Shown here: piece after piece, positions 1-37,851 of the stretch
Numbering within the stretch: the first letter of the stretch is position 1
Layout of the letters: the number at the start of each line of letters is the position of its first letter
DNA from: a virus
Virus record (IMG/VR): IMGVR_UViG_3300005511_000039
Location: 1-37,851 of that record
Length of the DNA stretch: 37,851 bases
Strand: one strand, 5' to 3'
The notes under the pieces: generated by a model
Told to the model about the DNA's origin: nothing
Database searches by the model: none
The model's input: only the letters and a program-made list of their open reading frames with translations
Position numbers and translations under genes: made by a program

Positions 1-47
1 CTCGCGGCAGTCGTAACGCGACAGTGCGTGTGCCCAAGTGCAGCTGA

Positions 48-506
48 TCATGGTTGCGGAATCGGGTGGACGGAGGTGATGCTGCAACGAGCGAGAAACC
101 ACTCCAGGCCGCCCCTCCAGTTACTGCAGTTTATCCAGTTCTCTGAGATGCCGAAGACCGCGTCGCCAAGGTGTTCATGCGGGCCGAACAGCACTTGAGT
201 CGCGTCCATGTGGCTCTTTTTTTGGTTGGGGCATATCTCCAACTGGTATAGCCTCGGCGCAAAGTGCGGGCTTTGCCACATCAGCGAATACAGCAGCAAA
301 CAAGCATCAACTACGACTGGCGCCTTTACTTCAAGCCGCATGGTCATGCCCGGGATTGTGATCCCTGATGCATCAGTCAACGGGGCGACTAAAACTTTGC
401 TCCCTGCGTGGTTCGGGCGAAACTCCCAGCCCGTGCTCTGCGTAAACGTCTTGGGCTGGGCCATGACAGATTCCGCTTGGACTCTTGTGTAAACGCGAAA
501 TGCCAT
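48..506 (-). CDS. Hypothetical protein, 152 aa
   Basis: I do not recognise this protein. It has no signal peptide or clear membrane helix and contains scattered Cys, Trp and His residues, including a GPHEHLGD stretch around residue 108 and a Trp-rich C-terminal third. The first ATG (504-506) has no good ribosome site. A second in-frame ATG at 462-464 (MAQPKTF) is preceded by GCGGAA and could be the true start, giving 138 aa. It is the last visible gene of the minus-strand series that begins with the repressor, so it may be expressed in the lysogen. Whether the operon continues past the window edge is unknown. Confidence 0.55.
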   Translation of the reverse strand: MAFRVYTRVQAESVMAQPKTFTQSTGWEFRPNHAGSKVLVAPLTDASGITIPGMTMRLEVKAPVVVDACLLLYSLMWQSPHFAPRLYQLEICPNQKKSHMDATQVLFGPHEHLGDAVFGISENWINCSNWRGGLEWFLARCSITSVHPIPQP

Positions 507-540
507 TCGGATTGCTCAACTCGATCAGACGGCGCCCGGG

Positions 541-852
541 TTAGGAAACTTCGCCCTTCACTCGCACCATCTGCGGGATCTCGTAGCTCGCTCCGGCCTC
601 TCTGGCCGACAGCGCCTTCTCCAACGAGTCCAACTTCTCGATAAGCCGCTTGCTCTCCTCGCGGCGATGTGTTTCGCTGATCACGATCTGCACGCATCGT
701 CCGAACACGTAGGGAATAACAGCGAGACCAATGGCCATTGCAGCGCCGGCTGCTTGCTGAGGAGCGCTCTGCGAGCTCACGAGGGTGAGAATCAGCAGCA
801 AGGCCCCTCCGGCCGCGCTCAGACCCGTGAGGGCAAAGAAAAACGTGATCAT
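541..852 (-). CDS. Small two-helix membrane protein, 103 aa
   Basis: The N-terminal half is two hydrophobic segments, about residues 3-25 (Leu/Ala/Gly-rich) and 35-55 (GAAMAIGLAVIPYVFGRC). A charged, probably coiled-coil cytoplasmic tail follows (residues 60-88, rich in Glu, Arg and Lys). The start is well supported: the minus strand carries GGAGGAG just upstream of the ATG at 850-852. It lies downstream of the repressor and the lipoprotein in the same direction, so it is likely lysogenically expressed. Small prophage membrane proteins in this position are often superinfection-exclusion or lysogenic-conversion factors. That role is inference from position; the family is not recognised. Confidence 0.7.
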   Translation of the reverse strand: MITFFFALTGLSAAGGALLLILTLVSSQSAPQQAAGAAMAIGLAVIPYVFGRCVQIVISETHRREESKRLIEKLDSLEKALSAREAGASYEIPQMVRVKGEVS

Positions 853-933
853 CGATCTCCTCCTAATGGCGCCGCGCGTTCAGCGCACCGGCATGTTGTT
901 CGGATTGAGCTCCGAGCAAGGCAGCCGGGCTCG

Positions 934-1428
934 CTATCGGTCAGCATCCGACAAGAGGAATCGATTCGTCGCGCCCGCCACTACATCCACTTCGCGTCGA
1001 AGATAGCCACCCTGCCGAGAATTGGCGATCGTCCAGCGAACCTCTGACATGACGATGTACCTTCCCGGAGCGACAGGTTCCAGATCGAAGTTGCCTTGGG
1101 CATCGCAGCGAGTCTCGCGGAACACGGACTTGAATTCCGGGCCGGGGCGATTGCTTTCAACTTTCGGCACCCCACCTCTGACAAGAATTTCAACCGACTC
1201 CCGGAAGTAAGGGGTTGCAGGGAATAGCACGGCTCGCGAACCTGCACACGTCACGGTTCCACCGCCTTGCTGCCTTAGGAACGCCTGCCCAGTGACCCTT
1301 ACGCTGCCAGGCTGCATGTAGGCCGCATGCGCGGCTGGGTCAAACTTGTTTTTCATCTCAACCGGCTTCTGGGGCACAGCGCAACCAGCGATGGCTGCAA
1401 CGGCTGCGATCCAAACGAATTTCATCAT
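934..1428 (-). CDS. Lipoprotein with carboxypeptidase-regulatory-like beta-sandwich domain
   Basis: The protein starts MMKFVW, then a hydrophobic stretch ends in an AIAGC lipobox, with the lipidated Cys at about residue 16. The mature part (about 148 aa) looks like a secreted beta-sandwich. It has a GNFDLEPVAPGRYIVM segment typical of carboxypeptidase regulatory-like (transthyretin-like) domains, where a loop is followed by a PGxY turn. Two further Cys residues could form a disulphide. The start at 1428 is chosen over an upstream ATG (1452) because AAGGAGAG lies just before it. It begins only 10 nt after the repressor stop codon, so the two are almost certainly co-transcribed. An envelope-exposed protein made in the lysogen fits superinfection exclusion or surface modification, but this is inferred. 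Confidence 0.75.
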   Translation of the reverse strand: MMKFVWIAAVAAIAGCAVPQKPVEMKNKFDPAAHAAYMQPGSVRVTGQAFLRQQGGGTVTCAGSRAVLFPATPYFRESVEILVRGGVPKVESNRPGPEFKSVFRETRCDAQGNFDLEPVAPGRYIVMSEVRWTIANSRQGGYLRREVDVVAGATNRFLLSDADR

Positions 1429-1438
1429 CCCTCTCTCC

Positions 1439-2152
1439 TTAGATTTGCTCACTCTGCTTGTGTATCACTTGGCCAACGACGATGCACGAGCCCTCGGTGC
1501 ACTCCTTACGCGGGTATCGACGCTGGTCCGGATTGTCCGATGACAGCCACCAGGCGCCACCGTCCCTGACCATTCGCTTGATGACTGCCTCGCCCTCGTA
1601 ATTGACGGCATAGACGCGTCCATCGCGGGGCTCGCGGTCTGCGGTGTTCACAACCACCATGTCATTCGGGTAGAGCGTTGGCTCCATGCTTTGCCCTGTG
1701 ATCTTCAGCGCCACCAGGTCATAGGGCTTGTAGCCCTTGGACTGGAGCCAGTCGGCACGGAAAAAGATGGGCGGCCCGCTTGTGTGATCGACCTCCAGCG
1801 CGAAGCCGCTCACGCCTGCTTGAAGCTTCAGCTCGACCCGGCGCACGCTCACGAGGTCGGGGTGTAGGTCTAGATCCACTTCCTGGGGCTCCGGGCGGCC
1901 AGTCATGTCCCCGGTGCCGTCGGCGAGCCACCCCGGATTGACCCCAAGAACAGACGCCATCTTCAGGACGTGCGCCGAGCCCTGGCCGGACTTCTCCGCC
2001 TGGGCGTAGGTTCCCTGCGAGATCCCCACGGCCTGCGCCACTTCCGTCTGGCTCATGCCGGACTTTTTGCGGGCGGCCAGCAGGCGCGCCCCGAACTCTG
2101 ATCGCTCTGAATCTCGCATAGCCGCGAGAGTAGGGTTTTCATCAATCGGCAT
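1439..2152 (-). CDS. CI-like repressor: HTH_3 DNA-binding domain plus S24 self-cleaving peptidase domain
   Basis: This is the lysogeny repressor. The N-terminal helix-turn-helix (from FGARLLAARKKSGMSQTEVA through GISQGTYAQAEKSG to NPGWLADG) binds the operators. The C-terminal half is an S24/LexA-type peptidase: the nucleophile is the Ser in GQSMEPT, the general-base Lys is in EAVIKRM, and LQAGVSGF in the linker provides an Ala-Gly bond as in lambda CI and LexA. Damage-activated RecA would therefore trigger self-cleavage and induction. The start is uncertain. The ATG at 2150-2152 (MPIDEN) lies inside the second operator and has no ribosome site. Alternatives are the ATG at 2117-2119 (MRDSERSEF) and an upstream ATG at 2219-2221. 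Length (about 226-237 aa) is normal for the family. Confidence 0.93.
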   Translation of the reverse strand: MPIDENPTLAAMRDSERSEFGARLLAARKKSGMSQTEVAQAVGISQGTYAQAEKSGQGSAHVLKMASVLGVNPGWLADGTGDMTGRPEPQEVDLDLHPDLVSVRRVELKLQAGVSGFALEVDHTSGPPIFFRADWLQSKGYKPYDLVALKITGQSMEPTLYPNDMVVVNTADREPRDGRVYAVNYEGEAVIKRMVRDGGAWWLSSDNPDQRRYPRKECTEGSCIVVGQVIHKQSEQI

Positions 2153-2159
2153 GCCGCTT
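2144..2159. promoter_or_regulatory. Repressor operator, repressor-proximal copy
   Basis: AATCGGCATGCCGCTT contains the palindromic core CGGCATGCCG and matches the second operator (2167-2182) at 12 of 16 positions. The two centres are 23 bp apart, close to two helical turns, so dimers could bind cooperatively on one face. It overlaps the -35 of the rightward promoter and the likely repressor start codon. Confidence 0.65.
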
Positions 2160-2186
2160 GCAGAAATATCGGTATGCCGATAACAT
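2158..2186 (+). promoter_or_regulatory. Candidate early rightward promoter (pR-like)
   Basis: TTGCAG (2158-2163), a 17-bp spacer and TAACAT (2181-2186) form a plausible sigma-70 promoter overlapping both operators. The expected start point is at about 2193, which is the A of the next ATG, so the first mRNA may be leaderless. Confidence 0.5.
2167..2182. promoter_or_regulatory. Repressor operator, cro-proximal copy
   Basis: TATCGGTATGCCGATA has perfect 6-bp arms (TATCGG/CCGATA) around a 4-bp centre. It sits in the spacer and -10 area of the rightward promoter and covers the likely -10 of the leftward promoter, so occupancy would block both. Confidence 0.7.
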
Positions 2187-2204
2187 TCGCGGATGGACTG
2201 GCAA
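2177..2204 (-). promoter_or_regulatory. Candidate repressor-maintenance promoter
   Basis: On the minus strand, TTGCCA (2204-2199) is followed after 16 bp by TATCGG with an upstream TG, giving an extended -10 (TGTTATCGG). The predicted start is near 2170, so the leader before the ATG at 2152 would be under 20 nt. The -10 lies inside the cro-proximal operator, suggesting autoregulation. Confidence 0.4.
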
Positions 2205-2420
2205 TTAATCATCGCAGACATCCAAAAGCGCGGGCTGAGCCAGTCTCAGATCGCATCGGCTTGCCACTGCGGGCAGGCAACCGTAAGCGACCTTTCGAGC
2301 GGCAAGACCAAGCAACCGAGTTTCGTTCTCGGCCAGGCTCTTCTCGCGCTCCTGAAGTGCAGCGACCGAGCGATCGCCCGAATCAAGGCCGCCGCTTCCG
2401 AAGCCAAGGCGGGGGCTTGA
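2193..2420 (+). CDS. Cro-like helix-turn-helix regulator, 75 aa
   Basis: A short helix-turn-helix protein: residues 3-45 (IIADIQKRGLSQSQIASACH, then CGQATVSDLSSGKTK) show the two-helix pattern with Gln/Thr at recognition-helix positions. It is divergent from the repressor and is the first gene of the rightward early operon, which is the position of Cro. It would compete for the operators and shut down repressor synthesis. There is no ribosome site before the ATG, and the candidate promoter would start transcription at the ATG itself, so leaderless translation is possible. An Ala/Lys-rich tail follows the domain. Confidence 0.8.
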   Translation: MDWQLIIADIQKRGLSQSQIASACHCGQATVSDLSSGKTKQPSFVLGQALLALLKCSDRAIARIKAAASEAKAGA

Positions 2421-2423
2421 TCC

Positions 2424-2621
2424 ATGGACGGCCAGATCATTCCCCTGGGGCTCGTGCGCGAGAAGGCAAAGGAGGCGGCGCAGGGCCAGGACTGCCCGCA
2501 TGTGGCCAGCCCGTGGCCTATCGGCACTGCTGCCGGCCAGTTGTTTGTCCAAGAGTTCCACGCGGCCCGAGCTCTCGCCCGTGCTTCGGAGCGCCAGCGC
2601 CTGAGCGACCAGGGAGCCTGA
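2424..2621 (+). CDS. Hypothetical early phage protein, 65 aa
   Basis: I do not recognise this small protein. It starts 3 nt after the Cro-like gene and stops 3 nt before the next start, which supports it as a real gene of the early operon. Residues 12-24 are Ala/Lys/Glu-rich (REKAKEAAQGQ), and a middle segment reads ASPWPIGTAAGQLFVQEFHA, followed by a predicted helix rich in Arg and Ala. No transmembrane segment is seen. Confidence 0.6.
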   Translation: MDGQIIPLGLVREKAKEAAQGQDCPHVASPWPIGTAAGQLFVQEFHAARALARASERQRLSDQGA

Positions 2622-2624
2622 ACC

Positions 2625-3089
2625 ATGCGCCAAGGCTTCACGCTCCTCGCCTACGCCGCCGCCTTCGCCGCCTGCGCATTCCTCTTCGCCGCCTGCGGCT
2701 ATGCCGATCCCCTTGCGGGGCTCGCTGCGCTGCTGGTGGGCGGCATGCCCTTCGCTGTGGTGCTGGTTGGCCGCGGTGCCGGTGGCGATCACCTGCGCAC
2801 CTGCACGGCCAGCTTCGGATGCAGCAGCGCATGCCGCGCGAACCGCACCTCGAGCATTCCGTCGACGACGTGCATCGCCATGCGCGACGACACCACCAGC
2901 ACTGTCCGCACGCCGTCTACGGCATTCGACGACAGCGTCGTGCGCGACGACTCGTGCAAGCAAGTTCCTTGTGCGAGCTGCAACGGCTCGACGGGCTCGA
3001 ATTGTTTTGAGTTCTTCTCTTCCATGGCCGCGATCTTCCGCATCGCGCTGCACCGCAACAACCTCCAAACACGGGACGACCGGATATGA
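2625..3089 (+). CDS. Putative early membrane/exported protein with Ser/Thr/Cys-rich tail, 154 aa
   Basis: The first 55 residues are two hydrophobic stretches (about 5-25 and 33-50). The rest is unusual, rich in Ser, Thr, Cys and Asp, and matches no family I know. Support comes from packing: AGGGAG lies before the ATG, the start is 3 nt after the previous stop, and the stop overlaps the next start as ATGA. Against it, a minus-strand frame (2789-3025) reads as well for codon third-position GC, because the third positions of the two frames coincide. I favour the plus-strand gene on operon structure, but the C-terminal two thirds may not be a folded protein. Confidence 0.5.
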   Translation: MRQGFTLLAYAAAFAACAFLFAACGYADPLAGLAALLVGGMPFAVVLVGRGAGGDHLRTCTASFGCSSACRANRTSSIPSTTCIAMRDDTTSTVRTPSTAFDDSVVRDDSCKQVPCASCNGSTGSNCFEFFSSMAAIFRIALHRNNLQTRDDRI

Positions 3090-3574
3090 ACACGGGTGAC
3101 GCACTGAAGCTGATGGTGAAGACCTACCCGGGCGGAAACGACGTGGTGGCCGCGCGCATCGGCAAGAACGCAGAGACGCTGCGCAAGGAGCTTTCGGGCA
3201 CGGACCCGAAGTTCAAGCTGGGCGAGAACACCGCGCAGCAGATCTCCGATCTGTGCATCGAGGACAAGGCGCCGAACTGCTTCGCCTACGTCAATGCGGT
3301 GGCATCCAGCAGCGGCGGCTTCATCCAACTACCAGTGCTCGACACGCCGCCCATGCTGACGCTGCACAAGGGCGTGGCCGAGATCGTGCAGGAGATGTCG
3401 CATGTCGTCACTGCGGTCACGGAGAGCGACGCCGACAACGTGATCTCCGACAACGACCTGTCGCGCACGCTGAAGGAGATCCAGGAGGCCCGCAGCGCGC
3501 TCCAGTCGCTCGAACAGGCCATCCGCACGAAGCACGCCGCGGGCAAGCCGGCGCACCTGAGGGCTGCAGTATGA
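3086..3574 (+). CDS. CII-like phage regulatory protein (Phage_CP76 family)
   Basis: A 162-aa protein with the features of the P2/186-type CII regulator family. The N-terminal DNA-binding region contains ALKLMVKTYPGGNDVVAARI followed by GKNAETLRKELSG, where a helix-turn-helix precedes a Lys/Arg-rich segment. The LGENTAQQISDLC segment is also typical, and a helical C-terminus (LSRTLKEIQEARSALQSLEQ) probably mediates multimerisation. It is expected to influence the choice of lysogeny by activating repressor or integrase promoters. It overlaps both neighbours by ATGA, indicating translational coupling. Confidence 0.8.
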   Translation: MNTGDALKLMVKTYPGGNDVVAARIGKNAETLRKELSGTDPKFKLGENTAQQISDLCIEDKAPNCFAYVNAVASSSGGFIQLPVLDTPPMLTLHKGVAEIVQEMSHVVTAVTESDADNVISDNDLSRTLKEIQEARSALQSLEQAIRTKHAAGKPAHLRAAV

Positions 3575-4323
3575 GCCAGTGGCTGAACCGCTGCCACTTC
3601 GGCGATTGCCGCCAAGTCATGGCCGATTGGCCGACTGGGTTCGCGGACGCCTGCATTACAGATCCGCCCTACGGCGACACGTCGCTGGAGTGGGACCGGC
3701 GTTGCGAAGGCTGGATGATGCAAGTCTCGCGCGTCCTGAAGCCTGCCGCCTCCGTCTGGGTGTTCGGCTCCATGCGGTTCCTCTCCACGGTGTTCGAAGA
3801 GATGAGCTCCCACGGCTTCCGTTACGCGCAGGACATCGTGTGGGAGAAGCAGAACGGGACCGGCTTCCACAACGACCGATTCCGCCGCGTGCACGAGCAT
3901 GCGATGCAGTTCTACCGCGGGCAGTGGTCCGAGATCTTCAAGGCGCCGCAGTTCACCATGGACGCCACTGCCAAGACCGTGCGCCGCAAGACGCGCCCGA
4001 CACACACCGGGCACATCGAGGCCGGCCACTACGTCTCCCAGGACGGCGGACCACGTCTGCAAACCAGCGTGCTCTACGTGCCGAACGAGCATGGCAAAGC
4101 GATACACCCGACTCAGAAACCGCTGGCCATCCTGTCGCCGCTCTTGCGCTACTCGGTGCCGCCCGGTGGCGTGGTGATCGACCCATTCATCGGCAGCGGA
4201 TCGACGGGCATTGCCGCCGAGATGCTGGGCATGCGTTGGGCCGGCTGCGAACTCAACCTGGCTTGCCGCGCTATGCAGGAAAGCCGGACCCAACAACAAG
4301 GCTTGATGCTGGAGGCTGCATGA
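3571..4323 (+). CDS. Solo DNA adenine methyltransferase (N6_N4_Mtase, beta-class order)
   Basis: This 250-aa enzyme would transfer a methyl group from S-adenosylmethionine to DNA. Motif IV (catalytic) is DPPYGD at residues 31-36. The C-terminal motifs are HPTQKP (179-184) and motif I, DPFIGSGST (204-212), which binds the cofactor. Motif IV before motif I defines the beta class, and DPPY rather than SPPY favours adenine N6. The start at 3571 is fixed by the ATGA overlap with the previous stop; the frame is open upstream. No restriction endonuclease gene is adjacent, so it is a solo enzyme. It may protect phage DNA from host restriction or regulate promoters. The target-recognition region lies at residues 85-175. 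Confidence 0.9.
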   Translation: MSQWLNRCHFGDCRQVMADWPTGFADACITDPPYGDTSLEWDRRCEGWMMQVSRVLKPAASVWVFGSMRFLSTVFEEMSSHGFRYAQDIVWEKQNGTGFHNDRFRRVHEHAMQFYRGQWSEIFKAPQFTMDATAKTVRRKTRPTHTGHIEAGHYVSQDGGPRLQTSVLYVPNEHGKAIHPTQKPLAILSPLLRYSVPPGGVVIDPFIGSGSTGIAAEMLGMRWAGCELNLACRAMQESRTQQQGLMLEAA

Positions 4324-4574
4324 GCCCGGAACTCGACCAGGACATGGTCGACGGCATGGACGACACCGCCGGTCTGCTGCCCGCGCACAAGCCGGCTTCC
4401 CGTCAATCGGCGTTCTTCTGGCAGGGCCAGCCCAGTGAAATCGCGCCACTGCTGCGCCCCTCGCCGATGGCTCGCACCACGCAATCCAAGAGCTACAGCT
4501 ATCCAGTCGAAGGCCGTGACGCTGGCCTTGCGTCGTTCCACAAGCGCGAAGCGCTCATCCGCGGAGGTATCTGA
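4320..4574 (+). CDS. Hypothetical early protein, 84 aa
   Basis: I do not recognise this one. It starts with an acidic segment (SPELDQDMVDGMDD). A Pro/Ser/Gln-rich middle (HKPASRQSAFFWQGQPSEIA) and a basic C-terminus follow. The start overlaps the methyltransferase stop (ATGA), and its stop overlaps the next start (TGATG), so it is translationally coupled on both sides. That is the main evidence it is real. Confidence 0.55.
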   Translation: MSPELDQDMVDGMDDTAGLLPAHKPASRQSAFFWQGQPSEIAPLLRPSPMARTTQSKSYSYPVEGRDAGLASFHKREALIRGGI

Positions 4575-5290
4575 TGCACAACGCAATGCTCGCTGACCTG
4601 GCCCGCCGTCAAGGCAGCGCGCCGCTCACGATGACCAGCCGCGAGATCGCAGAGCTGACCGGCAAGCAGCACAAGGACGTGCTGTTCGACATCCGCAGCC
4701 TGATGGATTCGCTCGGCCTGACATCGGCGGAGTTTTCCGCCGATCTCCCCGACGGCTACGGGCGCATGCAGCCGGCCTTTCTGCTGCCGAAGCGCGAGAC
4801 GCTGATCCTCGTGTCAGGGTACTCGGTGGTCATGCGCGCCAAGATCATCGACCGCTGGCAGGAGCTGGAGGCGGGGCTCGTGCCCCAAGTGCCGCAGACG
4901 ATGGCCCAGGCGCTGCGCTTGGCTGCCGAGCAGGCCGAACGCCTCGAGAACGCCCAGCAGCAGATCGCCGCCGCCGCACCGAAGGTGGAGTTCCACGACC
5001 GCTACGCCGCATCGACCGGGAACAAGGGCTTCCGCGAGGTCTGCAAGCTGCTGCACGCGAACGAGCGCGAGTTCCGCGAGTTCCTGATCAGCGCCCGAAT
5101 CATGTACCGCCTGGCTGGCGAGCTGACGCCCATGGCCGCGCACATCGACGCCGGCCGTTTCGTCGTCAAGGCCGGCACCAGCCAGGACACGGGCCACGCC
5201 TTCAATCAGCCGAAGTTCACGCCCAAGGGTGTGACGTGGATTGCTGGCGAATGGGCGAAGCACTGCTTGCACAGCCCCGAGCACGCATAG
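4574..5290 (+). CDS. Rha-family regulator with ANT (KilAC) antirepressor domain
   Basis: A 238-aa two-domain protein. Residues about 19-95 match the pRha domain (TMTSREIAELTGKQHKDVLF through LLPKRETLILVSGYS). Residues about 125-235 match the ANT/KilA-C antirepressor domain (KVEFHDRYAASTGNKGFREV, a KLLHANEREFREFL segment, PKFTPKGVTWIAGEW). Family knowledge: Rha proteins interfere with infection of hosts lacking IHF, and ANT domains occur in phage antirepressors that inactivate repressors. It probably modulates the lysis-lysogeny decision or host regulation; the exact target is unknown. Confidence 0.88.
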   Translation: MHNAMLADLARRQGSAPLTMTSREIAELTGKQHKDVLFDIRSLMDSLGLTSAEFSADLPDGYGRMQPAFLLPKRETLILVSGYSVVMRAKIIDRWQELEAGLVPQVPQTMAQALRLAAEQAERLENAQQQIAAAAPKVEFHDRYAASTGNKGFREVCKLLHANEREFREFLISARIMYRLAGELTPMAAHIDAGRFVVKAGTSQDTGHAFNQPKFTPKGVTWIAGEWAKHCLHSPEHA

Positions 5291-5335
5291 GCGTTGCATC
5301 CCCAATCGATCTCACATAACGAGGAAGACACCCCA

Positions 5336-6190
5336 ATGACCGATACCGCCCCGCTGGAGCTGGCCTCCGGCAACGTCAAGGCTGCAATGCGCGCCGCCGG
5401 CGCCCGCTCCTCCGACCTGTGGAAGGTGAAGCGCGAGCACATCAAGGTGCTGCCCGGCTTCAACCCCCGCGAAGAAACGCCCTCCTACTTGGCCCGCGTG
5501 ATCGAGATCGGCAGGTCGATCCTCGCCAACGGCTACGACCAGACCGAGCCGCTGGCCGGCTTCGTGGCCCGTGACGGCGATGAACACACCATCTGCCTCA
5601 CCGATGGTCACACCCGCCTGCGCGCGGTCGAGTGGGCCATCGAGCAGGGCGCAGAGATCGAAGTGCTGCCGGTGTTGGTGTCGCCGGCAGGCACGTCCAT
5701 GGCCGACGTGACCGTGGGGTTCGTGACGAAGAACTCGGGCGCACCGCTCACGCCCCTGGAGAAGTCGACGGTGTGCAAGCGCCTGATCGGCTATGGGTTG
5801 GAGGAAGACGAGATCTGCAAGCGCCTGGGCCTCACGCGCACCTACGTGTCGGGCCTGCTGATCCTGGCCGGCGCGGGCAACGTGATCCGGACCATGGTGG
5901 CTTCGGGGCAGATCAGCGCGTCCAACGCCATCAGCGCCATCCGCAAGCATGGCGCTGGCGCTGCAGCCTTCCTGACGGGCCGCATCGAGGAAGCCAAGGC
6001 CAACGGGAAGACGAAAGCCACGCGCAAGACGCTCGCGCCTCAGCGCGACCTGGTGGCCGACGGCGCTGCATGGGTGCGAGAGAACGCCCCAGGCATCGAC
6101 GCCAACCAGCTGGCCGGCCTGCTGGCCCACCTGACGGGCACGCCGCTCGCCGACATTGCAGCACGCCTCGAGGCCGCTGCAGCATCCTGA
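5336..6190 (+). CDS. ParB/Srx-fold protein with KorB-like helix-turn-helix, 284 aa
   Basis: The N-terminal domain (about residues 30-130) has ParB-like features: a FNPRE motif and the conserved DGHTRLRAVEWA helix, which in ParB proteins binds nucleotide. It is followed by LTPLEKSTVCKRLIGYG and a helix-turn-helix, EDEICKRLGLTRTYVSGLL. The start at 5336 is chosen because GAGGAAG lies 8 nt upstream; an ATG at 5294 without a ribosome site is less likely. No ParA is encoded nearby, so this is unlikely to be a partition system. Such phage ParB-like proteins are usually thought to act in DNA binding, replication or as nucleases. It lies just before the replication gene. Confidence 0.82.
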   Translation: MTDTAPLELASGNVKAAMRAAGARSSDLWKVKREHIKVLPGFNPREETPSYLARVIEIGRSILANGYDQTEPLAGFVARDGDEHTICLTDGHTRLRAVEWAIEQGAEIEVLPVLVSPAGTSMADVTVGFVTKNSGAPLTPLEKSTVCKRLIGYGLEEDEICKRLGLTRTYVSGLLILAGAGNVIRTMVASGQISASNAISAIRKHGAGAAAFLTGRIEEAKANGKTKATRKTLAPQRDLVADGAAWVRENAPGIDANQLAGLLAHLTGTPLADIAARLEAAAAS

Positions 6191-6197
6191 GGATCAC

Positions 6198-7055
6198 ATG
6201 CCCGGAATGGATTGGTTTCGCTGGCATCACGGGTCTGTGACGGACCCGAAGTTCCAGCTCGTGGCGCGTAAGTCAGGCGCCTCGTTGCCCGACGTGCTGG
6301 CGGTGTGGGCCTACGTGCTTGAGACGGCCAGCCAGGCAGAGGAGCGCGGCACCTTCGGAGAGATCGACGCAGAGGCGCTCGATTGCCTCTTCAACTTCCC
6401 TGGCACCGAGACGCGCACGGCCGACATCCTGAAGGCTATGGAGGCACGCGGCCTGATCGCAGCCGGCCAGGTCGTTGCGTGGAGCAAGCGCCAGCCGAAG
6501 CGCGAGCGGGAAGACAACACCGCAGCAGAACGCAAGCAGCGCCAGCGTGACAAGGATTCAGATGGCAGTGCGGCTGCTGTCACGCCAAGTCACGCCACGT
6601 CACACCAAGAAAAGCCGAGAGGAGAGGAGAGGAGAGAAGAGGAGATAACACCCACTAGCGTGGGTGTAGCGCCCACGCTCGCCGGCGAAGCCTGCAAAGC
6701 CATGAAGGCCAGAGGCCTGCAGGGTGTGAATCCGTCGCACCCGAAGCTCACTGCGCTGCTCGACGCCGGCATCACGGTCGACGAGCTTGCCGGCGCCGCC
6801 GAAGACGCGGTGTCGAAGAAAAAGCCGTTCGCCTACGCCCTGGCCACAGCGGAGGGTCGGCGCCGCGACTCCGTGGTCGAGGCGCTGCCGTCCGCAGAGA
6901 AGCAGATCGACCCCGACTCACAGCCGGCCGTCGAGGCCGAGGGTGTGCGGTTGGGGCTCGGCAAGTGGTCCGGCACCGAGCAGTGGCCTGCCTACCTCGC
7001 CCGCGTCCGCGCCAAACAACACGCCGAGCATTCAGCGCCGGCAGGAGTTCACTGA
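6198..7055 (+). CDS. Phage replication initiator, lambda-O-like organisation
   Basis: A 285-aa protein. The N-terminal 110 residues (MDWFRWHHGSVTDPKFQLVA, then LPDVLAVWAYVLETAS and a FPGTETRTADILKAMEARGL segment) match the winged-helix N-domain of phage replication initiators that bind the origin. A charged linker rich in Arg, Glu and Lys (about residues 95-152) follows. The C-terminal helical region (NPSHPKLTALLDAGITVDEL) resembles segments that contact a helicase loader or helicase. No separate helicase or loader gene is visible, so the host DnaB is probably used. The linker DNA carries repeats that look like an origin. The start at 6198 follows TGAGGATC; an in-frame ATG at 6207 is also possible. 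Confidence 0.8.
   Translation: MPGMDWFRWHHGSVTDPKFQLVARKSGASLPDVLAVWAYVLETASQAEERGTFGEIDAEALDCLFNFPGTETRTADILKAMEARGLIAAGQVVAWSKRQPKREREDNTAAERKQRQRDKDSDGSAAAVTPSHATSHQEKPRGEERREEEITPTSVGVAPTLAGEACKAMKARGLQGVNPSHPKLTALLDAGITVDELAGAAEDAVSKKKPFAYALATAEGRRRDSVVEALPSAEKQIDPDSQPAVEAEGVRLGLGKWSGTEQWPAYLARVRAKQHAEHSAPAGVH
6579..6678. other. Candidate phage replication origin inside the initiator gene
   Basis: Three tandem 10-bp direct repeats occur at 6579-6608: GTCACGCCAA, GTCACGCCAC, GTCACACCAA. A 29-nt all-purine run (6617-6645) comes next, then a perfect inverted repeat ACACCCAC/GTGGGTGT around TAGC (6648-6667), overlapped by GCGTGGG/CCCACGC (6658-6664 and 6672-6678). The cluster lies in the low-complexity linker part of the initiator gene, the same location as lambda ori within gene O. 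Function is inferred. Confidence 0.55.
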
Positions 7056-7609
7056 TGACCATCGAACGCAAGAGCCGCGCTGCTGTCGCACCCATGGTGA
7101 CGCTCACGCCCGAGCAGCGGGCAAAGATCCTGTGTGCCGTGCGCACGCGGACCGAGGAAGAGGGCGAGTGCCTGCTCTGGACTGGCGCCATGTCTCGGGG
7201 CTCGAAGAGCGCCAAGCAGCAGCCGGCGTTCTGGCTCGAAGGGCGCACGGTCGCTATGCGCCGCATGGCCTACGTCGCCTACGGCAAGGAGCTGTTCGCG
7301 CATTGGATGGTGTCGACGAGCTGTGGCAACGACGCATGCCTGTGCGAAAAGCACCTGAAGCGCGTCACCAAGTCGGAGACGCAACTCGGCACCACGCGCG
7401 GCCTGGTCACGCGCACGCGCATCGCGGCGGCCCACCAGAAGCGCAGTCCGCTGACCTGGGACCTCGTGCGCCAGATCCGCTCATCCGAGCAGAGCAATCG
7501 CGCGCTCGCCCAGCAGTTGGGGCTGCACCGCGACACCGTGCACAAGGTGCGCCGGCACATCACCTGGCGGGAGACGGGCATGTTCCGGGGCTTGGAGGCA
7601 GCGAGGTGA
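7055..7609 (+). CDS. Degenerate HNH-like domain fused to a helix-turn-helix, 184 aa
   Basis: The N-terminal part resembles phage HNH homing-type proteins: ECLLWTGA (about residues 37-44), then AMRRMAYVAYGKEL, then CGNDACLCEKHLKRVT. In ordinary members the last two read AHRVAYE and CRNRACVNPEHLEPVT with an intact HNH. Here the first His is replaced (MRR), although Cys residues and the EKHL His remain, so nuclease activity is doubtful. The C-terminus (TWDLVRQIRSSEQSNRALAQ, then QLGLHRDTVHKVRRHITWR) is a clear helix-turn-helix. The start (AGGAG, TGATG overlap) is well supported. It may act as a DNA-binding regulator rather than a nuclease. Confidence 0.65.
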   Translation: MTIERKSRAAVAPMVTLTPEQRAKILCAVRTRTEEEGECLLWTGAMSRGSKSAKQQPAFWLEGRTVAMRRMAYVAYGKELFAHWMVSTSCGNDACLCEKHLKRVTKSETQLGTTRGLVTRTRIAAAHQKRSPLTWDLVRQIRSSEQSNRALAQQLGLHRDTVHKVRRHITWRETGMFRGLEAAR

Positions 7610-7612
7610 GCA

Positions 7613-7927
7613 ATGACACCCGAACAGCACCTGGCGCACCTGAAGCGCCTCATCCAGCCGCCGTACACGAACGGCTGGTGGGCGTATGCGAAAGCGCGCG
7701 CGGAGGAGCTTGCCCTCGAGGACAGCGCCAATGCGGCCCTGCCGACGCTGCTGCATGCGGAGCGGGATCGGATCAAAGCGGAAGCGGAAGCCTCTCGGCC
7801 TCCGCAAAGTACCGCATCGAACTCGAAGCGAACCGCGCGGCGCGAGATTGTTTCACGCGAAACGACGCCTGCCCCTACCCATATGGAAGCGCGAAAGAGC
7901 GGCACTGGACAGCCTGTTTCCTGCTGA
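7613..7927 (+). CDS. Hypothetical early protein, 104 aa
   Basis: I do not recognise it. The N-terminal 60 residues are helical and charged (TPEQHLAHLKRLIQPPYTNG, then WWAYAKARAEELALED); the C-terminal part is Ser/Thr/Arg-rich and probably unstructured. It starts 3 nt after the previous stop and is followed 13 nt later by the TTG start of the next gene. Packing and the N-terminal codon use support it; a purine-rich GAGGCAGCGAGGTG region precedes the ATG. Confidence 0.6.
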   Translation: MTPEQHLAHLKRLIQPPYTNGWWAYAKARAEELALEDSANAALPTLLHAERDRIKAEAEASRPPQSTASNSKRTARREIVSRETTPAPTHMEARKSGTGQPVSC

Positions 7928-7940
7928 AGGGAGGAAAGCT

Positions 7941-8279
7941 TTGAAGTACGGAAACAAGAAGACCACGATCGACGGCGTCACCTTCGACAGCAAGCGCGAG
8001 GCCGATCGTTGGAGCCATCTCTGCATGCTTCAGCGTGCCGGCCGTATCAGCGAGCTGCGCCGCCAGGTGGCCTATGTGCTTGCACCCAGCGTGAAGTTCG
8101 AAGGTTCGACCCGGGCGAAGCCTGCCATCCGCTTCATTGCCGACTTCGAGTATGTCGAGGCCGGGGCTCGGATCGTCGAGGACGTGAAGAGCAAGCCGAC
8201 GGCCAAGCTGCCGGCATTCCAGTTGAAGCGCCACCTCATGAAACACCTGCACGGCATCGACGTGCGAATTACCACCTGA
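7941..8279 (+). CDS. DUF1064 family nuclease-like protein, TTG start
   Basis: A 112-aa protein beginning KYGNKKTTIDGVTFDSKREA, followed by DRW and ELRRQVAYVLAP, then RFIADFEYVE and IVEDVKSKPTAKLPAFQLKR. These match DUF1064, a compact PD-(D/E)XK-like phage family: Asp in IADF, Glu in YVE, and the EDVKS Lys are the likely nuclease residues. No ATG fits. TTG at 7941 sits 6 nt after GGGAGG and gives the canonical N-terminus, so a TTG start is assigned. The frame stays open upstream, but that part is out of register with the family. Likely involved in DNA recombination or branch processing. Confidence 0.82.
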   Translation: MKYGNKKTTIDGVTFDSKREADRWSHLCMLQRAGRISELRRQVAYVLAPSVKFEGSTRAKPAIRFIADFEYVEAGARIVEDVKSKPTAKLPAFQLKRHLMKHLHGIDVRITT

Positions 8280-8288
8280 AGGAAACCC

Positions 8289-8936
8289 ATGCTGATCGAT
8301 GACAAGCCCTGCGTCGAAGAGACCTACACCTGCGCGGGCAACAGCTCCGACCTGCGTGTCGAAGCCGACCTTCGCAGCGATGCCGACGTGCTGATCGCCG
8401 CTGGCTGGAGCCCGACGCGCGTCGGCATGGCGCTGCTGCGCCTGCACAGCGAATGGGACAAGGCCGAGAAACCGCGCCGCCCAGCACCGGGCGCCATTAC
8501 GGCGCTGGCCGAGACTATGCCGACCAACCTCAAGCAGGCCGAGCGCACGAGCATGGCCAGGCGGCAGGCCCAAGACTGGTACATGGACGAGATGGCCAAG
8601 CTGGTCAACAAGCTGAAGAGCCTTCCCGCGGTGCGCTCGCAGCTGACGGCCTACGTCCCGAAGTGGGGGATCGCGGAGGCTGCGGTCAAGGTCCCGGCGG
8701 TCATCGCCTACTGGCTCGATCAGGTCTGTCCGCACTGTCATGGCCTGAAGTACCAGCGCATTGAAGGCGCACCGACGCTGTCGAGTCGTGCATGCAAAGC
8801 CTGCGGCGGAACGGGCATCGCTCCGATACCGCACGGCCACGAAGGGCGCCGCGTGGCGAACTACATGGACGACTGCGTTTCGCGTGCGCAGCAGTCTCTC
8901 AAGAATCGCTTGCGGGACCTACATAAAACGGCATAA
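8289..8936 (+). CDS. Q-like late antiterminator with zinc-finger, 215 aa
   Basis: The C-terminal third carries a four-cysteine zinc ribbon, CPHCHG then ACKACGGTG (about residues 147-176). This is typical of the Q82/phage antiterminator Q group and of similar DnaJ-type fingers. The N-terminal part is helical (DVLIAAGWSPTRVGMALLRL, then AKLVNKLKSLPAVRSQLTAY). It is the last early gene and lies directly before a promoter-terminator pair, a phage tRNA and the terminase genes, which is the position of Q. The predicted role is to bind the late promoter region and allow polymerase to read through tR'. The assignment rests on position plus the finger; sequence similarity to Q was not tested. Confidence 0.7.
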   Translation: MLIDDKPCVEETYTCAGNSSDLRVEADLRSDADVLIAAGWSPTRVGMALLRLHSEWDKAEKPRRPAPGAITALAETMPTNLKQAERTSMARRQAQDWYMDEMAKLVNKLKSLPAVRSQLTAYVPKWGIAEAAVKVPAVIAYWLDQVCPHCHGLKYQRIEGAPTLSSRACKACGGTGIAPIPHGHEGRRVANYMDDCVSRAQQSLKNRLRDLHKTA

Positions 8937-8937
8937 T
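8910..8937 (+). promoter_or_regulatory. Candidate late promoter (pR'-like)
   Basis: TTGCGG (8910-8915), a 16-bp spacer and CATAAT (8932-8937, five of six consensus bases) lie at the 3' end of the Q-like gene. Transcription would start near 8944 and meet a terminator hairpin about 120-150 nt later, the same arrangement as lambda pR'-tR'. Confidence 0.45.
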
Positions 8938-9065
8938 CGCGCCCGAGGTGCGCGGGCTGTGCTCACGGCTCTGCCCCTCGAATCTCTGTCAAAGGCCCGA
9001 TGCAACAGCCTGGCGAATGCCTGTAGCGACATCGGCAGCAAGCGATGGAGATGCACGTCCAAACG

Positions 9066-9100
9066 AAGCCGCCCAGTTGCAAGACTCGGCGGCTTTTCTG
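9066..9100 (+). terminator. tR'-like rho-independent terminator
   Basis: AGCCGCC (9067-9073) pairs with GGCGGCT (9088-9094), with A9066-T9095 extending the stem. The loop is 14 nt and TTTTCTGTTT follows. It stands between the candidate late promoter and tRNA-Thr, so read-through would be needed to express every late gene. Confidence 0.65.
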
Positions 9101-9104
9101 TTTC

Positions 9105-9181
9105 TGCGGTGTGGCTCAGCCAGGTAGAGCGTCAGGTTCGTAGCCTGGGAGTCGAGGGATCGAAGCCCTCTGCCGCATCCA
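9105..9181 (+). tRNA. Phage tRNA-Thr(CGT)
   Basis: A complete 77-nt cloverleaf with encoded CCA. The acceptor is TGCGGTG/TGCCGCA, the D arm GCTC/GAGC with a loop containing GG, the anticodon stem TCAGG/CCTGG with loop TTCGTAG (anticodon CGT at 9139-9141), and the T arm GAGGG/CCCTC. It would read the threonine codon ACG. Oddities are a T1-A72 first pair, two G-T pairs at the base of the acceptor, T as discriminator and A instead of T at position 54 of the T loop. It lies in the late transcript after tR'. Confidence 0.85.
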
Positions 9182-9200
9182 TCTGCATGGGTGTCTCCCT

Positions 9201-9216
9201 GATCGAGTAATCGATC
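9201..9216. repeat. Short perfect inverted repeat
   Basis: GATCGA GTAA TCGATC: 6-bp arms with a 4-nt loop, 20 nt after the tRNA 3' end and just before a terminator hairpin. It may form part of a tRNA 3'-processing or transcription signal, or be a protein site; no function is assigned. Confidence 0.4.
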
Positions 9217-9219
9217 CTT

Positions 9220-9246
9220 GCCCGCCTCGTGCGGGCTTTCTTCTTT
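9220..9246 (+). terminator. Hairpin plus T-rich tract after tRNA-Thr
   Basis: GCCCGC/GCGGGC with a 5-nt loop, then TTTCTTCTTT. It lies between the tRNA and the first late protein gene, so it may trim or attenuate the transcript. Late genes must still be read through it, as in an antiterminated operon. Confidence 0.5.
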
Positions 9247-9257
9247 GTGAGGTGCGC

Positions 9258-9542
9258 ATGCTCATCACTCTCTTGGTGCTGGCCGTGCTGAACCTGGTGC
9301 TGTTGTTCGTCGTGTACTGCGGCCAGCGCGCGCTGTGGGCACGCTTGCCCGAGCCCAGCCAGACCGCCGATCAGGCTTACAGCGAATGGCGGGCAAGGGC
9401 TGCTGCCTATCGCGCCAACCCGCCCACACTCACGCCCGAGGAAGTGGCGCAGATCGCGGCCTACCGTGCGAAGTACGGTGAAGCTATGGAAGGGCAGTCC
9501 GACCTCGAGGTGCTCGCGTTGTTCCGCTTGAGCCCTGCGTGA
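9258..9542 (+). CDS. Small single-pass membrane protein, 94 aa
   Basis: One N-terminal transmembrane segment (about residues 2-23, rich in Leu and Val, ending VVYCG) is followed by a soluble helical region (YSEWRARAAAYRANPPTLTP, then EEVAQIAAYRAKYGE). The ATG at 9258 is used because GAGG lies 5 nt before it; an in-frame GTG at 9252 would overlap that ribosome site. Its stop overlaps the GTG start of the HNH gene. It is the first protein gene of the late operon. Function is not recognised. Confidence 0.6.
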   Translation: MLITLLVLAVLNLVLLFVVYCGQRALWARLPEPSQTADQAYSEWRARAAAYRANPPTLTPEEVAQIAAYRAKYGEAMEGQSDLEVLALFRLSPA

Positions 9543-9850
9543 CTGCCCAGTACGACAACAGAGACGGTCGCATCCGTGGCCGTGCACTGCAAGCCAGGCG
9601 CCTCAAGGTGTGGACGAAGGACCCGCGATGCGCCAAGTGTCGGAAGCTGGTCGAGTTCAACGACAAGCCCGGCCGCGGATTCCAGCTGGATCACAAGGTC
9701 CCGCTTTTCAAGGGTGGCCCCGATACCGAGGCGAACTGCCAAGTGTTGTGCGTTGGCCCTGATGGTTGCCACGACAAGAAGACAGCCGATGACCTCGGCT
9801 ACGTGCCCCCCGTGAGGATCGGTGAGGACGGCTGGCCTGTCAGTGAATGA
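9539..9850 (+). CDS. HNH endonuclease of the packaging module
   Basis: A 103-aa HNH protein. A CAKC pair is followed by the core FQLDHKVPLFKGGPDTEANC, then QVLC and GCHDKKTADD, which carries the final His. This is the ββα-metal layout: the DH catalytic His, the Asn in EANC and the CHDKK His. Small HNH proteins directly before P27-type terminase small subunits are typical of HK97-like phages. They assist terminase in genome cleavage at cos. The gene starts with GTG at 9539, overlapping the previous stop (GTGA). Confidence 0.88.
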   Translation: MTAQYDNRDGRIRGRALQARRLKVWTKDPRCAKCRKLVEFNDKPGRGFQLDHKVPLFKGGPDTEANCQVLCVGPDGCHDKKTADDLGYVPPVRIGEDGWPVSE

Positions 9851-10027
9851 GAGGCCTCCGGTCGAACGCCCCATTTCGGTGCGAATGTGTTGTGACGTTG
9901 CAACGTTGCATCTGCACCACAGGGGGGAGGTTTTCGGTTTGAGGGGGCCTGCCCGGAAACCGGGCGCTCAGTCGTTTTTTCACACGTCCAGTTGAGAAAT
10001 TTCGTTTTTGAGTCTGCGAGGTGATCC
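9851..10027. other. Intergenic region before terS, candidate cos/terminase-binding region
   Basis: This is the longest gap in the packaging module. It holds ACGTTGCAACGTTGCA (9895-9910), which is both a 12-bp perfect palindrome (9895-9906) and two tandem copies of ACGTTGCA. A G6 run lies at 9923-9928, and a hairpin GCCCGG/CCGGGC (9951-9965) sits 9 nt before a T6 run. Its position between HNH and terS is where many phages keep cos or terminase-binding sites. I cannot identify the cut site. Confidence 0.4.
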
Positions 10028-10441
10028 ATGGCAAACACCAGAAAGCCGCGCGCGCTGAAGGTGGTTGCAGGAACCATCAAGCCGACGCGAGACAAAGAGC
10101 CGGCCGTCGAGCTGCCGCCAGTGGCCGAGGTGCCGGAGCCGCCGGACTGGCTACCGAACGCGCATGCGGTGAAGGAGTGGAAGCGGTTGGCACCTATCCT
10201 GGTGGCGAACAAGCTACTGACGGATGCGGGTCTGAGCCCGTTGGGCAACCTGTGCGCCCTGCATGGAAAGATGGTGCAGCTGTGGGCGGCTGGAGAGGCT
10301 CCGGTCGCGTCGATGGTCGCCCAGTACCGCAACCTGATCAACGACTTCGGCATGACGCCAGTTTCGCAGGGGAAGGTGAAGGCGGTGGGCGACGAGCCGA
10401 CCGGAAACAAGTTTGCGCAGCGTGGCAAACGAGCCTCGTGA
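10028..10441 (+). CDS. terS: Terminase small subunit, P27 family
   Basis: A 137-aa protein with the P27-type hallmarks: the RKPRALKVVAGTIKPTRDK N-terminus, PPDWLPNAHAVKEWKRLAPI, LLTDAGLSPLGNLCALHGK and a C-terminal basic tail. It recognises the packaging site and recruits the large subunit. GAGGTG lies just before the ATG. The 3' end overlaps the large-subunit start by 20 nt in another frame. Confidence 0.92.
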   Translation: MANTRKPRALKVVAGTIKPTRDKEPAVELPPVAEVPEPPDWLPNAHAVKEWKRLAPILVANKLLTDAGLSPLGNLCALHGKMVQLWAAGEAPVASMVAQYRNLINDFGMTPVSQGKVKAVGDEPTGNKFAQRGKRAS

Positions 10442-12134
10442 TTTCGTCGCGATAGCGAAGGACTACGCGAAGAGGGCGGCCAACCCGAAGAACAGAAAGC
10501 GGTTCGGCATCTGGATGCGCCTGGCCGGCCAGCGCTTCCTGGATGACCTGAAGCGCGCGAAGAAGTCGAAGGGCGCCCCGTTCTACTTCGACGAGTGGCA
10601 TGCGAACGACGTGTGTCTGTTCGCTGAGGATCTGCCGCACGTAGAAGGGACATGGGACACGCCGACGATCGTCCTGCACGAGTCACATGTCTTCTTTCTG
10701 GTGAGCCTGTTCGGGTTCCGCAAGCAGGACGGCACGCGGCGATTTACAACGGCGCTTTTTGCCATCGCTCGGAAAAACGCGAAGAGCACGCTGGCCGCGA
10801 TCATCGGGCTGTATTGCCAGAACTGCGAAGACGAGAACGGGCCGCAGGTCATCACCGGCGCGACGACCGGCCAGCAGGCCCGCATCGTGTTCAAGGTAGC
10901 GAAAACGATGGTCGAGAAGACCTCGGACCTTCGATCCGCATTCGGGCTCGAGCCTTTCGCCAACGCGATCGCCAGCTACAACAACGGCGGGACGTACAAG
11001 CCGATCAACGCGAAGGCCAGCACGCAGGACGGCTTGAACCCGAGCTGCACCATCCTCGACGAGATCCATGCGCACAAGGATCACGACCTGATGAACGTGC
11101 TGAAGTCGGCAGCAGGTGCGCGGCGCAATCCGCTGTTCCTGTACCTGACGACAGAGGGCTACGCGAACGCCGGGCCGTGGGAAGAGGAGCGCGAGTTTGC
11201 CAAAAAGGTGCTGCGCGGCCTGATCGAGGCCGATCACTACCTGGCGGTCTACTACGCCGTCGACGAGAAGGATGAAGACCTCGGCACGGAAGCCGACGAC
11301 GACTTCGACGAGGCGGCATGGCGGAAGGCGAACCCGCTGATGGACGTGAACCCGATCCTTCTCGGTGAGATCCGCAAGGCGGCGATTGAAGCGAAGGACA
11401 AGCCCGGCCAGCATGCCGAGTTCAAGATCAAGCGGCTGAACAGGCCGTCAGCGGTCGCCAAGGGCTGGGTCAACATCACGAAATGGCGCGAGTGCAAGGG
11501 AGCCGTCGATCTGGAGTGGCTGCGGCAGTACCCATGCACCGGCGGCCTTGACCTGTCCAGCACCACGGACTTGACTTCCTTCCGGCTGGTCTGGGAAATC
11601 GACGGCTTCATCTACACGCATGGCTGGCGGTTCGTGCCGGCGATGGCGGTGCGCCGCCGCACGCAGCGCGGCCTGATTCCATACGCCGGCTGGGTGCTGA
11701 AGGGCCTGCTGATCGAGTCGGGCGAGGAGGCGATCGACTACGCGCCCATTGAGAAGAAGATCATCGAGGCGAACGAGCGGTTCAACCTTCAGGCGGTCGG
11801 CTACGACGGTTGGAATGCATCGCAGAGCGTGCAGCGGTTGAACGCCGCGGGCGTGAAGATGCAGCAGTTCATTCAAGGGCCGAAGAGCTACCACCCGGCC
11901 ATGCAGGCGCTCGAGGTGGCCTACCTGAACGGCCGCTTCGCTCACGGGCAAGACCCGATCCTGAATTGGAATGCATCCAACGTGATTGCGCGTCAGGACG
12001 CCAACCTCAACAACGCGCCGGACAAGAAGAAGGCGCCCGAGAAGATCGACGATTTCGCCGCACTGCTCATGGGCATCGGTGCCGGCCAGGTGGAGAAGCC
12101 GCCTGTGCCGAAGCATCAGCTGATCATCATTTGA
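10422..12134 (+). CDS. terL: Terminase large subunit (Terminase_1)
   Basis: The ATP-driven packaging motor and nuclease, about 570 aa. The variant Walker A is ARKNAKST (about residues 116-123) and Walker B is ILDEIH (211-216), both usual for this family. The nuclease half has GGLDLSSTTDL with the first catalytic Asp, YDGWNASQ, and a final DDFAALLMG acidic pair. No ATG fits. GTG at 10422 (VANEPRDF) is taken as the start; TTG at 10413 is an alternative. Neither has a strong ribosome site, so translation may be coupled to terS. A hairpin-T terminator follows 8 nt after the stop. Confidence 0.94.
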   Translation: MANEPRDFVAIAKDYAKRAANPKNRKRFGIWMRLAGQRFLDDLKRAKKSKGAPFYFDEWHANDVCLFAEDLPHVEGTWDTPTIVLHESHVFFLVSLFGFRKQDGTRRFTTALFAIARKNAKSTLAAIIGLYCQNCEDENGPQVITGATTGQQARIVFKVAKTMVEKTSDLRSAFGLEPFANAIASYNNGGTYKPINAKASTQDGLNPSCTILDEIHAHKDHDLMNVLKSAAGARRNPLFLYLTTEGYANAGPWEEEREFAKKVLRGLIEADHYLAVYYAVDEKDEDLGTEADDDFDEAAWRKANPLMDVNPILLGEIRKAAIEAKDKPGQHAEFKIKRLNRPSAVAKGWVNITKWRECKGAVDLEWLRQYPCTGGLDLSSTTDLTSFRLVWEIDGFIYTHGWRFVPAMAVRRRTQRGLIPYAGWVLKGLLIESGEEAIDYAPIEKKIIEANERFNLQAVGYDGWNASQSVQRLNAAGVKMQQFIQGPKSYHPAMQALEVAYLNGRFAHGQDPILNWNASNVIARQDANLNNAPDKKKAPEKIDDFAALLMGIGAGQVEKPPVPKHQLIII

Positions 12135-12141
12135 AGACACC

Positions 12142-12165
12142 GGCCCGCCTCTCGTGGGCCTTTTT
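12142..12165 (+). terminator. Hairpin plus T5 between terL and protease
   Basis: GGCCCGC/GTGGGCC (7 bp with one G-T, loop CTCTC) followed by TTTTT. It could attenuate or process the late transcript between the packaging and head genes. Confidence 0.65.
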
Positions 12166-12181
12166 GATTGGAGCCCGTCAC

Positions 12182-12757
12182 ATGGACCGCGCTTATTCCA
12201 CTCTCGAAATCAAGGCGCTGAGCGACAGCGACGGGCGCCGTACCTTCAAGGGCATCGCGTCGACGCCCAGCACCGACCGCGGCGGCGACATCGTCGAGCC
12301 CGACGGTGCGCAGTTCAAGCTGCCGATGCCGTTCCTCTGGATGCACGACAGCAGCGATCCCATCGGCTGGATCACGAACGCCAAGGTGACCGCGAAGGGG
12401 ATCGAGGTCGAGGGCGAGGTCGCCACCATCGAAGAAGACGGCCCGCTGAAAGAACGTCTGGCTACCGCCTGGCAGATGCTGAAGGCCAAGCTGGTGCGCG
12501 GCTTGTCCGTTGGCTTCAAGCCAATCGAAACCGCCCAGATCAAGGGCTCCTACGGCGTGCGCTACATCAAATGGCTGTGGTTCGAGCTCTCCGCAGTCAC
12601 GGTGCCGGCGAACGCCGACGCATCCATCACCGCGATCAAGTCGATCGACAACGCCCTGCTCGCCGCGACTGGCAAGCAGCAGGACCGCGTCGTTCGCCTG
12701 CTCGCTCCCGGCGTCTCGGGAAATCCCACTGCCCGAAAGGGCGTTGTTTACCTCTGA
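12182..12757 (+). CDS. HK97-family prohead protease
   Basis: A 191-aa serine protease of the S78/U35 type that cleaves scaffold and capsid sequences during head maturation. Visible hallmarks are the N-terminal KGIASTPSTDRGGDIVEPDG, the catalytic His in FLWMHDSSDPIG, the catalytic Ser in LVRGLSVGFKP, and WFELSAVTVPANADA, which supplies conserved packing residues. The frame is open upstream, so the start is set at the ATG at 12182, where the family normally begins. It precedes the capsid gene by 14 nt. Confidence 0.92.
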   Translation: MDRAYSTLEIKALSDSDGRRTFKGIASTPSTDRGGDIVEPDGAQFKLPMPFLWMHDSSDPIGWITNAKVTAKGIEVEGEVATIEEDGPLKERLATAWQMLKAKLVRGLSVGFKPIETAQIKGSYGVRYIKWLWFELSAVTVPANADASITAIKSIDNALLAATGKQQDRVVRLLAPGVSGNPTARKGVVYL

Positions 12758-12771
12758 CACGAAAGAACGTC

Positions 12772-14169
12772 ATGAACATCCAAGAACAGATCAAGCGTCT
12801 TATGGAGACGCGCACCGCCAAGGCCCTCGAGCTGGAAGGCGTGCAGAAGAAGGCCCTCGACGAAGGCCGTACCAAGGACGAGAGCGAACGCGAAGCCTTC
12901 AAGGGTCTCACCGCCGACATCGACCAGATCGACGCCGAGTTGGTCGATCTGCGCAAGCTGGAAGCTCTGCAGGTCGAGAAGGCTGCGCCGGCAGCCGGTG
13001 GCAACCCTGCCGCAGCTGCCGGTGCGCGCGGCGCGCTCGCCACCGGTGGTGCCCCCGCGATTCACATGAGCCGCGATGCCGACGAGAAGTTCAAGGGCCA
13101 GAACTACACCCGCATGGTGATCGCCAAGGCGCTGGCGCGTCTGAGCGATGGCGACTACACGCCGCTGCAGATCGCGCAGGCACGCTGGGGCCAGACGAAC
13201 CCCACCCTCATCAACGTGATGAAAGCTGCGGTTCCTGGCGGCGGCACCGGCGCGGGCGAGTGGGGCTCGGAACTGGCGGCCATCGACCAGCGCTACACCG
13301 GCGACTTCATCGAGTACCTGTATTCGATGACGGTCTTCGACAAGCTGCCGCTGCGCCAGGTGCCGCACAACGTGCAAATCAAGGGCCAGGACGGCGCCGC
13401 GACTGCGTACTGGGTTGGCCAGTCGAAGGCCATCCCGGCGACCACCGCCGACTTCTTCGCGGTCAACCTGACGCCGTTGAAGGTTGCCGCGCTGGCGGTC
13501 GTGTCGAACGAGCTGCTGCGCGATTCCAGCCCTGCCGCCGAGCAGCTGGTGCGCGATGCACTAGCCGAGGCGAGCGCGCAGCGCGTGGACACCACGTTCC
13601 TGTCGGCTGCAGCCGCGAGCGCTGGCGTTGCGCCGGCTGGCATCCTGAACGGCCTCACTGGCATTACGTCGGCTGGCACGGACGGCGAAGGCCTGCGCGC
13701 GGACATCAAGGCGCTGTACGCACCGTTCATCGCCGCGAAGAACGCCAACGGCCTGCAGCTGGTCACCACGCCGTCGCTCGGGAAGTCCATCCAGCTCATG
13801 ACCAACGCCATGGGCCAGACCGAGTTCCCGAACATCGGCGCGAACGGTGGCACGCTCCTGGGCGACCCGGTGGTCACGGGCGACAACGTCGGCAGCGGCC
13901 AGCTCATCCTGCTGAAGCCCTCCGACATCTACCGCATCGGCGACTCCGGTGTGCAGGTGTCGGTGTCGCGCGAGGCGATGATCGAGCAGGACACCGCGCC
14001 GACCGGCGCTACCGACACGCCGGTGGCCGCTTCCGCGAACATGACTTCGATGTTCCAGAGCGAATCGACCGCCATCAAGATCGTGCGCTCGATCAACTTC
14101 GCGAAGCGTCGCGCGTCTGCCGTGGCCTTCGTGACGGGTGCTGACTACGGCGCTCCCGACACGCCGTAA
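12772..14169 (+). CDS. Major capsid protein, HK97 gp5-like
   Basis: A 465-aa capsid subunit. Residues 1-75 form the charged, helical delta/scaffold domain (MNIQEQIKRLMETRTAKALE, later KGLTADIDQIDAELVDLRKL). An Ala/Gly-rich stretch (about 72-97) follows and is the likely site of protease cleavage. The mature fold shows a GEWGSELAAIDQRYTGDFIE loop, PHNVQIKGQDGAATAYWVGQ in the E-loop region, and VSNELLRDSSPAAEQLVRDA in the spine helix. It is somewhat longer than HK97 gp5 (385 aa). GAAAGAA precedes the ATG. Confidence 0.93.
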   Translation: MNIQEQIKRLMETRTAKALELEGVQKKALDEGRTKDESEREAFKGLTADIDQIDAELVDLRKLEALQVEKAAPAAGGNPAAAAGARGALATGGAPAIHMSRDADEKFKGQNYTRMVIAKALARLSDGDYTPLQIAQARWGQTNPTLINVMKAAVPGGGTGAGEWGSELAAIDQRYTGDFIEYLYSMTVFDKLPLRQVPHNVQIKGQDGAATAYWVGQSKAIPATTADFFAVNLTPLKVAALAVVSNELLRDSSPAAEQLVRDALAEASAQRVDTTFLSAAAASAGVAPAGILNGLTGITSAGTDGEGLRADIKALYAPFIAAKNANGLQLVTTPSLGKSIQLMTNAMGQTEFPNIGANGGTLLGDPVVTGDNVGSGQLILLKPSDIYRIGDSGVQVSVSREAMIEQDTAPTGATDTPVAASANMTSMFQSESTAIKIVRSINFAKRRASAVAFVTGADYGAPDTP

Positions 14170-14223
14170 GCGTGACCCCGCCGAGCCCTGCGGGGTTCGG
14201 CTCCCAATCCCCAAGGAGCCGCC

Positions 14224-14472
14224 ATGCGTGAAGACCTCGAAGCCCTCAAAAATTTCACCTATGCAGGCCGCGCGCTGCAGGCGGGTGAAACGTTCAGCGC
14301 TCCTCGCCGCGATGCTCGCGCGCTGCGCGCGGTACGCCGCGCAAAACCCGCCGACACCTACGTGACCACGGAAGAAAAGCCATCTGTTACCAAGACCGAG
14401 GCCAGCGCGCCCGGGAAAACGACCGCCGCCAGGAAGGCGCCGGCAAAGAAGGCGAAGGCGACCAGCAAGTGA
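14224..14472 (+). CDS. Small basic protein between capsid and portal, 82 aa
   Basis: A short globular N-terminus (MREDLEALKNFTYAGRALQA, then GETFSAPRRDARALRAVRRA) and a Lys/Ala/Pro-rich tail (about residues 55-82) that could contact DNA or capsid. AAGGAGCC precedes the ATG, and its stop overlaps the GTG start of the portal gene. The family is not recognised by name. Similar small basic proteins occur in this slot in related prophages, possibly head-associated. Confidence 0.65.
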   Translation: MREDLEALKNFTYAGRALQAGETFSAPRRDARALRAVRRAKPADTYVTTEEKPSVTKTEASAPGKTTAARKAPAKKAKATSK

Positions 14473-15872
14473 ACACGTTCGGGTCGTACCTCCGCGAGCA
14501 GGCGATCGAGAAGGCCGCACGAACTGGCGCTGTTGCTATTGCGCAGCCGCGTGGCGCGGTCACGCTGGATGCCAGCGGCGCGTGGATCGACATCACGCCG
14601 GCGCAGCCGCCGGGCTACTTTCAGCTTGACATCAAGGTCCGGCCCGAAACGGTGCTGTCGCACCCGGCGGTTTTCTCGTGCGTGACGGTGATCTCGAACG
14701 ACATCGGCAAGCTGCGCACCCGCCTGATGAAGCAGGGCGAAAACGGCATCTGGGCCGAGGCGCAGAGCGCTGCCTATTCGCCTGTCCTGCGCCGTCCGAA
14801 CAGCTACCAGAACCACATTCAGTTTCGGCAGTGGTGGATCATCTCGAAACTGATCTGGGGCAATGCCTACGTGCTGAAGGTCCGCGACGGCCGAGGCGTG
14901 GTGGTTGGGATGTACATCCTCGACCCTGCGCTGGTGATGCCCATGATCTCGCCGGACGGCTCGATCTTCTATCAGCTCATGCAGGACAACCTTTCGGGCC
15001 TGCAGGACCCCACCATCTTCGTCCCGGCCTCGGAAATCATCCATGACCGGATGAACTGCCTGTTCCACCCGCTGGTGGGAGTGTCGCCGCTGTTCTCGGC
15101 CGCGCTGCCGGCCTCGAGCGGCCTGGAGATCCTTCGGGACTCTCAGCGCTTTTTCAGTCAGGGTGCGAAGCCCAGCGGCATCCTGGCGGCTCCTGGCGCC
15201 ATCAGCGACGGCACCGCGAAGGAGCTGAAGGAATATTGGAACAGCAATTTCACTGGCGCGAACGCTGGCCGCGTGGCTGTCGTCGGCGATGGTCTGAAGT
15301 ACGAACCCATCCGCATGACTGCAGTGGACTCGCAGACGAAGGAACAACTGAACACGAGCGCCGAGATGGTGGCGCAGGTGTTCCACGTCCCCGGTTTCAA
15401 GGTGGGCGGTCCCATTCCCGCTGGTCAGAAGGTGGGTGACCTCAACCAGATCTATTTCAGCGATGCGTTGCATTCGCTGATCGAGGAAATGGAAGCCTGC
15501 CTGGACGATGGTCTCTCGCTGCCGGCCGAGTACCGCACCGAACTGGATCTCGCCAACCTGCTGCGTATGGACCAGGCGACGCAGGCCGACGTGACCGTGA
15601 AGCTGGTGAGCGGCGGCGTGAAGACGCCGAACGAGGGTCGTGCCGATCACAACCTGCCGCCGCTGGTCGGCGGCGACACGGTCTACATGCAGCAGCAGGA
15701 CTTCCCGCTGGATCAGGTGCGGCTGAACAAGATCGAGCCACCCGCGCCGCCGCCTCCGCCGCCCGCACCTCCCGCGCCGGCCCCGGAGCCCGACGACGAA
15801 GAGCTGTCCGAAGGAGAGCGCCGCGAGCTTGCCGACTACATTGCGAAGGAGCTTGAATGCGAGCCGACCTGA
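14469..15872 (+). CDS. Portal protein, HK97 gp3-like
   Basis: A 467-aa portal subunit; twelve form the vertex ring through which DNA is packaged. Typical segments are HPAVFSCVTVISNDIGKLRT, WWIISKLIWGNAYVLKVRDG, HDRMNCLFHPLVGVSPLFSA, QRFFSQGAKPSGILAAPGAI and NTSAEMVAQVFHVPGFKVGG. The C-terminal tail is a Pro-rich linker (about residues 417-434) followed by acidic DDEELSEGERRE. It starts with GTG (GTGA overlap). Its place after protease and capsid, rather than before them as in HK97, is notable. Confidence 0.92.
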   Translation: MNTFGSYLREQAIEKAARTGAVAIAQPRGAVTLDASGAWIDITPAQPPGYFQLDIKVRPETVLSHPAVFSCVTVISNDIGKLRTRLMKQGENGIWAEAQSAAYSPVLRRPNSYQNHIQFRQWWIISKLIWGNAYVLKVRDGRGVVVGMYILDPALVMPMISPDGSIFYQLMQDNLSGLQDPTIFVPASEIIHDRMNCLFHPLVGVSPLFSAALPASSGLEILRDSQRFFSQGAKPSGILAAPGAISDGTAKELKEYWNSNFTGANAGRVAVVGDGLKYEPIRMTAVDSQTKEQLNTSAEMVAQVFHVPGFKVGGPIPAGQKVGDLNQIYFSDALHSLIEEMEACLDDGLSLPAEYRTELDLANLLRMDQATQADVTVKLVSGGVKTPNEGRADHNLPPLVGGDTVYMQQQDFPLDQVRLNKIEPPAPPPPPPAPPAPAPEPDDEELSEGERRELADYIAKELECEPT

Positions 15873-16744
15873 AAGCGCTGGCCGACATCGTCATCCAGAC
15901 AATCCGCGCAGCTGTTGCGCCCATCGCCAAGCGCATGGAAGAGCTCGATCTGGTCGTGAAGGGAATTCCCGAGACTCTGTCGCCCAGCATCGAAGAGACT
16001 GTGAAAAAGGCTGTGGAGGCACTGCCCCGTCCAAGGGACGGCCAAGATTTTCCAGCCGAGGAGGTGGCTCGGATGGTCGAGGCCGCCGTTTCTGCGCTTC
16101 CAGCGGCAAAGGACGGCGAGCCAGGCGAGAGCGTGAGCATTGCCGATCTGGAGCCTGTGGTCGCCGAGGCTGTGTCCAAGGCAGTTGCGGAGATCCCTGC
16201 GCCGAAGGACGGGCAGAGCGTGCCGATCGAAGAGGTGCGGCGAATGGTCGACGAAGCGGTGGAGAAGGCTATGTCGGCCGTTCCGCCAGCCAAAGACGGC
16301 GAGCACGGCCGCGACGCGTTGCAGCTCGAACTGCAGCCCGAGATCGACATGGAGAAGGCCTACCCCCGCGGCACCTACGCGCGGCACGCTGGCGGCCTCT
16401 GGCGCTCTTTCGAGACGACGAAGGGTCTGCACGGCTGGGAATGCGTCGTGGATGGCATCGCCGATCTGCGCATCGAGCAGCCGAGCGCACGCGAGTTCAC
16501 GCTTGTGGCGCGCACGTCGAGCGGCGCCGAGTTGTCGAAGTCGATCAAGGTCGCCGCGCTGGTGGACAAGGGCGTTTTCCGCGCGGAGGAGGGCTACGAG
16601 GCCGGCGACGGCGTGACCTGGGGCGGCTCGTTCTTCATCGCGCAGAAGGATGCGCCGCTGGGCAAGCCCGGCGAACCCGGCTGCGACGGCTGGCGCCTGG
16701 CCGTGAAGCGTGGCCGGGACGCAGGCAAGGGGGTTTCGGTATGA
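15857..16744 (+). CDS. Repeat-containing neck/head-associated protein with carbohydrate-binding-like modules, 295 aa
   Basis: The N-terminal 40 residues are helical. Residues about 43-150 contain four imperfect repeats, each an amphipathic helix ending in PRPRDGQ, PAAKDGE, PAPKDGQ or PPAKDGE. Two short modules follow. One is YPRGTYARHAGGLWRSF with GWECVVDG; the other is FRAEEGYEAGDGVTWGGSFF with GWRLAVKRGRDAGKG. Both resemble chitin/carbohydrate-binding (CBM5/12-like) folds. The gene overlaps the portal 3' end by 16 nt and the connector start by ATGA. It may be a fibrous decoration on the head or neck that adheres to glycans. This is inferred from domain type and position. Confidence 0.75.
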   Translation: MRADLKALADIVIQTIRAAVAPIAKRMEELDLVVKGIPETLSPSIEETVKKAVEALPRPRDGQDFPAEEVARMVEAAVSALPAAKDGEPGESVSIADLEPVVAEAVSKAVAEIPAPKDGQSVPIEEVRRMVDEAVEKAMSAVPPAKDGEHGRDALQLELQPEIDMEKAYPRGTYARHAGGLWRSFETTKGLHGWECVVDGIADLRIEQPSAREFTLVARTSSGAELSKSIKVAALVDKGVFRAEEGYEAGDGVTWGGSFFIAQKDAPLGKPGEPGCDGWRLAVKRGRDAGKGVSV

Positions 16745-17100
16745 CGATGCTGGTGACGCTCGGACAGGCCTCCGATCACCTGCGCCGCGATTCGGCCGAC
16801 GATGACGCTGACCTCACGCTGAAGATCCACGCCGCCTCGGGCTCGGTGCTGGGCTACCTGAAGGGCGCGAACCACCTGGTGCAGCAGGTCGACGGAGACG
16901 GCAAGCCGGTGTTCGACGAGGACGGCAAGCCGGTCTACACCGATCAGGTGCTGTACGAGGTGCAGGCCGCGACGCTGCTGATGGTGGGCTACCTATACCG
17001 GGCCCGCGACAACGACAAGGACCACGAGTACGAACAGGGCTTTCTGCCGCGGCCTGTCACTGCGCTGCTGTACGGCCTGCGCACGCCGGCAATCGCATGA
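16741..17100 (+). CDS. gp6-like head-tail connector
   Basis: A 119-aa protein. LVTLGQASDHLRRDSADDDA, then DLTLKIHAASGSVLGYLKGA and VQAATLLMVGYLYRARDN show the helical bundle of the gp6/gp15-type connector that sits under the portal. The frame is open far upstream, but the ATG at 16741 overlapping the previous stop gives the family N-terminus. A short insert (VDGDGKPVFDEDGKPVYTDQ) includes a duplicated DGKPV motif. Confidence 0.88.
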   Translation: MTMLVTLGQASDHLRRDSADDDADLTLKIHAASGSVLGYLKGANHLVQQVDGDGKPVFDEDGKPVYTDQVLYEVQAATLLMVGYLYRARDNDKDHEYEQGFLPRPVTALLYGLRTPAIA

Positions 17101-17444
17101 CGCTCGACGCCGGAACCCTGAACCGCCGGGTGTCGCTGCAGCGCCTGGTGGTGGCTCAAGACCAGGCCACCGAAGCCCGGGTCGAGACGTGGGTCGAGGT
17201 CGCCAAGGTGTGGGCGAATATCCGCTACCTAAACGGCACCGAGACCGTGAAGGCGGCCACGCCGACGGCCATCGCCAAGGCTTCGATCCGCATCCGCTTC
17301 CGCGACGACATCGAGGACAGCTGGCGCGTCGTCTACGCCTCCAACGGCAAGACGACGCTTTTCAACATCACCGCGATCCTGGTCGACCTGCAGGGGCGCG
17401 AGTTCGTCGACCTGGCGGTCGAGACGGGAGCAAACAATGGCTGA
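17097..17444 (+). CDS. Head-tail adaptor (head closure protein)
   Basis: A 115-aa protein of the Phage_H_T_join type: LNRRVSLQRLVVAQDQATEA, WVEVAKVWANIRYLNGTETV, then KASIRIRFRDDIEDSWRVVY. These proteins form a beta-barrel ring that closes the connector and contacts the tail. It overlaps the previous gene by ATGA and the next one by 8 nt. Confidence 0.88.
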   Translation: MTLDAGTLNRRVSLQRLVVAQDQATEARVETWVEVAKVWANIRYLNGTETVKAATPTAIAKASIRIRFRDDIEDSWRVVYASNGKTTLFNITAILVDLQGREFVDLAVETGANNG

Positions 17445-17661
17445 CGTGATGACGCCGACGGAAGGGGAGGGCGCAGACCTGCGCGACTTGCTGGCCGAGC
17501 GCCTGGGTGTGCCGAAGCATGCCAAGTGGTTCGAAGTGCGCTTCGCACTGGGCGAGCCGGTCACGGTCCGCTGCGCGTACATGGCCAGCCTGCGGCCTGA
17601 GCCGTCCGACGACGACGAAGATCCGGAGCCGCAGGCCGGCAATGGGGGGCTCGATGGCTGA
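17437..17661 (+). CDS. Hypothetical neck-region protein, 74 aa
   Basis: A small acidic protein (GEGADLRDLLAERLGVPKHA, then KWFEVRFALGEPVTVRCAYM) with a very acidic C-terminus (SDDDEDPEPQ). It overlaps both neighbours by 8 nt, supporting a real, translationally coupled gene. The family is not recognised; position suggests a role in head-tail joining. Confidence 0.65.
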   Translation: MADVMTPTEGEGADLRDLLAERLGVPKHAKWFEVRFALGEPVTVRCAYMASLRPEPSDDDEDPEPQAGNGGLDG

Positions 17662-18163
17662 CACCCAGACCCTGCACGGCCTTGACGGTGTGCTCGAGCG
17701 CATGCGTTCGCTGCCGCCGGCCATTGTGAGCAAGAAGGGCGGCATCGTCGCGCCGGCGCTGGGCAAGGGTGGAAACGTGATCCAGAAGGAGGCCCAGGCC
17801 AACGTCCGAAAGGTCACGCGCAACAGCATCGGTGAGGGCTACGCCAACACCGACGTGCTGGCCAAGGCCATCGTCGTGCGCCGCGATCCCAACCCGCAGC
17901 GCAGTGGCGCCGCTGAGCGCTACCGCGTGCTGATCGCGCGTGGGCGCAAGTACGGCGACCGGTTGAACAAGAAGGGCGGCAAGCCGCTGACCGCGGTGAT
18001 GACGGGGCGGTGGCTTGAATTTGGCGATGAGCATCAGCCGGCCGAGCCCTGGATGACGCCAGCGTTCATGAGTGCCAGGCAGCGCGCGCTGAACACAGTG
18101 GTAGATGAACTGGGCAAGGGGCTGCAGCGGGCAATCCGCAAGGCAGAGCGGGGAGCAAAGTGA
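17654..18163 (+). CDS. HK97 gp10-family head-tail/tail completion protein
   Basis: A 169-aa protein matching the gp10 family: GLDGVLERMRSLPPAIVSKK, GNVIQKEAQANVRKVTRN, RGRKYGDRLNKKGGKPLTAV, then MTGRWLEFGDEHQPAEPWMT and PAFMSARQRALNTVV. The PAEPWMTPAF segment is the family's C-terminal signature. It helps join the head to the tail. The start at 17654 overlaps the previous stop region and gives the family-typical length. Confidence 0.9.
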   Translation: MADTQTLHGLDGVLERMRSLPPAIVSKKGGIVAPALGKGGNVIQKEAQANVRKVTRNSIGEGYANTDVLAKAIVVRRDPNPQRSGAAERYRVLIARGRKYGDRLNKKGGKPLTAVMTGRWLEFGDEHQPAEPWMTPAFMSARQRALNTVVDELGKGLQRAIRKAERGAK

Positions 18164-18546
18164 TGCTGCCGAAGATCCTGCACCTGCTGAAGGCCTCGCC
18201 GGCGGTCACCGCGCTGATCGGCGCCGGCACCGACCCCATTACCGACCCGGTGCGCGTGTTTCGGCATGGTGATGCGCCGCAGGGCGTTCTCGCGCCCTAC
18301 GTGACGTGGAGTGCCCCGGCCGGCGCCCCCGAAAACACCTTCGACGGCGCGGACTCCGATGTCTGGCGCGTGCACGTTGATTGCTGGTCCGACGGCGACC
18401 TGCAGATCGAGCAACTGGCGGAAGCGGTGCGCAATGCCCTGGAGGTTGCCGCCCACTGCGTGGCCTACACCGCCAACGAACGCAACCCGGAGACGAAGCG
18501 CTATCGCATTGGCTTCGCCTTCGATTTCATCCTCTCGCGCAACTGA
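18163..18546 (+). CDS. DUF3168 tail completion protein (tail terminator)
   Basis: A 127-aa protein with DUF3168 features: LPKILHLLKASPAVTALIG, VFRHGDAPQGVLAPYVTW, WRVHVDCWSDGDLQIEQLAE, then RYRIGFAFDFILSRN. Family members (SPP1 gp17-like) cap the growing tail tube and bind the head. ATG at 18163 (TGATG overlap) is chosen; GTG at 18160 would add one residue. A hairpin-T site follows within 25 nt of the stop. Confidence 0.88.
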   Translation: MLPKILHLLKASPAVTALIGAGTDPITDPVRVFRHGDAPQGVLAPYVTWSAPAGAPENTFDGADSDVWRVHVDCWSDGDLQIEQLAEAVRNALEVAAHCVAYTANERNPETKRYRIGFAFDFILSRN

Positions 18547-18568
18547 GCGCACCGCTTTCCCAACCCTT

Positions 18569-18595
18569 GGCCGCCTTGAGCGGCCTTTCTTTTTC
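18569..18595 (+). terminator. Hairpin plus T-rich tract between neck and tail tube genes
   Basis: GGCCGC/GCGGCC, loop CTTGA, then TTTCTTTTT. It precedes the abundant tail tube gene and may adjust transcript levels. Confidence 0.65.
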
Positions 18596-18612
18596 CGCGA
18601 AGGAATAGCACC

Positions 18613-19083
18613 ATGGAACCCACCATCAAGAGCCAAGGCACGCAGCTGTACTACGCTTCGGGCCCGACGGCGGTCACCCGCATCGTTTGCCCCACGGGCG
18701 TGAGCGGCCTGGGCGGCACGCGCGACCAGATCGAGACCACCTGCCTCGACGACACCGAGGACAAGCAGTTCACCGGCGGCCTTGGCACGCCCGGCCAGGT
18801 CACGATCCCTTTCAACGTGCACAAGGGCGAGGTCAGCCACGAAGACGTGCTGGCGCTGAAGGCGTCCGGAGAGACCGTCTCGTGGGGCATCTACAGCTCG
18901 GACGCGGCCACGGCACCGACCGCCGTCGGCGGAGTCATGCAGGCCGTCACCGGCCGCGTGTCGGCCATCTTCAATGCCTACGTGGCCGACGTGACGATCG
19001 ACATCGGCGCGAACGACATCTGGAAGGGCACCATCACGCTGCAGCGCAGCGGCCCGGTGACCTGGGACCTGCTGACGGCATGA
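18613..19083 (+). CDS. Major tail tube protein
   Basis: A 156-aa tube subunit: IKSQGTQLYYASGPTAVTRI, GLGGTRDQIETTCLDDTEDK, FTGGLGTPGQVTIPFNVHKG, then ADVTIDIGANDIWKGTITLQ. These are typical of siphophage tail tube proteins of the phage_tail_3/gpV-like group. It has no added Ig-like domain. The position before the tail assembly chaperones agrees. It starts after CGCGAAGGAAT, which serves as the ribosome site. Confidence 0.9.
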   Translation: MEPTIKSQGTQLYYASGPTAVTRIVCPTGVSGLGGTRDQIETTCLDDTEDKQFTGGLGTPGQVTIPFNVHKGEVSHEDVLALKASGETVSWGIYSSDAATAPTAVGGVMQAVTGRVSAIFNAYVADVTIDIGANDIWKGTITLQRSGPVTWDLLTA

Positions 19084-19568
19084 GCAAGTACGCCGCCTTC
19101 TTCGTCTCGACGGAGATCCACAAGCGCACCGTCACGCTCGCAGACGGCTCCGAACACGAGTTGTATTTCCGCGAGCTGCCGGTTTCGATGTTCCGCAAGT
19201 TCCAGATCGCCGAGGCATCGGAAGACGAGGACGTGCGCGCCGGCAGCATGGCGAAGCTGATTGCGGCCAGCCTCTGCGAGCCGGACGGGGCGCCAGCCAT
19301 GACCTACGAGCAGGCCATGAATCTCAAGCCGAACGTCAGCAGCCGCCTGTTCGATCAGGTGATTTCTCTGGGCGGGGTGGGAAAGGGAAAAGCTTCGCCG
19401 CCAGGGGAGAAGAGTGGTTCATCTACGAACTCGCCCTCGCCCTTGGCGGCCGATCAGTCGCCGAGTGGCGAGACGCTCTCTCTCGAGAAGAGCTCGACGG
19501 CTGGCGAGAGTTCTACCGAATCCAGCCATTCGACGACTACCACCGCTATCACCGGCCCGCAGCCCTGA
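19080..19568 (+). CDS. Tail assembly chaperone, zero-frame product (gpG-like)
   Basis: The unshifted product, 162 aa. Residues 1-104 form the chaperone domain (KYAAFFVSTEIHKRTVTLAD, then LYFRELPVSMFRKFQIAEAS and AKLIAASLCEPDGAPAMTYE). Without frameshifting, translation continues for 58 codons through a Ser/Thr-rich low-complexity tail (many Ser, Thr, Glu; ending TTTTAITGPQP). In most phages the zero-frame product stops sooner, so this tail is odd and may simply be the price of overlapping coding. The start overlaps the tube-protein stop (ATGA). Confidence 0.88.
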   Translation: MSKYAAFFVSTEIHKRTVTLADGSEHELYFRELPVSMFRKFQIAEASEDEDVRAGSMAKLIAASLCEPDGAPAMTYEQAMNLKPNVSSRLFDQVISLGGVGKGKASPPGEKSGSSTNSPSPLAADQSPSGETLSLEKSSTAGESSTESSHSTTTTAITGPQP

Positions 19569-19708
19569 TCGCGCGAAGCATGTCGGGGGCGCACATGGGC
19601 GACCTGCTCGACTGGCTGCAGCCGCCACCGCCTACGGGGCACACCAGCGCTGACATGGATCTGTTCAAAGCAGCCGGCATCCGCCCACCACCGAGGAAGA
19701 CCGAATGA
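19080..19708 (+). CDS. Tail assembly chaperone fusion by -1 frameshift (gpGT-like), join(19080..19391,19391..19708)
   Basis: After codon 104 ribosomes slipping back one base on GGGAAAA enter a frame that encodes 105 more residues. It begins SFAARGEEWFIYELALALGG, then RSVAEWRDALSREELDGWRE and FYRIQPFDDYHRYHRPAAL, and ends at TGA 19706-19708. The T part has the expected Trp/Tyr-rich, helical character of tail chaperone extensions and overlaps the tape measure ATG. No start codon with a ribosome site serves this frame on its own. G and GT together load the tape measure and recruit tube subunits during tail assembly. Fusion length is about 209 aa. Confidence 0.85.
19385..19450 (+). promoter_or_regulatory. 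Programmed -1 ribosomal frameshift signal
   Basis: The slippery heptamer G GGA AAA lies at 19385-19391, exactly in X XXY YYZ register with the G frame. Five nt downstream, 19397-19406 can pair with 19440-19450 (10 bp with one bulged T, loop about 33 nt), a suitable stimulatory stem. Lambda uses GGGAAAG at the equivalent place. Confidence 0.85.
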
Positions 19709-22032
19709 GCATCGGGACCATCACCGTTGACCTCCTCGCGCGCACGGGTTCGTTCGAGACGGACCTGAACCGCTCGGCCAAGCTGGCGGAGAAGCGTGCG
19801 AAGGAGATCGACGCGGCTGTAACCAAGGCGGGTACGGCCATCGGCGTTGCGCTCGGTGCGGCAGGCGCTGCGGCGCTGGCTATGGCGAAGAACATCATCG
19901 ACGGGCTCGACGCGCTGAACGATGTAAAAGACGCCACCGGCTCCAGCATCGAGAACATCAGCGCGCTCGAGGATGTGGCGTTGCGTACCGGCACCACGCT
20001 GGACAACGTCTCCAGCATCCTCGTGAAGTTCAACAGCGCGCTGAAGGAGGCAGACGGAAAGAACGGCGTGTCCCAGGCGCTGAAGGCCATCGGCTTGGAT
20101 GCGGCCGAGCTGCGCAAGGAAGACCCGGCCGAAGCACTGCGCAAGACCGCAGTCGCCCTCACGGGCTTCGCCGATGACGGCAACAAGGCGCGGCTCGTGC
20201 AGGAGCTGTTCGGTAAGTCGATCAAGGACGCGGCGCCATTTCTGAATGACCTCGCCGAGAAGACGAAGCTGGTGGGCACGGTCAGCGCCGAGCAGGCCGC
20301 GGAAGCCGAGAAGTTCAACAAGCAGCTCTTCGACCTGCAGAAGAACTCGCTCGACGCAAAGCGCGCGCTGCTTTCCGACCTGCTGCCGGGTATCTCGCGC
20401 GTGATCGAAGAGTTCACGATCGGCCGGAAGGTCGCTGGGAGCTTCCTGGATGCGCTCCTCACGTTCGGCACCATCAACCCGTTCCGCGACCAAGCGGGCA
20501 ACATGAAGGCGCTGCGTAAGGAAATCGAAGGCCTTCAGGGTGACCGCGAGCGCTATGTGCGCTCCGGATCGGACACGCGCGCGATCGACGAAGCGCTGGC
20601 CAACAGCCAGAAGCAATACCGGTATCTGAAGGCCCTGCAACAGCGGGATGCGCTGGCCGATCAGGGCGACAACTCGGATGCGGTATCGCGCCGGTTCCTG
20701 CGCGAGCCGCCGAAGCCGACCGTCGGCGAGATCAAGACCCCGAAGGAACCCAAGGGCAAGGTCGACCACACTGCAGAGCAAGAGGCGAAGGCGCAGCTCG
20801 CCCAAGACCTTGAGGACATGAAGAAGAGCACCGCCGCGCTTGCCGGCGCCTTCGACAACGACGAGAAGATCCTGTCGGCCAAGCGCGCGGCGAGCCTGAT
20901 CAGCGATGCCGACTACTACCAGAAGAAGCGCGACATCATCATCGCGACTGGCGAAGTGGAAGAAGCCGGACTGAAAGCCGCAGTTGACCGGCTCAAGCGC
21001 GAGCAGGCCACGCTCACGGGCAAGGACGCAATCGACAACCAACGCAAGATCAATGACGCCGAGGCCGACCTGCGCAAGAGCCGCGCGGACACCGCTACGC
21101 AGTTGAAGGTCCTGAACATCGAGGCGGCCGATTCGACCAACAAGCTGGCCCAGGCCATGGCTGACGCACGCGAAGCGGCACAGTCGTTCCTTGACACCAC
21201 GAACCGCGCGCGTGCGCTGGAACTGGCCGGCATGGGGCAGGGCACCAAGCAGCGCGACTACGCCGCAGCCGTCAGCCAGATCGAGCAGACCTACGAGCAG
21301 AAGCGCCAGGACCTCGAGCGCGACCGTCGAAACGGGAAGTTCGCCGGACGGGAGGATGACTACAAGCGCGAACTCGCGCTGCTCGAGGAGTTCCAGAAGA
21401 AGTCGATCGACAGCTACGTGAACTCGTATGCGGCCATCGATGCCAAGCAGCGCGACTTTCTGCTAGGCGCATCGGAGGGGGCTCGCAACTATGCCGACGA
21501 GGCGCGCAATGCCTACAAGGAAACGGCAGACGCGGTGAAGAGCGCATTCGGCAGCATGGAGGATTCGCTTGTCGAGTTTGTGAAGACCGGCAAGGTGGAC
21601 TTCAAAGGCTTGGTGGACTCGATCATCAGTGATTTGGCTCGGCTCGTGATCCGTCAGCAAATCACTGGGCCTCTGGCAGGAGCGCTCAGCAAAGCCCTCA
21701 ACTTCAGTGGGTCAGGCGGAGGCTTCGGGACCGGAAGTGATTTCGGAAATCTGGATTTCGGCGGCTTCTTCGCGGATGGTGGCTCGCCCCCACTGGGAAA
21801 GGCATCGATCGTCGGCGAACGCGGTCCCGAGCTGTTCGTGCCCAACACGGCCGGCAAGATCATTCCGAACCACGCTTTGGGCGGCGGTGGCGGCGGTGAC
21901 ACCTACTACCAAGATTTCACCGTCGGCGATGTGGCGACGAAGAGCATGGTGGTTGAGGCGATGCAGGACGTGCAGCGCCAGACGCAGGCACGATATGCGC
22001 GGTCGCGCCGATTCGGAGGGCCCGACGCATGA
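19705..22032 (+). CDS. Tail length tape measure protein
   Basis: A 775-aa, largely helical protein that sets tail length and is ejected with the DNA. The N-terminus (TITVDLLARTGSFETDLNRS, then AIGVALGAAGAAALAMAK, a hydrophobic stretch at about residues 46-65) is typical. The central part is coiled coil rich in Ala, Lys, Glu and Asp. The C-terminus has DLARLVIRQQITGPLAGALS and the lambda-H-like GKASIVGERGPELFVPNTAG with KIIPNHA. At roughly 0.15 nm per residue this predicts a tail of about 115 nm. Confidence 0.92.
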   Translation: MSIGTITVDLLARTGSFETDLNRSAKLAEKRAKEIDAAVTKAGTAIGVALGAAGAAALAMAKNIIDGLDALNDVKDATGSSIENISALEDVALRTGTTLDNVSSILVKFNSALKEADGKNGVSQALKAIGLDAAELRKEDPAEALRKTAVALTGFADDGNKARLVQELFGKSIKDAAPFLNDLAEKTKLVGTVSAEQAAEAEKFNKQLFDLQKNSLDAKRALLSDLLPGISRVIEEFTIGRKVAGSFLDALLTFGTINPFRDQAGNMKALRKEIEGLQGDRERYVRSGSDTRAIDEALANSQKQYRYLKALQQRDALADQGDNSDAVSRRFLREPPKPTVGEIKTPKEPKGKVDHTAEQEAKAQLAQDLEDMKKSTAALAGAFDNDEKILSAKRAASLISDADYYQKKRDIIIATGEVEEAGLKAAVDRLKREQATLTGKDAIDNQRKINDAEADLRKSRADTATQLKVLNIEAADSTNKLAQAMADAREAAQSFLDTTNRARALELAGMGQGTKQRDYAAAVSQIEQTYEQKRQDLERDRRNGKFAGREDDYKRELALLEEFQKKSIDSYVNSYAAIDAKQRDFLLGASEGARNYADEARNAYKETADAVKSAFGSMEDSLVEFVKTGKVDFKGLVDSIISDLARLVIRQQITGPLAGALSKALNFSGSGGGFGTGSDFGNLDFGGFFADGGSPPLGKASIVGERGPELFVPNTAGKIIPNHALGGGGGGDTYYQDFTVGDVATKSMVVEAMQDVQRQTQARYARSRRFGGPDA

Positions 22033-22619
22033 GCGTGATCGCGGTCCCCAGCGGCCTAAAGCCCAATTCGTTTGCCATGCGCCAGCAGACGGCGCAGATC
22101 TCGTTTGCATCGCCCTACGGAGGCAGCGAGCAGGTGCTGGACATGGGCAACGAACGTTGGATGATCTCGATGTCGCTGGCAAACCGGACATTCGCCGACG
22201 CCGCACGAATCGAAGCCTTCATTGCAGCGTGCCGCGGCATGACGAACACGGTTGCGCTGTACCACTGGATTCGGAAGCAGCCGCGGGGCACCATGCGCGG
22301 CACGCCGCAGACGAACGGCGTGACGGCCGGGGCGGCGTCGATCCTGATCTACACCACGGCCGGCGCCACATTGCTGGCGGGCGACATGTTCGGCGCGGGT
22401 GGCCTGCTGTTCCAAGTCGCGGCGGACTGCGTGGCCAACGGCTCGGGCGAACTGCTCACGCCGATCGTGAACCGCGTGCGTCGTGACCTGGCGCCGCTGA
22501 CGCCTGTGGTGTGGGACAAGCCGACCGCGCCGTTCCGTCTGATCTCGAATTCGGCGGTGCAGTACATCCCTGGGTATGCGACCGAGGTCTCGCTCGACTT
22601 CGCCGAGGCTGTTGCATGA
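22029..22619 (+). CDS. Minor tail protein, probable distal tail component, 196 aa
   Basis: The gene lies between the tape measure and the DUF2163 gene, a slot usually held by the distal tail protein (DUF2460-like or an equivalent). The sequence is beta-rich: RQQTAQISFASPYGGSEQVL, MGNERWMISMSLANRTFADA, IEAFIAACRGMTNTVALYHW, and PFRLISNSAVQYIPGYATEV near the C-terminus. The mention of a covered loop length (IEAFIAACRG) is typical of tail proteins that report grid positions. I do not have a firm family name. ATGA overlaps on both sides. Confidence 0.75.
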   Translation: MSVIAVPSGLKPNSFAMRQQTAQISFASPYGGSEQVLDMGNERWMISMSLANRTFADAARIEAFIAACRGMTNTVALYHWIRKQPRGTMRGTPQTNGVTAGAASILIYTTAGATLLAGDMFGAGGLLFQVAADCVANGSGELLTPIVNRVRRDLAPLTPVVWDKPTAPFRLISNSAVQYIPGYATEVSLDFAEAVA

Positions 22620-23194
22620 GGACGCTTTCGGGGGGCGTGGTGAGCGCGCTGAATGAAAGCGTGGTCTACCTGGCGCAGTTGGTCGCCATGCAGTTTCCGA
22701 GCGTGCTGGTGGCCCTGAGCACGTCCACGCGCGACATCGTCTTCGGTGGTGTGACCTACCGCGGCGCGGCGGGCCTGGGCACGATCAACCAGATCGAAGA
22801 CTCGCCGGGCGAGATCAAGGGCCTGCAGCTCGAGATGTCCGGCGTGCCGTCCGAATACCTCGCGCTCGCGCTCTCTGACGCCACGGTGGTGCAGGGTGCC
22901 AGCCTCACGATCCGGCTCGCGATCCTGAATGCGGCCGGGCAGGTGCTCGACGCGCCCATCGACTGGGTCGGCCGCCTCGACACCATGAGCATCGAAGAGG
23001 ACGGCGACACCTGCACGGTCGGCGTGACCGCGGAGAGCTCGGCCGTTGACCTGCTGCGCGGCAACGCGCTGACCACCAGCGATTCGGACCAGCGGTTTCT
23101 GTACCCGGGCGACCTCGCCTTCCAGTACGTCATTCCGCAGCAGAACGTCCCGATCGTCTGGCCCACCAAGCAGTACTACATCGACAGCCGATGA
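22616..23194 (+). CDS. DUF2163-type minor tail protein
   Basis: A 192-aa protein with the layout of DUF2163/BR0599-like tail-tip hub proteins. Diagnostic segments are YLAQLVAMQFPSVLVALSTS, DIVFGGVTYRGAAGLGTINQ, IEDSPGEIKGLQLEMSGVPS, then DWVGRLDTMSIEEDGDTCTV and the C-terminal DQRFLYPGDLAFQYVIPQQN, where family members end with a RR.P.DLF-like segment. The frame is open upstream; the ATG at 22616 overlaps the previous stop. Confidence 0.83.
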   Translation: MRTLSGGVVSALNESVVYLAQLVAMQFPSVLVALSTSTRDIVFGGVTYRGAAGLGTINQIEDSPGEIKGLQLEMSGVPSEYLALALSDATVVQGASLTIRLAILNAAGQVLDAPIDWVGRLDTMSIEEDGDTCTVGVTAESSAVDLLRGNALTTSDSDQRFLYPGDLAFQYVIPQQNVPIVWPTKQYYIDSR

Positions 23195-23589
23195 ACAGAC
23201 TTCCCGACTGGCAGACCCGCTTCTCCGACTTCGGCAAGGCGCGCGCACGGATGCCCTTTGCATGGGGCTCGAACGACTGCTGCAGCTTCGCGGCAGCCTC
23301 GGTACAGGCCATCACCGGGCGCAATCCGATGGCCGGCGTTGCGGCCTATGACACCGAGGCGGGTGCCGCCCGACTGATCCTTCGCGCGGGCAACCTTCGC
23401 GCGCTCGCAAGCCAGTACCTCGGCGATCCGGTGCCGCCGGCGCTCGCCGCCGTCGGCGACGTGGTCCTCGTGATCAACGAGGGCCGCGAAGCGCTGGGAG
23501 TGTGCAACGGCGTGAACGTCATTGGTCCCGGCCCGGCCGGCATCGACGTGCTCGGCATCGATGCTGCGATTGCAGCCTGGAAGGTGTAG
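23191..23589 (+). CDS. NlpC/P60-like (DUF6950-type) tail-tip peptidase
   Basis: A 132-aa protein whose motif PFAWGSNDCCSFAAASVQAI carries the catalytic-type Cys. The downstream GDVVLVINEGREALGVCNG would supply the strand normally bearing the His, but no clear His is present there, so activity is uncertain. In related phages and gene transfer agents the order DUF2460, DUF2163, NlpC/P60, host-specificity protein is conserved, and the peptidase helps penetrate peptidoglycan. It overlaps the previous gene by ATGA. Confidence 0.78.
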   Translation: MNRLPDWQTRFSDFGKARARMPFAWGSNDCCSFAAASVQAITGRNPMAGVAAYDTEAGAARLILRAGNLRALASQYLGDPVPPALAAVGDVVLVINEGREALGVCNGVNVIGPGPAGIDVLGIDAAIAAWKV

Positions 23590-26500
23590 ATGCCAACATT
23601 CATCGCCCCTGTCGTTGGTTGGGCACTTGGCCTCGAGGCGACCGCTGCAATCGTGGTCGGGATCTCCTACGCGATCTCGCTCGTCGGCACGCTGGCGCTG
23701 AGCAGCTACCAGAAAAGCAAGGCGGAGCGCACTGCGCGCGCGGCCTTCGACGCTGCCCAGGTAGACCGGCTGGTGAACATCGCAACGACCGTAGCGCCGC
23801 GCGAGCTGGTGCTCGGCCGCACCCGCAAGGGCGGTCACATCTTCTTCAGGTCGAGCGTGGGCCAGTACAAAGAGCTGTTCATCATGTGCGTGGCCTTGGC
23901 CTCGCACGAGATCGACGGCATCGAGCAGATCTACCTGAACGACCAGCCCGTCGACATCAACGATCAGGGGCAGGTGACGACGGCGCCCTATGGGCGGGCT
24001 GCGACGATCAGCGCCACCAAGCAATCCGCGTCGACGACCATCGTTTTGGACTTCGATCCGCTGCCCGGCTCGGTTTCAGCCTACGAAGGACCAACCCCGT
24101 TTCAGGTCGGGCACGAAGTCGAATGCAGCGTCAACGGCCGGGTGGTGACCATCATCAACCCGCTGCCCGGCTGGTACTTCACCGTGAGCTACCAGTACTC
24201 CGGCTTCAACTCGTTCGTGAACATCCGGTGGCACCTCGGCTCGCCCGACCAGACGGCCGACGGCGGCATGACCGCGATGCTGCCCGGCGTCTGGACGTGG
24301 GACCACCGCGCACGCGGCGTCGCCTACCTGGTGTGCCAGTTCGCGTACAACGACGGCGCCTTGCCGTCCGGTATCCCCACCGTCACCGCGCGTCTGCGCG
24401 GCGCCCAGATCTACGACCCGCGCCTGGGCGGCGTGGCGTTCTCCGAGAACCCCGCGCTGATGATGCGACATGTGCTGACGCATCCTCAGTTCGGCAAGCG
24501 CACGAGTGTGGCGCTGTCGGAGGAGCTGCGCATCATGGCCGCGGCCAACGCCTGCGACACGCCCATCGCCTACGACGGCAACAACCTGGTGCCGATGTAC
24601 CGCGCCTGTGGTGTTTTCCTGTTCGGTGCACCAGCACGCGATCTGTTCGAGGACCTTGCGCGGGCCATGGGCGGCGAGTGGGGCTATGCGGCGGGCGAGC
24701 TTTTCCTGCGCGCCGGGGTCTACCAGTTGCCGGTGATGGATCTGGGTGAGGCCGACTTGGCCGTGGTGCAGCGGTCGAACGACGGCGCAGCCTCGCAGAA
24801 CTCGATCAAGATCAGCCCGCACCTGCCGCGCAACGAGAAGTTCAACACGGTGGCGATTCGCATCTGGGATCAGGCGGCGAACTACATCGAGACGCCAATC
24901 ACGCCCTTCAGGGCCGATGCCTTGGTGGCCGCCGACGGCGCGGAGTTGTCGCAGGAAGTGACGATGACGGCCGTTTTCTTCGCGCCTCAGGCCTTCCACA
25001 TTGCCGGCATCATGCTGCGCGACAGCCGCGATCCGATGGTCGTGAATCTGCCGTTCAAGATGAAAGCCTACCCGCTCGAGTTGTTCGACGGCGTGCGGCT
25101 GAACTTGTCGCGCTTCGGGTTTTCGAACAAGGAGTTCCGGATCATCGGCCGGAACTTCTCGCCCGGCATCGTGTGGCTGACGCTCAAGGAGACGACGGCG
25201 GCGATCTTCGCCTATGGCGCCGGCTTTGTGCCCGGCGGCTACGCGCCGAACACTGATCTCCCGCAGCCCTGGGACATCCACCCGCCGACGATCCTGTCGG
25301 TCAGCAGCGGCGAGGGTGAGCTGGTGGTGCAGAGCGACGGCACCATCCTGAACGGCGTGCGCGTGACCTGGGCACCGATCGCGGACAAGTCGATTCTCGA
25401 GGGTGGGACGGTCGAGTTGGATGTCCGCCTGCTGCCAGATGGCGCCTGGTCCCGTTACAGCGCGCCGGGAGATGCGACGGAACTCAAGTTCACGGGGGTC
25501 GCTGATCTCGCGATGATCCTGATTCGGGCGCGCACGCGCAACAGCCTGACGGCCAGCGACTGGGGCACGCAGGTGCAGCACCAGGTCATCGGAAAGACCG
25601 AGCCGCCGCCCGACATCCAGAACCTGTCCATCGCGGGGAGCGTGCTGTCGTGGTCGCTGCCGCGGCGCGTGCCGGATCTGGCCGGCTTCGTCTTCCGCTT
25701 CCACTACGGCAGTAACGTCGACTGGGGCACGGCCGCGCCACTGCATACCGGGCTGATCACCGCGAGCCCATGGGAGCCGGAGACGCGGCCCGGCGGCGTG
25801 GTCACGATCATGGGCAAGGCCCAGGACACCAGCGGCAACCAGTCGAAGACGGCCGGCGTGATCGTGATGAACCTGGGCGACCCGCCGATCGCCAACGTGG
25901 TGGAAACCTGGGACTTCGACGCGCTGGGCTGGCCGAACGCGCCGGGCCTGCAGATCGGATGGACACTGGTCGTCGGCAAGCCCTCGGCGATCGCGCTCGA
26001 TTCGCTCTACGGCACCGACAACCAGAGTTTCTATGGCCAGGACGGCGAACCCTTCTACGATGCCGGCGCCTACGGGCAAATGGTATTCGTGACGAACGAG
26101 ATCGCGGTCAACAAGGCGCTGGCCGGATTGGTCATGACGCTGGAGATCGAGGCTCAGGGCACCGACCTGACGGTCGAATACCGGCTCGCCGGACCCACGC
26201 CGATGTACGGCGCCGACGACGCTCCCTTCTACGGCGCGGATGCGGATCCGTTCTACGACCCGCCGGGCGAGTGGCAGCCGTGGCCTGGCCAGCTGATCGC
26301 CGCGAACGAGATTTACCAGTTCCGCGTGACCATCGGCGCCGGCGTGGAGCAGGGCGTGCTGCAGGAGATGTTCCTGACCATCGACGCGCCCGACATGAGG
26401 GAGGTCCTGTCCGATGTTCCCGTCGCGGCAGGCGGCACGCTCATCCCCTACACGAAGCCCTTCACCAAGATCGCCGCGATTCAGGTGACGGTGCAGGCGA

Positions 26501-26628
26501 ACGGCAGCGGTGCCGTCGGCGAACAGGTCGACAAGACCAACAACCTGGCCCCCGTGGTCAAGCTCGTGAACTCGGCAGGAACACCAGTCAGCGGCGCCAC
26601 CGCCGACATCACCCTCGAAGGCTACTAG
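23590..26628 (+). CDS. Tail tip/host specificity protein (gpJ-like), 1012 aa
   Basis: The largest tail gene. A hydrophobic N-terminus (about residues 5-40) is followed by a conserved tip core: TVAPRELVLGRTRKGGHIFF, FIMCVALASHEIDGIEQIYL, then RGVAYLVCQFAYNDGALPSG and ENPALMMRHVLTHPQFGKRT. The centre is the baseplate-hub-like region. The C-terminal half has fibronectin-III-like segments (IQNLSIAGSVLSWSLPRRVP) and a Tyr/Phe repeat region (SFYGQDGEPFYD, then PMYGADDAPFYGADADPFYD). It probably contacts the host receptor. It starts immediately after the preceding stop. Confidence 0.9.
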   Translation: MPTFIAPVVGWALGLEATAAIVVGISYAISLVGTLALSSYQKSKAERTARAAFDAAQVDRLVNIATTVAPRELVLGRTRKGGHIFFRSSVGQYKELFIMCVALASHEIDGIEQIYLNDQPVDINDQGQVTTAPYGRAATISATKQSASTTIVLDFDPLPGSVSAYEGPTPFQVGHEVECSVNGRVVTIINPLPGWYFTVSYQYSGFNSFVNIRWHLGSPDQTADGGMTAMLPGVWTWDHRARGVAYLVCQFAYNDGALPSGIPTVTARLRGAQIYDPRLGGVAFSENPALMMRHVLTHPQFGKRTSVALSEELRIMAAANACDTPIAYDGNNLVPMYRACGVFLFGAPARDLFEDLARAMGGEWGYAAGELFLRAGVYQLPVMDLGEADLAVVQRSNDGAASQNSIKISPHLPRNEKFNTVAIRIWDQAANYIETPITPFRADALVAADGAELSQEVTMTAVFFAPQAFHIAGIMLRDSRDPMVVNLPFKMKAYPLELFDGVRLNLSRFGFSNKEFRIIGRNFSPGIVWLTLKETTAAIFAYGAGFVPGGYAPNTDLPQPWDIHPPTILSVSSGEGELVVQSDGTILNGVRVTWAPIADKSILEGGTVELDVRLLPDGAWSRYSAPGDATELKFTGVADLAMILIRARTRNSLTASDWGTQVQHQVIGKTEPPPDIQNLSIAGSVLSWSLPRRVPDLAGFVFRFHYGSNVDWGTAAPLHTGLITASPWEPETRPGGVVTIMGKAQDTSGNQSKTAGVIVMNLGDPPIANVVETWDFDALGWPNAPGLQIGWTLVVGKPSAIALDSLYGTDNQSFYGQDGEPFYDAGAYGQMVFVTNEIAVNKALAGLVMTLEIEAQGTDLTVEYRLAGPTPMYGADDAPFYGADADPFYDPPGEWQPWPGQLIAANEIYQFRVTIGAGVEQGVLQEMFLTIDAPDMREVLSDVPVAAGGTLIPYTKPFTKIAAIQVTVQANGSGAVGEQVDKTNNLAPVVKLVNSAGTPVSGATADITLEGY

Positions 26629-26649
26629 CCCTCATCACTTCGACCTTCG

Positions 26650-26672
26650 GGCCACCTTCGGGTGGCCTTTTT
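26650..26672 (+). terminator. Hairpin plus T5 between tail tip and fibre genes
   Basis: GGCCACC/GGTGGCC closed by a stable TTCG tetraloop and followed by TTTTT. A strong-looking rho-independent site inside the late operon. Confidence 0.75.
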
Positions 26673-26691
26673 CATTTCTGAAAGGCAAACC

Positions 26692-27618
26692 ATGGCCGCA
26701 CCTCCCGCCCTAACCGAACTGGCAGACACCTACCCGCTGCCGTCGAATGCCACTTTCAAGGCCGGCATCACCAAGTTCCTGAACTACGCGAAGGGGCTGC
26801 TCGGCGCCACCGGCGACGCGGCCGAGGCACGAGATGCACTCGGCATCGGCCCGCTGATCTCGTATCGGAACCTGATCGTCAACGGCTCGGGCCAATTCAA
26901 TCAGCGGGTGTATGTCTCGGGCACGCCTACCACCGTCGCCAACCAGGTGACGCTGGACCGCTGGCGCGTCGTGGTGTCGGGGCAGAGCCTGGTCTTCGGT
27001 GCCGGTGCGCAAGGGCAGGGCCGCACGATCACGTTCCCGGCCGGCGGTGCAGATCAAGTCTTCGAGGCGCCCTTGATGCGGGGCGGCGTCTACACCCTCT
27101 CGTGGACCGGGACCGCGACCGCGACGGTGAACGGCGTGGCCATCGCCAACGGAGGCCAGACCGCGGCACTGCCGGCCTACAGCGCGGCGACGGTGCGGAT
27201 GATCGGCGGCACCGGCGAAGAGATCCAGTTCGAACGCGGCAGCGTGAAGACGCCGGTGGAGCAGCGCCCTCCCGCGGTCGAACTGCTGCTGTGCCAGCGT
27301 GACTACGCGAAGAGCTACGCGATCGGCACTGCACCGCTGTCCGCCGTTCAGCCGGGTCGGTACTGGTTTGCAGGCAACGTCGCTGCATCGCTCAACGGTC
27401 GGGTGAACTTTCCGGTTCCCATGCGCGCGGCACCCTCGGTGACGCTGTACGACCAGAACGGCAACGTCAACAGTGCGCTCGGATTCGCGTCCGCTGGCAC
27501 GTCCACCTCCCGCGGGGCAGGCGCGGTGCTCATCACCGACCGAGGTTTCGAGGTCAACGCAAGCGCGTCGACCGATGTCGCAATCGCAGGCCACTGGGTG
27601 GCAGCAACGGGGTTCTGA
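26692..27618 (+). CDS. Tail fibre / receptor-binding protein, 308 aa
   Basis: The N-terminal 70 residues (LPSNATFKAGITKFLNYAKG, then AAEARDALGIGPL) form the attachment part common to phage fibres. Next is RNLIVNGSGQFNQRVYVSG, a TLDRWRV segment and IQFERGSVKTPVEQRPPAVE followed by LLLCQRDYAKSY. This series is characteristic of fibre domains carrying a jelly-roll, carbohydrate-binding-like module. The end (VAIAGHWVAATGF) is beta-rich. The start at 26692 follows GAAAGGC; the frame is open upstream. Confidence 0.85.
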   Translation: MAAPPALTELADTYPLPSNATFKAGITKFLNYAKGLLGATGDAAEARDALGIGPLISYRNLIVNGSGQFNQRVYVSGTPTTVANQVTLDRWRVVVSGQSLVFGAGAQGQGRTITFPAGGADQVFEAPLMRGGVYTLSWTGTATATVNGVAIANGGQTAALPAYSAATVRMIGGTGEEIQFERGSVKTPVEQRPPAVELLLCQRDYAKSYAIGTAPLSAVQPGRYWFAGNVAASLNGRVNFPVPMRAAPSVTLYDQNGNVNSALGFASAGTSTSRGAGAVLITDRGFEVNASASTDVAIAGHWVAATGF

Positions 27619-27621
27619 ACC

Positions 27622-28038
27622 ATGTACACACTTTTTCCCACCTACGTGCGCAACGATGTCGACGGGATGCAGATCCCGTTCGACGAAGGCAACGCCTTCT
27701 ATCTCGACTTCCTCGAGTGGTGCAAGGACCATGAACCGGCGGTGCCGGCCGGGCCCACGCTCGCGGAGCGCGCGAGGGTGCTGCTGGCCGGCGTCGATGG
27801 CCACCTGAACGCAACGGCCCAGGCGAAGGGTTACGACAGCATCTTGAGCGCTTCGGTGCGCGCGGCGCTGCCGGACAGCCCGTTCCATGCGGAGGGCGTC
27901 GCCTTCGGCACCTGGATGGATCAGGTCTACGCGACCTGCTACCAGCTGATGGCGGCGGTGCAGGCAGGCGACGCTGAAGAGCCGACGCTCGAGCAGCTGA
28001 TCGCGATTCTGCCGGCGGCGCCGGTGTTCGAGAACTGA
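27622..28038 (+). CDS. Fibre-associated protein, possible fibre assembly chaperone, 138 aa
   Basis: It lies 3 nt after the fibre gene. The N-terminus (YTLFPTYVRNDVDGMQIPFD) is beta-like and the rest helical (LAERARVLLAGVDGHLNATA, then FGTWMDQVYATCYQLMAAVQ). Small helical proteins in this position frequently act as fibre assembly or cap proteins, but the family is not recognised. No signal peptide. Confidence 0.65.
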   Translation: MYTLFPTYVRNDVDGMQIPFDEGNAFYLDFLEWCKDHEPAVPAGPTLAERARVLLAGVDGHLNATAQAKGYDSILSASVRAALPDSPFHAEGVAFGTWMDQVYATCYQLMAAVQAGDAEEPTLEQLIAILPAAPVFEN

Positions 28039-28053
28039 TCGAAAGGCAGGACC

Positions 28054-28593
28054 ATGTCCATCCAGATAGACACCCCCGAGAAGCTGGCCGAATGGGTGAA
28101 GCGTGCTCCCTCGATCACGCTGTCGCCGCTTGCGCGTGCGCAGAAGGAAATCCGCATGTACCAGGCAGCGGCAGTGATCATCGTGTTGCTGCTGGTGATC
28201 GAGCCACAGCTGTACCTGTACGACGTGCAGGAATCACTGATCTACCGGGTCGCCAAGCTGGCGCCGTCGCCGTACATGGTGACCGGGCTGTTCACGGCCG
28301 GGCTGCTGGCCTGCTTGCCACATCTATGCACGCTGATCGCTATCCCTTCGAAGCTAGGCCTGTACTGGCCGCGCATCGTCGCAGCGGGGGGGTGCTTCCT
28401 GATTTCGGTGACGTGGATCTACCTCGCAAACCTCGCGGGGCCGTTGGATCTCGGCTCACTCAGTGGCTCCTACCTAGTGCGATCTGCCGTCACGGTGGTC
28501 ATCGGCATCTTCTACGCCTACTCGGTGAATTCGCAACAAGCACGAGAACGGGCGGAAAAGCACGCCGAGAAAGAACAGGAACCCGCACGATGA
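28054..28593 (+). CDS. Four-helix membrane protein in the lysis cassette, 179 aa
   Basis: After a soluble N-terminus of about 33 residues come four hydrophobic helices, near residues 36-52, 73-98, 108-128 and 140-158 (VIIVLLLVIEPQLYLYDV, then GLFTAGLLACLPHLCTLIA, CFLISVTWIYLANLAG and AVTVVIGIFYAYSVN). The tail is charged (ERAEKHAEKEQEPAR). It is coupled to the next membrane protein (ATGA). It could be a holin, antiholin or conversion protein. GAAAGGCAGG precedes the start. No family name is certain. Confidence 0.7.
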   Translation: MSIQIDTPEKLAEWVKRAPSITLSPLARAQKEIRMYQAAAVIIVLLLVIEPQLYLYDVQESLIYRVAKLAPSPYMVTGLFTAGLLACLPHLCTLIAIPSKLGLYWPRIVAAGGCFLISVTWIYLANLAGPLDLGSLSGSYLVRSAVTVVIGIFYAYSVNSQQARERAEKHAEKEQEPAR

Positions 28594-29093
28594 ACAAGAC
28601 CTTTTCCTGGGCCGCCGCCGCGTGGCTCCTTGCGTACAGCGCGGTCTGCTACGCAAACACGACGCTCGCTCAGGACGTTCTGGCGTTCGACTGGATCTCG
28701 CTGGGGCTGGCCGGAGCCGCGGGCCTGCTCGGCGGCATCGGCCGCACGATGGTCACCATGATGAGCTTCAAGGCGCTGGTCGGTGACCTGAAGTTCGTTC
28801 TCGCGAAAGACATGCTGGTCGCCGTGGTCGGCGGTGTCTTCGCGCTGATCTGCGTGGAGGCCTGGAACTCGGCCGCCGATGCGATGAAGCAGATCGATCT
28901 CGTGAGTCTGCCGCAGATCACGCGTGGGTGGCGCATCTGGATCCTCGTGGTGGCGGGCGCCTCACGTGGCCGCTGGCTAGGCGTGGTGGACAAGTTCGTC
29001 ACCGACGCAATCGACAACGCGCGAGCGAAGGTGCGCAACGGCGCGCCCGCAGATCCTGCTGTCAGCGACGTGGTTCCACTGGGAGATAAATGA
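28590..29093 (+). CDS. Putative holin, LydA-like, 167 aa
   Basis: Three hydrophobic segments: the N-terminus (FSWAAAAWLLAYSAVCYANT), a central helix (ISLGLAGAAGLLGGIGRTMV) and another at about residues 72-92 (DMLVAVVGGVFALICVEAW). A short helix follows near 115 and then a charged tail. The arrangement, and the place directly before the endolysin with ATGA overlap, fit a LydA/holin-3 type phage holin that permeabilises the inner membrane at lysis. The assignment is by topology and position. Confidence 0.75.
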   Translation: MNKTFSWAAAAWLLAYSAVCYANTTLAQDVLAFDWISLGLAGAAGLLGGIGRTMVTMMSFKALVGDLKFVLAKDMLVAVVGGVFALICVEAWNSAADAMKQIDLVSLPQITRGWRIWILVVAGASRGRWLGVVDKFVTDAIDNARAKVRNGAPADPAVSDVVPLGDK

Positions 29094-29680
29094 TGGATGC
29101 ACAAACTCTCTCGCGCTGCACGGGCGCGCAGCTCAGCCGCGCCCAGCTGTATGTCGGACCACTCTCGGCGGGTATGGCCTTCTACATGATCGACACGCCA
29201 CTCCGGCAGGCCATGTTCTTGGCCAATGTCGGCCACGAGTCGGGCAAGCTGCAGTTCACCACCGAGATCTGGGGTCCGACACCGGCGCAGCAGCGCTACG
29301 AGGGGCGCGTCGACCTCGGCAACACCCAGCCGGGCGACGGATCGCGCTTCCGCGGGCACGGACTGATCCAGACCACCGGCCGAGCCAACCACGCTGCAGC
29401 ACGCGATCGTCTGCGCGCCAGGTTCGCTGGCGTGCCCGACTTCGTGCTCGAGCCGGCAAAGTTGGCCGAACCACAGTGGGCTGCGCTGTCGGCCTGCGAC
29501 TACTGGGACATGCGACGCCTGAACACCTGGGCTGACGCAGGCAGCTTCGACAACGTCTGCGACATCATCAACCGCGGCCGGGCTACGCCAGCGGTAGGAG
29601 ACTCCAACGGCTGGGCCGAGCGGCTCGCCTTATTCAAGGGCGCCTGTGCGGCGTTGGGGCTGCCAGATGTTGCTGCCTGA
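29090..29680 (+). CDS. GH19 endolysin (chitinase-like lysozyme)
   Basis: A 196-aa glycoside hydrolase family 19 enzyme that cuts peptidoglycan glycan strands at lysis. The catalytic Glu is in GHESGKLQFTTEIW; RYEGRVDLGNTQPGDGSRFR, GHGLIQTTGRANH and a later CDIINRGRATPAVGDSNGW match the family substrate-binding segments. There is no signal peptide, so it depends on the holin for release. The first ATG (29090) overlaps the preceding stop; a second ATG follows immediately. Its 3' end overlaps Rz by 14 nt. Confidence 0.92.
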   Translation: MMDAQTLSRCTGAQLSRAQLYVGPLSAGMAFYMIDTPLRQAMFLANVGHESGKLQFTTEIWGPTPAQQRYEGRVDLGNTQPGDGSRFRGHGLIQTTGRANHAAARDRLRARFAGVPDFVLEPAKLAEPQWAALSACDYWDMRRLNTWADAGSFDNVCDIINRGRATPAVGDSNGWAERLALFKGACAALGLPDVAA

Positions 29681-30200
29681 CCTCAAGACCCCGCTGCTTT
29701 GGGCTCTTGGGCTCGGACTGATCGCCGCGCTGGGCGTGGCTGGCACCGAACGCACCCGAGCCGCCGGCGCGCGGGCTGACCTGGCGATTGAGCAGCGCGA
29801 CCGCGCGAAGGAAAACACCGTCCGAGCGCTTGCCGTGCTGGCGGATTTGCAGCGCACGGTGGCACTGGTGGCCGCGCATGCGAAGATCCAACAGGAGAAT
29901 GTCGATGTCTACGAAACCCGCCTCGAGGCGCTGGCTAGTCGGGGCCGCACTGTTGCTGCTGAACTTGGCCGGGTGCGCCAGCAGTACGCCGCCTATGCCG
30001 CCCGTGATCGCGAGCAGGCCTCAACCGACCCCGCTGCCTGCCAGCGTGTCGCGGATCGATCCGCAGTCCTCGCTGCCATGGCTGCGCGAAGTCGAGAGCT
30101 TCTTGAGCGAGGCCGACTCGTTGTTGAAGGGCGAGACAACGAAGTGCAGCTTCTGCTCGGCACCGTGAAGAATGATCGCGCGCTCTTCGCGCCGCCGTAG
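29667..30200 (+). CDS. Rz: i-spanin (Rz-like)
   Basis: A 177-aa inner-membrane spanin. One N-terminal helix (PLLWALGLGLIAALGVAG, about residues 8-25) anchors it, and the rest is a long periplasmic coiled coil (ARADLAIEQRDRAKENTVRA, then ERGRLVVEGRDNEVQLLLGT). It would bridge to the outer-membrane lipoprotein and fuse the membranes. The ATG at 29667 is used; an in-frame start at 29646 lies deep inside the endolysin gene. A second gene is embedded in another frame. Confidence 0.85.
   Translation: MLLPDLKTPLLWALGLGLIAALGVAGTERTRAAGARADLAIEQRDRAKENTVRALAVLADLQRTVALVAAHAKIQQENVDVYETRLEALASRGRTVAAELGRVRQQYAAYAARDREQASTDPAACQRVADRSAVLAAMAARSRELLERGRLVVEGRDNEVQLLLGTVKNDRALFAPP
29905..30168 (+). CDS. 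Rz1: o-spanin (Rz1-like lipoprotein), embedded within Rz
   Basis: An 87-aa lipoprotein read in the +1 frame entirely inside Rz. MSTKPASRRWLVGAALLLL leads to an LNLAGC lipobox with the lipidated Cys at about residue 23. A Pro-rich stretch (STPPMPPVIASRPQPTPLP) follows, as in lambda Rz1. AGGAG lies 7 nt before the ATG at 29905; the ATG at 29899 is too close to it. It continues past the Pro-rich zone with a helical tail (SLPWLREVESFLSEADSLLK) that may pair with Rz. Confidence 0.88.
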   Translation: MSTKPASRRWLVGAALLLLNLAGCASSTPPMPPVIASRPQPTPLPASVSRIDPQSSLPWLREVESFLSEADSLLKGETTKCSFCSAP

Positions 30201-30225
30201 CGCTTGCGCTTCACCGATCAACCAA

Positions 30226-30253
30226 CCCCCAGCCCTCGGGCTGGGGGCTTTTT
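30226..30253 (+). terminator. Strong rho-independent terminator at the end of the late operon
   Basis: CCCCCAGCC/GGCTGGGGG (9 bp, loop CTCG) followed by CTTTTT. It lies 25 nt after the Rz stop codon and closes the structural/lysis operon. Confidence 0.85.
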
Positions 30254-30407
30254 CGTTTGAGCGGCGAAAGTGTGACAGGCGTCAAAAAACCCTCGCCATG
30301 TCATTTGTTGTGTTCAGTCGTCCGAATTGCACGTATGGTGTGAAGCGCTTGTGCTCGCGCCAATCTTCAATCTTGGGGCGACGCCTGTACTGAGTACTGG
30401 AGTGCGT

Positions 30408-30644
30408 ATGGATGGCGCAACCTTCGTCTACGAGGGGCGAACAGGCCCATGGGTCTACACAATCTCTCACGGCCGCGCAGCTGATGGCTGCTTTTCTGCT
30501 TCTGCGGACATTAGTTCACATGGGCAACGCCGATGTAGGTTGGTGTATTGCGTCCCGAACGTCGCGGAAGCTGATGCTCACGACCGGCTCAAGCAGAAGT
30601 GCATTGAGTGGATCGAGAAGGCCGAGTCCGAAGTCAGCGCGTGA
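30408..30644 (+). CDS. Hypothetical protein, 78 aa
   Basis: I do not recognise it. It begins MDGATFVYEGRTGPWVYTIS and shows a beta-rich first half with a small helical end (DRLKQKCIEWIEKAESEV). GGAG lies 6 nt before the ATG at 30408. The frame also allows GTG 30402 and TTG 30327, but those lack support. It is the first gene after the late terminator. Confidence 0.6.
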   Translation: MDGATFVYEGRTGPWVYTISHGRAADGCFSASADISSHGQRRCRLVYCVPNVAEADAHDRLKQKCIEWIEKAESEVSA

Positions 30645-30756
30645 CGCTATTCGTTTGTGAGCGTCACTTGGAAGGTCTGGATGTCGGGCTGGCTTAGCTT
30701 CGCCCACACCTTCGTTTCGGCTGGCGTTGACGCCCTGACGTGGAGCGGTGGTTGCT

Positions 30757-31026
30757 TCATGCGGAGCGTAACTTGACCGGGATGCCGACGGGCGTTGCAT
30801 CTTCATCGTCGCCATCCTCTCGCGGGCCTATGCGCTCGTCGGGCGCGTACCTGATCAGCGCCTTCGTTCCGGCCTGTAGTGCGTCGAGCCACATGTCGCA
30901 ACTCTCGGCGGCTGACTCGAGCTCGCGCCACTGGGATGCGTCGTCGCCTTCCTCCATGAGCACCCAATAGAAGTGCCCCGGATCCGGTTCGTCGACGTGC
31001 ACCGAGATTCGGCGAATGTGGGCCAT
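30757..31026 (-). CDS. Hypothetical protein, 89 aa
   Basis: A small acidic protein (AHIRRISVHVDEPDPGHFYW, then EEGDDASQWRELESAAES and CDMWLDALQAGTKALIRY). The pattern of a short beta strand set followed by a helix, with a Trp/Tyr core, suggests a compact alpha-beta domain. AAGGAGA lies 5 nt before the ATG. No family name is certain. It has the same direction as the two minus-strand genes at 31178-31752. Confidence 0.65.
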   Translation of the reverse strand: MAHIRRISVHVDEPDPGHFYWVLMEEGDDASQWRELESAAESCDMWLDALQAGTKALIRYAPDERIGPREDGDDEDATPVGIPVKLRSA

Positions 31027-31177
31027 GCGGGTCTCCTTGATGCCGGCACCGCGCCAGCGTTGGCTGAAGTTCTGCCCGCAGCGAGCGACCGGCCATCCTC
31101 AAAAAGCGCTTCCGGGTGCCAGCGACTCTCCTACGCCAGAAGGGCACTCCCGCTACGCGTTCAGACGCCAGTGAGGA

Positions 31178-31501
31178 TCAGCTGCGCTCCTGGCCGAGGT
31201 CGTATCCAAACCGGGCCACAACGTAGGCGCGCATCGCGGCCGCGAGGGGCGTCGGGCCCTCGACCCAGCCTCCGCCCGTGCCGCCACTTGCGCGCACCGG
31301 CAGGCGCCCAACAGCGATGGCGCACCACGTCGATCCCTTGGCGGGCATCGGCGCGACGTGGATGCCCTCCCGCTCGATGATGGGACCGCCGGCCGCCCAG
31401 TCCGTTGACGGGCTGGAGCCAACGGGCGCGGCCTTGGCTTCGGCCTTTGCCACCCAGCGGTCGAGTTCCGCTCCCAGCAGTTCGCGTGCTGATGCGCTCA
31501 C
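31178..31501 (-). CDS. NinX-like protein (DUF2591)
   Basis: A 107-aa protein starting GTG (VSASARELLGAELDRWVAKA). The family signature is seen in DWAAGGPIIEREGIHVAP, WCAIAV and GPTPLAAAMRAYVVARFGYD, matching DUF2591, the NinX-type phage family. Its function is unknown; in lambdoid phages such genes lie in the nin region, but here it is in the accessory region. GTG at 31499-31501 overlaps the stop of the upstream gene, which explains why no ATG is needed. Confidence 0.78.
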   Translation of the reverse strand: MSASARELLGAELDRWVAKAEAKAAPVGSSPSTDWAAGGPIIEREGIHVAPMPAKGSTWCAIAVGRLPVRASGGTGGGWVEGPTPLAAAMRAYVVARFGYDLGQERS

Positions 31502-31752
31502 TGCAGCGCCACCTCGGTGCCGTCGGCTGAGACCATCACACCCGGTGAGTTCTCCGCTACCTCGATCAGGACGCCCATGTGCCGATCGGGCGCGGTGATC
31601 GTCTTCGCCCTGTTGGTCGTCATCTTGCGCAAGCACTGCAGGTACTCGTCGCGCAGCGCCGGCGACAGCACGAACTTCTGCGGATAGACGTTGTTGTTCG
31701 CTCGCCAGTGGCTGATGAGCTTATCGGTCATCGTGAGGTAGAGGGTGGCCAT
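31498..31752 (-). CDS. Hypothetical protein, 84 aa
   Basis: A small protein (ATLYLTMTDKLISHWRANNN, then VYPQKFVLSPALRDEYLQCL and a KTITAPDRHMGVLIEVAENS segment) ending DGTEVALQ. The layout suggests a short helix then beta strands. It is coupled to the NinX-like gene by stop/start overlap. No good ribosome site is seen before the ATG. Family not recognised. Confidence 0.6.
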   Translation of the reverse strand: MATLYLTMTDKLISHWRANNNVYPQKFVLSPALRDEYLQCLRKMTTNRAKTITAPDRHMGVLIEVAENSPGVMVSADGTEVALQ

Positions 31753-31759
31753 GTGGGGA

Positions 31760-31789
31760 TTGTCGCGCTCGCGCTGCGAGTCATAGAAT
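31760..31789 (+). promoter_or_regulatory. Candidate promoter for the HNH moron gene
   Basis: TTGTCG (31760-31765), an 18-bp spacer and TAGAAT (31784-31789, five of six consensus bases). It lies in the divergent region between the minus-strand pair and the plus-strand HNH gene. Confidence 0.45.
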
Positions 31790-31815
31790 TCGGCTGCTCG
31801 GGTTCATGCCCGACC

Positions 31816-31834
31816 GTGCGTTTCGCGAACGCAC
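31816..31834. repeat. Inverted repeat in the leader of the HNH gene
   Basis: GTGCGTT/AACGCAC with loop TCGCG. It lies just after the predicted start point of the 31760 promoter, so it may be an operator or an mRNA leader hairpin. Confidence 0.4.
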
Positions 31835-31917
31835 CCGCCGAAAGCGCACATAGCCCGGCGCCCGCACTGCAGCTCATGCAACCGGGGACTTCCAAAGTTC
31901 AACCTTAGGAGTTCCCC

Positions 31918-32199
31918 ATGCGGAAACCTCATCAAAGAAATCGAGAACATGCCCGCCGTGCACAGGGCGGCATTTGCATCTACTGCCGCCAGCCCATGGG
32001 CAAGGATGTGACGGCCGAGCACCTGGTGGCGCGGATGGACGGCGGTCGAAACACCCGCGGCAACATCGCGGCCGCATGCAGGTGCTGCAACGCTGGGCGT
32101 CATGCTCTCTTTCCTCGTGGGGCTCCAGACCCGGAGACTTACCAAGCCTTCGTGCTGCTGATGGGCAAGGCGGGCCTTTGGCCGATCGAGCGTCTATGA
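31918..32199 (+). CDS. HNH endonuclease, second copy in the phage
   Basis: A 93-aa protein with a compact HNH/zinc layout: CIYCRQPM, then TAEHLVARMDGGRNTRGNIA and ACRCCNAGRH. The EHLV His, the Asn in RGNI and the final His form the metal site, and the two Cys pairs bind zinc. It stands outside the packaging module, so it may be a stand-alone nuclease acting on DNA as a moron or homing element. TAGGAG precedes the ATG. Confidence 0.82.
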   Translation: MRKPHQRNREHARRAQGGICIYCRQPMGKDVTAEHLVARMDGGRNTRGNIAAACRCCNAGRHALFPRGAPDPETYQAFVLLMGKAGLWPIERL

Positions 32200-32320
32200 A
32201 AAAGCCGCGTCGAGGACGGCTTGTTTCCGTCGATTTTCTAAGAGCAGCGACATTATGCGGAGCATGGGAAATGCGGCTTCTACTGACGTGCCGAAGTGAG
32301 TTAGGCGCTATCGTCCATCG

Positions 32321-32515
32321 ATGCGCGAAATACGTATAGCTTGGCGATGTGAAGTCATCCACCGCACCTTCGCGTCAATAGAGCTCTCCGACAGATGGGT
32401 CCGAGAGACGCCGGAGGCGCGTCAAGTTCTTGAAGGCATGCTTCAATCTGCGCTCAATTTTTATGGGCCGGGGACGCACTGGATTGAAACCCGAGCCGAA
32501 GCTGACGATGCGTGA
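32321..32515 (+). CDS. Hypothetical protein, 64 aa, first of two tandem paralogues
   Basis: Starts MREIRIAWRCEV and ends FYGPGTHWIETRAEADDA. It shares MREIR at the start, a W...P..R..M..A pattern and a terminal YG...WIE.R with the next gene, so the two are paralogues. The stop overlaps the next start by 8 nt (ATGCGTGA). No ribosome site stands out. Function unknown; no known family. Confidence 0.6.
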   Translation: MREIRIAWRCEVIHRTFASIELSDRWVRETPEARQVLEGMLQSALNFYGPGTHWIETRAEADDA

Positions 32516-32786
32516 AATACGGGTTTGCACCGACTACGTGCTATCCGGTGCGCGCCAGCGCTTGATTTGCAGTGGCTGGCTCATTGACTCGCCTGCAATG
32601 CGACTTCACGTAGACAACATGATGTGCAACGCCCGCCAATATGGCGTCGTCGCCAGAACTTGGATCGAGGAGCGGGACACAGGAGGCGCACCGAGCGGAC
32701 GCGTTCTAGCCTGTGGGCAACGCCCCACGATTCCCGATCCATTGCAGAAATGCAATCGTGTTGACCGAGAAGGTGGGCAGAATTGA
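32508..32786 (+). CDS. Hypothetical protein, 92 aa, second of two tandem paralogues
   Basis: Starts MREIRVCTDYVL; residues 1-57 align along their length with the preceding 64-aa protein (GWLIDSPAMRLHVDNMMCNA, then RQYGVVARTWIEERD). It then adds about 30 residues (GQRPTIPDPLQKCNRVDREG) not present in the first copy. The true start is the ATG at 32508; the frame is open upstream. The pair forms an overlapping unit and probably arose by tandem duplication. Function unknown. Confidence 0.6.
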   Translation: MREIRVCTDYVLSGARQRLICSGWLIDSPAMRLHVDNMMCNARQYGVVARTWIEERDTGGAPSGRVLACGQRPTIPDPLQKCNRVDREGGQN

Positions 32787-32846
32787 TTTTTTAGTTCTAT
32801 TTGGCGTGCCAACTCGGAACAGTCGAGAAAATTCATTCGCTTTCAG

Positions 32847-33101
32847 ATGCCGCTCGCCTATCTTTGTAACCTCGACTCATCGCAGCTCCCACTCGTCACA
32901 GAAGACCCGGTCGAGATCAAGAAAATCTCCAAACTTGCAGCCGTGGGGCTACTCTGTGCTGAGATCCGGCCGAACTTCATGCAGGTCCGCATCCTGGAGC
33001 CTGCATCGGCAACGGTCCTGTCCATCACGCCCGCTGGCCTTGAGAAAATCGCCAAGCTCAAGCTTGGTTTTCCCGACACGGTTCCTGCCAGCTTGCCGTG
33101 A
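32847..33101 (+). CDS. Hypothetical protein, 84 aa
   Basis: PLAYLCNLDSSQLPLVTEDP opens a compact protein. It continues VEIKKISKLAAVGLLCAEIR and ends SITPAGLEKIAKLKLGFPDT, a pattern like a small winged-helix domain (helix, helix, strand, strand, short helix). That resemblance is weak. The first ATG has no clear ribosome site, and the region before it is AT-rich (TTGATTTTTTAGTTC). Confidence 0.5.
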   Translation: MPLAYLCNLDSSQLPLVTEDPVEIKKISKLAAVGLLCAEIRPNFMQVRILEPASATVLSITPAGLEKIAKLKLGFPDTVPASLP

Positions 33102-33228
33102 TCACAGCCTCTGACTTGGGGAGCGATGGGACCGTCATGGCTGCTGGCGCTACCTAGGCTGCGCCGCGGTCGAGAGGTAGCTAGCCAAGGGGGCAACTCC
33201 GCCAGAGAATACTGGCGCCGATCTGGCG

Positions 33229-33549
33229 CTAAGCGTTGACTAGGCTGACCCTGAACGTCTGGTCGTCTGGTTCGCTGAGCCACTGCTTTGCTGCACGGTG
33301 AGCCGCGTCGTGCGCAGCAACCCAGCGCTTGATCAGCTTGTTTTGATCGTCCGCCATGTTCCCCGGGCGCAGCTCATGTCCGTGTTCCCATGCCCGAAGG
33401 CAACGAAGCAACTCCGCAGCGCTGTCGAACTGATCTTCAAGCACGCGCAGGTAGTGGGGTCCGGCGATCATAGTGTCCGACAGCGTCACCCGCGCACCTT
33501 GGACTGATACGGTGAACAGTTTCCCCCCGGACGTTGACAGCCTTTGCAT
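33229..33549 (-). CDS. Hypothetical protein, 106 aa
   Basis: A soluble protein. A short beta part (GGKLFTVSVQGARVTLSDTM) is followed by helices (HYLRVLEDQFDSAAELLRCL, then DQNKLIKRWVAAHDAAHRAA) and ends EPDDQTFRVSLVNA. No signal peptide, no membrane segment and no ribosome site. It lies 33 nt downstream of the metallopeptidase gene, so the two may be co-transcribed. Family not recognised. Confidence 0.6.
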   Translation of the reverse strand: MQRLSTSGGKLFTVSVQGARVTLSDTMIAGPHYLRVLEDQFDSAAELLRCLRAWEHGHELRPGNMADDQNKLIKRWVAAHDAAHRAAKQWLSEPDDQTFRVSLVNA

Positions 33550-33582
33550 ACACCGCAGTATCGCAGGGGCTCTGCAGAGCGC

Positions 33583-34506
33583 TCAAGGCCGAGGCACAGC
33601 CGTAGCGACACGCGCCGCGGCGTGCTCGGCAAGGTCTGCGCGGACGCGGCTCAGAAAAAACGAATAGCAGTAGTAGCGATACGAGTCCGTGTTGTAAATC
33701 GCTGCGTTCTTGTGCTTCTCAGCCAGTTGAAGCACACGCTCCTTGCCAATGAAATGGCCCTCGGCCCCGTGCGCTGCTACACGGCATTGACGGATGTTCG
33801 CATCTGACGTCGCTGTGTAGTGCTCATAGCCCTTCATCGTTGGATTGCAGCTGTCGCAGATGTCGGCCAAGCCCACGTTGTGGCCGATCTCATGGATCAG
33901 AACGCCGGCATGGAGATACCTCGGTGTTCCGAAAGAAAAGGCGGCGCCGATCTCCAGCATCTGCAGCCTCAAGCCCTTGGCCGCAGCGACGAAGAGCGGT
34001 GAATCGCTCTTCCTTACCAGCCAGCCCGGATGGTCCAGGTTTGCAATGATCTCGTTGATCTTGCCGCGCACGTAGTTTGCACGCAACGCGAAGCTCGACG
34101 TATCGCCCGGTTGTCCGATGGGCGCAGGGTTGGCCCGTCGCGTTGCGCTTCGTCCATGCCAGGCACGGGCGCCGAAAAAGTTCTCGAAATTCGTCCTGCC
34201 CGGCCATGTGTGGAGGCCGACGTGGCGACGCGCTTCGTAGAGCATGCCTTCCGCAAGGTAAAGGCATGCGCCTAGGGCATCGACTTCAGCCTGCGTGAAA
34301 CCGATGAACTTGAAGTTCTCGGCGTGGCCGTTACGCGGGCTCAGTACGACGGCGTCATAGATTGCTTGGCACTCCGCCGGTGTCCGCTCGAGGCTCATGT
34401 TGTAGGGCGCCACTGGACCGCTAACCCGGACCGCATGATTCACCTCATCCTTGGCGGCAGACGAGAGATGCGGTTGGTGGTGGACGTAAGCGCTCAAGGT
34501 AAGCAT
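33583..34506 (-). CDS. HEIGH metallopeptidase, M35/aspzincin-like
   Basis: A predicted zinc protease of 307 aa from the ATG at 34504-34506 (MLTLSAYVHHQP); an upstream in-frame ATG at 34582-34584 would add 26 residues but has no better ribosome site. The zinc motif HEIGH lies at about residues 205-209, in the context LHAGVLIHEIGHNVGLADI. A conserved C-terminal segment (AIYNTDSYRYYCYSFF) follows, as in M35/aspzincin proteins, and an Asp in HYTATSDANI could be the third ligand. The N-terminal part (FTQAEVDALGACLYLAEGML) looks like the family's propeptide/helical region. No signal peptide or membrane anchor is seen. Likely role: moron product acting on host or competitor proteins. Confidence 0.72.
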   Translation of the reverse strand: MLTLSAYVHHQPHLSSAAKDEVNHAVRVSGPVAPYNMSLERTPAECQAIYDAVVLSPRNGHAENFKFIGFTQAEVDALGACLYLAEGMLYEARRHVGLHTWPGRTNFENFFGARAWHGRSATRRANPAPIGQPGDTSSFALRANYVRGKINEIIANLDHPGWLVRKSDSPLFVAAAKGLRLQMLEIGAAFSFGTPRYLHAGVLIHEIGHNVGLADICDSCNPTMKGYEHYTATSDANIRQCRVAAHGAEGHFIGKERVLQLAEKHKNAAIYNTDSYRYYCYSFFLSRVRADLAEHAAARVATAVPRP

Positions 34507-34792
34507 GTGGTATCGCCGTGAGTGGGCCGCACGGGCGGCTCTTCTGCGGGGGTCGATGCTCTCACCCCCCATGGGCGCGTGCATCGGACCAAAGTCCTAT
34601 GCGGCACGCTCTCGGATCAGATCGTTCCGGCAACCACCGTTGGCTGAAGGAAAGCTTGCGCCTGCGCGCCGGTCGCCAGCCTCGAGCCGGAACTGCTGCC
34701 GCATCAAAACGGGATCACTGCGCGCTTACTCTGCAGGAGTTCGGCCGTGCGTTGCTGCGGCCAAAAAGAACACCCGCCAAATCGGCTGATGC
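34507..34792. other. Non-coding stretch before the metallopeptidase gene
   Basis: I see no convincing gene here. Frames on both strands are Arg/Ser/Ala-rich shadows. It may hold the promoter of the metallopeptidase and the 3' end of the 34793-35164 gene. An alternative N-terminus of the metallopeptidase (to 34584) would occupy part of it. Confidence 0.5.
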
Positions 34793-35164
34793 TCAGTGCG
34801 CAGGGGGCCCGATCTCTGCTCGCAGCATGTTCCGCTGTTGGATCACCTCCACTAGGTTGGTGTGGAAGCCCTCGACATCTGGAAGACGGAATCCGAGCCA
34901 CCCGAGCCCGGGATGACGGAGGTTGAGCACCAGGCTGCCGTCGCCCTCGACGGACCATTGCCAAGCTGGGCCGTTGACCTGGGGTGGGTCTTTGATGACC
35001 AGCGGGAGTTTGGGCGGAAACGCCGGCTCCATCGTCTTCCTCGTCTCGGCCAAAACTCGGATGAGCCTGTCGATCGCTTGGGCAGGCGACACCTCGCCCG
35101 TGGTCGACCATGCGGCGAAGTCCGTGCCGTCCTCGTGCGTCAACTCGACTGTCATCAGCTTCAT
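34793..35164 (-). CDS. Hypothetical protein, 123 aa
   Basis: Starts MKLMTVELTHEDGTDFAAWS and then TGEVSPAQAIDRLIRVLAE, a beta strand-loop-helix opening. The centre has Pro/Trp-rich strands (PAWQWSVEGDGSLVLNLRH, then PGLGWLGFRLPDVEGFHTNL). AAGGG lies before the ATG at 35162-35164, and the frame is open further upstream without support. A minus-strand terminator lies about 90 nt upstream, separating it from the next operon, so it should have its own promoter. Family not recognised. Confidence 0.6.
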   Translation of the reverse strand: MKLMTVELTHEDGTDFAAWSTTGEVSPAQAIDRLIRVLAETRKTMEPAFPPKLPLVIKDPPQVNGPAWQWSVEGDGSLVLNLRHPGLGWLGFRLPDVEGFHTNLVEVIQQRNMLRAEIGPPAH

Positions 35165-35250
35165 GCCTGTGCCCTTTCTGGTGCCACCGTTGGTGCTGCA
35201 TGCTCGCGCGGTCGACACATTTTGGCAACGGAGCCTGTCATTGCGCCCAT

Positions 35251-35273
35251 TAAAAAGCCGCCTCGAGGGCGGC
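35251..35273 (-). terminator. Rho-independent terminator of the minus-strand accessory operon
   Basis: On the minus strand GCCGCC/GGCGGC with a 5-nt loop is followed by TTTTTA. It lies 23 nt after the stop of the 35296 gene and ends the three-gene operon 36454 to 35296. Confidence 0.75.
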
Positions 35274-35295
35274 AAAGGGTGGAGTGGTCGCCGGA

Positions 35296-35523
35296 TCACT
35301 TGGCCGCAGGCATGCGCCGGATCTCGATCGGTCCGATGCCGTTGTAGACGATGTCGCCGGTCTTCATCGACGTGACCGTCCAGCGCTCGGCGCCGTGACC
35401 GGGCGTGATCTTGTAGTCGCCCGGCGCGAGCGGCAGGGTCTGCTCTTCGCGCGCTTTGTCGCTGTACCAGGCCGGCGTGTAGAGGATGGTGGTTTCGGTG
35501 GGGAAGATGTCAGCTTGGCTCAT
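35296..35523 (-). CDS. Hypothetical protein, 75 aa
   Basis: Starts MSQADIFPTETTILYTPAWY and ends IGPIEIRRMPAAK; the pattern of Tyr/Thr-rich strands suggests a small beta domain. The start at 35523 overlaps the stop of the upstream gene (ATGA); an upstream ATG at 35562 would lie inside that gene. It is last in a three-gene operon ended by the terminator at 35251. Not recognised. Confidence 0.6.
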   Translation of the reverse strand: MSQADIFPTETTILYTPAWYSDKAREEQTLPLAPGDYKITPGHGAERWTVTSMKTGDIVYNGIGPIEIRRMPAAK

Positions 35524-35951
35524 GGGTGGATTGTCGGCGTGTTGGGTTCGTCGTCGGGCCACGAGTCAGCGTCATCGTCGTTGGGGTGGAAGCCGGTGGA
35601 GCTTCGCGCGTTCATGCGCGCCAGCGCCGCCATGCCGCGTTCCAGCTCGAACATGCACCACCAGAGCTGCCGGCGGCCCTCGGGCTTGCTTTTCGGCCCG
35701 CGGTGGACGTACTCCATGCCCTTGACGAACTGTCCGCCCTCGCGGGCCTGCACGATGCTCGCGTTGCGCAGCGGGTTCAACAGGTCATGGTCTGGGCGCG
35801 CAGGATCGATGAGTCGCGCCTGCATGGTGCGGCCCCACATCTGCGGGTCGGCCGGCTCGAAGACGAACTCGCCGACGAAGCGCGGCGGGCCCATCACCTG
35901 GCTGCGCGTTCTCCAGGCTCCACGATTGCGCAACAAGACGATGGTCGCCAC
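35520..35951 (-). CDS. Hypothetical protein, 143 aa, GTG start
   Basis: A soluble, Arg-rich protein (ATIVLLRNRGAWRTRSQVMG, then PPRFVGEFVFEPADPQMWGR and LWWCMFELERGMAALARMNA) ending in a very acidic tail (DDDADSWPDDEP). GTG at 35949-35951 is the start, with GAGG upstream. It overlaps the next gene by ATGA and starts 17 nt after the 35969 gene ends. Family not recognised. Confidence 0.6.
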   Translation of the reverse strand: MATIVLLRNRGAWRTRSQVMGPPRFVGEFVFEPADPQMWGRTMQARLIDPARPDHDLLNPLRNASIVQAREGGQFVKGMEYVHRGPKSKPEGRRQLWWCMFELERGMAALARMNARSSTGFHPNDDDADSWPDDEPNTPTIHP

Positions 35952-35968
35952 GTTCCAACCTCAACCCC

Positions 35969-36454
35969 TCAGAACGGCACAGGGCCATAGTTCGCGCGGA
36001 TCAGATCGCCGGCGCTGCCGTCGCGCACGGTGCGCACCTGGTCTCCGACGGCGGCACACAGCTCGGCCACGCCGTGGGCGAAGGCGATTTGTTCCCGCGT
36101 CAGCTCGGCGCCGGGGGCTGCCAGGCCGACCTCGACCGCCAGCGCATTGAACTTCGCCAGCGCGCTGGTCAGCGTGTCGGCCGCACCGGTGAGGGAGTTG
36201 AAGTGCTGGCGCGAGACGTCCTCGGGCGGCCGGTGACCGACGACGTGGTACAGGGCGATGCCTTCGGTGAAGTCGGTTTCAGCATCCGTGCGCCCATTGG
36301 TGAGGCGGTTCTGCTCGGCCACGTAGCGACCAACCCAGTCGTTCCTGGCGATGATGCGCGCCAGATCGACGTCGGGCAGTTCGGTCGGTTTGCCCATGCC
36401 GCGCTGGTCTGGCGACGCGCTGGGGACGTGGATTTCGGAGGAAAGGGGCTGCAT
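35969..36454 (-). CDS. Hypothetical protein, 161 aa, first gene of an accessory operon
   Basis: A helical soluble protein: NDWVGRYVAEQNRLTNGRTD, FNSLTGAADTLTSALAKFNA, then EQIAFAHGVAELCAAVGDQV. CAGGAG lies 6 nt before the ATG at 36452-36454. An upstream in-frame ATG at 36502 would read through the LexA-like site and is rejected. The gene diverges from the SRAP gene across a shared region that carries a LexA-like box, so the same site may control both. Family not recognised. Confidence 0.65.
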   Translation of the reverse strand: MQPLSSEIHVPSASPDQRGMGKPTELPDVDLARIIARNDWVGRYVAEQNRLTNGRTDAETDFTEGIALYHVVGHRPPEDVSRQHFNSLTGAADTLTSALAKFNALAVEVGLAAPGAELTREQIAFAHGVAELCAAVGDQVRTVRDGSAGDLIRANYGPVPF

Positions 36455-36469
36455 GGTGGACTCCTGAAT

Positions 36470-36489
36470 TACTGGATGGGCATACAGTA
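36470..36489. promoter_or_regulatory. LexA-like SOS box between divergent genes
   Basis: TACTGGATGGGCATACAGTA keeps both TACTG/CAGTA outer arms of the SOS consensus and matches 15 of 20 positions of TACTG(TA)5CAGTA. A plus-strand -10 (TATTAT, 36488-36493) overlaps its right arm, so LexA binding would block the SRAP promoter. Confidence 0.7.
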
Positions 36490-36555
36490 TTATTCCGGCC
36501 ATGGAGCTTCGTCAACAGGTCTCGATGTCGCAGAATGTGAGCGGAAGGACAACCC

Positions 36556-37245
36556 ATGTGCAACCAGTACCGGACCCCCGAATCCGCCGAGGCAGAACGC
36601 TTCTGGCGCATCCATGAGGGCCGCGGCCGTAGGCCGCTGCTGCCGCCGATCAACGTCTTTCCGCGGTCGCAGGCGCCGTTCATTCGTCGCGCGCGCCACG
36701 AGACCGGCTACGAGCGCGAGCTGGTGGTCGGGCAGTGGGGCCTGATCCCCTGGTTTGCAAAGGAACCAAAGCTCAGCTACTCAACGAACAACGCGCGCGG
36801 CGAGGAGGTGGAGTCGAAGGCGAGCTACAAAGACCCATGGAGACGCGGGCAGCGCTGCATCATTCCGGCCATCAGCTTCATCGAGCCGAACTGGGAAAGC
36901 GGAAAAAACCAGTGGTGGCAGTTCCGCCGTGCCGACGGCGCTCCGTGGGGTTTGGCCGGGCTGTGGAACACCTGGACCGACAAGGCAACGGGCGAGGTGC
37001 ACGAGAGCTACACGATGATCACGCTGAACGCCAATGCTCACCCATTGATGAGCAGGATGCACAAGCCTTTGATTGACGGGGCGACACAAAGGCCCCTTCC
37101 GATTGAACTGCAGGACAAGCGCAGCGTGATCTCGATTGAACCGGGAGACGTCGACCTCTGGCTGGCCGGGACGATGGAGGAGGCGAGAGCGCTGCTGCAA
37201 CTGCCGGCGATCGAGCTGTTCGATGCGGGGCCAGTAGCGGCCTGA
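36556..37245 (+). CDS. SOS response-associated peptidase (SRAP, YedK/HMCES type)
   Basis: A 229-aa protein that forms a covalent thiazolidine link with abasic sites in single-stranded DNA, protecting them from breakage. All catalytic residues are visible: Cys2 after the initiator Met (MCNQYRTP), Asn79 in STNNARGE, Glu110 in AISFIEP and His162 in NANAHPLM. The remaining fold signature (WGLIPWFAKEP, then RCIIPAISF, GLAGLWNTW) is normal and the length typical. GGAAGG lies 8 nt before the ATG. A LexA-like box and -10 lie upstream. It may be a host gene next to the prophage or a phage moron; genome context cannot separate these here. Confidence 0.93.
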   Translation: MCNQYRTPESAEAERFWRIHEGRGRRPLLPPINVFPRSQAPFIRRARHETGYERELVVGQWGLIPWFAKEPKLSYSTNNARGEEVESKASYKDPWRRGQRCIIPAISFIEPNWESGKNQWWQFRRADGAPWGLAGLWNTWTDKATGEVHESYTMITLNANAHPLMSRMHKPLIDGATQRPLPIELQDKRSVISIEPGDVDLWLAGTMEEARALLQLPAIELFDAGPVAA

Positions 37246-37293
37246 CTGGTGCGCGCAGTTAGAAAAGCCGCATCGCGTTAGAAATCGAGGCTC

Positions 37294-37336
37294 AAAAACG
37301 AAAATGCGGACAACCACATAAGTGATTGTCCGCATT
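37294..37336 (-). terminator. Rho-independent terminator of tRNA-Pro
   Basis: On the minus strand AATGCGGACAA/TTGTCCGCATT (11-bp stem at 37326-37336 and 37303-37313, 12-nt loop) is followed by TTTTCGTTTTT. A second 9-bp repeat, TAGAAATCG/CGATTTCTA (37279-37287 and 37338-37346), encloses it. Confidence 0.8.
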
Positions 37337-37346
37337 ACGATTTCTA

Positions 37347-37423
<77 letters not shown>

Positions 37424-37473
37424 ACAAGCTTTCGATTCTAGCCCGGATATTTGGGGCTACCGAAAAATTCTCT

Positions 37474-37851
37474 TCAGCGCTTTTCGTACTGCGTCTTGCC
37501 GAAGAGCACTTCGCGCTCCTTGTCCCCAGTCAAGGGCTTGCGCAGATCGGCGAGCACCTTCACGCCGCGCTGCACTGCAGGGCGGGCAGCGATGCCATCG
37601 AACCAGGCCTTCAGGTGCGGGAAGTCGGTGAGCGTGATGCCCTGGTTTTCCCAACTGCGCAACCACGGGAAGACGGCGATATCGGCGATGGAATATGTCT
37701 TGCCTGCGATGAACTCGTTCTTCGAGAGCTGCTTGTCGATCACGCCGTACAGGCGCTTGGCTTCGTTGCTGTAGCGGTCGATGGCATAGGCGATCTTTTC
37801 CGGCGCGTACAGGCGGAAGTGGTGCGCCTGGCCGAGCATGGGGCCGACGCC
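37474..37851 (-). CDS. Glutathione S-transferase, nu-class (YfcG/YghU-like), truncated by the window edge
   Basis: The C-terminal 125 residues of a [23 protein letters not shown], then [37 protein letters not shown] and [20 protein letters not shown] match the helical domain of YfcG/YghU enzymes, which bind two glutathiones and reduce disulphides. The gene enters from beyond 37851, so the thioredoxin-fold N-terminus is missing here. It is a chromosomal gene and marks the host side of the boundary. Confidence 0.9.

What the first reader, a model, noticed from the sequence alone, without database searches (positions are those of the whole stretch)
36454..37245. SRAP gene with a LexA-like box next to a prophage end
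All SRAP catalytic residues are intact and TACTGGATGGGCATACAGTA overlaps its -10. It shares the control region with a divergent operon of unknown genes. If phage-borne, the prophage brings its own abasic-site protection, switched on by the same damage that induces it.
Basis: partly seen in the sequence, partly recalled or inferred. Interest (0 to 1): 0.6.

Follow-up and report, generated by a model that had tools for sequence, protein, structure and literature searches.

The report
Prophage abasic-site shield with SOS switch
A Variovorax prophage carries, about 100 bases from its attachment site, its own gene for a protein that caps damaged (base-less) DNA, and that gene and a set of uncharacterised neighbour genes share a binding site for the host's DNA-damage repressor LexA; phage-borne copies of this protein were known, but this conserved switch and the LexA-linked neighbour family appear not to have been described.

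Summary
36556-37245 (+) encodes a full SRAP protein (Pfam E 2.5e-32) with the YedK active-site residues. TACTGGATGGGCATACAGTA (36470-36489) is a host-type LexA operator: 22.3 bits on a matrix from host lexA/recA operators (those: 20.8-27.0; next best site in the window: 11.3). In 40 homologous loci, 35 boxes lie within 450 bp upstream of SRAP, 2 elsewhere in 416 kb. The gene is phage-borne: a Variovorax genome (G045) has a collinear prophage in the same tRNA-Pro, with a 45-nt repeat of the tRNA 3' part at its far end next to an integrase-like gene; V. paradoxus 110B shows the empty site.

Phage SRAP genes, and damage-related roles for them, were already proposed (2013, 2021). New here: the operator is conserved in Comamonadaceae and Burkholderia phages, and the neighbour family divB is itself LexA-box-linked, often away from SRAP; in at least 11 loci the operator's end is the apparent GTG start codon. 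Binding, induction and abasic-site chemistry remain untested.

The parts
36556..37245 (+). SRAP gene, 229 aa, predicted abasic-site cross-linking protein
   Evidence: PF02586 E 2.5e-32; active-site residues C2, N79, R81, E110, H169
36470..36489 (.). LexA operator TACTGGATGGGCATACAGTA shared by SRAP and the divergent operon
   Evidence: 22.3 bits on a matrix from host lexA/recA operators, next best in window 11.3; 35 such boxes upstream of SRAP in 40 loci
36486..36515 (-). sigma70-like promoter of the divergent operon, TTGACG-18-AATACT, overlapping the operator
   Evidence: consensus scan
35969..36454 (-). divA, 161 aa, helical, unknown family; conserved beside SRAP in several related prophages
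   Evidence: AF2 model pLDDT 76, pTM 0.44
35520..35951 (-). divB, 143 aa, small beta-rich protein of an uncharacterised LexA-box-linked family
   Evidence: alignment A1; AF2 pLDDT 81, pTM 0.75; no PDB or BFVD match; LexA boxes upstream of relatives
35296..35523 (-). divC, 75 aa, unknown family, conserved in the same divergent operon
37303..37336 (-). phage-supplied terminator behind tRNA-Pro
   Evidence: differs from the host terminator, which sits at the far end of the G045 prophage and in the empty site
37347..37391 (.). attR core, 45 nt of the tRNA-Pro 3' part
   Evidence: identical copy at the far end of the G045 prophage (length read from the alignment)
37347..37423 (-). tRNA-Pro (TGG), attachment target
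37474..37839 (-). host glutathione S-transferase gene fragment, flank outside the prophage
   Evidence: Pfam GST_C; same neighbour in Variovorax genomes
1439..2140 (-). phage CI-type repressor with S24 self-cleavage domain (start codon not settled)
   Evidence: Peptidase_S24 E 1.9e-20; A108-G109, S151, K188 numbered in the translated stretch 1442-2140

Best explanation
A temperate tailed prophage of Variovorax, integrated in the 3' end of tRNA-Pro(TGG), carries an SRAP gene about 100 bp inside its right attachment site. A LexA operator overlaps the divergent promoter region of SRAP and of a small operon (divA-divB-divC). In the quiet lysogen host LexA keeps both off; when DNA damage activates RecA, LexA cleavage turns them on, and the phage's own S24 repressor is expected to be cleaved by the same signal. 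SRAP then caps abasic sites in single-stranded DNA through its N-terminal Cys2, so the lysogen, or the replicating phage DNA, suffers fewer strand breaks and less error-prone bypass. Shown by sequence: gene, intact active site, phage location, operator of host quality and its conservation. Inferred: LexA binding, induction, abasic-site chemistry, who benefits. Unknown: what divA-C do.
For: SRAP domain and active site (chemistry of C2/N75/E105/H160 from PMC9436759). Operator at host strength; host lexA and recA genes carry the same kind of box. 35 boxes upstream of SRAP in 40 loci vs 2 elsewhere in 416,528 bp, at distances of about 40 to 290 bp and with diverged centres, so conservation follows the motif rather than the flanking DNA. 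Burkholderia phages KS9, BgManors32, Mana, AP3 and Magia have the box upstream of SRAP, in the gap to a divergent gene or touching its start. Phage location. A. baumannii prophage CP9 SRAP (A1S_2014) is DNA-damage inducible by experiment, through a different repressor (PMC7273328). 27 of 101 Variovorax genomes have no SRAP gene by Pfam search, so the prophage copy need not be redundant.
Against: No expression or binding data. No strong promoter was recognised for SRAP itself. Not every relative has the box: L026, L030, L037, L038 and the broken copy L041 lack it. Phages of hosts with other LexA motifs (SPBc2 of Bacillus, S1 and Smp131 of Stenotrophomonas) show no box of the motifs tried, so SOS control is not universal for phage SRAP. 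The integrase of this very prophage lies outside the window; the left end was read from G045. Many of the 40 loci are not independent (viral and genome records of the same prophage).
Confidence: 0.82

Rival explanations
1. SRAP is an ordinary chromosomal gene that happens to stand between tRNA-Pro and a prophage.
For: No integrase and no second attachment copy lie inside the window.
Against: Prophage-free Variovorax relatives have tRNA-Pro, terminator and often tRNA-Arg without SRAP; G045 has the repeat pair with SRAP inside. SRAP sits beside lysis genes or near the contig end in many viral contigs.
Confidence: 0.03
2. The box is an operator of the phage repressor (CI) rather than of host LexA, so SRAP is an early lytic gene.
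For: The phage repressor is S24-type and should respond to the same signal.
Against: The motif occurs once in the window and not beside the repressor gene; it matches host lexA and recA operators; it is conserved among phages of different genera.
Confidence: 0.07
3. The divergent operon is the point of the cassette: a LexA-controlled antirepressor or RecA modulator that triggers induction (as tum of phage 186 or dinI-gftA of Gifsy), with SRAP as passenger.
For: LexA-controlled antirepressor operons outside the immunity region are known (PMC3121763); divA-C are small, phage-borne and box-controlled.
Against: The phage repressor looks self-cleaving, so no antirepressor is needed; divB relatives occur with the box away from SRAP, some beside plain chromosomal genes; SRAP keeps the box with different divergent partners.
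Confidence: 0.15
4. SRAP is a damage sensor and protease switch for lysis, not a DNA shield (Aravind 2013 proposal).
For: Proposed for SPBc2 and Burkholderia prophage SRAPs (PMC3765255).
Against: The biochemistry of YedK (PMC9436759) is abasic-site cross-linking, and the residues for it are conserved here.
Confidence: 0.08

Closest known systems
SRAP / YedK-HMCES family (PF02586), abasic-site cross-linking proteins
   Same: Whole domain, Cys2 and the Asn/Glu/His active site
   Different: EPNW in place of the EW motif after the catalytic Glu, a longer loop after the catalytic His; a LexA box upstream, which E. coli yedK lacks at the score used
Phage-borne SRAP genes: SPBc2 yoqW, Burkholderia KS9 gp28, AP3, Mana, Magia, Marinobacter phage PS3, A. 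baumannii CP9 and phage ABMM1
   Same: SRAP in a temperate phage, often near the integrase or genome end, often with a divergent neighbour
   Different: Only 33-37% identity to the Burkholderia and Bordetella copies; SPBc2 and the Stenotrophomonas phages lack a box of the motifs tried; the Acinetobacter phages have SRAP with umuDC
LexA-controlled prophage genes outside the immunity region (186 tum, Gifsy antirepressor operons) and LexA-controlled phage GIL01
   Same: Phage genes placed under host LexA
   Different: Payload here is a DNA-lesion protein plus unknown genes; an antirepressor is not identified

Membership tests
SRAP (YedK/HMCES) | SRAP domain over the curated cut-off | tested here: met
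   112.6 bits vs 27.1
SRAP (YedK/HMCES) | Cys at position 2 and conserved Asn, Glu, His of the active site | tested here: met
   C2, N79, E110, H169; roles from PMC9436759
SRAP (YedK/HMCES) | Forms a thiazolidine cross-link with abasic sites in ssDNA | not testable with these tools
   needs purified protein
Host LexA regulon | Operator CTG-N10-CAG of host quality upstream of the gene | tested here: met
   22.3 bits vs 20.8-27.0 for host lexA/recA sites
Host LexA regulon | Operator conserved in relatives beyond chance | tested here: met
   35 boxes upstream of SRAP in 40 loci; 2 elsewhere in 416,528 bp
Host LexA regulon | LexA binding and RecA-dependent induction | not testable with these tools
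   needs gel shift and expression after mitomycin C
Prophage cargo at a tRNA attachment site | Direct repeat of the tRNA 3' end at both prophage ends, integrase inside, gene absent from the empty site | tested here: met
   shown on the collinear G045 prophage and the empty site of V. paradoxus 110B; the window's own left end is not held
LexA-controlled antirepressor operon (tum, gftA) | Divergent genes related to a known antirepressor or DinI | tested here: not met
   no Pfam, PHROG, NCBIfam or PADLOC match for divA-C; no fold match for divB

The most novel reading that the evidence does not exclude
divB founds an undescribed SOS-regulated protein family of Burkholderiales, spread on chromosomes and prophages, with a fold not matched in PDB or the viral model library, whose LexA operator in many loci contains the gene's own start codon (CAGTG read as GTG, implying a leaderless mRNA); prophages join it with SRAP across one operator into a damage-response cassette.
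Probability: 0.6. Interest if true: 0.65.

Novelty: new variant of a known kind. Interest (0 to 1): 0.5.

Why it matters
It gives a concrete test of an idea stated since 2013 without a regulatory basis: that temperate phages use SRAP in the damage response that also induces them. 27 of 101 Variovorax genomes have no SRAP gene of their own by Pfam search, so lysogeny may add an abasic-site shield to the cell. The search also exposed a gene family, divB, that carries LexA boxes in most members examined and is unnamed in the libraries searched; it is a candidate new piece of the SOS response.

Tried and rejected
No attachment repeat inside the window: the far end is not held, so G045 was used. 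Search with the divB alignment in viral contigs failed for lack of conserved stretches and with the single protein found no relative; no phage record matched divB by tblastn, although hmmsearch with A1 found Bordetella phage PHB09's gene next to SRAP (E 2e-10). Homology of divA with the divergent small protein c1 was suspected and not supported by hhalign (probability 0.2%). Bacillus LexA, Xanthomonas LexA and UmuDAb motifs were sought upstream of SPBc2, Stenotrophomonas and Acinetobacter SRAP genes without convincing hits. My first random-window control for the box (7%) was inflated because it sampled the real boxes; the count replaces it. Suspicion that the catalytic His was lost (an 'RMHKP' motif) was rejected by alignment with YedK. 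The idea that SRAP counters glycosylase defence has no support here: E. coli yedK deletion did not alter Brig1 immunity (PMC11078745).

Full report
OBSERVATION. The ORF 36556-37245 (+) encodes 229 aa with a full SRAP domain (phrog_1599). Aligned with E. coli YedK and eight phage SRAPs, Cys2, Asn79, Arg81, Glu110 and His169 fall on YedK Cys2, Asn75, Arg77, Glu105 and His160; the roles of Cys2, Asn75, Glu105 and His160 in abasic-site cross-linking are experimental (PMC9436759). The box TACTGGATGGGCATACAGTA lies at 36470-36489, 66 bp before the start codon, and is the only exact TACTG-N10-CAGTA in the window.

IS THE BOX A LexA SITE? Variovorax lexA genes have two adjacent CTG-N10-CAG boxes upstream, and recA genes have one or two. 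A matrix from ten such host sites (Variovorax and one Acidovorax genome) gives the SRAP box 22.3 bits, inside their range of 20.8-27.0; the next best site in 37.8 kb scores 11.3. Exact TACTG-N10-CAGTA sites are rare genome-wide: 5 in a 7.3-Mb genome (G045), one of them this operator; the reversed control pattern is about as frequent (6), so the short pattern alone proves little and the matrix and the conservation carry the argument. In 40 homologous loci, 35 boxes lie within 450 bp upstream of SRAP and 2 elsewhere in 416,528 bp. They lie about 40 to 290 bp from the start and differ in the ten central bases, as expected for a selected operator. Some of the 40 are the same prophage seen in two collections, so the independent number is lower. 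Five of five Burkholderia phages examined (KS9, BgManors32, Mana, AP3, Magia), with SRAP only about 33-36% identical, have the box upstream of SRAP, in the gap to a divergent gene or touching that gene's start. E. coli yedK, SPBc2 yoqW and the two Stenotrophomonas phages have none of the motifs sought.

IS THE GENE PHAGE-BORNE? A Variovorax genome, G045, is collinear with the window: CI region, tail genes and the SRAP end match, with 94% identity over 35315-37850. At the other end of that element, 69 kb away, stands a copy of the tRNA-Pro 3' part; reading the alignment gives a 45-nt identical core, window 37347-37391. Behind the far copy come the terminator and tRNA-Arg(TCT) that directly follow tRNA-Pro in V. 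paradoxus 110B. The terminator beside the window's tRNA-Pro differs and is therefore most likely phage-supplied. A tyrosine-recombinase-like protein of 354 aa (recognised by eye, no Pfam run) lies about 2.6 kb inside the far end. In 26 further Variovorax tRNA-Pro/GST loci none has SRAP beside the tRNA. Several other SRAP loci in genomes lie beside a tRNA or tmRNA whose 3' end faces SRAP, as expected if SRAP rides at prophage ends. The phage repressor has the S24 self-cleavage layout Ala-Gly, Ser, Lys, so the prophage is expected to be induced by the same RecA signal.

HOW IT LIKELY WORKS. Host LexA sits on one operator between SRAP and divA. The recognised minus-strand promoter overlaps it; for SRAP only a TATTAT hexamer touching the box can be pointed to. 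Damage frees both directions. SRAP then shields abasic sites in single-stranded DNA. Whether this serves the lysogen in mild damage or the phage during replication cannot be told. Experimental precedent for damage induction of a prophage SRAP exists in A. baumannii (A1S_2014, prophage CP9), where the regulators are UmuDAb and DdrR (PMC7273328). SRAP is not fixed in the host genus: 27 of 101 Variovorax genomes have none by Pfam search (genome completeness is not told).

THE DIVERGENT OPERON. divA, divB and divC have no family in Pfam, PHROGs, NCBIfam or PADLOC. They recur in mosaic combinations beside SRAP in related prophages. divB was modelled with fair confidence (pLDDT 81, pTM 0.75) and matches nothing in PDB or BFVD at E below 0.1. 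A search of 101 Variovorax genomes with the divB alignment found 56 matches in 34 genomes, 24 of them within 2.5 kb of a SRAP gene (the SRAP list was truncated, so 24 is a minimum). Of the 30 fetched, 27 have a LexA-type box upstream, mostly within 40 bp; the more distant ones are largely where divB is a later gene of the operon. In nine loci of other Burkholderiales genomes 6 have the box 16 to 22 bp upstream. In at least eleven loci (L139, L140, L144, L148, L149, L150, L152, L163, L164, L166, L167) the last three bases of the box are an in-frame GTG at the conserved N-terminus, leaving no room for a ribosome-binding site; a leaderless mRNA is the simplest reading, untested. These genes often face a second small unknown protein (c1, about 62-66 aa) across the same box. 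I take divB as a candidate new SOS-linked family. Its function is unknown; antirepressor, RecA modulator or partner of SRAP are open.

WHAT IS KNOWN. Aravind and colleagues (PMC3765255) named SRAP, noted it in temperate phages and proposed a damage-sensing role there. The Marinobacter phage PS3 paper (PMC8424206) proposed abasic-site protection of phage DNA. LexA-controlled phage and prophage genes are known (PMC3121763, PMC4551915). Thus the parts are known kinds; the conserved shared operator and the divB family were not found in the papers searched, which is a limited library.

Noticed in passing
L139, L140, L144, L148, L149, L150, L152, L163, L164, L166, L167: LexA-type operator ending in CAGTG whose GTG is the apparent in-frame start codon of divB-family genes; likely leaderless SOS transcripts.
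   Followed up: partly
L143, L148, L150, L152, L154, L157, L158, L160, L162, L164, L165: A 62-66 aa protein (W..CAHRLQ.QWRTVDP..LEE.A pattern), no significant Pfam match, stands divergent to divB across the same box.
   Followed up: partly
L005, L007, L022, L023, L029; L102 2333-3889: An ATP-dependent DNA ligase gene (PF01068, E 2.3e-28 for the L029 copy) stands near SRAP in Variovorax elements, as yoqV does beside yoqW in Bacillus phage SPBc2; the ligases are related.
   Followed up: partly
L107, L108: Acinetobacter phages ABMM1 and AbaSI_1 have SRAP followed by umuD and umuC, near the integrase.
   Followed up: no
L052 1503-2101: In the Delftia genome a different SRAP (about 41% identical) also ends about 260 bp from tRNA-Pro, suggesting another element in the same target.
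   Followed up: no
L058 1538-6797: Variovorax J22G73 has an element of about 5 kb in the same tRNA-Pro, with the tRNA end and host terminator repeated behind it.
   Followed up: partly
window 33583-34584: ORF on the minus strand with HEIGHNVG zinc-peptidase motif, weak match to Aspzincin_M35 below the curated cut-off (E 0.0022).
   Followed up: no
window 9105-9181: tRNA-Thr (CGT) inside the prophage shortly before the terminase genes.
   Followed up: no
L066 847-1193: Bordetella phage PHB09 has a LexA-type box after SRAP, in front of a divB-family gene.
   Followed up: partly
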